64,000 bases of DNA. Origin: Paenibacillus sp. YYML68. Lineage in GTDB: Bacteria > Bacillota > Bacilli > Paenibacillales > NBRC-103111. Under the pieces are notes generated by a model. That model ran no database searches. It was given only the letters and a program-made list of their open reading frames with translations, and had not been told where the DNA came from. The stretch lies in contig NZ_BQYI01000001.1 in NCBI RefSeq assembly GCF_027923405.1, positions 2,954,501 through 3,018,500 on the forward strand, read 5' to 3'. Positions 1-64,000 of this stretch are shown here, piece by piece. Both the position numbers and the translations under genes were made by a program. Positions within the stretch are counted from its first letter, which is position 1. Each line of letters starts with the position of its first letter.

Positions 1-134
1 ACGAAGAAAGAGATGCCAAGCTTCAGCTGTGCAGGTACATTTCTCGCAGAAAAAATCGGTGCGACAAGAAAAAACGAAGTTATTCGACAAAAAAACAATA
101 GAAACGCAGGCAAATAGGCAGTAAACTCTGTCAT
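1..134 (-). CDS. fliR: FliR, flagellar export gate protein (N-terminal part, cut by window edge)
   Basis: Reading the minus strand from ATG at 134 gives MTEFTAYLPAFLLFFCRITS and a further hydrophobic stretch, then the sequence leaves the window. FliR is a membrane protein of the flagellar type III export gate together with FliP and FliQ. Family assignment rests on the position right after fliP and fliQ, 10 bases past the fliQ stop, and on the FliR-like opening (aromatic-rich helix, then a second segment with APIFSARNVP). Only about 44 residues are visible, so the end of the gene cannot be checked. Confidence 0.88.
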   Translation of the reverse strand, partial: MTEFTAYLPAFLLFFCRITSFFLVAPIFSARNVPAQLKLGISFF

Positions 135-144
135 CGCTACTCGC

Positions 145-414
145 CTACCCTATAAAGTTGTGTAAATTGTTCATGAGATTGAACGTAAACTCAACAAGTG
201 TGTTCAAGATCCATGGTCCAAATATGAGAATGGAAAGCAGAACGACGACAATCTTCGGAACGAAGGCAAGCGTCTGCTCCTGAATTTGCGTCGTTGCCTG
301 AAAAATACTAATGACTAGACCGACGACAAGGGCAATCACCATCATCGGAGCGCTAGCCTTCAACGTTGTATATACTGCTTCACCGGCTAACCGTATGACG
401 AACTCCGAGCTCAA
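145..414 (-). CDS. fliQ: FliQ, flagellar export gate protein
   Basis: 89 residues with two strongly hydrophobic segments (about residues 15-38 and 50-75), the normal size and topology for FliQ. The loop between them carries the family-typical TTQIQEQTLAFVPKI. With FliP and FliR it forms the membrane gate through which rod, hook and filament subunits leave the cytoplasm. The gene sits 21 bases after fliP and 10 bases before fliR, as in other Firmicutes fla/che operons. Confidence 0.97.
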   Translation of the reverse strand: MSSEFVIRLAGEAVYTTLKASAPMMVIALVVGLVISIFQATTQIQEQTLAFVPKIVVVLLSILIFGPWILNTLVEFTFNLMNNLHNFIG

Positions 415-435
415 TAGCCATTCCTCCTTGTCCCG

Positions 436-1200
436 TTACGTATTGAAGCTAAGCAGCAGCGATCGTATGACCAAGTACCAGCCGTCAACAAGAATGAACA
501 GCAGGATCTTGAACGGCAAAGAGATCATAACCGGAGGGAGCATCATCATTCCCATTGCCATAAGTGTACTCGCCACCACCATATCAATAACGAGAAAAGG
601 GATAAATATCATAAAGCCCATCTGAAAAGCCGTCTTTAGCTCACTAATCGCGAATGCAGGAACGAGCGCAGTCAGAGGTGTATCAGCAACCCCACTCGGC
701 GGAGCAGCCTTCGTATAGTCCAAAAACAGCTTTAAGTCCTTCTGTCTCGTATGCTGGAACATGAATTCCTTCACAGATAGAGATGCCTTATCAAGAGCAA
801 CCTGTTGCGTAATTTCTCCCTTCATATATGGCTGATACGCATTCTGATTAATATCACTTAGCGTTGGAGCCATAATGAAGAAGGTAAGGAACAGCGCTAG
901 CCCGACCAGCACTTGGTTCGGAGGCATCTGCATCGTACCGAGCGACGTGCGGACAAAGCCCAGAACGATAATAATTCGAGTAAAGCTGGTCATCATAATC
1001 AAGATCGCCGGCGCTAAGCTCAAGATGGTCAGAAGAAGTAATATTTGTACAGTCCCCGTACCGTTACCTGTACTGTTCGTCGTGCCTATATCGATGTTGA
1101 CTCCAGGTATCGGATCCGCGGCCAATGCTTGTCCCGCAACGCTGAAGCTCAGCAGTCCGACAAGCAACAGCAACGGTAAAAATGTTATCAGCTTTCTCAT
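436..1200 (-). CDS. fliP: FliP, flagellar export gate protein
   Basis: 254 residues. The first 28 form a cleavable signal sequence (MRKLITFLPLLLLVGLLSFS then an AxA-like site). Next come a hydrophobic segment around residues 50-90 with SFTRIIIVLGFVR, the central soluble domain, and two C-terminal membrane segments ending in DGWYLVIRSLLLSF, all standard for FliP. It is the main building block of the export gate channel. The start overlaps the end of fliO by 4 bases, which suggests coupled translation. Confidence 0.97.
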   Translation of the reverse strand: MRKLITFLPLLLLVGLLSFSVAGQALAADPIPGVNIDIGTTNSTGNGTGTVQILLLLTILSLAPAILIMMTSFTRIIIVLGFVRTSLGTMQMPPNQVLVGLALFLTFFIMAPTLSDINQNAYQPYMKGEITQQVALDKASLSVKEFMFQHTRQKDLKLFLDYTKAAPPSGVADTPLTALVPAFAISELKTAFQMGFMIFIPFLVIDMVVASTLMAMGMMMLPPVMISLPFKILLFILVDGWYLVIRSLLLSFNT

Positions 1201-1829
1201 CGGTTATCCTTCGAATGCTCTGAATGGGAGTCCTGCTTCAGAAGCTCTTCCATCATTTTTTTTCGGTCTGACATTTTACTCTGAAATACGTGCTGAAAGG
1301 AAGTGTCCTGCACATCAAGCTCCTCCTCTGCAACTGGCTTTCTGCGAAGCTTGTTCAGCCACTCTCCGACGCTCTCGAAGGATGCCCCCGATACGCTTGG
1401 CCCGATCGTCATCATATCGCGTAGCATCGCAACCTGCTCCTCATCCTGGATCTTCTCAAGCAGTTGAATGTTGTCACCGACACCAACAATATATAGGGCA
1501 TTGCCGATCTCTACAATTTGAATCGATTTGTTTTGCCCAAGCGGGACGCCTCCCAGAGAACGAAGCGATCTGCCAGCGAAGAAATGATTTTTTTGTGCAA
1601 GAACCTTCATTATGACATAAAAAATGACGATAATGATGATAAGAAAAAAAATAACCTTCACAATCATGCCGAACGTATCCCCAGCTGAAACGAATGAATC
1701 CGGTGAGTCAAAAGGACTCGAACCGGGAGCATCCGTCCCCGTTTCCCCGAAGCAAACGGCCGCGAAAACGGCCGAAAGCAGCAGACCGATGAAAACGGCA
1801 AGCAACGTCTTGGTATCGAGTCTCTTCAA
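1197..1829 (-). CDS. fliO: FliO/FliZ-type flagellar biosynthesis protein
   Basis: 210 residues beginning at a TTG codon preceded by AAAGGA nine bases upstream. There is an N-terminal signal-like segment (residues 8-27) and a second membrane helix (about 57-75, VIFFLIIIIVIFYVI). A cytoplasmic domain follows with the FliO pattern GGVPLGQNKSIQIVEIGN and a GVGDNIQLL motif. FliO helps FliP assemble in the export gate. The C-terminal tail is charged and longer than in enterobacterial FliO, as in the Bacillus protein also called FliZ. It lies between cheY and fliP, as in B. subtilis. Confidence 0.9.
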   Translation of the reverse strand: MKRLDTKTLLAVFIGLLLSAVFAAVCFGETGTDAPGSSPFDSPDSFVSAGDTFGMIVKVIFFLIIIIVIFYVIMKVLAQKNHFFAGRSLRSLGGVPLGQNKSIQIVEIGNALYIVGVGDNIQLLEKIQDEEQVAMLRDMMTIGPSVSGASFESVGEWLNKLRRKPVAEEELDVQDTSFQHVFQSKMSDRKKMMEELLKQDSHSEHSKDNR

Positions 1830-1899
1830 ATGTCACATTCCTTTCAGCTTATGAGATGCTGTAGCGTGCAGCCAAGGGGGAAAGCAGGACGCCTAGCGA

Positions 1900-2262
1900 T
1901 TAGCCAAGCGTCTTTTTGATTGCCTCGATAACACGATCTGCCTGGAACGGCTTCACGATGAAGTCCTTCGCACCAGCTTGAATGGCATCGATAACCATCG
2001 CCTGCTGACCCATAGCGGAACACATGATCACTTTCGCATTACCGTCAAGCTTCTTAATTTCCTTCAGCGCCTGAATACCATCCATCTCTGGCATCGTTAT
2101 ATCCATCGTTACGAGGTCAGGACGAAGCTCCTTGAACTTCTCGATCGCCTGCGCACCATCATTCGCCTCGCCTACTACCTCGTAGCCGTTCTTCGTCAAA
2201 ATATCACGGATCATCATTCTCATAAACGCTGCATCGTCAACAATCAGAATTCGGTTAGCCAT
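1900..2262 (-). CDS. cheY: CheY, chemotaxis response regulator
   Basis: 120-residue single receiver domain. The acidic pocket is D9/D10 in ILIVDDAAFM, the phosphoacceptor is D54 in DLVTMDITMPEMDG, the switch Ser is S82 (CSAMGQ) and the conserved Lys is K104 (FIVKPF). Phospho-CheY binds the switch proteins FliM and FliY; both neighbours carry the EIDALL docking motif near their N-termini. Its place between fliY and fliO is the same as in B. subtilis. A GGAGG-type site precedes the start. Confidence 0.97.
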   Translation of the reverse strand: MANRILIVDDAAFMRMMIRDILTKNGYEVVGEANDGAQAIEKFKELRPDLVTMDITMPEMDGIQALKEIKKLDGNAKVIMCSAMGQQAMVIDAIQAGAKDFIVKPFQADRVIEAIKKTLG

Positions 2263-2290
2263 AGTGAATCATCCTCCTAGAGTTGTTAAA

Positions 2291-3607
2291 TTAATTTTGT
2301 TGAATCTTCTGAATGCGATCCCATTGGTTCACAATGTCTGTTACGCGCACACCGAAATTTTCATCGATAACTACAACCTCACCTTTGGCGATGAGTTTAT
2401 TGTTTACCAAGATATCAACCGGCTCACCTGCTAGCTTATCGAGCTCAATAATCGATCCTTGGGAAAGCTCCAAAATATCTTTAATCACTTTATTCGTACG
2501 ACCGAGCTCGACCGTCACCTTAAGCGGAATGTCAAGGAGCAGATTCAAATTCGTATCGTCCGTCCCCCCGAAGGATGGCGGATTAAAGCTTGAGAACTGG
2601 GCCGGCTGGACATTCACATTGCGTCCTGTCGGCACACCATATGCAGCAGGCTGCGGCGGATAACCCATTGGCGGCATCATCGGCGGCTGCTGATACATCG
2701 GTTGCTGATAGCCTGGCTGATGCATCGGCGGCTGCTGATAGCCCGGAGGCATCATCGGCGGCTGCTGATATGGATCGTGACCATACGCCGCTGCTGGCGG
2801 AGCCATCGGCGCGGGAGCCGGTGCTGGCGGTGGAGTCGATGGAGCTGGCGGTGCTGCAGCAGCTGGCGGTGCTGGCGCTGCCGGAGGCGGTGTCTGCACA
2901 TCTCCTCCACCCATCAAAATATTGACCATGTCGCGGGCAAATCCGACAGGAAGGAGCTGCATGATCGTTGAGTCAATCAAGTCGCCAATCGTGAGACGGA
3001 AGGAGATTTTAATAAACACATCCTCTTCCGGAATCTTCGTCTCGGGCTCGCCCTCAGCTAGGTGCATAATATCAATCCCAGGTGGGGAGATGTTGACGAA
3101 TCGATTGAAGATCGTTGACATCGACGTTGCTGACGAGCCCATCATCTGATTCATCGCTTCCTGCACGGCGGAAATATGAATTTCCGAGAGCTCCGTATTC
3201 TGACCGGTTCCATCGCCGCCCATCATCAGATCCGCAATAACTTGAGCATCCCGAGTCTTGATGACGAGTAAATTAATGCCGTGAAATCCATCTACATAAT
3301 TGACATGGACAGCGACATGTGGCTTTGGAAACTCATTAACTAGCTCTTCGCGGGCAATGATGGACACCTTAGGCGTCGTAATATCAACCTTCTTGCCAAG
3401 CAAGGTAGAAAGAGCCGTAGCGGCGCTTCCGAACGTAATATTCCCGATCTCTCCTAGAGCGTCCTGCTCCAGCGAGGATAAATAATCTTCGATTCTTGGA
3501 TTCAGCCCCGAAGAAGAGCCATCATCCGAACCGCCGGAATCACTGTCCGAGGATTGTCTCAGCAAGGCATCGATCTCCTCTTGAGACAAATAATCCTTAT
3601 TCGTCAT
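2291..3607 (-). CDS. fliY: FliY, flagellar switch protein with CheC-like phosphatase and FliN domains
   Basis: 438 residues in four parts. An N-terminal CheY-binding peptide (LSQEEIDALL, residues 5-14) comes first. A CheC/CheX-like domain to about residue 235 follows, with two E-x2-N phosphatase-type motifs (EIGNITFG and EAMNQMMG). Next is a proline/glutamine/methionine-rich linker at about 236-335, and finally a C-terminal FliN/SpoA domain (LDIPLKVTVELGRT onward). FliY forms part of the C ring and dephosphorylates CheY-P. It is longer than the roughly 380-residue B. subtilis protein, mainly through the linker. The start overlaps the fliM end by 11 bases. Confidence 0.96.
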   Translation of the reverse strand: MTNKDYLSQEEIDALLRQSSDSDSGGSDDGSSSGLNPRIEDYLSSLEQDALGEIGNITFGSAATALSTLLGKKVDITTPKVSIIAREELVNEFPKPHVAVHVNYVDGFHGINLLVIKTRDAQVIADLMMGGDGTGQNTELSEIHISAVQEAMNQMMGSSATSMSTIFNRFVNISPPGIDIMHLAEGEPETKIPEEDVFIKISFRLTIGDLIDSTIMQLLPVGFARDMVNILMGGGDVQTPPPAAPAPPAAAAPPAPSTPPPAPAPAPMAPPAAAYGHDPYQQPPMMPPGYQQPPMHQPGYQQPMYQQPPMMPPMGYPPQPAAYGVPTGRNVNVQPAQFSSFNPPSFGGTDDTNLNLLLDIPLKVTVELGRTNKVIKDILELSQGSIIELDKLAGEPVDILVNNKLIAKGEVVVIDENFGVRVTDIVNQWDRIQKIQQN

Positions 3608-4595
3608 TCTCTTCTACTCCTTCATGGACGATCTCATTGATTTGAACCGCGATCTTTCCCTTCATCGTGCCTGCGCTTCCGTAAAACTTCAGCTTCTCGC
3701 CGATTCGAAGGTGCAGCGGGTCATCGACCGATTTGTTCAGCGTAATTACATCACCGACACTTAAGTTCAAAAACTCTTGTATCGAGATATGCGATGTGCC
3801 GAGCTCGGCAATAATAGGCAGCTTCGCCATGTGCACGCGATGCTGAAGCGCTTCTTGCTCCTCCGGCGCGCTTGTCTTCTTCTGCGACACGAACCAGTGA
3901 TGAACGGAAAGTCTCGGCATGATGGGCTCAATGACAACGTGAGGGATACACAGGTTAATCATTCCCGAAGTATCACCAATTTTTGTACTGAGCGAAATCA
4001 AGGCGATCGTTTCGTTCGGAGAGACAATCTGCATAAACTGCGGATTGGTCTCAAGCGCCTCAAGCCGCGGTGACAAATCAATCACTGTCTTCCATGCTTC
4101 TTGAAGACTATCGAAGCAGCGGCTGAATATTCGCTCCATGACGATCGTTTCAATCTCGGTAAGCGAGTTGATTTTGGTCGGTGACGTGCCCGCGCCGCCA
4201 AGCAATCGATCCAGCATTGCGAACGCAACGTTCGGATGCACCTCAAGCACCATTCGGCCTTCGAGCGGCTCGGCCTCGAATATGTTGAGTATGGTCATTT
4301 TCGGAATGGAGCGGATAAATTCATCATAAGGAAGTTGCTCGACTTGCACAACACTTATTTGAACGAACGTTCGCAGCTGAGCGGAAAAATATGTTGTCAG
4401 AAATCTTGCGAAGTTCTCATGAATACGTGTCAAGCTTCGAATGTGGTCCTTAGAGAACCGTACGGCTCGTTTAAAGTCGTAGGCACGAACCTTCTTCTGG
4501 GTTTCTTCCTTTTTGAGCTCCTCCGCATCCATCTCACCTGATGAGAGCGCGGCAAGAAGGGCATCGATCTCATTTTGGGAAAGAACATCAACCAT
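3597..4595 (-). CDS. fliM: FliM, flagellar motor switch protein
   Basis: 332 residues. The N-terminal motif LSQNEIDALL (residues 5-14) binds CheY-P. The middle CheC-like domain contains RSIPKMTILNIFEAEPLEG and a GGAGTS loop, and the C-terminal SpoA/FliN-like domain ends near residue 325. FliM joins FliG and FliY in the C ring and sets the direction of rotation. Length and domain order are normal. It lies between fliL and fliY with an 11-base overlap into fliY. Confidence 0.97.
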   Translation of the reverse strand: MVDVLSQNEIDALLAALSSGEMDAEELKKEETQKKVRAYDFKRAVRFSKDHIRSLTRIHENFARFLTTYFSAQLRTFVQISVVQVEQLPYDEFIRSIPKMTILNIFEAEPLEGRMVLEVHPNVAFAMLDRLLGGAGTSPTKINSLTEIETIVMERIFSRCFDSLQEAWKTVIDLSPRLEALETNPQFMQIVSPNETIALISLSTKIGDTSGMINLCIPHVVIEPIMPRLSVHHWFVSQKKTSAPEEQEALQHRVHMAKLPIIAELGTSHISIQEFLNLSVGDVITLNKSVDDPLHLRIGEKLKFYGSAGTMKGKIAVQINEIVHEGVEENDE

Positions 4596-4632
4596 TTTTT
4601 GTCACCCCCTTCTTGCATACATACTAGCCATC

Positions 4633-5121
4633 TTATTGGAGCACAATATCAGTAATTAAAATTTGATTAAGCTTTCCTTCTTGGAGCAGCGCGTTCATTT
4701 TATTCATAAGGACCGAAGTGAGGTTGTCAAAGCCTTTGCTGCCTGTAACCTGCTCTGGCTGCATGTCGGCCAACGTCTGAATGACGATCGCTTTCATCTG
4801 GCTTTGCAGCTTTTCAAACTCCTCCTTCGCCTTCTTGTTTTCAAGCTCAAAGGCAAAGCTTACTTTAATAAACTTGTTGCTGACGCCATTTGCAGATGCC
4901 AAATTGGTTAAAACGTCCTTCATTTCGAACGTATTGGCCACAACCTCGTCAGGTGTAAGCTTCTTGCCGGATTTCACTTCGCGTGCGGAGTTTTGCGCTT
5001 GCTCATGCGGATCCGCGTTTGATTTATCCATGTAATTCCACAGCACGAAGGCTGCCGTCAGTATTAATGTTATCGCAATTAGGATAGCGACGACCATGAT
5101 AAAAATTTTACTTTTAAACAA
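4633..5121 (-). CDS. fliL: FliL, basal-body-associated membrane protein
   Basis: 162 residues: a short cytoplasmic N-terminus, one membrane helix (about residues 7-30, IFIMVVAILIAITLILTAAF) and an extracytoplasmic domain with the FliL pattern VLTNLASANGVSNKFIKVSF. FliL supports stator function around the motor. It starts one base after swrD ends and is followed by fliM, as in Bacillus. The helix-rich, Lys/Glu-rich segment at 95-115 is typical. Confidence 0.94.
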   Translation of the reverse strand: MFKSKIFIMVVAILIAITLILTAAFVLWNYMDKSNADPHEQAQNSAREVKSGKKLTPDEVVANTFEMKDVLTNLASANGVSNKFIKVSFAFELENKKAKEEFEKLQSQMKAIVIQTLADMQPEQVTGSKGFDNLTSVLMNKMNALLQEGKLNQILITDIVLQ

Positions 5122-5122
5122 C

Positions 5123-5344
5123 CTACGACCCCTCCGTATCCAAGCTCTTTAGCGTTGCCCCAACCATACCAACGGATTGCACATATTGCTGCACCGATGC
5201 TACGACCTCAGGCACCGTTTCGAGCACTATAATTTTTTTACCATTCACTAGAGAGATCATCGTGTCGGGCGTTTCTTCGATCGTTTCGATTAGCAAGGCA
5301 TTGAGCATAATAGGCTTGCCGTTCAAGCGAGTTAGGCTGATCAT
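5123..5344 (-). CDS. swrD: SwrD/FlbD-family flagellar protein
   Basis: 73 residues starting MISLTRLNGKPIMLNALLIE, the signature opening of the FlbD/YlzI family, followed by TIEETPDTMISLVNGKKIIV. In B. subtilis the gene at this position between the hook gene and fliL is swrD, which raises flagellar torque for swarming. The coupling to fliL (one-base gap) supports the same job here. No catalytic residues are expected. Confidence 0.93.
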   Translation of the reverse strand: MISLTRLNGKPIMLNALLIETIEETPDTMISLVNGKKIIVLETVPEVVASVQQYVQSVGMVGATLKSLDTEGS

Positions 5345-5410
5345 AGGGCACCTCAGTTCAGGTTATGCCGGGGGCAGCTGGCTCCCCCGGCGGTTCTACA
5401 TAACTACCTA

Positions 5411-6235
5411 TTATCGCTTCAGGTTAACAACTTCCTGCAGTACCTCATCGGAAGTCGTAATAATACGCGAGTTCGACTGGAAGCCGCGCTGCGCAATAAT
5501 CATCTCGGTAAACTCAGCTGTCAGATCGACGTTAGACATCTCCAGCTGTCCGGAAATAATGGCTCCAGTGCCTGTTTCCGGATTCGCAGCGAGCGCCGCA
5601 CCGAGATCAAGCTCCTCCGGATTGGAGTTAGGCGTCATTCGGTACATATTGCCACCGATCTTCTCAAGTCCGGCTGGGTTCGTTACCTTCGCTACTGCAA
5701 TAAACTGACCAGTCGGCGTTGCTGTACCATCTGCTCCAACCGTAATAATTTCACCTGACTGCGATATAGAGAACGCCGTCACGCCTTCCTCCACCGTTAC
5801 CGCTTCACCATCGGTGTTCAATACGAACATGCCGTCCGCATTGACGAGTCGACCGAGCGAGTCAAGCTCGAAGTTACCCGCACGGCTCAAGTATGGTCCT
5901 TCGGCACCGTCCACTGAAGGAGACAATGCGAAGAAGCCGTCGCCGTCGATCCGCAGGTCGGTCGGTTTGTTCGTTGTCATGGCGCTGCCCGGCGTATGAA
6001 TTGTATCAACTGCCGCAACCGTCACACCTAGTCCGATCTGCTTCGAGTTTACCCCGCCTCGCTCATCGGTTGGAGCGGACACACCGGCAACCGTCTGACT
6101 CAAAATATCCTTAAACATTACACGGCCAGTCTTGAAGCCGACCGTATTTACGTTCGCGATGTTATTACCGATAACGTCCAGCTTCGTCTGGAAGCCTCTC
6201 ATACCGGAAACACCTGAATATAGAGACCTTAACAT
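5411..6235 (-). CDS. flgE: Flagellar hook protein (FlgE; FlgG-like)
   Basis: 274 residues. The N-terminus MLRSLYSGVSGMRGFQTKLD and GNNIANVNTVGFK motif and the C-terminus (VDLTAEFTEMIIAQRGFQSN) are the rod/hook axial-protein signatures. The protein has the short FlgG-like length. In B. subtilis the equivalent gene after flgD encodes the hook protein FlgE, although automatic annotation often calls it FlgG. The insert EGVTAFSISQSGEIITVGAD matches the flagellar basal-body middle domain. Position before swrD-fliL favours the hook role. Confidence 0.9.
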   Translation of the reverse strand: MLRSLYSGVSGMRGFQTKLDVIGNNIANVNTVGFKTGRVMFKDILSQTVAGVSAPTDERGGVNSKQIGLGVTVAAVDTIHTPGSAMTTNKPTDLRIDGDGFFALSPSVDGAEGPYLSRAGNFELDSLGRLVNADGMFVLNTDGEAVTVEEGVTAFSISQSGEIITVGADGTATPTGQFIAVAKVTNPAGLEKIGGNMYRMTPNSNPEELDLGAALAANPETGTGAIISGQLEMSNVDLTAEFTEMIIAQRGFQSNSRIITTSDEVLQEVVNLKR

Positions 6236-6340
6236 GCGTGTTTGCCTCCTTAGGGCTGATTCATCAGCCTAACTGATTATATGGTTGTTTCAATCGGTCC
6301 ACAACCGCAGGCCCCCATCATGATGGTCCAGCCTGTTTCA

Positions 6341-6718
6341 TTAAGAAATGATCATGGCACTATCGATTTGCGTAAACACGTTGTCTTTCATGGAAGCTTG
6401 GTCCATGGCGGTCACCACAGTCCGATTCTTGATGTTCACGATTAACGCTGTATCGTTGATCAGCATTAATGAATCTTTAGCACCCTTCGTCGCCGCCTTG
6501 TCGATCGCATGATTCAGCTTGGCAAGCTGCTCAGGCTTGAAGTGTATCCCTCGCTGCCGCAGCCGCTCCTCCGCATGATGACTGAAGCGCAAGCTTTGCT
6601 TCTTCAATATGGTATCGAACGAAGCTGCTGACTGCTCCTGACGATCGCCTGCCGCCCTGGAACGGATTGTAGCTGCCGCATTGGGGTATAGAGATCCGAC
6701 GGTTATTCGTTCGCTCAT
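6341..6718 (-). CDS. Flagellar operon protein of the TIGR02530 type
   Basis: 125 residues with no signal peptide or membrane segment. The core reads LRFSHHAEERLRQRGIHF followed by AIDKAATKGAKDSLMLINDTALIVNIKNRTVVTAMD. I recognise this as the small protein encoded between flgD and the hook gene in Paenibacillus and clostridia (remembered as TIGR02530); its biochemical role is not known. It overlaps the end of flgD by 4 bases, so it is co-translated with hook genes. A link to hook assembly is inferred from position only. Confidence 0.85.
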   Translation of the reverse strand: MSERITVGSLYPNAAATIRSRAAGDRQEQSAASFDTILKKQSLRFSHHAEERLRQRGIHFKPEQLAKLNHAIDKAATKGAKDSLMLINDTALIVNIKNRTVVTAMDQASMKDNVFTQIDSAMIIS

Positions 6719-7176
6719 GACGAGGTCCCCCCCGTCTGTGGAGCATTACGAATTTGCGTAATGTTTGACAGCGATATATTTTCCCCGTTCACCTTTGCGA
6801 ATTGCTCAGTCTGATTCATTGTAATGGATTCAACCAACCCGGAGCGAGTCAATTCATTGCCATCAGCGTCCAAATATGACCATGATATCTCTTTACCGAT
6901 CAATCCGGAAGCAAAGCCCAGCGATTGACGCAGCAGCTTCATCTCATTGCCCATATTCGTTAGCTGCTCGACGGAAGTGAATTGCGCCATCTGCGCAATA
7001 AACTCCTTATCCTGTAGCGGCTGAGTCGGGTCCTGATGCTTTAGCTGTGTAATCAATATTTTCAGAAACTGATCCTTGCCAAGCTGGTTTGTGCCTGTTT
7101 TTGTTTCAGCACGATCTACATTCGCCTTGGAGTAGTAGGGCCAAATATTTTTGGTGCCGTTAATCGAGTCAGCCAT
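6715..7176 (-). CDS. flgD: FlgD, hook capping/scaffold protein
   Basis: 153 residues, the short FlgD form of Bacilli. The diagnostic N-terminal block is LGKDQFLKILITQLKHQDPT (about residues 32-51), followed by DKEFIAQMAQFTSVEQLTNM. FlgD is exported and caps the growing hook while FlgE subunits are added. It follows fliK and overlaps the next gene by 4 bases. The C-terminal half (ISWSYLDADGNELTRSGLVE) matches a reduced FLN/Tudor region. Confidence 0.95.
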   Translation of the reverse strand: MADSINGTKNIWPYYSKANVDRAETKTGTNQLGKDQFLKILITQLKHQDPTQPLQDKEFIAQMAQFTSVEQLTNMGNEMKLLRQSLGFASGLIGKEISWSYLDADGNELTRSGLVESITMNQTEQFAKVNGENISLSNITQIRNAPQTGGTSS

Positions 7177-7221
7177 TCTCTCTCACCTCCTGCCTGCATG
7201 TCTACATCGTCAGGCTGTTCG

Positions 7222-8541
7222 TTAGGCCATGAAGTCGATTGCCCCGTTACCGTTCGAGCGTGAGCTGTTTTGGTTTGCTTCTTCATCTGCATCTTCAAGC
7301 AAGGTCAGCTTGCTGTCATTTTTATTTTGTCCGGTGAACGATTGCTGAGACTGCTGCTTACGACCATCCTGGAACATGCTGGATTGGAAGCTCTGATTTT
7401 GCGTAACCTCTAGCTTCTCCACCTGAATGCCCTGACTCTGCAACGTAGATCGAAGCGATGCGAGCTGTCCCTCGAGCATCTCCTTACCCGCAGCACTATC
7501 CGCCACGAATTGAGCAATCAGCTGTCCATTCTGCATCGTCAGCTTCACCTCAACATGACCCAGATGCTGTGGATACAGCGAGATCTTTGCCTCCGTTGCT
7601 CCATCAGCGTTAGTGCCAAGCACGAAGGAGCTTACGACGAATTTGGTCATATCATCGGCAAAATTTTGGGCCGGCATATGCAGCACTGGAGCTTTAGTAG
7701 CTGCTTGACTGTTCGCTGCTTGCTTCGATTGTTCACTTGTAAGCAATGTAATAGGCTCAGATGTACCAAGCTCTCCATTCAATGGCTCGAACAATGGCGC
7801 TTCTTCGATAACTTGCTGCTCAGGAGCTAGCTTGATCGCTTGGTAATTAACCGCGATCGCTTCCAGCTTCTGCATCGGACTTGTACTCTTCGGTACGAGC
7901 AACTCGGATACAGCAGTGCCGTTACTATCCTGTGAAGCAGTCAACGATTCTTGAAGCGTCTTCGTGTTCGCAGCTTCAGATGCCGAGGCCGCAGCTGTCA
8001 TAAGTGAAGGTAGCTTGTCGAGCAGCTGCTTCAGCTGTGCATCCTTGTCAGTACCAGCTAGAAGCTCCTTCATCTGCTTCATGACCTGAAGTGCATCAGC
8101 AGCGCCATTACGAACTGCGACTTGTGACAGCTCAGCTTCGCCATTCTCAGTATCGACTGCTGAAGTATCAGCTGCTGCTGTAATAGGAACGAACAGAAGC
8201 GCGTTCAACTCGCTTAGCAATGCTTCGAGACCCGCCTGCTCCTCTTCGAGCTGCCCTGCCTGCTCTTCTGCTCCGCTGTCTGACTGCATAGCAGCGCCTT
8301 CCGCAACTAGTGTCGCCAGTATTGCGCTAAGCTCAGCAGTCTCCATCGGGCTTAGCAGCTGCACAAGTCCGCTTAACGACAGGCCAGCTCCAGAACCGAC
8401 ACTATCAGACTGCACTTCCGTCGTCATCATACCACTGAGTGCCTTCGAGAAGCCTTCGCCCGAGGCTGCGCCTCCATTTACACCAGCTGTGCGACCAGCG
8501 GGTACTTTGGCAGTGGCTGTTGCTTGTGCTTGAATGTCCAT
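7222..8541 (-). CDS. fliK: FliK, hook-length control protein
   Basis: 439 residues. The first 300 are Ala/Glu/Ser/Gln-rich and low in order, as expected for the molecular-ruler part. The C-terminal Flg_hook domain is at about 315-395, with ISLYPQHLGHVEVKLTMQNG and AGKEMLEGQLASLRSTLQSQ. FliK is secreted during hook growth and its C-terminal domain flips FlhB from hook to filament substrates. It lies between the motE-like gene and flgD. The ordered domain and the ruler-like region are both present, so the gene looks intact. Confidence 0.93.
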   Translation of the reverse strand: MDIQAQATATAKVPAGRTAGVNGGAASGEGFSKALSGMMTTEVQSDSVGSGAGLSLSGLVQLLSPMETAELSAILATLVAEGAAMQSDSGAEEQAGQLEEEQAGLEALLSELNALLFVPITAAADTSAVDTENGEAELSQVAVRNGAADALQVMKQMKELLAGTDKDAQLKQLLDKLPSLMTAAASASEAANTKTLQESLTASQDSNGTAVSELLVPKSTSPMQKLEAIAVNYQAIKLAPEQQVIEEAPLFEPLNGELGTSEPITLLTSEQSKQAANSQAATKAPVLHMPAQNFADDMTKFVVSSFVLGTNADGATEAKISLYPQHLGHVEVKLTMQNGQLIAQFVADSAAGKEMLEGQLASLRSTLQSQGIQVEKLEVTQNQSFQSSMFQDGRKQQSQQSFTGQNKNDSKLTLLEDADEEANQNSSRSNGNGAIDFMA

Positions 8542-8569
8542 TGTATGTTTTCACCTCCTTTCATATGAA

Positions 8570-9490
8570 TTATTGAACGAGTCTTGCTGAGATTAGAGCC
8601 GCTGTCTCCTTCGACAGATCTGATACAGCTGTCAGTACCTTCGAACGACCTGCGTTATCCATCGAGCGTAGAATCGACAGCACCTTGTCCGGATTCGTCT
8701 TCTGAAGCTCCAGCAGCACCGTGGCTGCGCTCTTCGGCGTCATCGTCGAGAACGTCTGACCGAGATCGTCCTGCGTAAGCTGCTCAACCGGTTTCGTTGA
8801 AGCCGTCGCTTTTTGCAATCGCTCCTGCAGCGCTGCAATTTCCGTATCTCGCACCTGCTTTTGATCCTTGAGCAATATAGACGCCTCCGCCGCTTTTTTC
8901 GGATCCATCTTCTCGAGAATTTTGACGCGCTCCTCTGGCTTCATCATACTAAGCACGAGCACCTGCTCGCTCAACGTCAAATTTTCTAAGATGGGTGCAG
9001 ATTTACTTGGTGACATTTTCGCGTACATGCTGGACAGCTGCTGAATTTGCGCCCTGTATTCTTCATCAGATTGCGTTTTGCCCTTCAGCTGCTCTTCGAG
9101 CTGGCTGTTCTTCAGCTGCAAATCTTTGATCTGCTGCTCCTTCTGATCCAATGCCGCTTGTGCCTGCTTCAGCTCCTCCGCCTTCGCTACCGTGGCTGCT
9201 TGGGCCTCAGCTGCAACCTGTTCTGGATTCGCCGCCGCTTGCTCCTGCTGGTCGGTCGGCACGCCTCCGTCTACCGCTGTTTTCCCTTCTTCCTTCGCAG
9301 CAGGAAGGACACTGCTTACTCCAGGGATTTTGTTCGCTGTTTTGATCACATTATTCATAATATCGTAATCAAATATGGACAACAGCACTCCCAGCAACAC
9401 AGCTGTAAAAACGAACGGGATGAGGAACCAGATCAGAAATCGCTCCAGTGCGCCGTAGGAGGCGCCTTGCTCCACATCTGATTTTGCCAT
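8570..9490 (-). CDS. MotE/YlxF-like membrane protein with coiled coil
   Basis: 306 residues. A single membrane helix lies at about residues 17-40. An Ala/Gln-rich coiled coil (about 80-150) follows, then a helical C-terminal half with LENLTLSEQVLVLSMMKPEE and repeats resembling the MgtE N-terminal domain (KILEKMDPKKAAEASILL, STMTPKSAATVLLELQ). B. subtilis carries ylxF at this place between fliJ and fliK. Related MotE proteins act as periplasmic chaperones for MotC in other bacteria. The exact role in Firmicutes is not settled; the family call is firm, the function is inference. Confidence 0.85.
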   Translation of the reverse strand: MAKSDVEQGASYGALERFLIWFLIPFVFTAVLLGVLLSIFDYDIMNNVIKTANKIPGVSSVLPAAKEEGKTAVDGGVPTDQQEQAAANPEQVAAEAQAATVAKAEELKQAQAALDQKEQQIKDLQLKNSQLEEQLKGKTQSDEEYRAQIQQLSSMYAKMSPSKSAPILENLTLSEQVLVLSMMKPEERVKILEKMDPKKAAEASILLKDQKQVRDTEIAALQERLQKATASTKPVEQLTQDDLGQTFSTMTPKSAATVLLELQKTNPDKVLSILRSMDNAGRSKVLTAVSDLSKETAALISARLVQ

Positions 9491-9509
9491 TCCGCCGCCT
9501 CCCTTTACC

Positions 9510-9950
9510 TTACGATGGTCTTAAATAGCGATTCGTCGCCATCTCATCAAGCTGATTCTGCTCTCGCTTCAGCAGCTCACTATGATAGCGCTCAAACGCG
9601 CGCTCCTTCGCCTTCGTCCACAGCTTCTCCTCGAGCATCTTGCCGCTCAACGCCTCCTGCTTCAGCTGGACGAACGTATGCGCCTGCTGCACTTCTTCCC
9701 GCTGCACCTTGATTCGGCCGTCCATATGATCGACGTAGCTTTGCAGCAGCATCAGGTTCGATACTGTTGTCCGCGCGCTCGATGCTTGATGGAGCTCCTC
9801 CTGCAGCACCTGCTTCGCCTCATGCAGCTTCGTCAGCTCTTCTTCCTCCTGACGCATTCGTCCAAGTGCATCAGCGAGCAGCCACTCGGCTTGCGTCTTT
9901 TCATTTTCCTTCAGGTCGACAATTTTTTGAAAAGCGTATCGGAATCGCAT
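9510..9950 (-). CDS. fliJ: FliJ, flagellar export chaperone
   Basis: 146 residues, almost entirely charged alpha-helical coiled coil (MRFRYAFQKIVDLKENEKTQ onward), the usual FliJ length and composition. FliJ links the FliI ATPase to the FlhA ring and escorts export chaperones. It starts 8 bases after the fliI stop, the normal order fliH-fliI-fliJ. It has no enzymatic motifs. Confidence 0.94.
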   Translation of the reverse strand: MRFRYAFQKIVDLKENEKTQAEWLLADALGRMRQEEEELTKLHEAKQVLQEELHQASSARTTVSNLMLLQSYVDHMDGRIKVQREEVQQAHTFVQLKQEALSGKMLEEKLWTKAKERAFERYHSELLKREQNQLDEMATNRYLRPS

Positions 9951-9958
9951 GCAACGAA

Positions 9959-11281
9959 TCAGCCCCTGTAAAATTGTTGGATTAGCTGTTCCTTCGCTTC
10001 CTCATAAGTCAGCTTGTCATGAACACGCTGCTTCGTGTAATCCCAGATCGACTGAATAGATTCGATCGAGTGATCGATATCCGGATTGGAGCCTCGCTGA
10101 TACGCCCCAATATTGATCAAATCTTCCGAATCTTTATATACAGCAAGCAATCGCTTTAGATTTTCGGCAGCGAGCTGCTGGTCGTTCGGTACGATCTCCT
10201 TCATCACACGGCTCACACTCGCTAGCACATCAATCGCTGGATAATGCCCACGGTTCGCTATGCTTCGATTGAGAACAATATGGCCGTCGAGTATACCGCG
10301 AACTGCATCGGCGATCGGCTCGTTCATATCGTCTCCGTCAACTAGTACCGTGTAGAAGGCCGTAATCGAGCCCTTCGGTCCCGTACCGGACCGCTCGAGC
10401 AGCTTCGGCAGTGTGGCGAACACCGACGGTGTATAGCCTCGAGTTGCAGGTGGCTCGCCTACCGCAAGGCCGACCTCACGCTGAGCCATTGCGTAGCGTG
10501 TGACCGAATCCATCATAAGCATGACGTTCAAGCCGCGATCTCGGAAATATTCGGCAATGCTTGTCGCAATGAGCGCTCCCTTAATCCGGATCAGCGCCGG
10601 CTGATCCGAAGTCGCTACGAGCACGACCGAACGGGCAAGTCCTTCCGGGCCTAGATCACGCTCGATGAAATCGAGCACCTCGCGGCCGCGCTCGCCGATC
10701 AAGGCAATGACGTTCACATCTGCCGAGGTGTTCCGCGCGATCATCCCCATCAGCGTACTTTTACCGACACCCGAGCCGGCGAATATACCGACACGCTGAC
10801 CTTTACCGATTGTCAGCAAGCCGTCGATACACCGGACCCCGACGCTGATCGGCTCGAGTACACGTGGCCGCTTCAGCGGGTTACTCGGCACGTTATGAGT
10901 CGAATAGTGGGCCATGCGGGATGGGAGGAACGTACCATCGAGCGGCTGACCGAGACCATCCAGCACTTTGCCTAGCAGCTCGTGTCCGACCTGCACGGTC
11001 AATGGCTTACCGGTTCCGACAACATCGCAGCCCGGTCCGATGGAATGCAGCTCACCGAGCGGCATTAGGATAACCTTGTTGTTCTTGAATCCGACGACCT
11101 CCGCCTTCAGTGGCTTGTCCGATTTGAATGGGTAGATGTAGCATACATCACCAACACTCGCATCAGGCCCCTCCGACTCGACGGTTAATCCAATCACCTG
11201 AGTCACTTTGCCGTTCACCCGAATGGGATCCAGCTGCTGCAGCTGCTCGATATACTTATGAACGGATGGTGCTCGCATCAT
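9959..11281 (-). CDS. fliI: FliI, flagellum-specific export ATPase
   Basis: 440 residues, F1-ATPase-beta-like. The Walker A motif is GSGVGKST (about 169-176), the Walker B region contains VMLMMDSVTRYAMAQREVGL, and the arginine-rich C-terminal part is present. The GERGREVLDFIERDLG block is typical of FliI/YscN. It powers unfolding and chaperone release in the export apparatus. It overlaps the fliH stop by one base. Confidence 0.97.
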   Translation of the reverse strand: MMRAPSVHKYIEQLQQLDPIRVNGKVTQVIGLTVESEGPDASVGDVCYIYPFKSDKPLKAEVVGFKNNKVILMPLGELHSIGPGCDVVGTGKPLTVQVGHELLGKVLDGLGQPLDGTFLPSRMAHYSTHNVPSNPLKRPRVLEPISVGVRCIDGLLTIGKGQRVGIFAGSGVGKSTLMGMIARNTSADVNVIALIGERGREVLDFIERDLGPEGLARSVVLVATSDQPALIRIKGALIATSIAEYFRDRGLNVMLMMDSVTRYAMAQREVGLAVGEPPATRGYTPSVFATLPKLLERSGTGPKGSITAFYTVLVDGDDMNEPIADAVRGILDGHIVLNRSIANRGHYPAIDVLASVSRVMKEIVPNDQQLAAENLKRLLAVYKDSEDLINIGAYQRGSNPDIDHSIESIQSIWDYTKQRVHDKLTYEEAKEQLIQQFYRG

Positions 11282-12102
11282 CAGGCCCCCTCGTTCTGAT
11301 TCGCAAGCTGCTGCAGAGCCTGCTTAATTTCGTTCAGCTGCGTGTCAATTCGGGCATCAATGCTCCCGAACGACGAACGAACGACACAGCCCTGATCACG
11401 AACCGATCCATCCGGAATGATCTGCAGCTCGGCCTGAGAGTCAATATGAAGCAGCAGCTCTTCTCGTGCGTCTTGAATGTAAGCGAATTGTGAAGGTGAC
11501 ACGCACAGAGCGATGACACCCTTCTCCCTGCGGCGAGCGAGCACTTTGCGAATCATCTCCTTGATCCACTCCGGCTCAAGCGACAGCTGACGACCGATAA
11601 TCTTCTCTGCAATCGAGCAGCTGAGCTCAATTAAGAACGGCTCGGACTCTTGAATAATGCTCTGCTTCATCGTGTACGCTTGATCAAGCACCGTGGAGGC
11701 TTCCTGCAGCATCTGCTCGTACTGCTCGCGCAGCGCTGCCTCTGCCTGCACGAGTCCCTCTTGATAGCCTTGCTCGAACCCTTGCATTTGCGCTTGGGTG
11801 AAAGTCTCTTCATCCAGCTGTCGACGTTCATGCCACCACGCTTCAATCTCTTGCACCGTCTGCTCCTTCAGCACAGCAGCCTCTTCCATGGCTGCCCGCA
11901 CTTGCTCCTCGGCGAACTCCTGTGCATCCTTGAGCATGAGCTCCTTGGCCTGCATCAATTCCTCAAGCTCCTGCTGTTCAGCCTCAGAGACCGTCTCCGT
12001 TTCTGTAGACGCGTCCTCAGCAGCTGGAATCGTAGTCGACGGCTTCACGACCATATGCTCTTCTGCAGGCACGTATTGGAAAAACTTGATGACATTAGAC
12101 AA
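11281..12102 (-). CDS. fliH: FliH, export ATPase regulator
   Basis: 273 residues from a TTG at 12102, giving MSNVIKFFQYVPAEEHMVVK. This start has GGAGGAG nine bases upstream, while the ATG at 12111 abuts the same site. An acidic, Gln/Glu-rich coiled coil (about 30-130) precedes the FliH/V-ATPase-E-like C-terminal domain with SEPFLIELSCSIAEKIIGRQ. FliH binds FliI and holds it at the C ring. The start lies inside the 3' end of fliG, so the two are translationally coupled. Confidence 0.93.
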   Translation of the reverse strand: MSNVIKFFQYVPAEEHMVVKPSTTIPAAEDASTETETVSEAEQQELEELMQAKELMLKDAQEFAEEQVRAAMEEAAVLKEQTVQEIEAWWHERRQLDEETFTQAQMQGFEQGYQEGLVQAEAALREQYEQMLQEASTVLDQAYTMKQSIIQESEPFLIELSCSIAEKIIGRQLSLEPEWIKEMIRKVLARRREKGVIALCVSPSQFAYIQDAREELLLHIDSQAELQIIPDGSVRDQGCVVRSSFGSIDARIDTQLNEIKQALQQLANQNEGA

Positions 12103-13111
12103 TAATATCATCTCCTCCGCCGCGTGCAATGATAATTTCACCCGTCTCCTCGAGACGTCGGATCGTCGCTACGATGCGCGTCTGCGCCTCCTCCACGTCA
12201 CGCAGCCTTACAGGACCCATGAACTCCATTTCCTCGCGGAACGTTTCGGCCATACGCTTGGACATGTTCTTGAATATCGCATCGCGCACTTCCTCGCTCG
12301 CTACCTTAAGCGCAAGCTGAAGATCGGCATTCTCGATGTCGCGAATAATACGCTGGATCGAACGATTGTCGATGTTGACGATATCCTCGAAGACGAACAT
12401 CCGCTTCTTGATCTCCTCGGCCAGCTCCGGATCTTGAATCTCCAGAGAGTCGAGAATGGTGCGCTCCGTACCGCGATCGACACCGTTCAAGATTTGGACA
12501 ACGGCCGTAATGCCGCCGGCGTTCGTATAATCCTGAGTGACCGTCGCAGACAGCTTCTGCTCGAGCACCCTTTCGACTTGGCTGATCACCTCTGGCGAAG
12601 TGCTGTCCATGAGCGCGATTCGCTTCGCCACATCAGCCTGCTTCTCTTGAGGGAGAGACGACAAGATGATCGACGCTTGCTCAGGCTGCAGATAGGAGAG
12701 CACGAGTGCGATCGTCTGCGAATTTTCATTCTGGATAAAGTTCAAGATCTGTGCAGGGTCTGCCTTGCGTGCGAAGTCGAACGGTCGAACCTGCAGCGTA
12801 GCGGTCAGGCGATTGATAATATCAAGTGCTTTCTGCGAGCCGAGCGCCTTCTCAAGTATATCTTTGGCGTAAGAGATACCGCCCTGCGATATAAACTCCT
12901 GTGCCAAGCAAATTTGATGGAACTCCGCCATGATGGCATCTTTCTCGACATTATCGACTTTGCGGACATTGGCTATTTCTAGCGTAAGCTGTTCGATCTC
13001 TTCGTCTCGAAGATGCTTGAATATTTGGGCTGACACCTCAGGACCTAAGCTGATCAGCAATATGGCTGCCTTCTGCCGTCCTGATAACATCGATTGCTGT
13101 ACTTTAGCCAA
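12095..13111 (-). CDS. fliG: FliG, flagellar motor switch protein
   Basis: 338 residues with the three FliG armadillo-like domains. The N-terminal part has LSGRQKAAILLISLGPEVSA. The middle has the EHPQ-like motif replaced by LSYLQPEQASIILSSLPQEK. The C-terminal torque helix contains DIENADLQLALKVASEEVRD with the charged residues that face the stator. FliG couples rotor to stator and binds FliF and FliM. Length and order in the operon are standard. Confidence 0.97.
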   Translation of the reverse strand: MAKVQQSMLSGRQKAAILLISLGPEVSAQIFKHLRDEEIEQLTLEIANVRKVDNVEKDAIMAEFHQICLAQEFISQGGISYAKDILEKALGSQKALDIINRLTATLQVRPFDFARKADPAQILNFIQNENSQTIALVLSYLQPEQASIILSSLPQEKQADVAKRIALMDSTSPEVISQVERVLEQKLSATVTQDYTNAGGITAVVQILNGVDRGTERTILDSLEIQDPELAEEIKKRMFVFEDIVNIDNRSIQRIIRDIENADLQLALKVASEEVRDAIFKNMSKRMAETFREEMEFMGPVRLRDVEEAQTRIVATIRRLEETGEIIIARGGGDDIIV

Positions 13112-13124
13112 TTCAATACCACCT

Positions 13125-14729
13125 CTATTCGTCTACTAGCCAAGTTCGGAGCAAGTTCACGAATTCCTCCGGTTTCTTCTTCGCCAGCTGCTCCAGCTGC
13201 TTGCGCACCTGATTCTCATTCGACACGCTGTCAATATCGATCGTCGGATATTCCGTCTTCGCAGCAGCTGCTTCCTCCATCAGCGCCGCTTCCTCGGCCT
13301 CCTCCTGTGCTCTCTTCCTGCGACGTACCATCATGAACGCCCCGCCGGCTACTAGCGCAAGCGCCAAGCCGCCTAGAGCACCGTACAACAGCATCTCGTT
13401 CGAAGCCAGACCTTGCGTCTCGTTCGTTTTAGCGAACGCATGAGGAAACACAGTAACCTTCTTCGCAAGCTCCTCGTCCGTTAGCGGTACCTTGCTGTCC
13501 GCAAGCGCCGCGCGCACAACATTCGTTAAGATTTGCCGTACCGCTTCCGTCGTCTGTGGTGTTAAGGAGTTCTCATCTTCCGGATCCGGCGGCTCGATTC
13601 CGACATTAATCGTCAGATCCTTCACGATATAAGGAGTCGCTACAATTTCTTCCGTAATCCGGTTCACCTCATAGTTCACCGTTCGCGAGAGCTCCTCGGA
13701 GTTCGACTTGCCTGTGCTGGAGCTTCCCGGATATCCTGGCACGTCGGATTCACTCGTCCCCGGCACACCACCCTCAGCCGCTCCGCCATCGCTTGTGTAG
13801 TTCTTCTGGATCTCCTGAACCGATATTTCAAGTCCTGCCTGATCGACCTCATTCGGAGCGGTAACGAGATTACGAGTCGCTCTCGATTGATCGAAGTTCA
13901 TTGTAGAGAACACGCTGACAATGACCTTGTCCCGGCCCAGTATGGCGCCGAGCATCTGCTGCACGTTACGCTGCACATCGTTACGGAACTGATTGTTCAC
14001 CTCGAACTGCTCACGTACCGCATTGCCGGAATTCAGCTTGTTCGAGCCCTTAGAATATTCCAGCGGCTCGCCGTTAGAGTCCGAGATCGTAATGTTCTCG
14101 ATCGGTAGTCCCTTCACGCTGTGCGAGACGAGATTGTACATCGTATCGACCTTCGCTTGGTCCAGCTGGTAGCCAGGCTTGATCTCGAGCACAACCGAAG
14201 CAGTCGCCTTCTCTGCCTCCTGCCCCTTGGGTAAAAACACGGTCTCCTTGGGCAAGCTAATCAAGACCTTGGAGCTGGCAATCGCATTGTTCGTATTGAT
14301 CAGCTGCTGCAGCTCGCCTTGCACGGCGTTGATATATTTCACATCGAACTCACGATCTGTCGTACCGAACGTGCTGCTCTGGTTGAAGGCGCCATAGCCG
14401 ATGTTACCGGTCTTGTTTAGACCTTGCGACTCTACCGCCAGCTTGACACTCGCTACCTCGCTGCGCGGCACGCCGATGCTTTTGCCGTCCTCGCTGAGCT
14501 GATACGGAATCTTAGCGCCGTCGAGATAGCTCTTGATGTTCGCCGCATCCGTAGGCTGCAGATTCGTATACGCAAGCGCGTACTCGGTTTTCGAAAAATT
14601 ATAGCTGATTATCCCCAACGTCAGAACGACAAGTACAACAGTGGCGATAATCGTCATTCTTTGGGTCTTGCTAAATTGATTCCAATATTGCTTGACACGT
14701 TCCCAATATTGGAGCGCGTTCTCGTTCAC
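13125..14729 (-). CDS. fliF: FliF, MS-ring protein
   Basis: 534 residues. Membrane helices lie at about 24-44 (MTIIATVVLVVLTLGIISYN) and about 447-467 (LLYGALGGLALALVAGGAFM). Ring-building motifs in between include the YscJ-like N-terminal domain and AVQGELQQLINT. The C-terminal cytoplasmic tail, ending LAKKKPEEFVNLLRTWL, is the FliG-binding peptide. FliF forms the base on which rod, switch and export gate assemble. It follows fliE and precedes fliG by 13 bases. Confidence 0.97.
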   Translation of the reverse strand: MNENALQYWERVKQYWNQFSKTQRMTIIATVVLVVLTLGIISYNFSKTEYALAYTNLQPTDAANIKSYLDGAKIPYQLSEDGKSIGVPRSEVASVKLAVESQGLNKTGNIGYGAFNQSSTFGTTDREFDVKYINAVQGELQQLINTNNAIASSKVLISLPKETVFLPKGQEAEKATASVVLEIKPGYQLDQAKVDTMYNLVSHSVKGLPIENITISDSNGEPLEYSKGSNKLNSGNAVREQFEVNNQFRNDVQRNVQQMLGAILGRDKVIVSVFSTMNFDQSRATRNLVTAPNEVDQAGLEISVQEIQKNYTSDGGAAEGGVPGTSESDVPGYPGSSSTGKSNSEELSRTVNYEVNRITEEIVATPYIVKDLTINVGIEPPDPEDENSLTPQTTEAVRQILTNVVRAALADSKVPLTDEELAKKVTVFPHAFAKTNETQGLASNEMLLYGALGGLALALVAGGAFMMVRRRKRAQEEAEEAALMEEAAAAKTEYPTIDIDSVSNENQVRKQLEQLAKKKPEEFVNLLRTWLVDE

Positions 14730-14773
14730 TGTTTCACCCCATCCGATTAACCGTTACTTGTGCTCGATCAAGA

Positions 14774-15073
14774 TTAGATCTGCATACGCATTATTTCCTG
14801 ATAGGCCTCGATGACTTTATTCCGCACCTGTACGGTCAATTCCAAACCGAGCGAAGCTTTCTCCGACGCGATCATCAGCTGGTGAATATCAGACGTTTCC
14901 CCCTTAATGAACTGTTGATTCAACCGATCCACACCAGCCTGCTGCATATTCAGGTTATCCATAGCCTTGTTCAAAAATTGACCAAACTGCTCGGACACCT
15001 CAGATGCGCTTGTCTGCTTTGTTTCGACAAGTTTCGCCATTTTTAGCGGTTGAAGCCCGATTTTATCCACCAT
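14774..15073 (-). CDS. fliE: FliE, hook-basal body adapter
   Basis: 99 residues ending in the FliE signature SLGLELTVQVRNKVIEAYQE and IMRMQI, with a preceding MIASEKAS segment. FliE connects the MS ring to the proximal rod. Gene order flgB-flgC-fliE-fliF is universal in Bacilli. No anomaly. Confidence 0.96.
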   Translation of the reverse strand: MVDKIGLQPLKMAKLVETKQTSASEVSEQFGQFLNKAMDNLNMQQAGVDRLNQQFIKGETSDIHQLMIASEKASLGLELTVQVRNKVIEAYQEIMRMQI

Positions 15074-15113
15074 GTCTGATACCCCTTCTATTACTTAGTC
15101 TAGTCTAGCTTTC

Positions 15114-15569
15114 TTAACGACCAATTTCCAGTGCCTTTGTAACCATCGCCTTGGAAGCATTGAGCGCTGTAACGTTCGCCTCATACGACCGTGTTGCGGA
15201 AATCATATCGACCATTTCCTTCAAAACGTCAACGTTAGGCAGCATCACAAACCCGTTCTCGTCGGCATCCGGATGCGTTGGATTGTACACCTGCTTGAGC
15301 GGCGAACGATCCTCGATCACCTTCGTCACACGTACACCTTCGCCGGCTCCCGTATCTTTACCTGCCATCGCGTTCTGCAGCGTGTAAGCAAAGTTTTGCT
15401 GCTTCGGCTCGAACGTCACCAGCTTGCGCGTATACGGTACCCACTTGCCATTGACCATGCGAGCACGAGTCGTATCCGCATTGGCTATATTGGAAGATAT
15501 TACGTCCATGCGAAACCGCTGTGCGGTCAGCGCGGAGGCGCTGATGTCATACCCATTCGTTAACCTCAT
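15114..15569 (-). CDS. flgC: FlgC, proximal rod protein
   Basis: 151 residues. The N-terminal axial motif is DISASALTAQRFRMDVISSN followed by IANADTTRA. The C-terminus has the matching VDVLKEMVDMISATRSYEAN. FlgC is a rod subunit exported by the flagellar type III system. It starts two bases after flgB ends. Confidence 0.97.
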   Translation of the reverse strand: MRLTNGYDISASALTAQRFRMDVISSNIANADTTRARMVNGKWVPYTRKLVTFEPKQQNFAYTLQNAMAGKDTGAGEGVRVTKVIEDRSPLKQVYNPTHPDADENGFVMLPNVDVLKEMVDMISATRSYEANVTALNASKAMVTKALEIGR

Positions 15570-15571
15570 CG

Positions 15572-15970
15572 TTATACCCTCCCGCCTATCGCTGTTCTCG
15601 TCTTCTTGATGTCCGCATTAATTTGTTGAACTATCGTATTGTAACGCAATTGATTCTTCGCCATCAATGCCATTTCGTAGTCAATATCTACATTGTTTAG
15701 GTTATTGTTCATATGACTTTGCGTATCTCGCATAATTTCTGGCTGAATCACCTGAGATTTACCGAATTCATAATGTCTGGAATCAGTGCGGAAACTGCTA
15801 AACGCTGGTGCATTTAGCTCTTTTTGCAATAACTGCTCAAACTTAACTTCGGATCTTTTGTAATGCGGCGTATCGACGTTAGCTATGTTATGGGCTATGA
15901 CCTTTTGTCGAAGAGAAGCAGCGTCCAAGGATCGCTCCATTAAGGAGAATGACGATTTATTGAGTAACAT
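15572..15970 (-). CDS. flgB: FlgB, proximal rod protein
   Basis: 132 residues. The axial N-terminus is SLMERSLDAASLRQKVIAHN with IANVDTPHYKR, and the C-terminal segment is VDIDYEMALMAKNQLRYNTI. FlgB forms the most proximal rod with FlgC and FliE. It is the first gene of the fla/che operon. The start has a G-rich site (GTGGGGGTT) seven bases upstream. The transcript begins about 130 bases upstream at a separate promoter. Confidence 0.96.
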   Translation of the reverse strand: MLLNKSSFSLMERSLDAASLRQKVIAHNIANVDTPHYKRSEVKFEQLLQKELNAPAFSSFRTDSRHYEFGKSQVIQPEIMRDTQSHMNNNLNNVDIDYEMALMAKNQLRYNTIVQQINADIKKTRTAIGGRV

Positions 15971-16111
15971 TCAGGGCAACCCCCACTTTCGCAGAGTAAT
16001 CTGACTAGTTATTCAACATACTTTATAAAATCTCCTCCTTCCTTCGACATTATCTTTGAAAAAAAATAATAGTAGTAAAGGCAGATCTTGTAGAACGAAC
16101 GGACGATTGAT

Positions 16112-16140
16112 ATCATAGTTCATACTGGTAAAAATTACAA
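16112..16140 (-). promoter_or_regulatory. Sigma-A-like promoter of the fla/che operon
   Basis: On the minus strand TTGTAA and TATGAT are separated by exactly 17 bases, downstream of the codY terminator and about 140 bases before flgB. It is the only good hexamer pair seen in this gap. I saw no clear sigma-D (TAAA-N15-GCCGATAT) site. The assignment rests on sequence match only. Confidence 0.6.
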
Positions 16141-16144
16141 CACG

Positions 16145-16172
16145 AAAAAAGCCCTATTGTAAATAGGACTTT
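16145..16172 (-). terminator. Intrinsic terminator after codY
   Basis: A 10-bp stem (AAAGTCCTAT / ATAGGGCTTT, one G-U pair) with a short loop is followed by a run of T on the minus strand. It lies 44 bases past the codY stop and separates codY from the fla/che promoter. Confidence 0.85.
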
Positions 16173-16215
16173 CATTCATGCTTGAATAGATTCTAGTAGA
16201 AAAAAATGAGAAAAA

Positions 16216-16989
16216 TTACGACTTCACATGCTGAAGTGCAGCCATCAGCTGGTCGTTCAGCACGCGAATATACGTTCCCTTCATCCCGAGTGAACGGGTC
16301 TCAATCACACCTGCGCTTTCCAGCTTACGGAGCGCATTGACGATAACTGATCGTGTAATGCCGACGCGGTCGGCGATTTTGCTGGCGACAAGCAAGCCCT
16401 CCGAGCCTTCCAGCTGGTCGAATATGTGCTCCACCGCCTCAAGCTCACTGAATGACAGAGAGCCTACCGCCACCTGTACGACGGCCTTGCTGCGGGCCTC
16501 GACCTCGATCTGCTCCGCCTTCTCGCGCAATATTTCCATCGCGACGACGGTTGAGCCATACTCGGCGAGAATAAGATCGTCATCGATGAATTGTCCAGCT
16601 CTCTTCGTCAGCACGAGCGTCCCCAGACGCTCACCACCACCCAGCACAGGCACCAAGGTGATGTAGAAGTCATCGGCGTTGCCGTGCTCCCCGAATACAT
16701 CGAATGAGGAGGCTGCCTTCAGGTTGGACGACGTCTCGGTCACCTGCAGCAGCAACTGGTTGTATTCAGGAGGGAAACGATTCTCCTGCAGCAGAGACAG
16801 CCCGGTCATCTCCACCTGTCCTGACTCGGTAATCGCGCTCCCCAGCACCTTCCCCTTCCGGCTGACGACGAATATATCTGCCGCGACGATGTCGCGAAGC
16901 ACGACAGCCATATCCATGAAGCTGACCGGATTGCCCGCCTCCTTCTGCAGCAGCTTGTTCAGTCTTCTGGTCTTCAATAATAAGCTCAT
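16216..16989 (-). CDS. codY: CodY, GTP- and branched-chain-amino-acid-sensing repressor
   Basis: 257 residues from ATG at 16989, which has GGAGG eight bases upstream; a TTG 15 bases earlier would overlap that site. The N-terminal GAF domain binds isoleucine/valine ([20 protein letters not shown] opening). The C-terminal winged helix reads [20 protein letters not shown], the CodY DNA-reading motif. CodY represses stationary-phase and motility genes when nutrients and GTP are high. It is downstream of hslUV, as in B. subtilis, and ends in its own terminator. Confidence 0.97.
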
Positions 16990-17012
16990 GAACCGTTCCT
17001 CCAACTAACCGA

Positions 17013-18419
17013 TTACAGGATGTACTGACTCAGATCCCGATTTTTCACAATGTCCGTCAGCTTCTCTCTTACATATTCCGGAGAAATCACAATTTGCTCC
17101 AATGTAATTTCAGGAGCCTCATACGAGAGATCCTCGAGCAGCTTTTCCAATATCGTATGCAGACGTCGCGCGCCGATGTTGTCTGTATTCTGATTCACTT
17201 CAGCAGCAATTCTGGCGACTTCCTGAATCGCCTCCTCCGAGAAGTCTACACGAATGCCTTCTGTCTCGAGCAGCGCCGTATATTGCTTCGTGAGTGCATT
17301 CTTCGGCTCCTTCAGAATGAGTACGAAGTCATCCTGCGTCAAGCTGCTGAGTTCGACACGAATCGGGAATCGCCCCTGCAGCTCGGGAATGAGATCAGAC
17401 GGCTTCGCAATATGGAAGGCACCAGCGGCCATGAACAAGATGTAATCGGTCTTAACGGGTCCGTACTTCGTCATGACCGTCGAGCCCTCCACGATCGGCA
17501 GAATATCCCGCTGCACCCCTTCACGGGATACGTCGGGCCCGCCGCCGCGCGAGGAGCTTGCTATCTTATCGATCTCATCGATGAAAATGATGCCGCTCTG
17601 CTCCGCCCGCCTCACGGCCTCCTGGATCACCTCATCCATATCAAGCAGCTTCTGCGCTTCCTCCTGCAATAGCGACTTGCGCGCCTCCTTGATCGTCAGC
17701 TTGCGCTTCTTCGTCTTCTTCGGCATCAGGCTGCCGAACAGCTCCTGCATGTTCATGCCGGCTTGCTCATGCCCTTGCGCGCCGCCCAGCATATCGAGCA
17801 TCGTCGGCGTATGGTCCTCGACCTCGATCTCGATCACCTGCTGCTCCAGCTCCCCACGCAGCAGTTGCTCGCGAACTTCCTTGCGGCGGCTAATGACTGT
17901 CGCATCCTGCTCAGGCTCGGCGTCGCTTGGAGCGCTCGCGCCTCCATTTTGACCGAACAGCATCTCGAGCGGGTTGCGTTGACCGCGGTTTTTGGCAGGA
18001 CTCGGAACAAGAATCGAGACGATCCGCTCGGTCACCATCTGCTCCGCCTTGTCCTTCAGAAGCTCGGTCTTCTCCGCCTTCACCATTCGGATCGACGTCT
18101 CGACCAGATCCCGCACCATCGATTCGACATCGCGGCCGACATAGCCGACCTCGGTGAACTTCGTCGCTTCCACTTTAATGAACGGAGCGCCAACGAGCTT
18201 AGCCAGCCTCCTAGCGATTTCCGTCTTGCCGACGCCGGTAGGACCGATCATGAGAATATTTTTCGGTACGATCTCATCTCGAATCGATTCGTCTAGCAAG
18301 CTACGGCGATACCGATTGCGGAGTGCAACCGCGACCGACTTCTTAGCCTGTCGCTGACCAATGATGTATTTATCCAGTTCAGCTACAATTTGCTTCGGCG
18401 TTAATCCGCTTGCAGGCAA
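17013..18419 (-). CDS. hslU: HslU/ClpY, ATPase subunit of the HslUV protease
   Basis: 468 residues from TTG at 18419 (AGGAGG ends 8 bases upstream; a GTG at 18428 abuts that site). The Walker A motif is [14 protein letters not shown], the pore motif lies near [19 protein letters not shown], the charged I domain is in the middle, and the Walker B motif is [11 protein letters not shown]. The C-terminus [12 protein letters not shown] ends in the hydrophobic tail that docks into HslV. It unfolds substrates for the HslV peptidase. It follows hslV by 17 bases. Confidence 0.96.
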
Positions 18420-18436
18420 TTTCTCCACCTCCTGAG

Positions 18437-18979
18437 CTATTCGATTTCCTCAACGATCAAGTTATGGTTCGTAAATACACAAATATCAGCCGCCATCGTC
18501 AGTGCCGCCTCAGCAATCTCCTTGGCGCTCATGCTCGGCGCGTACCGATGCAGCGCACGGCCCGCAGCAAGCGCGAAGTTACCGCCTGACCCGATGGCAA
18601 GTATGCCGTCATCCGGCTCAATAATTTCCCCGTTCCCTGAGATGAGCAGCAGCCCCGTCCGATCCATCACGATCATCATCGCCTCCAGACGGCGCAGGAC
18701 ACGATCCGAACGCCAATCCTTGGCCAGCTCCACCGCTGCCCGCTGCAGGTTGCCGTGGTGCTCCTCCAGCTTCGCCTCGAACTTCTCGAACAGCGTGATC
18801 GCGTCTGCAACTGAGCCCGCGAAGCCGGCGACGACGTTGCCTCTATACAACCGACGCACCTTCTTCGCATGAGACTTCATCACCATGCTGTTGCCGAACG
18901 TTACTTGTCCGTCACCTGCGATCGCGCCCTTCCCTTGATGGCGAATCGCAAATATCGTGGTCGCGTGAAACGTATCCAT
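18437..18979 (-). CDS. hslV: HslV/ClpQ, peptidase subunit of HslUV
   Basis: 180 residues from ATG at 18979 (GGAGGAGG about ten bases upstream). The core [20 protein letters not shown] and [20 protein letters not shown] are the N-terminal-nucleophile hydrolase signatures, and [14 protein letters not shown] is the substrate-side loop. The N-terminus reads [10 protein letters not shown], so residue 2 is Asp rather than the Ser used by B. subtilis CodW or the Thr that starts E. coli HslV. Which residue becomes the nucleophile is not clear from the sequence. Confidence 0.94.
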
Positions 18980-19006
18980 GGATCGATTTCCTCCTCCATT
19001 CAAAAC

Positions 19007-19039
19007 GAAAACTAAGCTTTGCAAGCAAGCTTAGTTTTC
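19007..19039 (-). repeat. Perfect 13-bp inverted repeat upstream of hslV
   Basis: GAAAACTAAGCTT and its exact complement flank a 7-base loop, followed on the minus strand by GTTTTG and then the hslV ribosome-binding site. It could be a weak terminator after trmFO, an attenuator for hslUV-codY, or a binding site. The T-run is short, so full termination is doubtful. Confidence 0.65.
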
Positions 19040-19104
19040 ATGAAATACCGCCCTGCAATCGCCATTATCTGGACAGACGGTTATATCGTAACATAGGACA
19101 AGTT

Positions 19105-20433
19105 TTATTTACAAGTCGAGTTGTGTACGTTTTGGGTAAAATTCTGAATTTTCGCAATCGCACGCTCTGCGATTTTCTCATAGCGCAGCTTCTTGTTCTT
19201 CACCTTCTCCTCCAGTGGAGGGAACAGGCCGAAATTCGCATTCATCGGCTGGAAGTGCTTGAAGTCCGCGGTCGTGATGTATTGCGCCATACTGCCGAGC
19301 GCAGTATCCGGCGGCAGCACGAGCAGCTCCTCACCCTTCGCATAGCGAGCCGCGTTCAGACCTGCCAGCAGCCCGGAGGCAGCGGATTCAACGTAACCCT
19401 CAACACCGGTCATCTGCCCGGCGAAGAACAGATTATCGCGTCTGCGGAACTGATACGTTGGATGCAGCAAGCTAGGAGAGTTAATGAACGTATTGCGATG
19501 CATCACACCGTAACGGACGAATTCCGCATTCTCAAGTCCTGGGATGAGCGACAGCACCCGCTTCTGCTCTCCCCACTTGAGGTGCGTCTGGAAGCCGACC
19601 AGGTTGTACAGCGTTCCCGCTGCATTGTCCTGACGCAGCTGGACGACCGCATACGGCAGCTCACCGGTACGAGGATTAATAAGTCCGACAGGCTTCATTG
19701 GGCCGAACAGCACCGTCTGCCGTCCGCGCTTCGCCATCACCTCGATCGGCATGCAGCCCTCGAAGTAGATTTCCTTCTCGAACTCCTTAATCGGAGCCGT
19801 CTCTGCCGAGATCAACGCCTCATAGAAGACGTTGAACTCCTCCTCGGTCATCGGACAGTTCAAGTAAGCCGCCTCGCCCTTGTCATAGCGGGACGCCAGG
19901 TACACCTTGTCCATATCGATCGAGTCCTTCTCGACGATCGGCGCTGCCGCGTCGTAGAAGTACAAGTACTCCTCACCTGTCAGCTCCTGCAGATGCTTGG
20001 ACAACGCTGGCGACGTCAGTGGACCTGTCGCGACGACGGTAATTCCTTCCGGAAGCGTCTCCAGCTCCTCGTTGCGCACCTCAATCAGCGGGTGGTTCCT
20101 TAAGAGGCTTGTCACCTCGCCGGAGAAGCCATCGCGATCGACCGCGAGCGCTCCGCCCGCTGGCACCGCATGCTTGTCCGCCGCGCGCAAAATGACTGAG
20201 TTCATCATGCGCATCTCTTCCTTCAGCAGGCCGACCGCATTGGTCAGGCCGTTCGCCCGCAGCGAGTTGCTGCAGACGAGCTCTGCGAACTGCTCAGTAA
20301 TGTGCGCCGGCGTCTTGACGGCTGGGCGCATCTCATATAACACAACAGGGACCCCTTGTGCAGCGATCTGCCATGCAGCTTCACTGCCGGCAAGCCCGGC
20401 CCCAATAACGGTAACACGCTGTAGCTCTGTCAA
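19105..20433 (-). CDS. trmFO: TrmFO, folate/FAD-dependent tRNA (uracil-54-C5) methyltransferase
   Basis: 442 residues from TTG at 20433, preceded by AGGAGGAG. The N-terminal FAD-binding motif [16 protein letters not shown] is at residues 9-24. The family block [20 protein letters not shown] and the C-terminal [17 protein letters not shown] are present. The enzyme uses methylene-tetrahydrofolate to make ribothymidine at tRNA position 54. It follows topA as in B. subtilis (gid). The next gene there, codV/xerC, is missing here. Confidence 0.97.
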
Positions 20434-20461
20434 TATAGCTCCTCCTGTTGCTCTGCAAGAG

Positions 20462-20487
20462 GACAGCTGACCTTGCGGTCAGCTGTC
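20462..20487 (-). repeat. Perfect 11-bp hairpin between topA and trmFO
   Basis: GACAGCTGACC and GGTCAGCTGTC flank a four-base loop that reads GCAA on the minus strand (a GNRA-type tetraloop). No T-run follows, so it is unlikely to terminate. It lies 8 bases after the topA stop and may stabilise or process the mRNA 3' end. Confidence 0.6.
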
Positions 20488-20494
20488 TTCGCAG

Positions 20495-22603
20495 TTATTC
20501 CATGTCGTCGATCTCATTTTCTTCCTTCGCTTCTTCCTTGAAGTCGCAGGACACACACTGTATGAACACGCCTGACTTGTTCCGCTTCTCAATCAGCATG
20601 CTCGAGCAGCTTGGACACGATTGCTCGACCGGCTTATCCCAAGAGACGAATTCACAGCTCGGATACTGGTCACAGCCGTAGAAGATACGCCCCTTCTTGC
20701 TGCGCCGCTCAATAATTTTGCCTTCGCCGCACGACTTACAGGCGACTCCGATATCCTTGACGATCGGCTTCGTGTTACGACAATCCGGGAATCCGGAGCA
20801 GGCGAGAAACTTGCCGAAGCGTCCCATCTTGTAGACAAAGTGCTTGCCGCACTTCTCACAGATCTCGTCTGACACCTCATCCTGAATCTCGATCTTCTCC
20901 ATCTCTGATTCCGCAACCTCAAGCCGCTTCTCGAACGATTCGTAGAACTCGCTCAGCACCTGCACCCAATCTTCCTTGCCCTCCTCGATATGGTCCAGCC
21001 CCTCTTCCATATGAGCGGTGAACTCAATATCAAGTATTTCCGGGAAAAATTCGATCATCTGCTGGATGACAAGCTCCCCAAGCTCGGTCGGAATGAACTT
21101 CTTCTCCTCAATCGCGACGTAGCCTCGCTTCTGAATCGTCTCCAGCGTCGGCGCATACGTACTCGGACGACCGATGCCCATCTCCTCGAGCGCCCGCACA
21201 AGACGTGCCTCAGTATATCGCGGTGGCGGCTGGGTAAAATGCTGCTTCGGGTCGACCTGCTTCTTCGCTACCTGCTCACCTGGCGTAAGCGGCGGCAGCA
21301 GACGATCCTCATCGCCAGTATCTACTGCATCGTCGTTCCCTTCGACGTATACCTTCATGAAGCCGTGGAACTTGACCTTCGAGCCGACCGCACGGAACAC
21401 CGTCTCGCCAGCCTTCAGATCGACCGTCATCGTATCCAGAACAGCCGATGCCATCTGGCTAGCAACGAAGCGCTCCCAGACCAGCTTATATAAGCGGAAC
21501 TGATCGCGGCTCAGGTGCGCCTTAATCTGGTCCGGCTCACGCAGCACCGAGCTCGGTCGAATCGCTTCGTGGGCATCCTGCGCATTGCTGTTCTTCTTCA
21601 CGTATACCCGCGGCGTCTCCGGGTAATAAGACGCTCCGTACTTCTGTTCGATGTAAGCCTTCGCCTCCTCCTGCGCCACAGGGGATATGCGCGTCGAATC
21701 GGTTCTCATGTACGTAATCAGACCGACGGTCCCTTCGCTACCCAGATCAATACCCTCATACAGCTGCTGGGCCACGGACATCGTCTTCGAGGCGCGGAAG
21801 CCAAGCTTACGGGCGGCCTCCTGCTGCATCGAGCTCGTAATGAATGGCGGCGACGGGTTGCGCAGACGCTCCTTCTCCTTGACCTCGGCCACAACGAACT
21901 CAGCTTGCTCAAGAGTCCGCAGTACAGTCTGCACGTCCGCCTCGTTATGAAGCTCCTTCTTCTCACCCGCTACGGAATGGAACTTCGCCTCGAATTCGTT
22001 CTTCCCGGCTGCGAGCTTCGCCGTAATCGTCCAATATTCCTCCGGCTCGAACGCCTTGATCTCGTTCTCTCGATCGAAGATGAGCTTGACCGCAACAGAC
22101 TGAACGCGCCCTGCAGACAAGCCCTTCTTCACTTTCTTCCATAATAGAGGACTGATCTTGTAGCCGACAAGACGATCGAGAATACGTCTAGCCTGCTGCG
22201 CGTTCACGAGATCCTGATTAATTTTGCGCGGCGTCTTGAAGGCGTCCTTCACGGCCTGCTTCGTAATTTCGTTGAATACGACGCGGCATGCTTCTTGATC
22301 GGACAGCTCCAAATAGTGGGCCAAGTGCCACGCAATCGCTTCCCCTTCGCGATCAGGGTCAGCCGCCAGATACACTTTTTTCACCTTCTTGCTCGCATCC
22401 TTCAATTCCTTGAGAACAGAGCCTTTACCGCGTATCGTAATGTATTTCGGCTCGAAGTTTTTTTTAACTTCGACGCCGATCTGGCTTTTCGGTAAATCCC
22501 GTATATGTCCCATCGAAGCTTTGACGATAAATTTACTGCCCAAGTACTTACTGATCGTTTTCGCTTTGGCGGGTGATTCCACAATGACTAACGAATCGGC
22601 CAT
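20495..22603 (-). CDS. topA: Type I DNA topoisomerase
   Basis: 702 residues. The TOPRIM domain begins [19 protein letters not shown] and has the metal-binding [13 protein letters not shown]. The active-site Tyr is in [14 protein letters not shown] (about residue 300). Three C-terminal zinc-finger units of four Cys each (CEKCGK.., CKSCGE.., CPSCSS..) follow after residue 590. It relaxes negative supercoils by single-strand passage. The acidic tail ([13 protein letters not shown]) is unremarkable. It lies between dprA and trmFO. Confidence 0.98.
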
Positions 22604-22645
22604 AGGTGTCCTTCCCCCTTCAACAATTAAAAGTATGTATAATAA

Positions 22646-23758
22646 TCAAGTTATGGTGTAGGCAGATCCCGGAAGTTCTACGATTCGTCGCATCATTAGT
22701 AAATTTATCAGAACTGCATGCAAATGTCCAAAGCTAAATTGCGTGTGCATGAGCAGCTGATCAATCGTTAGAGGACCATTCGCGAGCAAATCGCAGATTC
22801 TGCGTTCGTCCTTCGTCAGTGCGGTGTTCGGTTCATTCGTGTACGGCATGTGCGTTGATGGCTCCATGTCTAATCGTCCCGCGTACTCCTCCATAATATC
22901 GCTTGCACTTGTTACAAGCTTGGCTCCACTTTTCAGGAGCTGCAGCACACCTTGGCTCTTCGGTGAGTTGATGGGCCCGGGAATCGCGAACACATCGCGC
23001 GAGTAGTCGAGCGCAAGCTCCGCTGTAATGAGCGAGCCGCTGCGAACAGCCGCCTCCACCACCATGACCCCCTCGCTTAAGCCTGCGATAATACGGTTGC
23101 GCTGCGGGAATAGGCCCGCCACCGGCTTCGTCCCTAGCGGATATTCGGTCAACAGAAGTCCCGAGCTGGCGATGCGCAGGAACAGCTGCTTGTTCTCAGC
23201 TGGATACACATGATCAAGGCCGTGGCCGAGCACGGCGATCGTGCTTCCCCTGCCGCGCAGAGCACCAATATGCGCCTGACTGTCAATGCCTCGCGCCAAG
23301 CCGCTGACGACGCAGATTCCAGACGCTGCCAGCTCCTCGGAGAGCCTCTCGGCCGTCGTCTTACCATAGACTGTAGGTGTGCGGGTGCCGACAACACCAA
23401 CGCTCAGCGTGTGCAGCCTTGACTTGTCACCCTTCATGTACAGCAGCCACGGCGGATCGGCCGTTTCCTTCAGCATAGACGGATAATCGTCATCCCAAAC
23501 CGTCACCCACTGAATTCCATGCTGCTCGTATCGAGCGAGCTGCTGCTCCAGCCAGCTCTCACTTATGTTCTCGTGCGCTGCGATCGTCTGATGTAGCTGG
23601 GCAGCGCGAACAGGTGTGAAGCCGAGCTGCTGCCAATCGGCAGCCTCCAACGTCCGAATATGATCCAGCTGCTCGAACCGTTCAGTTATGAGCCGCAGCG
23701 TCTTCCAGCCAATACCAGGAAGCTGGTGTAAGCCAAACAATACGTGACGATTATCCAT
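22646..23758 (-). CDS. dprA: DprA/Smf, single-stranded DNA-binding RecA loader
   Basis: 370 residues. A short N-terminal helical domain comes first. The Rossmann-like DprA core has GVVGTRTPTVYGKTTAERL, CVVSGLARGIDSQAHIGAL and VLGHGLDHVYPAENKQLF. The C-terminal winged helix (ICDLLANGPLTIDQLLMHTQ) completes the protein. DprA protects incoming DNA and loads RecA during natural transformation. The window also encodes the competence-linked ComM-type protein at 27054. It follows sucCD and precedes topA. Confidence 0.96.
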   Translation of the reverse strand: MDNRHVLFGLHQLPGIGWKTLRLITERFEQLDHIRTLEAADWQQLGFTPVRAAQLHQTIAAHENISESWLEQQLARYEQHGIQWVTVWDDDYPSMLKETADPPWLLYMKGDKSRLHTLSVGVVGTRTPTVYGKTTAERLSEELAASGICVVSGLARGIDSQAHIGALRGRGSTIAVLGHGLDHVYPAENKQLFLRIASSGLLLTEYPLGTKPVAGLFPQRNRIIAGLSEGVMVVEAAVRSGSLITAELALDYSRDVFAIPGPINSPKSQGVLQLLKSGAKLVTSASDIMEEYAGRLDMEPSTHMPYTNEPNTALTKDERRICDLLANGPLTIDQLLMHTQFSFGHLHAVLINLLMMRRIVELPGSAYTIT

Positions 23759-23823
23759 TAGTATATCTCACTCCTTATAATAGAAACAACTTTTCAGCCG
23801 AACAGCCGCAGATCATGTGAAAT

Positions 23824-23871
23824 AACGAAAACAGCCTCCCCAATTCGTCTCAAGACGAAATGGAGAGGCTG
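23824..23871 (-). terminator. Intrinsic terminator after sucCD
   Basis: A long hairpin with arms CAGCCTCTCC and GGGGAGGCTG, further paired inside through TTCGTC/GACGAA, is followed by TTTTCGTT on the minus strand. It is located 41 bases after the sucD stop and upstream of dprA. Confidence 0.85.
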
Positions 23872-23911
23872 CTTGCCTTCATTCCTTATATATAAGCTTA
23901 ATAAGCTTATC

Positions 23912-24844
23912 TTACTTCTTCGTGATGCACTTCTCGAGAAGACCCTTCTCTTCAAGCACGCTAACGAGTGTGGAGCCCATGTCGGATGGTGTTGGAGCTA
24001 CCTTAATGCCGCAACGCTCCATGGTCGCCACCTTCTCAGCCGCCGTACCTTTACCGCCGGAGATGATCGCGCCCGCATGACCCATACGCTTGCCCGGAGG
24101 CGCTGTAGCGCCGCCGATGAAGCCAACTACAGGCTTTGTCATGTTCGCTGCGATCCACTCTGCTGCTTCTTCCTCAGCCGTACCGCCGATCTCACCGATC
24201 ATGATCACCGCGTACGTCTCTGGATCGTCATTGAACAGCTTCAGAATGTCGATGAACTCGGAGCCCTTAACTGGGTCGCCGCCGATACCAACAGCGGACG
24301 ATTGACCGATGCCGCGTGTCGAAAGCTGGTGAACCGCCTCATACGTCAGAGTTCCGCTACGGGATACGACGCCAACATGACCTGGTGTGTGGATGTATCC
24401 AGGCATGATACCGATCTTGCACTCGCCTGGCGTAATAACGCCTGGGCAGTTCGGTCCGATCAGACGAGTCTTCTTGCCTTCCATGTAACGGCTAACCTTC
24501 ACCATGTCAAGTACCGGAATACCTTCCGTGATGCAGATAACCAGTTCCATCTCAGCATCTACAGCTTCCATGATGGAGTCAGCTGCGAATGCCGGTGGTA
24601 CGTAAATAACGGATGCTGTTGCACCTGTCGCTTGCTTCGCTTGTACCACTGTGTTGAAGATTGGCAGCGAAACCGTTGTGCCATTCTCCAGCGTAATATC
24701 AACGTTAGTGCCGCCCTTACCCGGCGTTACGCCGCCAACCATTTGCGTGCCGTACTCCAGGCCGCCCTTGGTATGGAACATACCTGTCGCGCCGGTGATC
24801 CCTTGCGTGATAACCTTCGTATTTTTATCTACCAAAATAGACAT
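23912..24844 (-). CDS. sucD: Succinyl-CoA synthetase alpha subunit
   Basis: 310 residues. The CoA-binding Rossmann domain ([16 protein letters not shown]) is followed by the ligase domain, with [17 protein letters not shown] and the phosphohistidine loop [14 protein letters not shown] near residue 245. With SucC it converts succinyl-CoA to succinate while making ATP or GTP in the TCA cycle. It follows sucC by 71 bases and ends in an intrinsic terminator. Confidence 0.98.
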
Positions 24845-24915
24845 GTTTATGGTTCACATCCCCTGATATATTTGAAAAAGGCAAAGCCTGTCTAATGCAA
24901 TCGTACCGCGTTCAA

Positions 24916-26076
24916 TTACTTCACAAGAGCAACGATCTTCTGAGCGCCGTCAGACATCGAATCCGCTGCAACGATGTTCAGGCCGGACTCGTTCAGCATC
25001 TTCTTGCCAAGCTCTACGTTCGTACCTTCCAGACGCACCACGAGCGGACGGTCAAGACCAAGCTCGCGAGCAGCCGAAATAACGCCGTCAGCGATGATGT
25101 CGCACTTCATGATACCGCCGAAGATATTAACGAAGATTCCCTTCACGTTCTCATCGGAAAGGATGATCTTGAACGCTTCAGTAACCTTCTCCTTTGTCGC
25201 ACCGCCCCCTACATCGAGGAAGTTAGCGGGTTCGCCGCCGAAGTACTTGATAATATCCATCGTCGCCATCGCAAGACCTGCACCGTTAACCATGCAGCCG
25301 ATGTTGCCGTCAAGGGCAATGTAGCTCAGGTCGAACTTGGACGCTTGAATTTCCTTCTCATCTTCCTCGTCCAAGTCGCGCAGCTCAAGAATGTCCTTGT
25401 GACGGAACAGTGCGTTGGAATCGAAGTTCAGCTTCGCATCCAGTGCCATAACGTTACCATCGCCAGTCACTACGAGCGGGTTGATCTCAGCGATCGAGCA
25501 GTCCTTCTCCACGAACGCTGTGTACAGCGCCTGGATGAACTTCGCAGCCTTGTTCACAAGCTCAGTAGGGATGTTGATGTTGTACGCAAGACGACGTGCC
25601 TGGAACGCCTGCAGACCGATAGCCGGATCTACAACTTCCTTGAAGATTTTCTCTGGGGAATGCTCGGCAACCTCTTCGATCTCCGTGCCGCCCTCTTCGG
25701 AGCCCATGATCACGACGCGACCTGTAGCGCGGTCAACGACGACACCGATGTAGTACTCCTTCTTAATATCGCAGCCCTGCTCGATGAGCAGACGCTTCAC
25801 TTCTTTACCTTCTGGGCCTGTCTGGTGAGTAACCAGCGTTTTGCCGAGAATTTCTTGAGCGTATGTACGTACATCGTCCAGGCTCTTCGCGATTTTAACG
25901 CCGCCTGCTTTACCGCGTCCGCCGGCATGAATTTGCGCCTTCACGACGACAACGGAGGTTCCAAGCTCTTTCGCCGCTTCCACCGCTTCGTCAACCGTGA
26001 AAGCTACTTTACCCTCAGGTACGGCAACCCCGTACTGTTTGAGCACTGCTTTGCCTTGATACTCATGGATATTCAT
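24916..26076 (-). CDS. sucC: Succinyl-CoA synthetase beta subunit
   Basis: 386 residues. The N-terminal ATP-grasp domain ([40 protein letters not shown]) and the C-terminal CoA-ligase domain with [20 protein letters not shown] are both present. It binds the nucleotide and forms the alpha-beta complex with SucD. AGGAGG lies upstream of the start. Unlike the rest of the block it is not tightly coupled to the gene before it: the gap to the divergent nucleotidase gene is 235 bases. Confidence 0.98.
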
Positions 26077-26206
26077 TTAGCAAAATCCTCCTATCGGTAT
26101 TGACTTACTCTATGGAATCGACCCGTTCCGCTGCCGGAATGAGTAGATCAACATAATTGGATGCGTTCACCAAGGGATAGCATGTCCGAACTGGCAAACC
26201 TTACTC

Positions 26207-26212
26207 ATTGTA
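26207..26212 (-). promoter_or_regulatory. Possible extended -10 promoter for sucCD
   Basis: TGTTACAAT on the minus strand fits an extended -10 (TGn plus TACAAT). No convincing -35 hexamer is seen at the right distance. It lies about 130 bases before sucC, between two divergent genes, where a promoter is needed. Confidence 0.35.
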
Positions 26213-26311
26213 ACACTTTTTTTAGGCGAGTTCCTTACTTTTATGATAAACTGCCGATATATCTTTTTTATTGAAGGCGTAAGTAATTGTTTTCGGGAGG
26301 GTGACAATGAA

Positions 26312-26842
26312 ATGCTGAGAATTGCTATCGATATGGATGAGGTTATCGCCGATACGCTCGCGATGCATCTAAGCGAGTATAACCGTAAATTCGGTGCGGC
26401 GCTGACACGAGACGACATGTTGGGCACGAAGCTGCGATGGCTGCGGCCCGAGCATGCCGGGGAGGCGCGCGCGATTCTTGACCAGCCGCAATTTTTCCGC
26501 AAGCTCGAGGTCATGCCGGGGTGTCAGGAGGTTATAGCTGAGCTGAACGAGAGATTCGAGGTGTTCATCGCGACAGCGGCGATGGAGGTTCCGTCTTCGT
26601 TCCATGAGAAATACGAATGGCTGAAGGAACACTTCCCATTCCTCGACGATATGAACTTCGTCTTCTGCGGCGACAAGGGCATCGTGCATGCCGACTATTT
26701 GATCGACGACAACCCGCGCCACTTCGAGCGGTTCCGCGGCACTGGACTGCTGTTCGATGCGCCTCACAATGCGGAGGAGACACGATATATTCGGGTCAAG
26801 GATTGGAGCGAGGTAAAGGCGTATTTTTCCAGTATGAAGTAA
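26312..26842 (+). CDS. 5'(3')-deoxyribonucleotidase-like HAD phosphatase
   Basis: 176 residues from ATG at 26312, preceded by GGGAGGGTG. The HAD motif I is LRIAIDMDEVIADTLA (nucleophile and acid Asp pair), motif II lies near VFIATAAMEVP, and motifs III/IV are in KGIVHADYLIDDNPRHFERF. This pattern matches the NT5C/YorS-like family that removes phosphate from deoxynucleotides. Substrate cannot be read from sequence. It is a lone plus-strand gene divergent from sucC. Confidence 0.88.
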   Translation: MLRIAIDMDEVIADTLAMHLSEYNRKFGAALTRDDMLGTKLRWLRPEHAGEARAILDQPQFFRKLEVMPGCQEVIAELNERFEVFIATAAMEVPSSFHEKYEWLKEHFPFLDDMNFVFCGDKGIVHADYLIDDNPRHFERFRGTGLLFDAPHNAEETRYIRVKDWSEVKAYFSSMK

Positions 26843-26940
26843 GTGGTACGTACAGGACGAAGCAGCGCCCCCTCGGAGCAGCTCCATAGGCTCCAGAATA
26901 CCTTCTCCCCTCTGACGAACGGACCTTTCCTAAGCTTCAG

Positions 26941-26969
26941 TTGCGCGTAAGTCCCGATCACAGTACAAT
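26941..26969 (+). promoter_or_regulatory. Promoter for comM with attenuated leader
   Basis: TTGCGC and TACAAT are spaced by 17 bases. Transcription would begin near 26976, giving a leader of about 78 bases that contains a full terminator hairpin just before the comM start. The -35 is weak (3 of 6), the -10 good (5 of 6). Confidence 0.5.
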
Positions 26970-27009
26970 GTTGTGTAATAACAGGTATCACGTTAGGCGA
27001 CTGGGGAAG

Positions 27010-27050
27010 CACCTCGTGCCATGATTATTTCATGGGAGAGGTGTTTTTTT
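27010..27050 (+). terminator. Intrinsic terminator directly before the comM start codon
   Basis: CACCTC/GAGGTG outer pairs and CCATGA/TCATGG inner pairs form a hairpin, followed by seven T. The comM ATG at 27054 is only three bases further on, and the comM ribosome-binding sequence GGGAGAGGTG is inside the 3' arm. Folding would therefore both stop transcription and hide the ribosome site. Confidence 0.75.
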
Positions 27051-27053
27051 GTT

Positions 27054-28676
27054 ATGTATGGCAAAGTGACCAGCGCGTGCCTGCACGGTGTTGACGGCAG
27101 ATTGATCGAGGTCGAGGTGGACTTGAGCAATGGGCTCCCACAGATGAATATCGTCGGTCTTCCTGACAGTGCCGTGAAGGAATCAATCGAGCGCGTCCGC
27201 GCCGCGATCAAAAACTGCGGCTTCACGTTCCCGCTCCAGCGCATCACCGTTAATTTGGCGCCGGCTGATATTCGCAAGGAAGGAGCTGCGTTCGATCTCG
27301 CAATCGCCCTCGGCATACTCGCCACGAGCGGACAGATCGACAAGCAATCGGTGGAGAATACACTGATTATCGGAGAGCTGTCACTGGACGGCTCGGTGCG
27401 TCCGGTGCCAGGTGTGCTGTCGATGCTGGAGGCGGCGCTGAAGCACGGCATCCGTCAAGTCATCGTACCCGCAGGCAATGCCGAGGAGGCGGGCTGGATT
27501 AGCGGAATCGAGGTAAGACCGGAATCGCATCTCATGGGATGGAGCCGTATTCAAGCGACTTCGGTTGTCCGCGCACACACCTACGTTGTCGGCACGGAGC
27601 AGGCATCGGCTTGTACATTTCAGTCTAAGGCTCGCGGCAGCGTTGCTTGCCAGTATGCAGATGAGGGTACCCCCTCCCTCGATACCGAGGGCGAGCAGCC
27701 GCACCAGGATGATTACGCGGACGTCAGCGGTCAGCTGCACGTGAAGCGAGCACTGATGATCAGCGCAGCTGGCATGCACAACATCATTCTGATCGGTCCT
27801 CCCGGCACGGGCAAAACGATGCTCGCGAAGCGGCTGCCAACGATACTGCCGCCTATGAACGAGCAGGAATCGCTCGATGTGACCAAAATTTACAGTGTAT
27901 CCGGTAAGTTCGCCGACCGTCGCCAGCTCGTACGCCAGCGGCCGTTCCGCGCGCCGCACCATACGATCTCGGCCGCAGGCCTCGTCGGAGGCGGGGGTGT
28001 GCCGAAGCCGGGCGAGATCAGTCTCGCCCATCGGGGCGTGCTGTTCCTCGATGAGCTGCCCGAATTCTCAAGAGCGGCACTAGAGGTGCTTCGCCAGCCG
28101 ATCGAGGACCGATGGGTAACGATCGGAAGGGCGAAGGCCGTGTACCGATTCCCGGCTCACTTCCTGCTTGCAGCCTCGATGAACCCTTGCCCGTGCGGCT
28201 ATCTCGGCTCAAGCGACCCGAGCGGTAGCGAGCTGTGCGTCTGCTCTCCGCTGAAGATCGCCCAATATCGGTCCAAAGTATCAGGACCACTGCTCGACCG
28301 CATCGACCTGCATGTCGAGGTGCCGAAGGTGCCCTACAACGAGCTCAATACTCCGATCAAGCCGCTGTCCTCCGCCGAAATGCGCGCCTGTGTCGAAGTG
28401 GCTCATGGGATCCAGCTTGAGCGGTACCGCTCAAGCGGATATACCTTCAACAGTGAGCTGAGTGGTCGAGCACTGCGTGAGCATTGCCGACTGGAGCTTA
28501 ACGCAGCCAAGCTGCTGGAGCGCTCCTTCACGACGCTTGGGCTAAGTGTTCGCTCGTACGACCGCATTATGAAGCTGTCGAGGACGATTGCAGACTTGGA
28601 TGGAGCGGGCGAGGTACAGGCGCAGCATGTAGCCGAAGCGCTGCAGTACCGGAGCTTGGATCGGAAGAGGGGATAA
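27054..28676 (+). CDS. comM: YifB/ComM-type AAA ATPase (Mg-chelatase-like)
   Basis: 540 residues from ATG at 27054 (MYGKVTSACLHGVDGRLIEV); an in-frame ATG at 27021 lies inside a hairpin and lacks a ribosome site. The N-terminal Lon-like S16 fold has GLPQMNIVGLPDSAVKESIE. The AAA core has Walker A GPPGTGKTMLAKRLPT and Walker B GVLFLDELPEFSR. A CPCGYLGS zinc-type motif and the C-terminal Mg-chelatase domain follow. ComM is a helicase that extends branch migration in natural transformation. An insert of about 40 residues (near 180-225) separates the N-terminal and AAA domains. Confidence 0.93.
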   Translation: MYGKVTSACLHGVDGRLIEVEVDLSNGLPQMNIVGLPDSAVKESIERVRAAIKNCGFTFPLQRITVNLAPADIRKEGAAFDLAIALGILATSGQIDKQSVENTLIIGELSLDGSVRPVPGVLSMLEAALKHGIRQVIVPAGNAEEAGWISGIEVRPESHLMGWSRIQATSVVRAHTYVVGTEQASACTFQSKARGSVACQYADEGTPSLDTEGEQPHQDDYADVSGQLHVKRALMISAAGMHNIILIGPPGTGKTMLAKRLPTILPPMNEQESLDVTKIYSVSGKFADRRQLVRQRPFRAPHHTISAAGLVGGGGVPKPGEISLAHRGVLFLDELPEFSRAALEVLRQPIEDRWVTIGRAKAVYRFPAHFLLAASMNPCPCGYLGSSDPSGSELCVCSPLKIAQYRSKVSGPLLDRIDLHVEVPKVPYNELNTPIKPLSSAEMRACVEVAHGIQLERYRSSGYTFNSELSGRALREHCRLELNAAKLLERSFTTLGLSVRSYDRIMKLSRTIADLDGAGEVQAQHVAEALQYRSLDRKRG

Positions 28677-28696
28677 CAGGGGGGAGATGAAGATCG

Positions 28697-29080
28697 TTAA
28701 GATCCGTAAGGTGCATCTAGTTCGATAATGTGGTTGTCGACGTCCTGGATGTAGATTTGTGCGAAGCCTGCTACACTATGCGGCCTAGCTTCATAGGGGA
28801 TACCCTGCTGCTCCAGCCATGCGATAGCAGCGCTATAGCTCGACACCCACACGGCGAAATGGCTGTCCGTCGAATCGATGGAACCTTGCCTGAGCGTCTC
28901 TCCAGCGGGCTGCTCGATCAGATGAAGCTGCTGCTGACCGATCGTGTACCAGATGCCCCTGGACTGAAACGGCGGCCTGTCGATTTCCGCCAAACCAAGC
29001 ACAGCCGAATAGAAGGCTCTCGCTTTCTCCAAATTCCGAACGGCCAAGCTGATATGATGAACACGTTCAAATTCAATCAT
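28697..29080 (-). CDS. VOC (glyoxalase/bleomycin-resistance fold) protein
   Basis: 127 residues with two beta-alpha-beta-beta-beta units: FERVHHISLAVRNLEKARAF near the start and SHFAVWVSSYSAAIAWLEQQ in the second half. Metal ligands of the VOC fold appear as H8/H9, E48-like and H85-like, and the end reads YIQDVDNHIIELDAPYG with the final Glu ligand. The reaction is not identifiable. It is convergent with comM (20 bases apart) and follows the yraN terminator. Confidence 0.85.
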   Translation of the reverse strand: MIEFERVHHISLAVRNLEKARAFYSAVLGLAEIDRPPFQSRGIWYTIGQQQLHLIEQPAGETLRQGSIDSTDSHFAVWVSSYSAAIAWLEQQGIPYEARPHSVAGFAQIYIQDVDNHIIELDAPYGS

Positions 29081-29114
29081 CGGCTGACACTCCTGTCTCT
29101 AGATTCTTGTGCGG

Positions 29115-29156
29115 TCAAAACGCGCAGCGCCTCCTGTTCATTTAGAAGGCGCTGCG
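29115..29156 (-). terminator. Terminator overlapping the yraN stop
   Basis: Stem CGCAGCGCC/GGCGCTGCG is followed by CGTTTTG on the minus strand. The 5' arm includes the last codons of yraN. The T-run is short, so efficiency is uncertain. Confidence 0.6.
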
Positions 29157-29516
29157 TATATGATCCAGCTGCTGGACGACGCCCTCTGCGTTGATCCGCA
29201 CTGAGATGACATCGAAGCGCATCTGCATCGCGTGCTTGCGCTGCTCATGAACGAACACTTGTGCGGTACGAATCAGCTGCAGCTGTTTACGGGCATTGAC
29301 AGATTCGAAGGGTGTTCCGAAGCGCTCGCTCATATTGCGCGTTCTTACCTCAATAATAACCAAGGCACCGTCATCCTCCGCTACAATGTCGAGCTCGCCG
29401 GATCGGCAGCGCCAATTGTGAGCGAGCACACGGAATCCTTGCTTCTGGATATGCTGTAAGGCAGCCGCCTCGCCTCGTGCGCCACGCTGCTTGCGCCCGG
29501 CCAAATGCTCGTTCAT
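29142..29516 (-). CDS. YraN/UPF0102-family nuclease-like protein
   Basis: 124 residues from ATG at 29516, overlapping the ylqH stop by 4 bases. The core RGARGEAAALQHIQKQGFRV, NWRCRSGELDIVAEDDGALV and IIEVRTR is the restriction-endonuclease-like fold of the YraN family (E, D and ExK pattern). The family function is not established; the fold suggests DNA binding or cutting. It lies downstream of ylqG/ylqH in the rnhB operon, a common Bacilli arrangement. Confidence 0.92.
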   Translation of the reverse strand: MNEHLAGRKQRGARGEAAALQHIQKQGFRVLAHNWRCRSGELDIVAEDDGALVIIEVRTRNMSERFGTPFESVNARKQLQLIRTAQVFVHEQRKHAMQMRFDVISVRINAEGVVQQLDHIRSAF

Positions 29517-29821
29517 CCGCCCTGCCCCCATTCCTTCGCCCTAGCATCGGACCTGTAAATGTAGGAGAGTACCTCAGCGACAAGTCTGTACAGCTCTGGC
29601 GGTATTTCTTGATCAATATCCAGCTTGGAGAGCACTTCAACGAGTGACGGGTCCTCTTGAATCGGAACGCCGCTCTCCTTCGCTTTCTCTAGAATCGATT
29701 CGGCTATGCGCCCCTTGCCCTTCGCTACGACCTTCGGGGCGGCTGAGCTGCTTGGGGAATATTGGAGCGCGACCGCTTTTTTCTTCGAGAGTGATGACTG
29801 CTGCTCTTGTTCACGGCTCAT
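29513..29821 (-). CDS. ylqH: YlqH, FlhB C-terminal-like protein
   Basis: 102 residues. KKAVALQYSPSSSAAPKVVA followed by KGKGRIAESILEKAKESGVP and IDQEIPPELYRLVAEVLSYI matches the cytoplasmic C-terminal domain of FlhB/YscU-type switch proteins. It lacks the membrane half and the NPTH self-cleavage motif. It starts at about the place where cleaved FlhB-C would start. FlhB-C receives the FliK signal that ends hook export. It is coupled to ylqG by a 4-base overlap. Function in Bacilli is not established; a switch-like role is inference. Confidence 0.85.
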   Translation of the reverse strand: MSREQEQQSSLSKKKAVALQYSPSSSAAPKVVAKGKGRIAESILEKAKESGVPIQEDPSLVEVLSKLDIDQEIPPELYRLVAEVLSYIYRSDARAKEWGQGG

Positions 29822-31932
29822 ACCCGAATATCGACTCCTTTGTATGGCTTTTGCCCATAGACGGATGAGATGGAAGCCGCCTTCGCTCCAGCATCCCCCT
29901 TGCTTCCACCGCCACCTTCGTTCAGCTCACTCAGCTTCTCTGGATATGGACTCACCTTCATGGAAATAAATTGGTAGCCAATTGACGCTAGCCCTGACTC
30001 AATGTCTTCCCGATGAGAGTCGAGCAGCTGCTGCGTGAATGGCTCATTATTGTGGATGTTCAGGCTGACGATCCGGTTGACTACGTGCACATCGACAAGC
30101 GTATCGCCGAGCGCCTTCATCTTCAGGTCAAACAGCAGTCGACAGTTGCTGGAATCAAGTCTGCCTTTACCGCCCTTGCGCGATTGAATGTGGATCGCTG
30201 CGGTCTGCGATCCGTCCCCCTGATGAATGGGCACGAACAAGGTGAGATGGGAGAACATCGCGGACTTGTCATGGCTGAGCAGCAGCTGCTGCCCGGTAAT
30301 ATGCTGCACCGCCTGCTGCGCCGCCTGCTTCAGCTCACTCGACGCCTCCGGCGACTGTGCGAGCTGCATGAGGACACTCTTAAGCGATTCCGTCGACTTC
30401 GCAGATGCATCAGCCGTGGCGCCGGACTCGCCGCCCAGCAGCTTAAGCGCCTGCTGCTCATGCTCAACGCCGAGCGCCTTCATCAGGCGCCCGAGCAGTT
30501 CGGCGCCATCAGGCTGCGCTGCGCCCGCGCCTTGCTGCGCTGCGCCCTGCTGCGCTGCGCCCGCGCCTTGCTGCGCTGCGCCCTGCTGCGCTGCGCCCGC
30601 GCCCTGCTGCGCTGCGCTCGCGTCCTGCTGCGCTGCGCCTGCGCCTGGCTGCGCTGCGCCCGCGCCCTGCTGCGCTGCGCCCGCGCCTGGCTGCGCTGCG
30701 CCTGCGCCCTGCTGCGCTGCGCTCGCGCCCTGCGCTGCGCCCGCGCCTTGCTGCGCTGCGCTCGCGCTCTGCTGCGCTGCGCCTGCGCCCTGCTGCGCTG
30801 CGCTCGCGCCCTGCGCTGCGCCCGCGCCCTGCTGCGCTGCGCCCGCGCCTTGCTGCGCTGCGCTCGCGCTCTGCTGCGCTGCGCCTGCGCCCTGCTGCGC
30901 TGCGCTCGCGCCCTGCGCTGCGCCCGCGCCTTGCTGCGCTGCGCCCGCGCCCGGCTGCGCTGCGCCCGCGCCCTGCTGCGCTGCGCCCGCGCCTTGCTGC
31001 GCTGCGCCCGGCTGCGCTGCGCCCGCGCCCTGCTGCGCTGCGCCCGCGCCCTGCTGCGCTGCGCCTGCGCCTTGCTGCGCTGCGCCTGCGCCTTGCTGCG
31101 CTGCGCCCGCGCCTTGCTGCGCTGCGCTCGCGCCCTGCTGCGCTGCGCCCGCGCCCTGCGCTGCGCCTGCGCCCTGCTGCGCTGCGCCTGCACCCTGCTG
31201 CGCTGCGCCCGCGCCCTGCTGCGCTGCGCTCGCGCCCTGCTGCGTTGTCCCCGCCAGCTCACCACCTGCCGCCTTCACCTGCTGGAGCAGCGACTTCACC
31301 GATTCGAGCAGCTGCCGAGCTTCTGCGCCAAGCGGCTTACCTGACGTTAGCTCCCGCTCCACAGCTGCTGCCAGCTGGTCCAGCGTCTCATGCATCGGTT
31401 GCCCTTGGATCGCCTGCCGCAAGCCTTGCACCGTCTCTACCGTTAACGGCAGACCTTTTTGCAACGCAATCGCCGCAGCAGGCACCCATTCCTCCGCTTT
31501 CGCGTTAGGCGGCATCTGGGCTTGAAGCGTGGCAAAGGCTTGTACGTTCTCCTTCGTCAGCGGCACACGAGATTGCTGAAGCAGCTGCAGCAGCTGCCGA
31601 TGCTCTACTGTATCGTCAAGCCCCATCGTCTTCAACACATCAGCTATCGAGGAATCAGATATTCGCGCCGAAGACGAAAACAGAGGCTTCAGCACGATTT
31701 GACCGCCTGCAGATTCCGGCTGCACCTGAAGCATCGTCACCTCCCCTTGCTTAAGCGGAGTCTCCAGCTGCGCGCGAACATGCGTTCCTCCGATATTCAA
31801 TAGCGCATCCTTCTCCGAAAACTGCTGCAGCACGACACCCTTCACCACTTGACCGACCTTCAGCTCCAGTGACTTCGGCTCCTGCAGGTGCGTATCTCCC
31901 ATGAAGCCACGCAGCATCCCCGATATGTTCAT
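29818..31932 (-). CDS. ylqG: YlqG-like protein with FliK-type C-terminus and AAQQGAG repeats
   Basis: 704 residues. The N-terminal 220 residues (FMGDTHLQEPKSLELKVGQV, VLKTMGLDDTVEHRQLLQLL) are ordered and helical. Residues about 229-470 are some 36 tandem units of AAQQGAG type. The C-terminal domain (about 560-660) has FDLKMKALGDTLVDVHVVNR and SGLASIGYQFISMKVSPYPE, like the FliK hook-length-control domain. In B. subtilis ylqG is shorter and sits in the same rnhB neighbourhood. The repeat block resembles a flexible spacer, as FliK's ruler is. Function is inferred from the FliK-like end and the FlhB-C-like partner. Confidence 0.82.
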   Translation of the reverse strand: MNISGMLRGFMGDTHLQEPKSLELKVGQVVKGVVLQQFSEKDALLNIGGTHVRAQLETPLKQGEVTMLQVQPESAGGQIVLKPLFSSSARISDSSIADVLKTMGLDDTVEHRQLLQLLQQSRVPLTKENVQAFATLQAQMPPNAKAEEWVPAAAIALQKGLPLTVETVQGLRQAIQGQPMHETLDQLAAAVERELTSGKPLGAEARQLLESVKSLLQQVKAAGGELAGTTQQGASAAQQGAGAAQQGAGAAQQGAGAAQGAGAAQQGASAAQQGAGAAQQGAGAAQQGAGAAQQGAGAAQQGAGAAQPGAAQQGAGAAQQGAGAAQPGAGAAQQGAGAAQGASAAQQGAGAAQQSASAAQQGAGAAQQGAGAAQGASAAQQGAGAAQQSASAAQQGAGAAQGASAAQQGAGAAQPGAGAAQQGAGAAQPGAGAAQQDASAAQQGAGAAQQGAAQQGAGAAQQGAAQQGAGAAQPDGAELLGRLMKALGVEHEQQALKLLGGESGATADASAKSTESLKSVLMQLAQSPEASSELKQAAQQAVQHITGQQLLLSHDKSAMFSHLTLFVPIHQGDGSQTAAIHIQSRKGGKGRLDSSNCRLLFDLKMKALGDTLVDVHVVNRIVSLNIHNNEPFTQQLLDSHREDIESGLASIGYQFISMKVSPYPEKLSELNEGGGGSKGDAGAKAASISSVYGQKPYKGVDIRV
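30523..31248 (-). repeat. About 36 tandem AAQQGAG-type repeats (21-bp units) inside ylqG
   Basis: 726 bases of near-identical 21-base units coding for seven residues. Four units have six residues and three have five. Serine, proline and aspartate variants (AAQQSAS, AAQPGAG, AAQQDAS) occur, and higher-order blocks repeat. GC content is extreme. All units keep the reading frame. Long open frames in the other readings come from the same repeat. Confidence 0.97.
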
Positions 31933-32094
31933 CCTTCTTCCTCCTCTCTTCGATCCATATGACTCTCTTTGGCGAAACCAAAGACCATCGTCGTCTATAC
32001 CTTATATATCGGCCATTCACCCTGCTCCTATGACACCAACTTACACAGTGCTAATAGCCACCACGGACACTTTGGACACGATCAGAACACTCGA

Positions 32095-32712
32095 TCAGAA
32101 CAGCACCTGCTGCTGCGCTTCAATATTGCGCAGGAACGTGCGCCGATGCAGCGGACACGGCCCGAACTCCATAATGCGTTCCCGGTGCGCCTTCGTTGCA
32201 TACCCTTTATGTATCGCAATCCCGTATTCCGGATACTCGCTGTCCCATTGCCTGCACATCCGGTCTCTGGTCACCTTCGCGATGATCGAGGCTGCTGCAA
32301 TCGACTGGCTCACCGCGTCCCCATGAATGATCGCCAGCTGCTCATAGGGCACATCCACCTTCTCCGCATCGACAAGCAGCATGTCCGGTACCGGCTGTAG
32401 CTGCTCCACGGCCGCCTTCATTGCCAATCTCGCCGCTTGCTTAATATTGACGCGCTCAATCGTAGCCACATCGATAACGCCGATTCCGATCGCGACCGCT
32501 TCCTGCTGAATCAGCTCATAGAGCGATTCGCGCTTCCTCTCGGACAGCTTCTTCGAATCATTCACGCCCTCGAGTATCATTCCTTGAGGCAATATGACTG
32601 CAGCCGCGACGACATCTCCAAGCAGGCAGCCGCGACCGACCTCATCGACTCCGGCGATGAGCCGTTTACCGAGCGCCCACTGCTCCTGTTCGTGGTGAAG
32701 ACCAGCTTCCAC
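32095..32712 (-). CDS. rnhB: RNase HII
   Basis: 205 residues from GTG at 32712 (AGGAG eight bases upstream; an in-frame GTG at 32721 overlaps that site). The catalytic GVDEVGRGCLLGDVVAAAVI comes first, LLVDAEKVDVPY supplies the next acidic residue, and AAASIIAKVTRDRMCRQWDS is the family motif. It nicks at ribonucleotides in DNA and removes RNA from hybrids. It leads the ylqG-ylqH-yraN group. Confidence 0.96.
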   Translation of the reverse strand: MEAGLHHEQEQWALGKRLIAGVDEVGRGCLLGDVVAAAVILPQGMILEGVNDSKKLSERKRESLYELIQQEAVAIGIGVIDVATIERVNIKQAARLAMKAAVEQLQPVPDMLLVDAEKVDVPYEQLAIIHGDAVSQSIAAASIIAKVTRDRMCRQWDSEYPEYGIAIHKGYATKAHRERIMEFGPCPLHRRTFLRNIEAQQQVLF

Positions 32713-32851
32713 AGTATTCACTCCTATCCGTAATTCTCGCTTCTCGGCATTCTTGCCGTTCGCAACAATGTATTTTTCATTATAACGTACAGCACCTTGA
32801 AGTGACTATCCCATCTGCATTGATCACCTTATCCATCATTTGCATATGCTC

Positions 32852-32882
32852 GCATATTGTGGCTGCCACCCAGCACATACTA
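32852..32882 (+). promoter_or_regulatory. Sigma-G-like promoter of the germination operon
   Basis: GCATAT, 18 bases, then CATACTA fits the forespore sigma-G pattern. It lies 45 bases before the first germinant-receptor gene. Its position and match agree with expression in the forespore. Confidence 0.65.
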
Positions 32883-32927
32883 ATCCCTAGACTGATTAAG
32901 AAACGACATTGGAAGAGGTGACTCCCG

Positions 32928-34271
32928 ATGAACGATACAGGGGCACACACAGTCATGAACGCCGTCCATCAAAGTCTGGGGGCAACCTCAGATCTAATGC
33001 GCCAGCACATACAAGGCTTCGGAACGACGTACCAGCTTATGTATCTGGATACCGTCGTAGATGAGAAGCTGATTCAGGATCGACTTCTGGAACCTTTCTA
33101 CAAGATGCAGCAGCAGGGCACCTACCGTACGTACCTGCAATCCATTGCACTGCCTGTCGCTGATATGAACGCAGAGATTGTGACCCGTAAGCTTTTAGAG
33201 GGGTTTGCTGCGATCGCATTCGATACTATATATCTGATTGATGTACGAAAGCATTGGGAAGCCAAGCCTCTCGAGGCTGCCATTGAGAAGGTCATCCAAG
33301 GTCCGCAGACAGGCTTCAGCGAGTCGCTGCCGCTTAACATCGGTATATTACGCACGCATTACCCACAGCCGACCTTACAGGTGGAGTCGTTCAAGGTAGG
33401 CAAGCTATCTCAGACCCCCATCGTAATTGCATACGATCGTAGGATGACAGACCCGAAGCTGCTCGACAAGGTACGGCAGGCGATCACCTCCGTCAATGTC
33501 GACGTAGTCCAAGGCATCGGACAGCTGCAGAGTGCCATGAACTGCCAAAAGTACAGCCTCTTTCCCAAAATGCTGTTGACCGAGCGCCCGGACAGAGCCG
33601 TGCATAGTGTAGCTCAGGGAAAAATCGTCCTGCTCGGCGAAGGCTTTCCGTTCGGTGCCATTTTGCCTGTGGTGTTCTACGACTTCATCTCGTCCATGGA
33701 GGATACGTATCAATCGTACTGGGTCAGCCGCTTTCTCGTCGCCCTTCGGTACTTCGGCTTGTTCATCAGCGTCTCGTTGCCTGCCTTGTATGTGGGCGTG
33801 ACCGCCTTCAACCCGGAAATATTCCGGGTACAGCTCGCCCTCTCCATTGCCGGAAGTCGGGTCAGCGTGCCTTATCCAGCCTTCATTGAAGTGCTCTTCA
33901 TGCTCGTCATGATGGAGCTGCTGACCGAAGCGAGTATACGTCTGCCGAAGACGATCGGCTCCACGGCTACAACGGTAGGCGGTCTAATACTCGGTCAAGC
34001 CGCTACAGAGGCCGGACTCGTATCCAATATTATGATTATTATCGTATCGGTCGTCGCGATATCGAACTTCGTCATTCCGATCAATACGATGAGCTTCTCG
34101 ATCCGCGTCATTAAGTATGTCATATTGACGCTCACGATCATGTTCGGCATGATCGGCCTTATTTTCGGATTGCTTGGCATCGTTGCCTATCTGATTCAGC
34201 TCGAGAGCTTCGGTCAGCCGTACTTTAAGCTCTACATCAAGGACACCTACAAGCACAAGCGCTCCGCTTAA
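32928..34271 (+). CDS. GerA-family spore germinant receptor A subunit
   Basis: 447 residues. A soluble N-terminal half precedes a membrane half starting near VVFYDFISSMEDTYQSYWVS, with about five hydrophobic segments and the GerAA-like blocks RYFGLFISVSLPALYVGVTA and RLPKTIGSTATTVGGLILGQ. In spores this subunit forms the ligand-gated channel with the B and C subunits. GGAAGAGGTG precedes the start. It is the first gene of a plus-strand operon. Confidence 0.92.
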   Translation: MNDTGAHTVMNAVHQSLGATSDLMRQHIQGFGTTYQLMYLDTVVDEKLIQDRLLEPFYKMQQQGTYRTYLQSIALPVADMNAEIVTRKLLEGFAAIAFDTIYLIDVRKHWEAKPLEAAIEKVIQGPQTGFSESLPLNIGILRTHYPQPTLQVESFKVGKLSQTPIVIAYDRRMTDPKLLDKVRQAITSVNVDVVQGIGQLQSAMNCQKYSLFPKMLLTERPDRAVHSVAQGKIVLLGEGFPFGAILPVVFYDFISSMEDTYQSYWVSRFLVALRYFGLFISVSLPALYVGVTAFNPEIFRVQLALSIAGSRVSVPYPAFIEVLFMLVMMELLTEASIRLPKTIGSTATTVGGLILGQAATEAGLVSNIMIIIVSVVAISNFVIPINTMSFSIRVIKYVILTLTIMFGMIGLIFGLLGIVAYLIQLESFGQPYFKLYIKDTYKHKRSA

Positions 34272-34292
34272 TGCAACGAAGGAGTGACCGAA

Positions 34293-35381
34293 TTGCGTGT
34301 ATTTATTAACTTGTTTTTTGTCAACGTCCTTGTTCAAGTCATCGTATTCGTTCCGTCCATCCTGCTGCAGGAACGATTCACTGGAGGCTTTCTAGCAATC
34401 CCAGGCGGAATTATCGTCGGGACGGCGCTCGTCCTACTGTTCGTCTGGTCGATGAACCAATTCCCTGGTCAAGGGTTGCCGGAAATGATGCAGCATACAT
34501 CCGCATGGTACCGCATACCACTGCTGCTGTTCATGGCTCTCATGTGGTTTTCGGCCGGTCTGATCACAATGATTTCGATTACCGACATTACGATTCGCTT
34601 TATCAACGTCGAAACACCCGGCACGAGCATGATCGTCACTCTTACGCTGTTCATCTCGATCATCCTCTTCATTCATCGTTCCGAGCACGTCATCTCGTTT
34701 GTCGAGGTCGTTCTCGTGTTCAGCATGCCGTTGATCTTTATTATTTTTTTCCAGGCGCTTCGCAATGAGAACTTGCAATGGCCTGCAATTATGGAGGTCG
34801 CCACCCATATTCAGCACCTCCCCTCGTACCAAGCGATCGCCGCCTCGAGCTATATGTTCACCGGCTATACGAATCTCATCATATTTAACCGGTTGAATTC
34901 GAAGCCGATCCCGATGAAATGGCTGTGGTTCGCCCCCGTGCTCGGCATTGTCAATTTATTGACGTCATTCTGTATTCCGGTCGGACTGCACGGCGCGGAC
35001 GGCGTCACCGATTATACGTACCCATGGGTTATAACCGCGGACTCGCTTCGCATTGAATACGGTCCGATCGAACGACTCACCTCCATATTCCTGCTACTGT
35101 ACATCGGGGTGTCGACGATCAGCATACTCATTCATTGGCACGTCATGCTGCAGTTGCTCTATGCCGTCTTTCGTACCCAAGATCCCAAGAGCTTGCAGCA
35201 CAGGCGGCTGACTGTCGTTACACTCGCGCTGCTCACGGTAGCCGCTTATTTCACTGAGAAGTCCGTGCGTGCGTATTACATCTTTGATATTGCCGAGGTG
35301 TGGATGCAAATACGACTAGGTGCCGAATTTATTCTCGTAGGCGTCGTGCTATACTTGGCTATGAGGAGGAAGAAAGCGTGA
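34293..35381 (+). CDS. GerB-family spore germinant receptor B subunit
   Basis: 362 residues from TTG at 34293 (AAGGAG eight bases upstream; a GTG at 34284 overlaps that site). There are about ten membrane helices of the amino-acid permease type (FFVNVLVQVIVFVPSILLQE opening, YMFTGYTNLIIFNRLNSKPI inside). The B subunit binds the germinant in known receptors. It overlaps the C subunit by four bases (GTGA). Confidence 0.92.
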   Translation: MRVFINLFFVNVLVQVIVFVPSILLQERFTGGFLAIPGGIIVGTALVLLFVWSMNQFPGQGLPEMMQHTSAWYRIPLLLFMALMWFSAGLITMISITDITIRFINVETPGTSMIVTLTLFISIILFIHRSEHVISFVEVVLVFSMPLIFIIFFQALRNENLQWPAIMEVATHIQHLPSYQAIAASSYMFTGYTNLIIFNRLNSKPIPMKWLWFAPVLGIVNLLTSFCIPVGLHGADGVTDYTYPWVITADSLRIEYGPIERLTSIFLLLYIGVSTISILIHWHVMLQLLYAVFRTQDPKSLQHRRLTVVTLALLTVAAYFTEKSVRAYYIFDIAEVWMQIRLGAEFILVGVVLYLAMRRKKA

Positions 35382-36496
35382 CAAGCCGAACTCAAATCAT
35401 AATCGCCGTGCTCAGCTTACTCATGCTATTCGGAATGCTGTCCGGCTGCGGATACAAGGATATTGACAAGCGGTTATTCGCCGTGTCGATCGGAGTCGAT
35501 AAGGTAGACAATGAAGACAAACCAATCCATGTCATCGTCAAGCTCGCTATTCCTTCCGGACAAGTCAAGGTTGGCCAAGAAGCCTTCATCCTCGTCAAGG
35601 AGGAAGGTCGCTCGATCTCCGAGGCTATGCGTGTCATCAAGTCCAAGATTGATAAGGAGCTCGATTTCAGCCACGCGAAAGCGATTATTTTGGGAGAAGA
35701 GCTTGTGAAATCAAATGTAGACGAATGGGTGGATTGGTTCATCCGCCGCAGGGATGTGCAGAAGATTGCGTGGGTCGGTGTCGGCAAGCCGGATGCGGCT
35801 GCCGTTCTGGAGCTGAAGCCGAAGTCGGAACGAATTCCATCGAACGCTGTCTTCCTCACCTTCGGGTCCACCGGAACAGAAAGCGCCTATATCGCATCCG
35901 AATATATGTTCGATTTCCGCAGACGGCTTGAAGAGAGAGGGCTAGACCCGATATTGCCGATCTTGGAGGTAATCAAAGACCCTGAGCTTATTGAAGTGAA
36001 CAAAGCGGCTGTTTTTGACAAGAAGAAGCAGAGACTGTCACTATCGCCTGAGCAGGTGAAGTACTATCACATTATGGCGAACCGGATGGAGCGCAGCATC
36101 ATTCAGGCCGAGCTGGATGGTGATACTTTCTACCTCGATACGGATGAATCAAAGGCATCGTACCGCTTTAACGAAGAGAAAGACAGGCGACTCACGATTG
36201 AAGTGAAGCTTGAGCTGGAAGGAACGATAGAGGAGACGCATGCACCGATCCGAATCGAACAGCTAAGCGCATATAAGCAAGCTGTAGAAGCTACTGTTCA
36301 CAAGGAAGCGCTCGGACTGCTGAAGCTGCTACAGAAGGAGAAGCTGGACCCTATCGGTCTAGGCCTAAGATACCGTGCGCGAAGCTTCAGCGAGGACGAC
36401 TGGGAGCAGTGGCAGCAGTTGTACCCGGAGGCGAGGTTCGAGGTGAAGGTAGACTATGTGATTCAAAGCACGGGTGTTCTTTCTACGTCCGATTAG
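35378..36496 (+). CDS. GerC-family spore germinant receptor lipoprotein
   Basis: 372 residues from GTG at 35378 (AGGAGG eight bases upstream). The signal peptide ends in the lipobox LFGMLSGCGY, giving a lipid-anchored Cys. The Ger_C domain follows, with KRLFAVSIGVDKV, LDFSHAKAIILGEELVKS and the C-terminal repeats. It completes a GerA/B/C receptor. The coding end is overlapped on the other strand by a small unassigned ORF. Confidence 0.93.
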   Translation: MTSRTQIIIAVLSLLMLFGMLSGCGYKDIDKRLFAVSIGVDKVDNEDKPIHVIVKLAIPSGQVKVGQEAFILVKEEGRSISEAMRVIKSKIDKELDFSHAKAIILGEELVKSNVDEWVDWFIRRRDVQKIAWVGVGKPDAAAVLELKPKSERIPSNAVFLTFGSTGTESAYIASEYMFDFRRRLEERGLDPILPILEVIKDPELIEVNKAAVFDKKKQRLSLSPEQVKYYHIMANRMERSIIQAELDGDTFYLDTDESKASYRFNEEKDRRLTIEVKLELEGTIEETHAPIRIEQLSAYKQAVEATVHKEALGLLKLLQKEKLDPIGLGLRYRARSFSEDDWEQWQQLYPEARFEVKVDYVIQSTGVLSTSD

Positions 36497-36649
36497 TCCA
36501 TCTGCACCATAGACTGCTTGAGCTACTATGCCATTAGACGAGGTAACAGCGACCATCAATTCCCGATCATGAGCAACCGCCTGTAGCAGCAATTCTCGCT
36601 TAAGCTGTCCAGGCGGTTTAGTTTCATTGTATGGTAGTGATTCCATCAC
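36365..36649 (-). CDS. Possible small protein downstream of rbgA (unassigned)
   Basis: 94 residues beginning GTG-ATG (MESLPYNETKPPGQLKRELL), just 15 bases after the rbgA stop. The first 50 residues are outside any other gene and read like a normal protein (QAVAHDRELMVAVTSSNGIV). The last 44 overlap the gerC end in antisense. No family is recognised and no good ribosome site is seen. It may be a real rbgA-coupled gene or a chance frame. Confidence 0.3.
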   Translation of the reverse strand: MMESLPYNETKPPGQLKRELLLQAVAHDRELMVAVTSSNGIVAQAVYGADGLIGRRKNTRALNHIVYLHLEPRLRVQLLPLLPVVLAEASRTVS

Positions 36650-36664
36650 ATGCAGGCCGCTGCC

Positions 36665-37546
36665 CTACACCTCAACAGACGCTTCCTCCGGAAGCTCCAT
36701 CGTGATGCGCCCAAGCTTGCCTGCGCGCAGCTCGCGCAGGATAACGAGCGACGCCTTCTCCAGATCGACGCGCCCGCCGCTGACGAGCGCGCCACGCTTG
36801 CGGCCGATTTCATTCATAACCTCGACAACCGCCTCATTGTCCGTCGTATCCTCTGGAAGCTCCGATACACCGAACCGCTCCCGAATCGCGTTCGGATAAT
36901 ACTCGATTAAATATTTCATCGCGAAGAACGCCACGTCCTCCAGATGCAAGATCTCTTCCTTAATAGCCCCTGTTGCGGCAAGACGCATACCTACCGTCTG
37001 ATCCTCGAACTTCGGCCATAGAATACCTGGCGTATCGAGCAGCTCCATCTCAGTGCCAACCTTGATCCATTGCTGCCCCTTCGTCACGCCTGGCCTGTCG
37101 CCGGTTGCGGCAATTTTGCGTCCGGCCATCTTGTTGATCAGCGTTGACTTGCCTACGTTCGGAATGCCGACGATGAGCGCTCGCATCGCCCGCGGATTCA
37201 TCCCTTTGCGCAGCTGCGCTTCGATCTTGTGCGCTAACGCCACCTTGCTTCGCGCAATGATGTCACGCGTCGGATTGCCCTGCACGGCGTCGATCGGCAC
37301 CGCTTCCAGGCCTCTGTTCGCGAAATATGCGATCCACTGTTTGGTTGCCTCCGGATCGGCTAGATCGCTCTTGTTCAACAGAACGAGACGCGGCTTGTTG
37401 TTCAATATTTCATCGATCATCGGATTGCGGCTCGACAGCGGAATGCGCGCATCAAGCAGCTCAATCGCCAGATCAATCAGCTTCAGCTTGTCTTGAATTT
37501 GTCTGCGTGCTCGGGTCATATGACCCGGGAACCATTGAATCGTCAT
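36665..37546 (-). CDS. rbgA: RbgA/YlqF, ribosome biogenesis GTPase
   Basis: 293 residues from ATG at 37546 (GAGGTG eight bases upstream). The permuted GTPase order is visible: G4 LLNKSDLAD, then G1 [16 protein letters not shown], then G3 [10 protein letters not shown]. The N-terminus [20 protein letters not shown] is the family signature. RbgA completes late assembly of the 50S subunit. It follows lepB and rplS as in B. subtilis. Confidence 0.97.
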
Positions 37547-37608
37547 GCTTTTCACACCTCAATTATGCTGGGATAACAGGCTCCGAGTTAGTAAATCAGC
37601 CCGATCCC

Positions 37609-38220
37609 TTAATGGATCAGGCTGACTTGGTTGAGTGGCCAGTAGATGACGTCCGCCCGTCCGACGACCTTCTCGAACGGCACGAAGCCTACATTCTTGT
37701 CGCGGCTGTCCATACTATTCGGACGATTGTCGCCCATGGCGAATACGGTGCCCTCTGGTACCGTCTGCTCCGCATAGACACGATGCAGCCCGTTGTTGTA
37801 CACGGTTCCGCTGCGCTTCGCCTCGTCCACCACTTCTTGCAAGTAAGGCTCCTGCAGCGGCTCTCCGTTGATGTACACTTGGTCGCCGTCGACTCGAACC
37901 TTCTCACCCGGAAGCGCAATCACTCGCTTTATGTAATCTCGACCGTCCGGGGCGTGGAAGACGATGACTTCGCCTCGCTGCGGCTGCCGGAACGTGTACA
38001 ATATTTTATTCACAATCATCTTCTCGCCTGTCTGGAAGTTCGGCTGCATGGACGGCCCTTCCACGACGAACGGCGAGCCGATGAACCATCGAATGAAGAA
38101 CACGAGCGCAGCTGCAATCAGGAGCGCCTTCGTCCATTCCCACGCTTCACTCTTAACCGTACTTGCCTGCTTCACAGGCTCACTTGGTGGCTGTTGCTTC
38201 AGCTCTTGCTCCTGCTCCAT
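37609..38220 (-). CDS. lepB: Signal peptidase I
   Basis: 203 residues. One N-terminal membrane helix lies at about 28-47 (ALLIAAALVFFIRWFIGSPF). The catalytic Ser is in GPSMQPNFQTGEKMIVNKI, the Lys in DYIKRVIALPGEKV, and the conserved MGDNRPNSMDSRD box follows. It cleaves signal peptides of exported proteins. A terminator lies between it and rplS, so its own promoter or read-through is needed. Confidence 0.96.
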   Translation of the reverse strand: MEQEQELKQQPPSEPVKQASTVKSEAWEWTKALLIAAALVFFIRWFIGSPFVVEGPSMQPNFQTGEKMIVNKILYTFRQPQRGEVIVFHAPDGRDYIKRVIALPGEKVRVDGDQVYINGEPLQEPYLQEVVDEAKRSGTVYNNGLHRVYAEQTVPEGTVFAMGDNRPNSMDSRDKNVGFVPFEKVVGRADVIYWPLNQVSLIH

Positions 38221-38257
38221 CCGTCTCGACCCTTTCGTTCCATCATCTTGTTTCGTT

Positions 38258-38292
38258 GAAAAACAAACGGGAGCTTGTTATCCAAGCCCCCG
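38258..38292 (-). terminator. Intrinsic terminator after rplS
   Basis: A 10-bp stem CGGGGGCTTG/CAAGCTCCCG with a short loop is followed by TTTGTTTTTC on the minus strand. It begins 13 bases after the rplS stop. Confidence 0.85.
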
Positions 38293-38304
38293 GGTTGTTT
38301 GTTC

Positions 38305-38646
38305 TTATCGAATTTCTTGAATTCTCGCTGCTTTACCGCGAAGGCCGCGCAGATAGTAGAGCTTCGCACGACGGACTTTACCACGGCGAGCCACTTCAAT
38401 CTTCTCGATCTTCGGAGAATGAAGCGGGTATGTTCTTTCAACGCCGACACCGTAAGAAATTTTTCTTACTGTGAACGTTTCGCTGATTCCGCCGCCGCGG
38501 CGCTTAATGACAACGCCCTCGAACAGCTGGATACGCTCACGCGAACCCTCGATAACCTTCACGTGTACTTTCAACGTGTCGCCGGCTTTGAATCTCGGAA
38601 TATCGCTGCGAAGCTGTTCCTTCGTAATCTCTTGAATCAAATTCAT
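38305..38646 (-). CDS. rplS: Ribosomal protein L19
   Basis: 113 residues from ATG at 38646 (AAGGAGGGAG upstream), not from the much earlier ATG of the longer open frame. [20 protein letters not shown], then [20 protein letters not shown] and [20 protein letters not shown], are the L19 sequence. It sits at the 30S-50S interface. It has its own promoter and structured leader. Confidence 0.98.
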
Positions 38647-38751
38647 GGATGACTCCCTCCTTCCACACAGGTGTTCTTGCCTCATCTTTGGTGACTGACT
38701 GTATCGTTGGTATGAGCAGAGGACCACCGTACTCTGGCAAAATGCCACAAC
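38647..38751 (-). ncRNA. Structured leader of rplS (L19-leader-like)
   Basis: About 105 bases between the promoter and the rplS start. They hold two overlapping hairpins, TGGCA/TGCCA at 38735-38747 and CAGAG/CTCTG at 38717-38736, which share two bases and so compete. Firmicutes L19 genes often have an autoregulatory leader; placing this in that family is inference. Confidence 0.5.
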
Positions 38752-38758
38752 GTAAGAT

Positions 38759-38787
38759 ATCATAGCACACTTCGTGGCCAAACTCAA
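38759..38787 (-). promoter_or_regulatory. Sigma-A promoter of rplS
   Basis: TTGAGT, 17 bases, TATGAT on the minus strand. It lies between trmD and rplS, 43 bases after the trmD stop. Confidence 0.75.
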
Positions 38788-38829
38788 CTTTTAATTACTA
38801 AATCATTTTCATAGAGCGAAGAAGACGCA

Positions 38830-39576
38830 TTACCGTGATTGCTGCTCAAATTCTGCAAGCCACTTGCGATCCTGCTTAGTCAGCTCGATCGTCTCCAGAA
38901 GCTCGGGACGCTTCCTCCAGGTCCGGTACAACGACTGCTTCCTGCGCCAATCCGTAATGTTCGCATGATGACCCGAGATGAGCACCTCCGGCACCTCCCA
39001 GTCGCGGAACTTAGCAGGGCGCGTATAATGCGGATACTCGAGCAGTCCCGTGCTGAAGGAGTCAGTAACGGCAGACGTCTCATTGCCGAGCACGCCGGGC
39101 AGCAGCCGCACGACGCTGTCGATAATGACCATCGCCGGCAGCTCCCCGCCAGTCAGCACGTAGTCGCCGATCGACAGCTCATCGGTCACCAGATGCTCGC
39201 GAATACGCTCGTCGTAGCCCTCGTAATGGCCACAGATGAAGATGAGCTGCTGCTCCTTGGACAGCTCCTCGGCCTTGCGCTGCGAGTACGGCTCACCCTG
39301 CGGACACATGAGAATGACGCGAGGCTTCACCTCATCGGAACCACACTTGCCCAGCACATCCTCCACACAGGCGAACATAGGCTCAGGCTTCAGCACCATG
39401 CCGCCTCCACCGCCGTACGGGTAATCATCGACCGTGTTGTGCTTGTTATTCGCATAATCGCGGAAGTTGACCGTATTCAGCTCGACGAGTCCCTTGTCCC
39501 GGGCTTTGCCCAGTATACTCGATTGGAACACACCGTCGAACATCGCAGGGAACAGCGTCAGCACGTCGATTCTCAT
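38830..39576 (-). CDS. trmD: TrmD, tRNA (guanine-37-N1) methyltransferase
   Basis: 248 residues. The SPOUT trefoil knot includes [20 protein letters not shown] and [20 protein letters not shown]. The N-terminus [17 protein letters not shown] is typical. It methylates G37 next to the anticodon and prevents frameshifting. It overlaps rimM by 4 bases. Confidence 0.97.
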
Positions 39577-40097
39577 AAATCCAGCAAGCCTTCCATGAGA
39601 CGGACGACGACCTTCTTCTCCTCGATGCTCACGCTCAGTACGACGTCATCGATGTAGGGCAGCAGCAGCGGCTTTCCCTTCGGCCGCTTGACGACCCACA
39701 CATCATTGGCGCCCGGAGACAGAATCTCGGTAATTTCCCCGAGCGTCTCACCCTCCTCCGTCACGACCGAGCAGCCGACGATCTCATGGTAATAGAACTC
39801 GTCCTCGTCCAGCTCGGACAAATATTGCTCCTCGACCTTGAGCAGCCAGCCCTTATACTTCTCGACTTCGTTAATATTCGTGAAGCCCGCGAAGCGGACG
39901 ATAAACATCTGCTTATGCTCCCGAGCAGACTCCACCGTTACCGGCAGCCTGACGTTCGTGTTCGGGTCTATGAAGAGCAGCTTGCTCCCCTTCGCGAACC
40001 GCTCATCGGGAAAATCAGTATGCGGCACTATTTTCAGCTCGCCGCGAATACCGTGAGTGTTGACAATTTTACCAACTGTATACAGCTTGTCGCTCAT
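39573..40097 (-). CDS. rimM: RimM, 16S rRNA processing factor
   Basis: 174 residues. The N-terminal RimM barrel ([20 protein letters not shown]) is followed by the PRC-barrel domain ([35 protein letters not shown]). It assists 30S head maturation. It overlaps trmD and follows khpA with a hairpin terminator in the gap. Confidence 0.97.
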
Positions 40098-40121
40098 CCT
40101 CGTTCGATGGGCCTCCCTTAT

Positions 40122-40159
40122 ATAAAAAGAAGAGAGCTAGGAAGCAGCTCCTAACCCTC
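40122..40159 (-). terminator. Terminator between khpA and rimM
   Basis: An 11-bp stem GAGGGTTAGGA/TCCTAGCTCTC with two G-U pairs and a six-base loop, followed by TTCTTTTTATA on the minus strand. It lies inside the operon and leaves little room for a new promoter before rimM. Confidence 0.75.
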
Positions 40160-40169
40160 ATCTTTTCCA

Positions 40170-40400
40170 TTATGATACGATCTCAACCGAAATACGCTTC
40201 GATTGCTTCACAGCTGCGGAAGTGACGACGGTGCGAAGCGACTTCGCGATACGTCCTTGCTTGCCGATCACCTTGCCGACATCGTCGGGATGCACCGACA
40301 GCTCATACGTAACGCTGCGGTCGTCTTCGACCGTATTCACACGAACCTCTTCCGGGTGATCGACGAGTGCCTTCGCGATAACCGTTATCAGATCTTTCAT
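40170..40400 (-). CDS. khpA: KhpA/YlqC, KH-domain RNA-binding protein
   Basis: 76 residues: a single KH domain with the GxxG loop in GKVIGKQGRIAKSLRTVVTS. It binds RNA, usually with KhpB, and affects cell division and elongation in other Firmicutes. It lies between rpsP and rimM. No ylqD homologue is present after it. Confidence 0.95.
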   Translation of the reverse strand: MKDLITVIAKALVDHPEEVRVNTVEDDRSVTYELSVHPDDVGKVIGKQGRIAKSLRTVVTSAAVKQSKRISVEIVS

Positions 40401-40424
40401 CGTATCCCTCCGAAGGAGTGATCA

Positions 40425-40697
40425 TTACTTCTGCAGCTTGGATTCATGAAACTTAGTCATGATGCCAGCCTTGCTGAACAGGCTGCGAACCGTATCGGAA
40501 GCTTGAGCGCCGGTTTGAAGCCACTTCAGTGCCTTCTCTTCATCAATATTTACAATGGCTGGTTGTGCAACCGGATTGTAAGTACCAATTTCCTCGATAA
40601 AGCGACCGTCGCGCGGGGAACGGGAGTCCGATACTACGACACGGTAGAACGGAGCCTTGTGTGCACCCATACGCTTAAGACGAATGCGAGTTGCCAT
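40425..40697 (-). CDS. rpsP: Ribosomal protein S16
   Basis: 90 residues from ATG at 40697 ([20 protein letters not shown]), with GAGGTG upstream. The block [20 protein letters not shown] and NP is diagnostic. A 30S assembly protein. It follows ffh as in B. subtilis. Confidence 0.98.
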
Positions 40698-40762
40698 ATT
40701 GAAATTCACCTCCCTAATAAAGTAAACGTGCTTGTATAGGCTCAGCTTGGTCTAACGTCGAA

Positions 40763-42145
40763 CTAGAACGGGAACTTGAAGCCGCCCTTGCCCGCCTTGC
40801 CTGCCTTCTTCATCTGCTGCTTGAGCATCTTGTTGCCCTTAGGTCCCATCATGCCGGAGAATTGCTTCATCATCTTGCGCATCTCCTCGAACTGCTTGAT
40901 GAACCGGTTCACATCCTGCACCGAGTTGCCGCTGCCTGCGGCAAGCCGCTTGCGTCGGCTCGGGTTCAATAGCTCTGGACGCTGACGCTCTTCCTTCGTC
41001 ATCGATCGGACGATCGCCGCGATGCGGGTCATCTGCTTGTCATCGACCTTGATGTCCTTCATGCCCTTGACCTTGCCCGCTCCAGGAATCATGTCGAGCA
41101 GCTGGTCCAGTGGTCCGAGCTTCTTCACCTGCTCCATCTGATCCAGGAAGTCGTCGAACGTGAACTCCGCCTCGCGAAGCTTGCGCTCCATCTCCTTCGC
41201 CTTGTCGGCGTCGATGCTCGCCTGCGCCTTCTCGATCAGCGTCAGCACGTCGCCCATGCCGAGAATTCGGGACGCCATCCGCTCCGGATGGAACGGCTCC
41301 AGCGCATCGAGCTTCTCGCCCATCGCCGCGAACTTGATCGGACAGCCTGTGACCGCCTTGACCGAGATCGCCGCACCACCGCGTGTATCGCCATCAAGCT
41401 TCGTCAAGACGACACCTGTCAGCTCGAGCTGCTTATGGAAGCTTTCCGCTACGTTGACCGCATCTTGTCCCGTCATCGCGTCGACGACGAGCAAGATCTC
41501 GTCCGGCGTCACCGCCGCAACGATCTGCTTCAGCTCCTCCATCAAGTTCTCGTCGATGTGCAGACGACCGGCCGTATCGATGATCAGGTAGTCGTGGTTG
41601 TTATCCTTCGCATGCTGCAGCGCCTGCTTCGCAATCTCGACCGGACTGACCTGGTCGCCGAGCGAGAACACCGGAATCTTCAGCTGCTCGCCGAGTACCT
41701 GCAGCTGCTTAATCGCAGCAGGACGGTAGATGTCGCCTGCCGCCAGCAGCGGACGATGATTCTGCTGCTGGAGCAGCTTCGCCAGCTTACCGGTCGTCGT
41801 CGTCTTACCCGCACCTTGAAGCCCGGCCATCATGATGACGGTAGGAGGCTTGCTCGCCTTCGCCAGCTTGCTCTGCGTACCGCCCATGAGCGCCGTCAGC
41901 TCTTTGTTCACGATATCGACGACGACCATCGCAGGCGTGAAGCTCTGCAGCACCTCTTGCCCGATTGCCTGCTCCTTGACCTTAGCCACGAACTCCTTGA
42001 CGACCTTGAAGTTAACGTCCGCTTCGAGCAGTGCAAGACGCACCTCGCGAAGCGCTTCGTTGACGTCATCCTCCGTCAGCTTGCCCTTGCCCCGCAGCTT
42101 GCTGAATACGCTTTGCAGCCGGCTCGATAATCCTTCGAATGCCAT
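40763..42145 (-). CDS. ffh: Ffh, signal recognition particle GTPase
   Basis: 460 residues. The N domain is followed by the G domain with G1 GLQGAGKTTTTGKL, DTAGRLHIDENLM and TKLDGDTRGGAAIS. The methionine-rich M domain follows (FEEMRKMMKQFSGMMGPKGN). It binds signal peptides and 4.5S RNA and docks to FtsY. It is preceded by ylxM. Confidence 0.98.
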   Translation of the reverse strand: MAFEGLSSRLQSVFSKLRGKGKLTEDDVNEALREVRLALLEADVNFKVVKEFVAKVKEQAIGQEVLQSFTPAMVVVDIVNKELTALMGGTQSKLAKASKPPTVIMMAGLQGAGKTTTTGKLAKLLQQQNHRPLLAAGDIYRPAAIKQLQVLGEQLKIPVFSLGDQVSPVEIAKQALQHAKDNNHDYLIIDTAGRLHIDENLMEELKQIVAAVTPDEILLVVDAMTGQDAVNVAESFHKQLELTGVVLTKLDGDTRGGAAISVKAVTGCPIKFAAMGEKLDALEPFHPERMASRILGMGDVLTLIEKAQASIDADKAKEMERKLREAEFTFDDFLDQMEQVKKLGPLDQLLDMIPGAGKVKGMKDIKVDDKQMTRIAAIVRSMTKEERQRPELLNPSRRKRLAAGSGNSVQDVNRFIKQFEEMRKMMKQFSGMMGPKGNKMLKQQMKKAGKAGKGGFKFPF

Positions 42146-42190
42146 CGGTCGCCACCACCTTTATGCTAGAGGCGTACGCCTCATCTCGTA

Positions 42191-42541
42191 TTAATCTAAT
42201 GTCTGCAGCTGGCTGGATAGCTGAAGTAGCTGATCACGCTGCGGCTCCGGGACTTCGTCCGCCAATGCCCGCATGCGCTGTAGCAGCTCCTGCCGCTCCT
42301 CGTGCTTGACGAGCAATCGAAGCTTCGCCTCGTAATCCTCCAGCACCGCTTCAGCCCGCTTAATATGCTCATAGACCGCCTGGCGGCTGATGCTGAATTC
42401 CGCAGCAATTTCGCCAAGCGAATAATCGTCGTGAAAGTAATGCTTGCAGAACAGCTGCTGCTTCTCCGTTAGCAGCTGCTCGTAGAAGTCGAACAACAGG
42501 TTAATCCGGTTCGTCTTCTGCAGCGCTTGATCGTCTGCCAT
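42191..42541 (-). CDS. ylxM: YlxM, SRP-associated helix-turn-helix protein
   Basis: 116 residues. [20 protein letters not shown] and [20 protein letters not shown] form a sigma-4-type helix-turn-helix. It lies directly before ffh, as in nearly all Firmicutes, and in some it modulates SRP GTPase activity. It has its own strong promoter. Confidence 0.95.
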
Positions 42542-42592
42542 GCGGACTCACCTCCGTTAAGGTATAAGCCTTTACAGCAGGCAACATGGACT

Positions 42593-42621
42593 ATAATACC
42601 GAATGTCCGAAGCGATGTCAA
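42593..42621 (-). promoter_or_regulatory. Sigma-A promoter of ylxM-ffh-rpsP
   Basis: TTGACA, 17 bases, TATTAT on the minus strand, about 50 bases before ylxM. The hexamers match in 11 of 12 positions. Confidence 0.82.
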
Positions 42622-42773
42622 GCTTTTCCCCTTGTCACGTGAAAAAGAGAAATCCTGCGGTGCTCCGCACATATCCACAACCGGCTACCGATGCGATCCG
42701 ATCCGCGCACAGCTTCATTCAAGAGCCTAGGCGACCAGCTCTGCGCGAGCCCTTCACTAGTGCCAGGGAGCGA

Positions 42774-43775
42774 TCAGCTCTGCGCCTGCTCCTCCTTGTC
42801 CGCCTCTGCGATCCACTTGTTGAACAGCGCATGGACGAACTGGTCGGAGTCGAACGGCTGCAGGTCGTCCATCTTCTCACCGAGACCGACGAACTTCACC
42901 GGCAGCTTCAGCTCCTGACGAATTGCGACGACGATGCCGCCCTTCGCCGTGCCGTCCAGCTTCGTGAGCACAAGACCGCTGAGACCCGACTTCTCGTCGA
43001 ACAGCTTCGCCTGCATGAGCGCATTCTGTCCCGTCGTCGCGTCGAGCACGAGCAGCACCTCATGAGGGGCCTCCGGCACCTCGCGGCGGATGACGCGGTA
43101 TATCTTATTCAGCTCCTCCATCAGATTCACCTTGTTCTGAAGTCGCCCTGCTGTATCGCACAGCAGCACGTCGACGCCGCGCGACTTGGCCGCCTGCAGC
43201 GCATCGAACATGACCGCAGCCGGGTCCGAGCCCGCTTGCTGCTTGATGACATCAACACCGACGCGTCGTCCCCATTCCTCAAGCTGCTCGATCGCTCCGG
43301 CACGGAACGTATCGCCAGCGGCGAGCAGCACCTGCTTGCCCTGCGACTTCAGCATGTGGGCCATCTTGCCAATCGTCGTCGTCTTACCTACGCCGTTGAC
43401 GCCGACGAACAGAATGACAGTCAGACCGCTTGGCGCCATGTGTAAGCCGGTATTCTCCTCACCCTTGAGCAGGGCGATAATTTTCTCCGACATGATCGGC
43501 TGCAGCTCGCTCGGGCTCTCAATCTTCCGCTTGCGCACCTCCGCCCGCAGCTCCTCGATCAGCTTCATAACCGTATTGACGCCGACATCGGCGCCGATCA
43601 AGATCTCCTCCAGCTCCTCGTAGAAGTCCTCATCGATCTTCTTACGCCGCGAGAACAGATCCTCGACGCGCTCCACGAACACATCGCGCGTCTTCGCCAG
43701 CCCTTCCTTGAACTTGGACGTGACCGACTCCGCCTTAGCGGATATCGTTTCCTTTAACTTTTTGAAAAAACTCAC
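42774..43775 (-). CDS. ftsY: FtsY, SRP receptor GTPase
   Basis: 333 residues from GTG at 43775 (AAGGGTGGAG five bases upstream), giving MSFFKKLKETISAKAESVTS like B. subtilis FtsY; an ATG at 43796 is possible. The G1 motif is GVNGVGKTTTIGKM, and DTAGRLQNKVNLM and TKLDGTAKGG follow. It docks the SRP-ribosome complex at the membrane. It follows smc by 64 bases. Confidence 0.97.
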   Translation of the reverse strand: MSFFKKLKETISAKAESVTSKFKEGLAKTRDVFVERVEDLFSRRKKIDEDFYEELEEILIGADVGVNTVMKLIEELRAEVRKRKIESPSELQPIMSEKIIALLKGEENTGLHMAPSGLTVILFVGVNGVGKTTTIGKMAHMLKSQGKQVLLAAGDTFRAGAIEQLEEWGRRVGVDVIKQQAGSDPAAVMFDALQAAKSRGVDVLLCDTAGRLQNKVNLMEELNKIYRVIRREVPEAPHEVLLVLDATTGQNALMQAKLFDEKSGLSGLVLTKLDGTAKGGIVVAIRQELKLPVKFVGLGEKMDDLQPFDSDQFVHALFNKWIAEADKEEQAQS

Positions 43776-43839
43776 AGAATCTCCACCCTTCTCCATATTG
43801 CACCTATAATAGCAGCATATCCGAACGTCTTAGAGGGGT

Positions 43840-46800
43840 CTACCCCGCTTCCATAATCGCCTCTTCGTCCTCCAAACGAACCGAGACGAGCTTGGACACG
43901 CCGCCCTCCTCCATCGTGACGCCGTACAGCACATCGGCCTCCTCCATCGTCCCCTTGCGGTGCGTGACGACGATGAACTGCGTCTGCTGCGAGAACTCTC
44001 GCAAATATTCGGCGAAGCGGGTAACGTTCGCCTCATCCAGCGCCGCCTCGACCTCGTCGAGGACGCAGAACGGCACTGGCTTAACGCGGATGATCGAGAA
44101 CAACAGCGCGATCGCGGTCAGCGCCCGCTCGCCGCCGGAGAGCAGCTGCAGGTTTTGCAGCTTTTTGCCGGGAGGCTGTGCGACAATCTCGATGCCCGTA
44201 TCCAGCAGGCTGTCCGGCTCGGACAAGATGAGGTCCGCCCGACCGCCGCCGAACAGCTTCGCGAACACGACGACGAAGTGCGAGCGGATCGCGTCGAACG
44301 TATGGCGGAACCGCTTCGACATCTCTTCATCCATCTCGCGAATAACGTTGTACAGCGCCGTCTTCGCATCCACAAGGTCCTTACGCTGCTCGTCGAGGAA
44401 CAGGAAGCGCTCGTTCACACGCTGATACTCCTCGATCGCCCCAAGATTCACATCGCCGAGAATGGCGATCTCGCGCTTCAGGTCGCGCACCTTGTTCTGC
44501 GTGCCCAGCACATCCTCCGGCACCGGATAGCGCTCCTTGGCGAGCTCGTAGCTGAGCTCGTAATCCTCGGACAGCTTCTTTAGCAGATTCTCGAGCTCGA
44601 CGTCGAGTCGATTCGTCTTCACCTCGGTCTGCCGTAGCTGCTCCTCGACAGAGCGTAGCTCGTTGCGCTGCTCCCGCGTCTTGTTCTCCTCGGCCTCCAG
44701 CTTCGCGAGCCAGCTGGCCCGCTCCGCCCGCTTCAGCTCCAGCTGCTCCGCGCACTGCTGCTTCTTCAGCTTCAGCTCGTTCAGCAGCTCGATCTGCACG
44801 ATCGTCTCCTGATCATGGTTATTCATATCAGCTTCGAGCTGCGCGAGTGACTGTCGGTTCGCTTCCAGATCAGCGCGAATGAGCTCCAGCTCGGCCACGA
44901 GCCTGCGCTCCTGCTCTGCATGCCACTGCTTCTCCTGCATCTGGGCAGCGGCCGTCACCTTCAGCTCAGTCAGCTGCGATTGCAGCTCCTCCTTGGCAGA
45001 CTCACTTGCCTTACGCCGCACCTCCGCGTCGCGGATCGCCTGCTGCAGCGTCTCCTCCTCCTGCGCCAGTCGTACGAGCGACTCCCGGGCAGCGGTGCGT
45101 CTAGCCTCCAGCTCCGACCGCTCGGCATGCAGCGATTGATCATCCGCGCCGTACAGCGCGAGCTGGTCAGCTACCTGCCTCGCTTCTTGAGCAAGTGGCT
45201 CGAGCGAGGCGCGAATCTGCTGCTCCTCGATGCGTCTTGACTCGCCCAGCTCACGCAGCTCGTCCAGCTCCTTGCCAGCGTCGCCAATCTCCTGCTTGAG
45301 CGCTGCCGCCTTCACGCGCAGCTGCTGCAGCTGCTCCTCGGACGAGGCGATCTCCTTGTCCATCTCTTCGATCTGTCGCTGGCGGCTGAGCAGACTTGTC
45401 GACTTCTTCTGCTGGCTACCGCCGGTCATCGAGCCCCCCGGATTGACGACGTCACCCTCCAGCGTCACGACACGATACCGGTATTGGACACGGGCCGCAA
45501 TCCGGTTCGCCGTCTCCAGCGTCTGCGCGACGATAACGTTGCCGAGCAAGCTGCTAATAATGTTGCGGTACGTCTCCTCGAACTGAACGAGCTCAACGGC
45601 GATGCCGACGAAGCCGTCCATCCCTTGCAGACTGCGCTGCTCCTGCTCGGGTACCGAGCGGCCGCGAATAACATCATGCGGCAGGAACGTCGCACGTCCG
45701 AGCTGTCTGCGCTTCAGGAAGCCGATCGCCTCCCGTCCATCCGCCTCGCTCGCGACGACGACGTGCTGCAGTGCACCGCCAAGAGCGGTCTCCATCGCGA
45801 CCTCGACGTGCGCAGGCACCTTGACGAGCTCTGCAACTGCACCGCGAATGCCACGCAGCTCGCCTCGCCCCTTCGCCTTCAGCACTTCCTTGACCCCATG
45901 CATGAAGCCATCGTAGTCATTGGCCATCTCCAGCATCGTATCGCGTCTCGATACAAGCGCATCGAGCTTCTGCTCCCAGCGTCGTACTGCGACCTGCGCT
46001 TCCTCCGCAACCGATTGCTTCGCCTTCGCACCTTGGCTCACCTGAATGTACCGATTGCGGACCTCCTCAATGCCCGCGACCGCCTTCTCGAGCCGCTTCT
46101 CGAGCGCCGCCTTGCGGGCGACGATGCTCGCCTCTTGGTCACGCCAACGACGATGCTCCTCGCCGAGCCGGTCCAGCCGGCGCGACAGCGCCTCCAGCTG
46201 CTGCTCGGCATAGCGGGCTTCGTTCCGAGCATTCGCCGTCCCGTTCAGCACCTCGAGCAGCTCGCCCTTGAGCCGATCCTCCTCAGCGCTGCTCGTTCCG
46301 CCTGCGACGCCAAGCAGCCGATCCTCCTCGGCCTTCAGCTGCCCTTGCGTGACCGCTAACCGCTCGGCAATCGAGCGCAGCTTCACTCGAAGCTCCTCGA
46401 GCTCCTCCTGCTTGCTCGCGGCTCGAGACTCATGCTGCTTCACGCTAATGTCGAGCTGGGCGCGATTCGACGCGTAATTGCGCTTGCGCTCCTTGAGCAC
46501 CTCGCCCTGACCCTCGCACTTCTCGAACTCCTCGCTAATCTGCAGCAGCGAGCGCTGCAGCAGCTCGACCTGCTCCTCCAGCTGACGCAGCTCCCAGCGG
46601 TCCGTCTCCAGCTGTGCATCGTGCGCGCTCACGAGCCCGGACAGCTCCAGCTGCTTCTCCTTCAGCTGCTCTAGCCGCTTGCTCGTCTCCGCCCACGTCT
46701 CGTAGATTTGCTCGATCTGATACACGTACATCGCGATCTCTTTGCTCTTCAGCTCCTCCTTCAATTCCTTGAAGCGGATCGCCTTGTCCGATTGCTGACG

Positions 46801-47415
46801 CAGCGGATCGAGCTGATCCTCGAGCTCGGTAATGAGGTCATGAATGCGCAGCAGATTTTGCTCCGTCTCCTGCAGCTTCTTCTCCGTTTCTTTCTTACGC
46901 GATTTATATTTCACAATGCCCGACGCCTCTTCGAAGATGCCGCGCCGATCCTCGGACTTCGTGCTTAATATTTCCTCAATACGGCCCTGACCGATAATCG
47001 AATACGCTTCCTTACCGATCCCCGTATCCATGAACAGCTCGGTAATGTCCTTCAGCCGGCACGCCTGCTTGTTGATTAAGTACTCGCTCTCTCCGCTGCG
47101 GTGCACGCGGCGCGTCACGGTAACCTCCTGGTAATCCAGTGGCAGCGCCTGACTCGCATTATCGAGCGTCAGCGACACCTCGCCGTAGTTGACCGCCTTC
47201 CTCGCGTCGCTCCCGGCAAAAATAACGTCCTGCATGTTGCCGCCACGCAGCGACCGCGCGCTCTGCTCGCCGAGCACCCAGCGGATCGCATCGGATATAT
47301 TGCTCTTGCCGCTCCCGTTCGGACCGACAACAGCCGTAATGCCGTTCACGAATTCAAGCTCTGTCCGATCCGCGAACGACTTGAATCCCGACAGCTCTAT
47401 ACGCTTCAAATACAA
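43840..47415 (-). CDS. smc: SMC, chromosome condensin ATPase
   Basis: 1191 residues from TTG at 47415 (GAGAGGTG upstream). Walker [15 protein letters not shown] is at about 32-45. Two long coiled coils flank a hinge near 500-680 ([20 protein letters not shown]). The C-terminal signature [19 protein letters not shown] and Walker [16 protein letters not shown] complete the head. It loads at parS with ScpAB and organises the chromosome. Normal length. Confidence 0.98.
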
Positions 47416-47533
47416 TGTAGCTCACCTCTCACGCTATTGTAACACAGAAGCCGGTTAGACGCCGATAGCGATCGTGCAATTCATTGCATCCCACGCTGCG
47501 ACGCCCCATCGATCCTACGATTCCGTTGCATGG

Positions 47534-47557
47534 AAAAAGCGACCCGTTGGGCCGCTT
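47534..47557 (-). terminator. Terminator between the HipA-like island and smc
   Basis: A 9-bp stem AAGCGGCCC/GGGTCGCTT (one G-U pair, three-base loop) is followed by five T. It closes the minus-strand transcript that contains the inserted gene and sits 120 bases before smc. The 375-base gap 47416-47790 holds only this and the decayed ORF. Confidence 0.75.
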
Positions 47558-47584
47558 CGTCACGGTACTATTCATTTGATACGA

Positions 47585-47766
47585 TGTGTCAGATTTATTA
47601 CTCACTAATCCCTTCTTAATGTCTGAAGGAACTAAAGTGCTATATTCATTTTCAATCTCCCTAAGAAGGGAATGTATATCTCTTCTGCTGGAGCGTATAG
47701 CTTCTTATACCTCACATCTGCATTCGCAAGACCGAGCATACCAAAGTACTCGGCAGTGCTATCCAA
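47585..47766 (-). pseudogene. Decayed or frameshifted small ORF behind the HipA-like kinase
   Basis: A TTG start at 47766 with GAGGTGA six bases upstream opens a 44-residue frame (MDSTAEYFGMLGLANADVRY) ending at 47632. A second frame over 47585-47704 also reads protein-like (DIHSLLREIENEYSTLVPSD) and would continue the first after a one-base shift. It has no stop before the terminator. The region is AT-rich like the kinase gene. I read it as a partner gene broken by frameshift, but a sequencing error is possible. Confidence 0.45.
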
Positions 47767-47790
47767 AGTTGAGTCACCTCGATTCACAAG

Positions 47791-48729
47791 TCAGAACGTA
47801 TTTAATCTTAATGCCTTGATTCTTTCTTTTAAGTAGTCGGTTATTTGTAAGCTTTCAGACTCCTCTAAAGAATCCAAGAGACTCTCCCCTTTGGCCTTAA
47901 AGTAATCTGATTCTTCTTGAAGTCGACGTACTGACCTTATTAATACATCGTTCGTGTTGTTACTCTCGAAAGCATGATCATGATCGAATAATGGAGCAGG
48001 TCCTAGATACTTTCCTGTATTAGCGTCTCTTAAGAAACCAAAGTTACCAGCATGTCTATCCCCATTCGCTACTAGAGCATCAAAGAACAACATATTGAAT
48101 CCAAAGTGACCGAACTCTCTGACAACATCCTCATCTGTGAAGTCGTACGGATCAATCCTACCTGAAGAATTGGCTGCTTCAAACATAACGTCTGGGTTAG
48201 TAAAGTTGGTAACTGCTATCCTACCTTCAAAAGGTTTTACTTCCGCACAAGGTATTTTGAGTGCAGAAGCTAATTCATAGCAATATATCTCTTTCACATC
48301 TTTAGACTTGATTAAGGTGTCCTTATCTTTCCAGTACTTAGGTAAGAAACCACTCACATATAAAGTAGGAATAGACTGATTGTTATATGGGGTTTCCCCT
48401 GTCCAGAAGTTTGAGTAATATGGAGACTTGTCTTCGAACTTTATATCCTCATCCTTCATTCTTATCCAGTAACAATCAGATAAGCTAAAGGAATGCGTAG
48501 TCATATTTATCTGTTGTCTGTTACCTTGACCGAAAGTGAAGGACTGTAAGGCTCTGGCAAAAGTATTAGTATTCTGTGAATATCTAAGTTGCATCCATCT
48601 CAAAAATGTTTCCTTAGTTGGACTTGACTTAAGCATACCAGGCAATAGTGACTCTTCTATAATCTTTTCATTGCTCACATCGAATATGGCTATATCCTTG
48701 CATAGTAAGACTATTTTATCCACAACCAA
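47791..48729 (-). CDS. HipA/CtkA-like kinase-fold protein (inserted)
   Basis: 312 residues from TTG at 48729 (AGAGG upstream). HSFSLSDCYWIRMKDEDI is a feature I associate with phage- and element-borne HipA-domain proteins. A Lys in DTLIK and a helix EIYCYELASAL fit a kinase N-lobe. The catalytic loop is DALVANGDRHAGNFGFL and the metal site GPAPLFDHDHAFES. These agree with HipA-type Ser/Thr kinase. No HipB-like antitoxin gene is adjacent. The gene is clearly AT-richer than its neighbours and lies between rnc and smc, which touch in B. subtilis. Confidence 0.78.
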   Translation of the reverse strand: MVVDKIVLLCKDIAIFDVSNEKIIEESLLPGMLKSSPTKETFLRWMQLRYSQNTNTFARALQSFTFGQGNRQQINMTTHSFSLSDCYWIRMKDEDIKFEDKSPYYSNFWTGETPYNNQSIPTLYVSGFLPKYWKDKDTLIKSKDVKEIYCYELASALKIPCAEVKPFEGRIAVTNFTNPDVMFEAANSSGRIDPYDFTDEDVVREFGHFGFNMLFFDALVANGDRHAGNFGFLRDANTGKYLGPAPLFDHDHAFESNNTNDVLIRSVRRLQEESDYFKAKGESLLDSLEESESLQITDYLKERIKALRLNTF

Positions 48730-48755
48730 TAATTCCTCTTTCCTTGAGTTAGACT

Positions 48756-48761
48756 ATTATA
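48756..48761 (-). promoter_or_regulatory. Perfect -10 box upstream of the HipA-like gene
   Basis: TATAAT on the minus strand, about 27 bases before the TTG start and downstream of the rnc stop. No good -35 is seen 16-18 bases further. It suggests that the inserted gene has its own expression. Confidence 0.4.
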
Positions 48762-48812
48762 CACCTACGACAGCCTCGCACCATTCCTCAGCATCCTCAA
48801 GTACTCAAGCCA

Positions 48813-49517
48813 TTAAGACTTCAACGGCTTCACATTCAGCTGCTTCAGCGCCTCAGACGCTGCATGCTGCTCCGCTTCCTTCTTCGAGCGACCGGCGCCT
48901 TGTCCCAGCTGCTGATCCTGCAGGTACACCTCTGCGACGAACTCCCGCTCATGCGCCGGCCCACGCTCGTCCACAATTCTGTACTCGAGCGGACCGAGGC
49001 TGTGCTGCTGAATGTGCTCCTGAAGCAGCGTCTTGTAATCGGCCGTCAACAGGCGGCCTTGCTCCGGCAAGTGCGGGAACATATGCTTCTGCAGAAACGT
49101 CCGCACCACCTCAAGTCCTTGATCCAGATACAACGCGCCGATGAACGATTCGAACACGTCCGCGAGCAGCGCCGGCCGTGTCCGGCCGCCTGTCAGCTCC
49201 TCTCCTTTGCCGAGCAGCACATAAGAGCCGAATTGGAGCTGCTCGGCAAAGCCGACGAGCGAAGGCTCGCACACGATCGAAGCTCTCAGCTTCGTCAGCT
49301 CGCCCTCCGAGCGGTCTGGGTATTTATCGAACAAATATTCGGAGACAGTCAGCTCCAGTACAGCGTCACCGAGAAATTCAAGTCGTTCGTTATCCTTATG
49401 CTGTCCCATCCGGTGCTCATTCACATAAGACGAATGCGTGAAGGCTTGCCTCAGTAGGTCGGGGCTTCGGAACGGCAGAGACAGCTCGCTCTGCAGCTGC
49501 TTTAAATTACGATGCAT
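48813..49517 (-). CDS. rnc: RNase III
   Basis: 234 residues from ATG at 49517 (AAGGTGAT upstream). The catalytic motif [20 protein letters not shown] is followed by the second acidic site in [20 protein letters not shown]. The double-stranded RNA-binding domain ([20 protein letters not shown] to AASEALKQL) closes the protein. It cuts rRNA precursors and other duplex RNA. It follows fabF. Confidence 0.98.
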
Positions 49518-49630
49518 TAGGATCACCTTCATCTGTGCAAGTAGTTAGGCAGACGGCGGAGGCAGCTCCTCCTTGCCCGGAGCGCTTCCGCCGCTTGCCC
49601 ATAATCTTAGTATTGAACGCAGGAAACAGA

Positions 49631-50869
49631 TTATGCCTCGTATTTCTTCAGAACGACCGTTGCATTATGTCCACCGAAGCCGAACGAGTTCGACATGACG
49701 ACCTTCAGATCGGACTGTCGTGCCACATTCGGCACATAATCGAGATCCAGCTCCGGATCTTGCTCGTCGAGGTTCACCGTCGGCGGAATGATGCCGTTCT
49801 TCAGCGCCAGCGCGCAGATGAGCGCCTCAACGCCGCCAGCTGCTCCGAGCAGGTGGCCGGTCATCGACTTCGTCGAGCTGACAGCCAGCTTGTAAGCATG
49901 ATCGCCGAACGCCTTCTTGATTGCCGTCGTCTCAGACTGATCTCCCACCGGTGTGGACGTGCCGTGTGCATTGATGTAGTCGATCTCCTCGAATGCGATG
50001 TTCGCATCCTTCACCGCCTTCACCATACAGCGCGCTGCGCCGTCCGGATCTGGATCGGTCATGTGGTAGGCGTCGCCGCTCATGCCGTAGCCGATCACTT
50101 CAGCGTATATATGCGCGCCGCGCTGCTGTGCATGCTCCAGCGATTCGAGAATCATGATGCCTGCGCCCTCGCCCATAACGAAGCCGTCACGGTTCACATC
50201 GAACGGGCGACTCGCCTTCTCCGGCTCATCGTTGCGTGTCGACATCGCTCTCAGCGCACAGAAGCCTGCTACACCTGTCGGACTGATCGTCGCCTCGGCG
50301 CCGCCGCAGATCATCACGTCAGCGTCTCCGCGCTGAATCGTCTTCATCGCATCGCCGATCGAGTGCGTGCCTGTCGCGCACGCCGTAACGGACGTGCTGT
50401 TCGGACCCTTCGCACCCGTCAATATCGAGATATGACCGGAAGCCATATTGGCAATCATCATCGGGATGAAGAACGGGCTGACACGCTTCGGACCTTTCTC
50501 CAGCAATATCTTATGCTGCTCCTCCCACGTCTGCAGGCCGCCGATACCGGAGCCTACATAGACGCCGACACGCTCTGGGTCTGTTCCTTCGCGTACATCG
50601 AGATTCGCATCCTTCAGCGCATTTAGTGTTGCAGCAACGGCGAACTGGACGTAGCGGTCCATACGGCGCGCTTCCTTGCGCTCCACATAATCCTCCGGGT
50701 TGAAATCTTTAATCTCCCCTGCAATCCGGGTCGGATAGGCACTGACGTCGAACGATTCAATAGCGCTGATTCCGGATTTACCTGCAAGCAGATTGGACCA
50801 GAACGTTTCCACATCGCGTCCGATGGAGGACATGACGCCAAGACCGGTAATGACGACTCTATGCTTCAT
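49631..50869 (-). CDS. fabF: FabF, beta-ketoacyl-ACP synthase II
   Basis: 412 residues. The catalytic Cys is in [20 protein letters not shown], and the His residues are in [15 protein letters not shown] and [14 protein letters not shown]. It elongates acyl-ACP by Claisen condensation with malonyl-ACP. It is separated from acpP by 156 bases that contain a perfect hairpin. In B. subtilis fabF lies elsewhere; here it is inside the fap cluster. Confidence 0.97.
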
Positions 50870-50990
50870 TCGTATCCACCTCTATCTATGAATAAGGCTC
50901 GCGCGGCTCCCGAGCTACTGCCCAAGCGGCCAAGCAAGCCCCTTATATTTGTTAAGAAAAAAAGCACCATGTGCGAAGAAGAATATGGAG

Positions 50991-51020
50991 ATAAGTCCCG
51001 TCACTAGGTACGGGACTTAT
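50991..51020 (-). repeat. Perfect 11-bp hairpin between acpP and fabF
   Basis: ATAAGTCCCGT and ACGGGACTTAT flank an 8-base loop, starting 5 bases after the acpP stop. No T-run follows on either strand. A processing or stability element that protects the acpP part of the mRNA is the simplest reading. Confidence 0.65.
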
Positions 51021-51025
51021 ACGGC

Positions 51026-51259
51026 TTACGTATGAGATTTTATGTACTCAACTACTTGACCTACAGTAGCGATCTTCTCTGCATCTTCGTCAGAGATTTC
51101 CATATCAAACTCATCTTCAAGTTCCATAACCAACTCAACTACATCGAGAGAATCGGCTCCCAAATCATCTTTGAAAGATGCTTCAAGTGTTACTTCTGCC
51201 TCATCAACGCCAAGGCGGTCTACTACGATTCGCTTTACGCGATCTAATACTTCGGACAT
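51026..51259 (-). CDS. acpP: Acyl carrier protein
   Basis: 77 residues from ATG at 51259 (GGAGG upstream, seven residues inside the longer frame). The phosphopantetheine Ser is in [20 protein letters not shown]. It carries growing acyl chains on its prosthetic arm. It follows fabG and comes before the hairpin and fabF. Confidence 0.98.
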
Positions 51260-51358
51260 CCGGTTCACCTCCTCCATGGTATTATACTTAACTTATGGAC
51301 AAAATGCCATAGCTAGTCTAGGTTGCAACAAAAAACTAATATTCGTCAAGCTTCGCGC

Positions 51359-52099
51359 TTACATGTACATGCCGCCATCGACATGAATCGTCTGGCCGGT
51401 CATGTACGAGGCGTCATCTGACGCCAAGAAGCGGACCGCTTTGGCGATGTCCTCAGGCTGACCGAGCTTCGCGAGCGGAATCTGCTTCAGCAGCGACTCA
51501 CGCAGCTCCTCATTAAGCTTCTCGGTCATATCGGTCTCGATGAAGCCCGGAGCGACGCAATTGACCGTCACACCGCGCGAAGCGAGCTCTCTGGCTGCCG
51601 CCTTGGTCATGCCAATGACGCCAGCCTTCGCCGCGACATAATTCGTCTGGCCCGGATTGCCCAGCGTACCGACAACGGACGAGATGTTGATGATGCGACC
51701 GGAGCGCTGCTTCATCATCGGACGTGTCGCTGCCTTCATGCAGTTGAAGACGCCCTTCAGGTTCGTCTCGATCACCTGATCGAACTCCTCTTCCTTCATC
51801 CGCATGAGCAGGTTGTCACGCGTAATACCGGCGTTGTTGACGACAATATCGACTCGGCCGAACGCTTCAAGCACATGCTTGAACATATCGTCGACTTCCT
51901 GCGTAGAGCCTACGTTCGCCTTCACCTTGAATGAGCGGCGACCGAACGACTCCACGAGCTTCACCGTCTCGTCTGCGGCTGCTTCGCTGCCGGCGTAGTT
52001 GACGACGACGTCAGCGCCAGCCTCGGCAAGCGTCACCGCAATAGCGCGGCCAATACCGCGCGATGCGCCCGTCACAAGCGCTACCTTACCGGTTAACAT
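51359..52099 (-). CDS. fabG: FabG, 3-oxoacyl-ACP reductase
   Basis: 246 residues of the short-chain dehydrogenase fold. The NADPH motif [22 protein letters not shown], the Ser in [11 protein letters not shown] and Tyr/Lys in YVAAKAG form the active site. It reduces 3-oxoacyl-ACP. It follows fabD by 25 bases. Confidence 0.97.
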
Positions 52100-52124
52100 A
52101 TCAGAATCCTCCCTTAGTTGCTTA

Positions 52125-53072
52125 CTATGGCTGTACGGGCTCCAGCTGGAACTTCTCCAGCGCCTCCAGACTGTTGATCGAATGCACCGTCACAGAGCGG
52201 TCGATCTTCTTGATCAGTCCAGCCAGCACCGAGCCGCTGCCGAATTCGATGAACGTGTCAACGCCCTCGGCGATCAGCCATGCAACAGTATCCTCCCAGA
52301 GCACAGACGAATACACCTGCTCGACGAGCAGCGTACGAATGCGCTCAGGCTCGGTCACCGGACGTGCATCGACGTTCGCCACTACTGGCACCGAGGCAGA
52401 GGACATGTGCACCTGGTCAAGCACTGCAGCCAGCTGCTCAGACGCAGGACGCATGAGTGAGGAATGGAACGGTCCGCTGACCTCCAGCGGCATGATCCGC
52501 TTCGCGCCAGCCTCCTCCTTGCCTCGCTCCACGATCGCTTGGACGCCAGCTGCCGTGCCGGAGATGACGATCTGACCTGGACAGTTGAGGTTCGCCAGCT
52601 CGACCGCATGACCTTCGGCAGACACCGCCTCGCACAGCTTCTGGAGCACTTCACGCTCTGCGCCAAGTACAGCGGCCATCGCCCCTTGACCGGCAGGAAC
52701 AGCTGCCTCCATGAACTGACCGCGCGCCCGGACGGTGCGGACCGCATCGGCGAAGCTCATAACGCCTGCGGCGACCAGTGCGCTGTACTCGCCAAGACTG
52801 TGACCGGCTACATAATCCGGCTGCAGGTCGTGCCGTGCGCGGAACCGCTCCAGGAACGCGATGCTCGTCGTCAGCAGCGCAGGCTGTGTGTTCGCCGTCT
52901 GCTTCAGCTCCGTGTCCGGTCCTTCGAGAATGATCGTGCTCAGCGAGAAGCCGAGCGCTTCGTCCGCTTCTTCATATAGACGCCTCGCCTCTGGCTCGGC
53001 CTCGATGAGGTCCTTACCCATGCCGACAGCCTGAGCGCCCTGCCCTGGGAATATGAATGCCAACTTGCCCAT
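52125..53072 (-). CDS. fabD: FabD, malonyl-CoA:ACP transacylase
   Basis: 315 residues. The opening [16 protein letters not shown] and nucleophile motif [16 protein letters not shown] are diagnostic, with the catalytic His in [10 protein letters not shown]. It loads malonyl onto ACP. It follows fabH. Confidence 0.97.
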
Positions 53073-53119
53073 GAAGTTTCCGCCTCCTCGTCGTCACTTG
53101 CTCTCTATTACCTGATCAA

Positions 53120-54106
53120 TTACCAGATCAGTACGGAGGCTCCCCATGTCAGTCCGCCGCCGAAGCCGACCAGCACGAGGCAGTCGCCTTCCTTCACGCG
53201 TCCTTCCTCCACCGCCTCTGCCAGTGCGACAGGGATGGAGGCTGCGGACATGTTGCCGTATTTGTCCAGATTGATCATGCACTTCTCCTCGCCTAGCTCC
53301 AGGCGCTGCAGAGAAGACTGAATGATGCGTATGTTCGCCTGATGCGGAACGAGCAGGTCAATATCCGACTTCTCAAGACCCGCCTTGCGCAGCGCCTCTT
53401 CAGCCGCACTGCCCATAATGCGAACCGCGAACTTGAACACCTCGGAGCCCGCCATATAGATGAAGTGGTCCTTGCCCGATAACGATTCCGGCGTTGATGG
53501 ACAACGGGAGCCGCCAGCTGGAACCTTGAGCAGTGGCCCGCCCGTGCCGTCCGCGCCGAGCTCGAACGACTTGAAGCCGCGCCCTTCCTCAACCGGTCCG
53601 AGCACGACAGCGCCTGCGCCGTCACCGAACAGAATGCACGTATTGCGGTCGGTATAGTCGGTAATCTTCGACAAGCATTCCGCGCCGACGACGAGCACAT
53701 ATTTGTAAGCGCCCATCGAGATAAAGTTCGAGCCTGTCGCCAGACCATAGATGAAGCCCGAGCATGCCGCCGACAGATCGAACGCTGCCGCCTTCTTCGC
53801 GCCCAGCTTCTCCTGCACGATGCAGGCTGTCGAAGGGAACGCCATATCCGGCGTTACCGTCGCTACGATGATCAGATCAAGCTCCTCGGCGCTGATTCCA
53901 GCCTGCTTCAGCGCTTCCACCGAAGCCTCATAAGCGAGGTCAGACGCCGCTTGCTCCGCCGAGACGAGCCTGCGCTCGCGAATGCCGGTTCGCGTGACGA
54001 TCCATTCGTCGTTCGTTTCTACCATCTGCTCCAGCTCACGGTTCGTGAGCACGCGCTCCGGAACATATTTACCTGTACCGATAATGCCTACCGGCTGTAA
54101 GCTCAT
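53120..54106 (-). CDS. fabH: FabH, beta-ketoacyl-ACP synthase III
   Basis: 328 residues. Catalytic Cys in [17 protein letters not shown], His in [10 protein letters not shown], Asn in [13 protein letters not shown]. It starts fatty-acid synthesis and in Bacilli prefers branched primers. It starts just after plsX (one-base gap). Confidence 0.97.
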
Positions 54107-54107
54107 C

Positions 54108-55115
54108 TTAAGTCAACTCGCTTCCATTGCTAATTTCCGTGGAGATGCTGAAGACCAGCTTCTCCGATACCGCGATCCGCGCTTGACGCACCGCGTTCTT
54201 AATCGCGACAGCGCTCGAGGAGCCGTGGCTCTTCAGCACGAGCCCGTCGACGCCGAGCAGCGGAGCCGCTCCGTGCTCGTTGTAGTCCATCTTCTTACGG
54301 AATGCGCCGAGCCCCTTACGGACAGTGGCGGCTGCCAGCTTCGTGTACCAGGTGCGCGTGAACTCCTCCTTCAATACGGAGAAAATAACGGACGCCGCAC
54401 CCTCGAGCGACTTCAGCATAATGTTGCCGGCGAAGCCGTCGCAGACGATGACGTCGCACGGCCGCTTCAGCACGTCGCGGGACTCCACGTTGCCGACGAA
54501 GCGAACGGGCGCCTGCTCCAGCAGCGGATAAGCCGCCTTCGTCAGCTCGTTGCCCTTCATCGCCTCGGTGCCGACGTTCAATAGTCCGACGCGCGGCTCC
54601 TTCAGCCCGTGTACCTTGCTGCGATAGATGCTGCCCATAATCGCATATTGCACGAGCTGCTCGGCCGTCGCATCCATGTTCGCACCCAGGTCGAGCGCCA
54701 GCACCCCTTGCCCGTCCAGCGACGGCAGCATCGGGGCGAGCGCGGGCCGCTCAATACCCTTGATACGACCGACAACGAGCAGCCCTGTTGTCATGAGCGC
54801 TCCGGTGTTGCCAGCTGAGATCATCGCGTCGACCTCCCGCTCCTTGACCATCCGCCCCGCGACGACCATGGAGCTGTCCTTCTTGCGGCGCACCGCCTTG
54901 ACCGGCTCATCGTCGGCCTCCACAATCTCCGAGGCATGCCGCACCTCCACGTTAGCCGGCTTGCCGCCAGCAGCCTGCAGCAGCGGCTCCAGCAGCGCGC
55001 TGTCCCCGACGAGCACGACCGTCGTATCCGACCATTCCGCCGCAGCGAGCAGCGCGCCCTCGACAGGCGCCTTGGGAGCATGGTCGCCACCCATCGCGTC
55101 AATCGCTATCCGCAT
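54108..55115 (-). CDS. plsX: PlsX, acyl-ACP:phosphate acyltransferase
   Basis: 335 residues from ATG at 55115 (GAGGGAGGAG upstream), giving [40 protein letters not shown] and [20 protein letters not shown] are the family blocks. It makes acyl-phosphate for phospholipid synthesis. It overlaps fapR by 17 bases. Confidence 0.97.
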
Positions 55116-55719
55116 GCAGCTCTCCTCCCTCGTACCGTTCTTTGCTTGAATGGTAAATGATGAAGTTACCCTGGAACACGACCTCTTCGCCGACATATGT
55201 GAACACTTCCACCTTCGCCTTGCCCTTGGAGAGAGAGCGCACATACGCCTTCGCAATACATTTCTCCGCCAGACGTACCGGACGGACGAATCGTATGTCC
55301 GCCGCCGCCGTCAAGGCGACCTGATCGTTAATAAGCGCCACCGCAAGCGAATTCGCCTGCGAGAATATATGGTGTCCCCGCGCAATCTTCGTCCGTGAGA
55401 AGACGTGCTCCTCCCGAATCTCGAACATCGAGATGCCGCTCTTGTCGAGCTGCAGATCGATGACGTCTCCGATCACCTCATGCAGCGGCAAGGAGCGCAC
55501 CTGATCGTACGACTGCTCCGCCATCAGCTTGATGCGCTCGCGCAGCTCGGGGATCCCGAGCTCCAGCCTGTCCAGACGGATCGTCTGGATGCTGACCTGG
55601 AATAGCTTCGTTAATTCATCGTCTGTGATGAATGGATTATCTTCAATCGATTTCGCCAATTGCTGCTGGCGCTGTCGTTTGGGAAGGCGTTCGATGACGA
55701 GCACCACCTTTGATAGCAT
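55099..55719 (-). CDS. fapR: FapR, malonyl-CoA-responsive lipid repressor
   Basis: 206 residues. The N-terminal helix-turn-helix is DNPFITDDELTKLFQVSIQT and IRLDRLELGIPELRER. The C-terminal hot-dog domain binds malonyl-CoA (GHHIFSQANSLAVALINDQV). It represses the fap regulon until malonyl-CoA rises. A FapR-like operator lies 79 bases upstream, so it likely controls its own operon. No strong ribosome site was seen before the ATG. Confidence 0.95.
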   Translation of the reverse strand: MLSKVVLVIERLPKRQRQQQLAKSIEDNPFITDDELTKLFQVSIQTIRLDRLELGIPELRERIKLMAEQSYDQVRSLPLHEVIGDVIDLQLDKSGISMFEIREEHVFSRTKIARGHHIFSQANSLAVALINDQVALTAAADIRFVRPVRLAEKCIAKAYVRSLSKGKAKVEVFTYVGEEVVFQGNFIIYHSSKERYEGGELHADSD

Positions 55720-55797
55720 TGATAAGGCTGCCCGAACTCATACACAGCATCAGCCGAATTCGGTATGCCTTACAATCGTATGACCTGTCACTATATC

Positions 55798-55814
55798 TTA
55801 TGACCAAGTCTTAA
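55798..55814 (-). promoter_or_regulatory. FapR-type operator
   Basis: On the minus strand TTAAGACTTGGTCATAA is a 17-base near-perfect palindrome (one mismatch) close to the FapR consensus, directly before a TATAGT that may be the -10. Binding would block the fapR-plsX-fabH-fabD-fabG-acpP-fabF transcript. Confidence 0.7.
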
Positions 55815-55860
55815 AAGAAAGTATAACGGATTCCACCGCAAAAGGGAAGCGAAGGAAAAC

Positions 55861-55895
55861 AAAAAAATAGCACCCAGGCCTAAGCCGAGTGCTAT
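55861..55895 (-). terminator. Intrinsic terminator after rpmF
   Basis: Stem ATAGCAC/GTGCTAT, extended by pairs inside, is followed by TTTTTTT on the minus strand. It starts 28 bases past the rpmF stop and separates it from the fapR operon. Confidence 0.88.
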
Positions 55896-55922
55896 CTTCT
55901 TATACGTCGAGCCTACCCGCCA

Positions 55923-56096
55923 TTACTGGTTGATAATCTCTCTGTTCTTGTAGGTGCCGCAAGATTTGCATACACGGTGAGCCAACTTCAATTCACCGCA
56001 ATGCTCGCATTTCACCATGCCCGGTACTTCCAATTTAAAGTGAGTCCGACGCTTATCACGGCGCGTCTTGGATGTTCTCCTTTGAGGTACTGCCAT
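55923..56096 (-). CDS. rpmF: Ribosomal protein L32
   Basis: 57 residues, [20 protein letters not shown] followed by a zinc-binding set of four Cys (CEHC and CKSC). The normal Cys-containing form of L32. It starts after GGAGGTGGGAAT. It follows the DUF177 gene as in most bacteria and ends in an intrinsic terminator. Confidence 0.97.
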
Positions 56097-56175
56097 ATTC
56101 CCACCTCCTTCAACGAATTCACACTTCCGGCGATCGGCTGGAACGATGAGCGCCGCCCAGCGGACCCTTCAACCA

Positions 56176-56703
56176 TTACTCCGACTCGTTCTTCTTGAAA
56201 AAGTCAGCCAGCCCCGCCATCCGCGGGTCAATCTTCTCCTGTCTGCAGCCGCAATCCTTCTCATTGCGATCGGTGCCGCAGACCGGACATAAGCCCTTGC
56301 ACGCTTCCTTGCATAATGGAATGTACGGGAGCGAGAACAGCACGCTCTCGGCCAAGTAAGGTTTCAGCTCAATGAGGTCGTCGGTCACGTAAAGAACATC
56401 ATCCTCGTCCTCTTCGTCGTCCGTCTCGACCGTCTTCTCTTCACCCTTGACGAAGGTCTCGTGAAACGGAACCTCTACATGCATCGACACCGGAGCCAAA
56501 CACCGTGAGCAAGACAGCTCCACGTCGATGTCCAGCTGTCCTTCCACCTGTGCCGCACCGTCCACGCTTCGCGCCTCCAGACTTACCGCAAGCGGACTGT
56601 ACCCGATCAAGCTGCCTTCCTTCGGCAGCACGTCCGACAAATCCTCATGACCTGTAAGTGGAATCGAGCCCTTCAATGCAAGCACCTTCAGATGTAATTG
56701 CAT
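56176..56703 (-). CDS. YceD/DUF177 family protein
   Basis: 175 residues from ATG at 56703 (GGAGTGAT upstream). CSRCLAPVSMHVEVPFHETF and CKEACKGLCPVCGTDRNEKD give two Cys pairs of the DUF177 family. An acidic stretch (TDDEEDEDDVL) lies between. The family is linked to 23S rRNA maturation in other bacteria. It always precedes rpmF. Confidence 0.94.
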   Translation of the reverse strand: MQLHLKVLALKGSIPLTGHEDLSDVLPKEGSLIGYSPLAVSLEARSVDGAAQVEGQLDIDVELSCSRCLAPVSMHVEVPFHETFVKGEEKTVETDDEEDEDDVLYVTDDLIELKPYLAESVLFSLPYIPLCKEACKGLCPVCGTDRNEKDCGCRQEKIDPRMAGLADFFKKNESE

Positions 56704-56730
56704 GAGTATCACTCCAAACAAACAAAGATT

Positions 56731-56760
56731 ATTATATCGACCCAGCTCGCCTTTTGTCAA
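56731..56760 (-). promoter_or_regulatory. Consensus sigma-A promoter of DUF177-rpmF
   Basis: TTGACA, 18 bases, TATAAT on the minus strand: all 12 positions match consensus. The -35 overlaps the -35 of the divergent tmcAL promoter by five bases. Confidence 0.88.
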
Positions 56761-56782
56761 CATTTTCAGTTCATGCTATAGT
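56754..56782 (+). promoter_or_regulatory. Sigma-A promoter of tmcAL
   Basis: TTGTCA, 17 bases, TATAGT on the plus strand, 70 bases before tmcAL. It shares its -35 bases with the opposite promoter. Confidence 0.78.
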
Positions 56783-56851
56783 GAAAAATAGTAGACTTGA
56801 ATGTCAAGCATAGTGCAGCCGCATGCAAATGTCAATCGGAAGGAGTCTCCT

Positions 56852-58114
56852 ATGCGAACGGTCGGGCTTATTGTCGAATACAATCCCTTGCACAACGGTC
56901 ACTACTATCATTACCAGCAATCCAAAAAAGAATCGGGCGCCGACGCCTGCGTCTGCGTCATGAGCGGCTCATTCCTGCAGCGCGGCGAGCCCGCCCTCGT
57001 CAACAAGTGGGCCCGCACCGAGATGGCTCTCGCGATGGGCGCGGACGTCGTACTCGAGCTGCCGATCGCCTACGCCTGCCAGCCGGCCGAATGGTTCGCC
57101 TTCGGCGCGGTCTCGCTGCTCGAGGCGACCGGCGTCGTCGACAGCGTCTGCTTCGGCAGCGAGAGCGGCGACCTCACCATGCTCGAGGCAGCGGCCGAGC
57201 TGCTGCACGATGAGCCGGCCGCGTTCCGCGCCGAGCTCGCCAAGGAGCTCGCTACCGGAGCGCCGTACCCGGCGGCGTACAGCCGCACCGTCGCGCGCTT
57301 CGTCCTCGGCGCGGACGAGGCCGAGCTCGCCAAGCCGAACAATACGCTCGGCTTGCATTACCTGATTGCGCTGCGCAGGCTGGATAGTCGCATACGTCCG
57401 CTGACGATCCGCCGCACGAAGGCGGAGTATAACCAGACGGACGTGACGGACAGCGCCATCGCCAGCGCCACAGCCATTCGCAAGCTGCTGCTTGAGGGCA
57501 GCTTGCTTGCGGATGTGCGGCCGTACGTGCCGCAGGCGACGGCCGACATTCTCGCGCGTGAGTGGGCCGCCGGTCGCGCGCCGATGCATTGGGAGCGGTA
57601 CGCCAGACCGCTCCTGCACCAGCTGCTGACCCAGTCTGCGGGTCAGCTCTCCGCCTACGCCGAGGTGAGCGAGGGGCTCGAGCACCGCCTGAAGGCGGTG
57701 CTCAGCGAGCCTCTGCTCGGCGTCAGCAGCTCCGGTCGCGCGGTGGACACGCTGCTCGACCTGCTCAAGACGCGGCGTTACACCCGCACGAAGCTGCAGC
57801 GCATGCTGCTGCGCATCTTGCTCGGCCACCGTCACGACGAGCTGAGCCCTGCCCTCCTCCGGCAGGGCGCCCCGTACATCCGCGTGCTCGGCTTCAGCCC
57901 CGCGGGCCAGCAGCTGCTCAAGCGGATGAAGGCGGTCGCGTCAGCGCCGCTCGTGACCAACATCGGCCGCTCCGCGCCGCCGTGGCTCGAGCTGGACATC
58001 CGCGCCACAGCCGCCTACGCGCTTGGCTACGACTCGCCGAGCCCGGAGGACTGGCTGCGCGACTATTACGAGCCGCCGATTCGCTACGGCTTCGGCGGCA
58101 GCGACGCCAAGTAA
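56852..58114 (+). CDS. tmcAL: TmcAL (YlbM), tRNA(Met) cytidine acetate ligase
   Basis: 420 residues from ATG at 56852 (GGAAGGAG upstream). The nucleotidyltransferase HxGH motif is in GLIVEYNPLHNGHYYHYQQS. The middle has PNNTLGLHYLIALRRL and RTKAEYNQTDVTD. It activates acetate with ATP to acetylate the wobble cytidine of elongator tRNA-Met. The 3' end overlaps ylbL in antisense by 31 bases. Confidence 0.94.
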   Translation: MRTVGLIVEYNPLHNGHYYHYQQSKKESGADACVCVMSGSFLQRGEPALVNKWARTEMALAMGADVVLELPIAYACQPAEWFAFGAVSLLEATGVVDSVCFGSESGDLTMLEAAAELLHDEPAAFRAELAKELATGAPYPAAYSRTVARFVLGADEAELAKPNNTLGLHYLIALRRLDSRIRPLTIRRTKAEYNQTDVTDSAIASATAIRKLLLEGSLLADVRPYVPQATADILAREWAAGRAPMHWERYARPLLHQLLTQSAGQLSAYAEVSEGLEHRLKAVLSEPLLGVSSSGRAVDTLLDLLKTRRYTRTKLQRMLLRILLGHRHDELSPALLRQGAPYIRVLGFSPAGQQLLKRMKAVASAPLVTNIGRSAPPWLELDIRATAAYALGYDSPSPEDWLRDYYEPPIRYGFGGSDAK

Positions 58115-59166
58115 TCAAGCGCCTCGTCGAGCGTCCCGACAGGCACGATCTTCATCTTCGTCCCGAGCTCCTCGGCCCGCTTGACGGCGTCCGAGTAGTT
58201 CGGGATCACTCGCCCGTCGGCTAGCTTACTATCCTTCGGCGCGAAGAAGATGTCCGCCCCCTCGCGGTCAGCGGCGACGACCTTGAACTTAATGCCGCCG
58301 ATGACGCCGACCTTGCCGTTCTGGTCAATTTCGCCTGTACCCGCAATCTTGTAGCCCTTCGTTATATCGTCTGGATGAAGACGGTTGTAGATCTCCAGCG
58401 CGAACATCAGTCCAGCCGACGGCCCGCCGATGCTGCCCGCCGTAATATTCACCTGCTTGTCGTCGCTCTCCGCCCTCACACTCTGCACCTCGACCGGCAC
58501 GACGCCGAGCCCGACACGCTTCTGATCATCCGGCACCTTCTCCTGATTCGGGAGCACTGCGACCGCAAGCTCCTTTGTGCGGATGACGCCTTTGCGCTTA
58601 TAGGCGAGCTGTACAGTGTCTCCGGCCTTCAGCGGCTCCAGCAGCGCGCGCAGCTCGTCGAAGGTGGCAACGGCTTGCCCATTCACCTCGGTAATGTAAT
58701 CACCGGCACGCAGCACCTCGCTCGCCGGGAAATCCGCATACACCTGCTGAATCGCGACGCCCTCCTTCTGGATGCGGTAAGGAACGCCCAGCTTGTTGTA
58801 AGCCGCCTGAACGGCCCCAGCCTGTGACGTCAGCATGACGAGCTCCTGACGCTCGCTGTACTCCTCCCTCGTCTCGTTGTTCTTCAGCACCTCCTTCTTC
58901 AGCTGCAGCTCCTGATACGGCGTGACGAAGGACAGCAAGTACCCGACTACGTTCACATCGCTAAGCTGTACCGTCGTCAGCATGAACTGCCCCCGATCGT
59001 CACCCGCCGCCGTCGCCTCCACCATCGGCTTCAGTACATCCGCCGTACCCGGCTTGAAGACGTAGAACGGCAGCGGAATGAAATAGACGCTGAATAATAC
59101 AATACAGGCCGCGAATACCGAGAATACGATACGCGCCGCCTGCTTCATCGCTCCTGAGTGCCGCAT
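58084..59166 (-). CDS. ylbL: YlbL/SepM-like Lon-domain serine protease with PDZ
   Basis: 360 residues. An N-terminal membrane helix (about 12-31) precedes a PDZ-like domain (about 140-215) and a Lon-type protease domain with the catalytic Ser in GGPSAGLMFALEIY and Lys in VGVIGGIKFKVVAA. SepM in streptococci trims competence peptide; in Bacillus the protein is a membrane-anchored protease linked to division control. Conserved neighbour of tmcAL and ylbJ. Confidence 0.92.
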   Translation of the reverse strand: MRHSGAMKQAARIVFSVFAACIVLFSVYFIPLPFYVFKPGTADVLKPMVEATAAGDDRGQFMLTTVQLSDVNVVGYLLSFVTPYQELQLKKEVLKNNETREEYSERQELVMLTSQAGAVQAAYNKLGVPYRIQKEGVAIQQVYADFPASEVLRAGDYITEVNGQAVATFDELRALLEPLKAGDTVQLAYKRKGVIRTKELAVAVLPNQEKVPDDQKRVGLGVVPVEVQSVRAESDDKQVNITAGSIGGPSAGLMFALEIYNRLHPDDITKGYKIAGTGEIDQNGKVGVIGGIKFKVVAADREGADIFFAPKDSKLADGRVIPNYSDAVKRAEELGTKMKIVPVGTLDEALDYLASLPPKP

Positions 59167-59285
59167 ATGCCTCTCCCCGCTCTCTCACTCTGTCTATCGT
59201 GTCGTTGTACGCACCCAAGGTCTAATCCATTCGGGCCAAGCGTACACATGTACCATACTCAATCTGACAAGCCGGAGGGATTCGG

Positions 59286-60596
59286 ATGCCTCGATCCGCC
59301 CTGTTCTCCCCTAAGCTGACGACACTTGCGCTCGGCGCTTCGGCGCTGTCGCTCGTCGTCAGTATTATCGTGTATCCCGACCAAGCGTTCCAATCGTCTC
59401 TGCAAGGGCTGCAGCTGTGGTGGAAGCTCGTATTCCCTGCCCTGCTCCCCTTCCTGATCATAACGGAGCTCATGCGAGGTCTTGGCCTGCTGCACGGCCT
59501 CGGCGCACTGATGGAGCCGCTGTTCCGCATCCTGTTCCGTATCCCCGGTGTCGGCGGCCTCGTGATGGCTGTCAGCTTCACCGCCGGTATGCCCGCAGGA
59601 GCCGCCATCGTCAGCACGCTCCGCAAAAGCAAGCTCGTCACTCGCGACGAAGGCGAACGTCTGCTCGCCGCCTCTCACCTGCTCAGTCCGATCATTCTCG
59701 TCAGCGTCATCGGCGTCGGCTTCCTGCACAGCGCCGCTGCGGGACTGGCGCTCGCCGTTATCCATTACGGCTCCGCCCTCGTGCTGGCGCTCGTGCAGCG
59801 CATACAGTCGCAGCGACGCAGCGCAGACGCCGGGCACGCAGCTGCCTGCGACAGCCGCAATCCACAGCTGCTGCCTATCGCTTCGCCGCAGCAGGAGGGC
59901 TACGCACGCTCGTTCTGGCTGACGCTCGAGCGCGCCCGCAGCGACGACGGCCGCACGTTCGGCAAGCTGCTCGGCGACGCCGTCTCATCAGGCGTGCAGC
60001 AGCTGTTCGTCATCGGCGGCTGCATGATGATGTTCTCCGTGCTGCTGAGCGCCGTCCAGCTGTCGGGTATATTCGAGGTGACAGCCGCAGCTGTCGCTTC
60101 ACTGAGCCGTGACATGGACCCTTCCGCGCTCAGCTCGCTGCTCGCCGCCTTCACGACCGGCCTGACCGAGCCTCACCTCGGAGCGAGCCGCGTCGCCGAG
60201 CGAATCGGACTTGCAGACGGCGGCGGCACCGTGCTCGGCTACGCCGTGCTCAGCTTCCTGCTCGCCTGGGGCGGCTTCTCGACCCACGCTCAGGTGAGCA
60301 GCTTCACCGCATCGACCGACCTGCGGTTCCGTAAGTTCCTCTCCGCGAGGCTACTGCACGGCGCGATCGCCTTCGTTGGCACGGTGCTCATCTGGACACC
60401 GCTGAACCGTTACTTCCAAGAGGAGTCGACGCTGTCCGTCTGGTCACCGATCGTCTCGCTGCGCACCGGCTGGACGCTTGATCAAGACCGCTGGTGGCCG
60501 TTCATCAGCCCGCTCATGCTGCAGTTCAGCTCGACGCTGCTCGTGCTGCTCGTGCTGTCGGTATTCGCCGCTTTCTTGTTCAAGCGCGGACGTTGA
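59286..60596 (+). CDS. ylbJ: YlbJ, sporulation membrane protein
   Basis: 436 residues with about eight membrane segments. LKLVFPALLPFLIITELMRG-like opening, SFTAGMPAGAAIVSTLRKSK and TGLTEPHLGASRVAERIGLA are the nucleoside-gate pattern found in YlbJ. In B. subtilis YlbJ is needed for spore coat formation. CCGGAGGG precedes the start. It is divergent from ylbL. No clear sigma-E promoter was seen. Confidence 0.9.
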   Translation: MPRSALFSPKLTTLALGASALSLVVSIIVYPDQAFQSSLQGLQLWWKLVFPALLPFLIITELMRGLGLLHGLGALMEPLFRILFRIPGVGGLVMAVSFTAGMPAGAAIVSTLRKSKLVTRDEGERLLAASHLLSPIILVSVIGVGFLHSAAAGLALAVIHYGSALVLALVQRIQSQRRSADAGHAAACDSRNPQLLPIASPQQEGYARSFWLTLERARSDDGRTFGKLLGDAVSSGVQQLFVIGGCMMMFSVLLSAVQLSGIFEVTAAAVASLSRDMDPSALSSLLAAFTTGLTEPHLGASRVAERIGLADGGGTVLGYAVLSFLLAWGGFSTHAQVSSFTASTDLRFRKFLSARLLHGAIAFVGTVLIWTPLNRYFQEESTLSVWSPIVSLRTGWTLDQDRWWPFISPLMLQFSSTLLVLLVLSVFAAFLFKRGR

Positions 60597-60697
60597 AGTG
60601 GGGAGCAAGAAGCGGACGGTTGCTGCAGCGCCTGTGCGCGTCGTCACGCAGCACCAGCATCGGGTACGATGCCTCCACTGCAGCCTCCAGCCCCCTG

Positions 60698-61919
<1,222 letters not shown>

Positions 61920-62015
61920 TCTCTGCTGCCATCCTTTACCTGCATAATTACCGCTATCGTACCATAAACGGCGAACCGTGTACAAAGGCTGGACGGGACG
62001 TTGTGGGAAAATATA

Positions 62016-62068
62016 AGCACCCGCAGCTACCAGCCTCGGCCTGTGCTGAGGTGGTGGTTGCGGGTGCT
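62016..62068. terminator. Large hairpin terminator between rsmD and a surface-protein gene
   Basis: Outer arms AGCACCCGCA and TGCGGGTGCT match perfectly, with further pairing inside (CCAGCCTC/GAGGTGG). The plus strand continues CTTTGATTG, the minus strand CTTATATTTTC. It may serve both directions but both T-runs are poor. Confidence 0.6.
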
Positions 62069-62100
62069 TTGATTGAAAAACATATTGCCCATACGAACAA

Positions 62101-62841
62101 TTAGTATAGCTTTACATCAACAAAACCGATATTAATTTTACCCTCATCCCGACTCTTATTGTCTTGAGCTTCGAATTTAATTTGAAGCTTGAGAACTCCC
62201 TTCAAGTCTACCTCGACTGGAGCTGGGTTATCTCCGCCTCTTAAATTGGATTTACGATAAAGCTCTTTTCCATCACCGATAATGACTACAGTTCCGGTAT
62301 TGTCTGAGCTTTTCGTGTTATCATCTACACCTATTTTTCCAGACAGCTTCACATATTCTCCGTTTAAATTGTAATCTATTGAACCCACTGAATCTTCATA
62401 GAAATAGTATTCATCAAGAACGATTCCCAATCCATTATAGAACTCGTGTCCAGCAATCTTAAATTTCAGTCCCGCAGGATATTTCCACTCATTAAAAGAC
62501 AACTTAGTCTTTGCTACACCATCCATCCGGGCATAGTCAATTTCTGTTAAATTCTTAAATGCCCCTTCCTTTTTCCCAACCCATATCGTCTCCGTCGAAG
62601 CATCCCAGCTCACTTCTTTCCCGAGAGCTTCACCTATAAAACGAAGCGGAACGTATGTTGTGCCATCGTAAATAAAGCCTTGTCCTTCTGATGGCCGCTT
62701 CTCCGTACCGTCGATCATGTATTTTAAGTTTTTATAGAACACTTCTATCTGTGTGCCTCCTGCTGCATACGCAACACCAGTAGTAAATAGTGCACAACAC
62801 GTAAACCCAACAACAAATCCCTTTAATTGTTTGAATTTCAT
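62101..62841 (-). CDS. Secreted protein: copper-amine-oxidase-like stalk domain plus NPCBM-like domain
   Basis: 246 residues from ATG at 62841. A signal peptide (about 1-27, ending ALFTTGVAYA) is followed by the short YIDG.-type CuAO N-terminal domain (YKNLKYMIDGTEKRP, GTTYVPLRFIGEALGKEVSW) and a beta-rich end (KINIGFVDVKLY) like NPCBM carbohydrate-binding domains. It likely sits in the cell envelope or spore surface. The ligand is unknown. The gene is AT-richer than its neighbours. Confidence 0.8.
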   Translation of the reverse strand: MKFKQLKGFVVGFTCCALFTTGVAYAAGGTQIEVFYKNLKYMIDGTEKRPSEGQGFIYDGTTYVPLRFIGEALGKEVSWDASTETIWVGKKEGAFKNLTEIDYARMDGVAKTKLSFNEWKYPAGLKFKIAGHEFYNGLGIVLDEYYFYEDSVGSIDYNLNGEYVKLSGKIGVDDNTKSSDNTGTVVIIGDGKELYRKSNLRGGDNPAPVEVDLKGVLKLQIKFEAQDNKSRDEGKINIGFVDVKLY

Positions 62842-62884
62842 GTAAGTCATACCTCCTACAATATAGTAAATATATACCTATTGT

Positions 62885-62913
62885 AATTTAGCACTATTCT
62901 ACTAATCTTTCAA
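62885..62913 (-). promoter_or_regulatory. Promoter of the CuAO-like gene
   Basis: TTGAAA, 17 bases, TAAATT on the minus strand, 44 bases before the start. The -10 matches in four positions. Confidence 0.5.
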
Positions 62914-62953
62914 TAATAAACATCACCATTAAGGAGGATTCGACATTCATGGT

Positions 62954-63409
62954 TTAATCATGACAATTCACCTTATTCCATTCCTTCACCAGCTCGGTGT
63001 CCCCTATGATGCACACCTGGTTCACTCCACCTGCGAACGTAAGCAGCGCCTCATAGTTCACCTGCTGCCCATTGGCTATGAACGTAAGCTGAGCTCTGCC
63101 GTCCATATGATCCCGGTCGAAGGGCACCGTAAGCCTCTCGTAGCCTGTAAGATATAACTTACGATCCCGCAGTTGCTGCATCCCTTCGAGCCACTTCTGC
63201 CTTCCAGCATCATCCCGTGACAAGGCGGTCGCAGCGCCCTCCAGCTTCCCTTGCGCCAGCTGCGAGAGGAAGCGCTCAGCATCGCTCCGGTTCGCCGGAT
63301 TGACGGCCCAGCCTAGAACTCGAGTCGGGTCCAGCGCAAACAAAAGGGCGATCGAGCCCACGGTCAGCAGCAGAGCGAAGGCTGTTGCTTTGAACATTTT
63401 CATCCACAT
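62954..63409 (-). CDS. Secreted or membrane-anchored hypothetical protein
   Basis: 151 residues with an N-terminal hydrophobic segment (about 8-26, TAFALLLTVGSIALLFALDP). The rest is soluble: RSDAERFLSQLAQGKLEGAA, DRDHMDGRAQLTFIANGQQV and two Cys near the end (VCIIGDTELVKEWNKVNCHD). No family is recognised; the layout resembles a small anchored sensor or DUF4878-like lipocalin-type fold, but this is only a guess. It has no operon partner here. Confidence 0.7.
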   Translation of the reverse strand: MWMKMFKATAFALLLTVGSIALLFALDPTRVLGWAVNPANRSDAERFLSQLAQGKLEGAATALSRDDAGRQKWLEGMQQLRDRKLYLTGYERLTVPFDRDHMDGRAQLTFIANGQQVNYEALLTFAGGVNQVCIIGDTELVKEWNKVNCHD

Positions 63410-63558
63410 ATAGGGTCAGCTCCTTCACGGGTTCATTCATAATCGATCATGGGTATGATTAGGTAGCAAGGACATAATATCCCCCTTCCATGTATACCAT
63501 ATAACAACGACATGTACCATGCGTCATTCGCAGGAAAGATCGAAAGGAGCTGAACCGC

Positions 63559-64000
63559 TTGAAGGTCCACACGTGGTTGAACGCCATCGGCCTTGCGCTC
63601 GTACTCATCGTGAACGCTCTGGCTAATACGATCCCGCTCGGCGGACGGACGACTGGAGAAATATCCGCCATGTTCCCGGTGCAAATTACACCCGCCCCTT
63701 ACACCTTCAGCATCTGGATCGTCATCTATTGCCTACTGATCGCCTTCGTCATCGTTCAGTTTCTACAGATCGGGAGATCGTCGGCTGAGGTGCAGTCGCT
63801 CGGACCATGGTTCTGGATCAGCTGCATCTTCAATGCAGGCTGGATCGTGATATGGCATGAGCTGCGCATCACCGCTTCACTGTTCGTAATGCTCGGGCTG
63901 CTGCTCACACTCATTGCCGCCTACGTCCGCGTTCGTCCGAACGGCTGGTCGAGCTCTCCGGTCATCCGCTTCCTCGTTCAGCTGCCGTTCAGCGTGTACT
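63559..64000 (+). CDS. TspO/MBR-like (tryptophan-rich sensory type) membrane protein, partial
   Basis: From TTG at 63559 (AAAGGAG eight bases upstream) the frame runs to the window edge, 147 residues seen. At least four membrane segments, with ALANTIPLGGRTTGEISAMF, TPAPYTFSIWIVIYCLLIAF and NAGWIVIWHELR, fit the larger TspO-related proteins common in Paenibacillus. Ligand is unknown. The C-terminal part lies outside. Confidence 0.8.
   Translation, partial: MKVHTWLNAIGLALVLIVNALANTIPLGGRTTGEISAMFPVQITPAPYTFSIWIVIYCLLIAFVIVQFLQIGRSSAEVQSLGPWFWISCIFNAGWIVIWHELRITASLFVMLGLLLTLIAAYVRVRPNGWSSSPVIRFLVQLPFSVY

Follow-up and report, generated by a model that had tools for sequence, protein, structure and literature searches.

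A FliK-like/FlhX gene pair outside fla/che in Paenibacillus as a candidate auxiliary switch of flagellar export

We describe here a two-gene unit, ylqG-ylqH, which encodes a FliK-like protein and a stand-alone FlhB C-terminal domain of the FlhX type. From the computational analysis of its domains, its distribution, its duplicated copies and its promoter region, we have little doubt that ylqG-ylqH is a FliK-like/FlhX pair of flagellar export and we give a probability of roughly 0.5 to its being an auxiliary switch of export specificity that acts on the type III gate of the flagellum. In the window, i.e. the whole 64-kb stretch of DNA that was analysed, a large part of fla/che is located at the left end; the pair lies outside of it, flanked by rnhB (32095-32721) on one side and by a yraN-like gene on the other. 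The genes compared are:

29818-31932, minus strand: ylqG-like gene (YlqG), FliK-like, 704 aa (open reading frame; Flg_hook on the C-domain; family profile)
29513-29821, minus strand: ylqH-like gene (YlqH, FlhX type), 102 aa, corresponding to the cleaved C-terminal domain of FlhB only (PF01312; TIGR00789)
7222-8541, minus strand: true fliK of fla/che, the comparison gene (Flg_hook, 77.6 bits)

The earlier note on this DNA had placed a coupled pair at these positions, next to rnhB and distinct from a true fliK in fla/che, and on all these points it was right: ylqG and ylqH overlap by 4 bp, sharing ATGA, and the slot beside flgD in fla/che is occupied by the true fliK, not by ylqG. The genome contains one full flhB, in the flagellar operon just left of the window (457 bits). 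Thus, with a normal fliK and a full flhB present, the ylqG-ylqH pair is extra to both. The yraN-like gene (29142-29531, minus strand) shares 19 bp with the 3’ end of ylqH, and hence ylqG, ylqH and yraN may form a single transcript.

The regions distinguished in YlqG are as follows:

31684-31869, minus strand: N-terminal beta-barrel, OB/S1-like in the model, residues ~22-83 (AlphaFold2; Foldseek)
31255-31665, minus strand: helical region, residues ~90-226 (AlphaFold2)
30505-31248, minus strand: Ala/Gln/Gly tandem-repeat linker, residues 229-476 (TRF; composition)
30283-30300, minus strand: conserved TGQQL motif in the helix preceding the switch domain, residues 545-550 (two alignments)
29950-30255, minus strand: predicted FliK/T3S4-type switch domain, residues 560-661 (Flg_hook; hhalign; 2rrl; Foldseek 5cuk)
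29821-29850, minus strand: C-terminal tail KPYKGVDIRV, with Asp at -4 (alignments)

YlqG had been proposed to end in a FliK-like domain, and this is upheld, with different force for the single protein and for its family. Flg_hook (PF02120) is absent from the Pfam scan of full-length YlqG; the C-terminal 190 aa alone match it with an E-value of 1.6e-5 and 25.1 bits, which is below the Pfam curated cut-off of 29.8 bits, and in a scan of the whole genome YlqG ranks second (25.7 bits vs 77.6 for the true FliK). Among orthologues, 21 of 26 YlqG C-domains match Flg_hook, and several orthologues score above the curated cut-off, with values of up to 37.1 bits. HMM-HMM comparison (hhalign) of the YlqG family with 28 FliK C-domains gives a probability of 91 and an E-value of 9.1e-7, and, when the YlqG profile is run against the entire PDB, the top match is the FliK C-domain 2rrl (E 0.0021), the second match being unrelated (E 0.39). 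The model of the YlqG C-domain is of moderate confidence (mean pLDDT 59, ~75-91 over the core); its top Foldseek match is the SctP/PscP switch domain (PDB 5cuk; prob 1.00, E 8.6e-3, rmsd 2.3 over 68 columns when superposed), and 2rrl is matched with prob 0.99 and E 0.063. PscP is an injectisome protein, whereas the one full FlhB-family protein of this genome is encoded in the flagellar operon. Matches to DUF6240 were sub-threshold (E 0.0023). As judged from profiles and from the model, the C-terminal domain of YlqG is a FliK switch domain, an assignment that is weak for the protein of the window and solid for the family.

The extreme C-terminus of YlqG is also kept, and is preceded by a variable stretch. 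Asp at -4 is observed in 26/26 YlqG sequences of Bacilli, 18/19 relatives from outside Bacilli and 12/28 FliK sequences, and GVDIRV satisfies the motif h-D-x-x-[VILA] found in part of the FliK proteins. The last five residues of Salmonella FliK are important for switching (PMC10965912), and have been proposed to destabilise and eject the cleaved C-terminal domain of FlhB, FlhB-CCD (PMC13344023). YlqG thus has in common with FliK the fold of the switch domain, the tail Asp at -4 and the overall layout, but differs from it in forming a clade of its own (100/100 in the tree of FliK-like C-domains), in its beta-barrel and helical N-terminus, in its hypervariable linker, in its location outside fla/che and in coexisting with a true FliK.

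That linker, already noted as a long central repeat, spans 248 aa (105 A, 65 Q, 59 G and the rest) encoded by 18-24 copies of a 21/42-bp unit (TRF), and follows a barrel modelled by AlphaFold2 with a mean pLDDT of 75, for which Foldseek retrieves OB/S1 folds with low global TM. The succession of N-terminal part, flexible linker, switch domain and tail is the layout of FliK (PMC6972891), and YlqG might on these grounds be regarded as a second secreted hook-length ruler, its length set by the repeat. We consider this very improbable. Across 51 genomes, the coefficient of variation of length is 0.205 for YlqG vs 0.091 for FliK and the two lengths are uncorrelated (Spearman 0.03); repeat units vary between species; and the YlqG of P. 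elgii (525 aa) and of P. tyrfis (775-779 aa) have nearly identical ends and linkers that differ by ~250 aa, a comparison in which collapsed repeats in draft assemblies may play a part. Since both the length and the repeat unit of YlqG differ freely from one sister species to the next, whereas the length of FliK is held, a ruler role of YlqG is unlikely, and the repeat is best read as a hypervariable flexible linker. Two plus-strand ORFs of ~440 aa (30013-31344 and 30227-31525) run antisense across it; they arise from the repeat, and it is improbable that they are genes.

For YlqH, the claim to be assessed was that it consists of FlhB-C alone, with neither NPTH nor a membrane half, and every part of it was confirmed. 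YlqH matches PF01312 (Bac_export_2) only at positions 262-335, which are the final 74 of the family (E 2.9e-21, 76.5 bits), lacks the membrane half of FlhB, and retrieves FlhB-C (PDB 3b1s, E 3e-21) from the PDB. In an alignment with 30 FlhB of Bacilli, all 30 of which contain NPTH, this motif was found in 0/29 YlqH and 0/8 second-copy FlhX sequences. The best NCBIfam match is TIGR00789 (flhB_rel; E 1.1e-31), at 108.8 bits below the curated cut-off of 117.35; as that cut-off is reached in only 4 of 301 Bacilli genomes, it is narrow. Residues A28, P29, A82 and position 85 were matched to the FlhB pocket through what we take to be the Salmonella numbering, giving the following features:

29555-29776, minus strand: FlhB-CCD-like fold, YlqH residues 16-89 (alignment with 30 FlhB; PDB 3b1s)
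29735-29740, minus strand: A28-P29, presumed equivalents of FlhB pocket A286-P287 (A28 in 96% and P29 in 100% of 29 YlqH)
29567-29578, minus strand: A82-L85, presumed equivalents of FlhB A341/L344 (A82 in 100%; L, F or M at position 85)

Fold family and early-substrate pocket are therefore common to YlqH and FlhB-C (PF01312; PDB 3b1s, 3b0z), the pocket of FlhB being composed of A286, P287, A341 and L344 (PMC9307174). YlqH departs from FlhB in its missing membrane part and NPTH autocleavage site and in a set of class-specific changes: KGxD becomes KGxG, and ENxPLARALY becomes EDxSLVExL with the loss of one residue, so that PLAR is replaced by SLVE-like residues. Because of these changes, YlqH may not fit in the gate exactly as FlhB-CCD does. 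In the FlhX tree, FlhB forms one separate branch (100/99, length 2.64) and all YlqH-type sequences fall outside of it. This separation, together with the class-specific positions, indicates that YlqH represents a distinct subfamily and no fresh truncation of FlhB.

How the pair is distributed was surveyed in 301 Bacilli genomes, of which 213 contain a full FlhB and 88 do not. At least two TIGR00789 matches, as counted from match numbers and not from inspection of each second match, were obtained in 193 of the 213 FlhB-positive genomes, and not one match in any of the 88 others (Fisher p 6e-57, uncorrected for relatedness). The YlqG profile matches 174 of the 301. About 20 FlhB-positive genomes have no second FlhB-C match, and the pair is thus dispensable; two of these (G179 and G198, of the same genus as G052) have a full FlhB and match neither a second FlhB-C nor YlqG, and there ylqG and ylqH appear to have been lost together. 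The overlap is exactly 4 bp in 36/46 FliK-like/FlhX pairs. A search for related loci starting from the single window sequence returned Paenibacillus only; in loci opened outside Bacilli but within the same GTDB phylum, a FliK-like gene lies directly upstream of FlhX in 19 of 20, and 16 of these 19 genes match Flg_hook with E<=0.1.

These data bear on whether the pair could be a passive backup, YlqH serving as a spare FlhB-CCD and YlqG as a redundant second FliK, both active only when the main part fails. There is precedent: H. pylori HP1575, the FlhX of Helicobacter, to which YlqH had correctly been likened, is the subject of Wand et al. 2006, which, as cited in PMC3040844, carries the words “spare part” in its title. 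The absence of the pair from some flagellated genomes is also compatible with a backup. We nevertheless regard it as unlikely, given that YlqH has fixed, class-specific residues unlike those of FlhB, that it separated from FlhB once, along a long branch (100/99), and that it has a dedicated and conserved partner; retention of the pair in most flagellated Bacilli further argues for a role of its own.

In 8 loci (L119-L125 and L128; e.g. L119:5022-9475), a second FliK-like/FlhX pair was found. Its FliK-like protein is giant, about 770-1940 aa in length, again with Asp at -4 in the tail, and the gene encoding it overlaps or abuts the second FlhX. Directly after this pair, 7 of the 8 loci, from several families, contain a fliS-like gene and a flagellin gene, both named by eye from sequence. 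The second copies form one clade for each partner (98/89 in the FlhX tree, 99/99 in that of the FliK-like C-domains), as expected from joint duplication of the pair. It could be argued that ylqG-ylqH is a relic, a non-functional duplication of fliK-flhB retained through synteny, the only point in its favour being that, as far as could be searched, no function has been published. This is scarcely credible: the pair is intact and conserved in Bacilli as well as in other classes of the Bacillota, its genes repeatedly occur together and have been duplicated, and its tail and promoter motif are conserved.

The promoter motif in question is the following:

32006-32013, minus strand: sigma-D-type -10 box GCCGATAT, exact, 81 bp before the ylqG ATG

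The sigma-D consensus is TAAA-N15-GCCGATAT (PMC5200910). In the window, the -35 element, 15 bp further upstream, is CATA, which is poor against that consensus, and an exact consensus with -35 TAAA or RAAA finds no match at the ylqG promoter of this genome. Neither is there any excess of GCCGATAT in the window (2 seen vs 2.4 expected by chance). With at most one change, however, the box precedes ylqG in 14/15 Paenibacillus loci (the window and 14 relatives), and the 13 box-bearing relatives have GAAA, TCAA or ACAA 15 bp upstream, near the consensus TAAA. As these species are related, this represents conservation, not independent proof. Among the other families checked for which the start could be placed, no exact sigma-D -10 lies within 300 bp of ylqG. 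An Rfam scan upstream of ylqG gave no credible match (top, ylbH leader, E 0.37). Several Paenibacillus relatives (L129-L146; ~4920-5019 in L138) contain a GC-rich inverted repeat, GCCGGC...GCCGGC, followed by a T-rich stretch, downstream of the sigma-D-like box and ahead of the ylqG start; it is possibly an attenuator.

The link to flagella made in the earlier note is thereby supported on three counts, namely the restriction of a second FlhB-C to FlhB-positive genomes, the second copy before fliS-hag and the sigma-D-like promoter. The latter two suggest late-type expression and, along with the 96-100% retention in YlqH of the equivalents of A286, P287 and A341, would suit a cytoplasmic sink, in which the YlqH pocket captures early rod/hook substrates after the switch and so halts futile export, under regulation by YlqG. 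A FliK-type switch domain as fixed partner is not readily explained in this way, and we hold a sink to be rather improbable.

As far as sequence can tell, the pair is best accounted for as a second or modulating switch, which is how the earlier note had read it. YlqH, a free FlhB-CCD, would be able to take the place of the C-terminal fragment of FlhB, which FliK would eject once the hook is complete. YlqG would be its dedicated FliK-type partner, binding YlqH through its switch domain and GVDxR[IV] tail, and the two would act together on the export state, rod/hook versus filament, by modulating it, backing it up or resetting it, hook length being measured by FliK and not by YlqG. The computation shows the domains, the pairing, the co-occurrence with FlhB, the joint duplication, the place ahead of fliS-flagellin and the promoter motif; that YlqG binds YlqH, that YlqH docks on the gate and that switching is affected is what we infer. 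This reading fits the flagellar context and the model of a FliK-driven ejection of FlhB-CCD, proposed for the flagellar switch in a 2026 Salmonella study in which FlhX is unmentioned (PMC13344023). More speculatively, and we think it doubtful, the FliK/FlhB-CCD cassette might make the switch reversible or re-loadable, YlqH refilling under YlqG control the site vacated by FlhB-CCD, with the second, giant cassette tuning flagellin export in some families.

FlhX itself (TIGR00789; H. pylori HP1575) is already known and, like YlqH, is a short protein made of FlhB-CCD only, found beside a full FlhB. In the FlhX description that was consulted, the FliK-like partner and the second copies of the Bacillota pair do not figure, and the module of FlhX with a FliK-like partner appears undescribed. 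What is new is the co-occurrence of a second FlhB-C with FlhB, the FliK-like gene upstream, the duplicated pair before fliS-flagellin and the sigma-D-type box. With an additional free FlhB-CCD and a FliK-type partner of its own encoded in many Bacillota, one may ask whether a second pair serves to reset, lock or buffer the switch; if so, a likely function would be at hand for conserved genes with almost no literature. The names ylqG and ylqH originate from B. subtilis, a tractable organism. In the open-licence literature, we found neither the pair as a Bacillota module nor a functional study of ylqG or ylqH; one paper names “flhX-fliK” for Nitratiruptor (PMC9321776), and a B. subtilis swarming-evolution paper lists ylqG P457Q among other mutations.

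Elsewhere in the window, a HipA/kinase-like ORF of 312 aa, named by eye (47791-48729, minus strand), has smc (43840-47415) and rnc (48813-49532) on either side of it, which is an odd position for such a gene.
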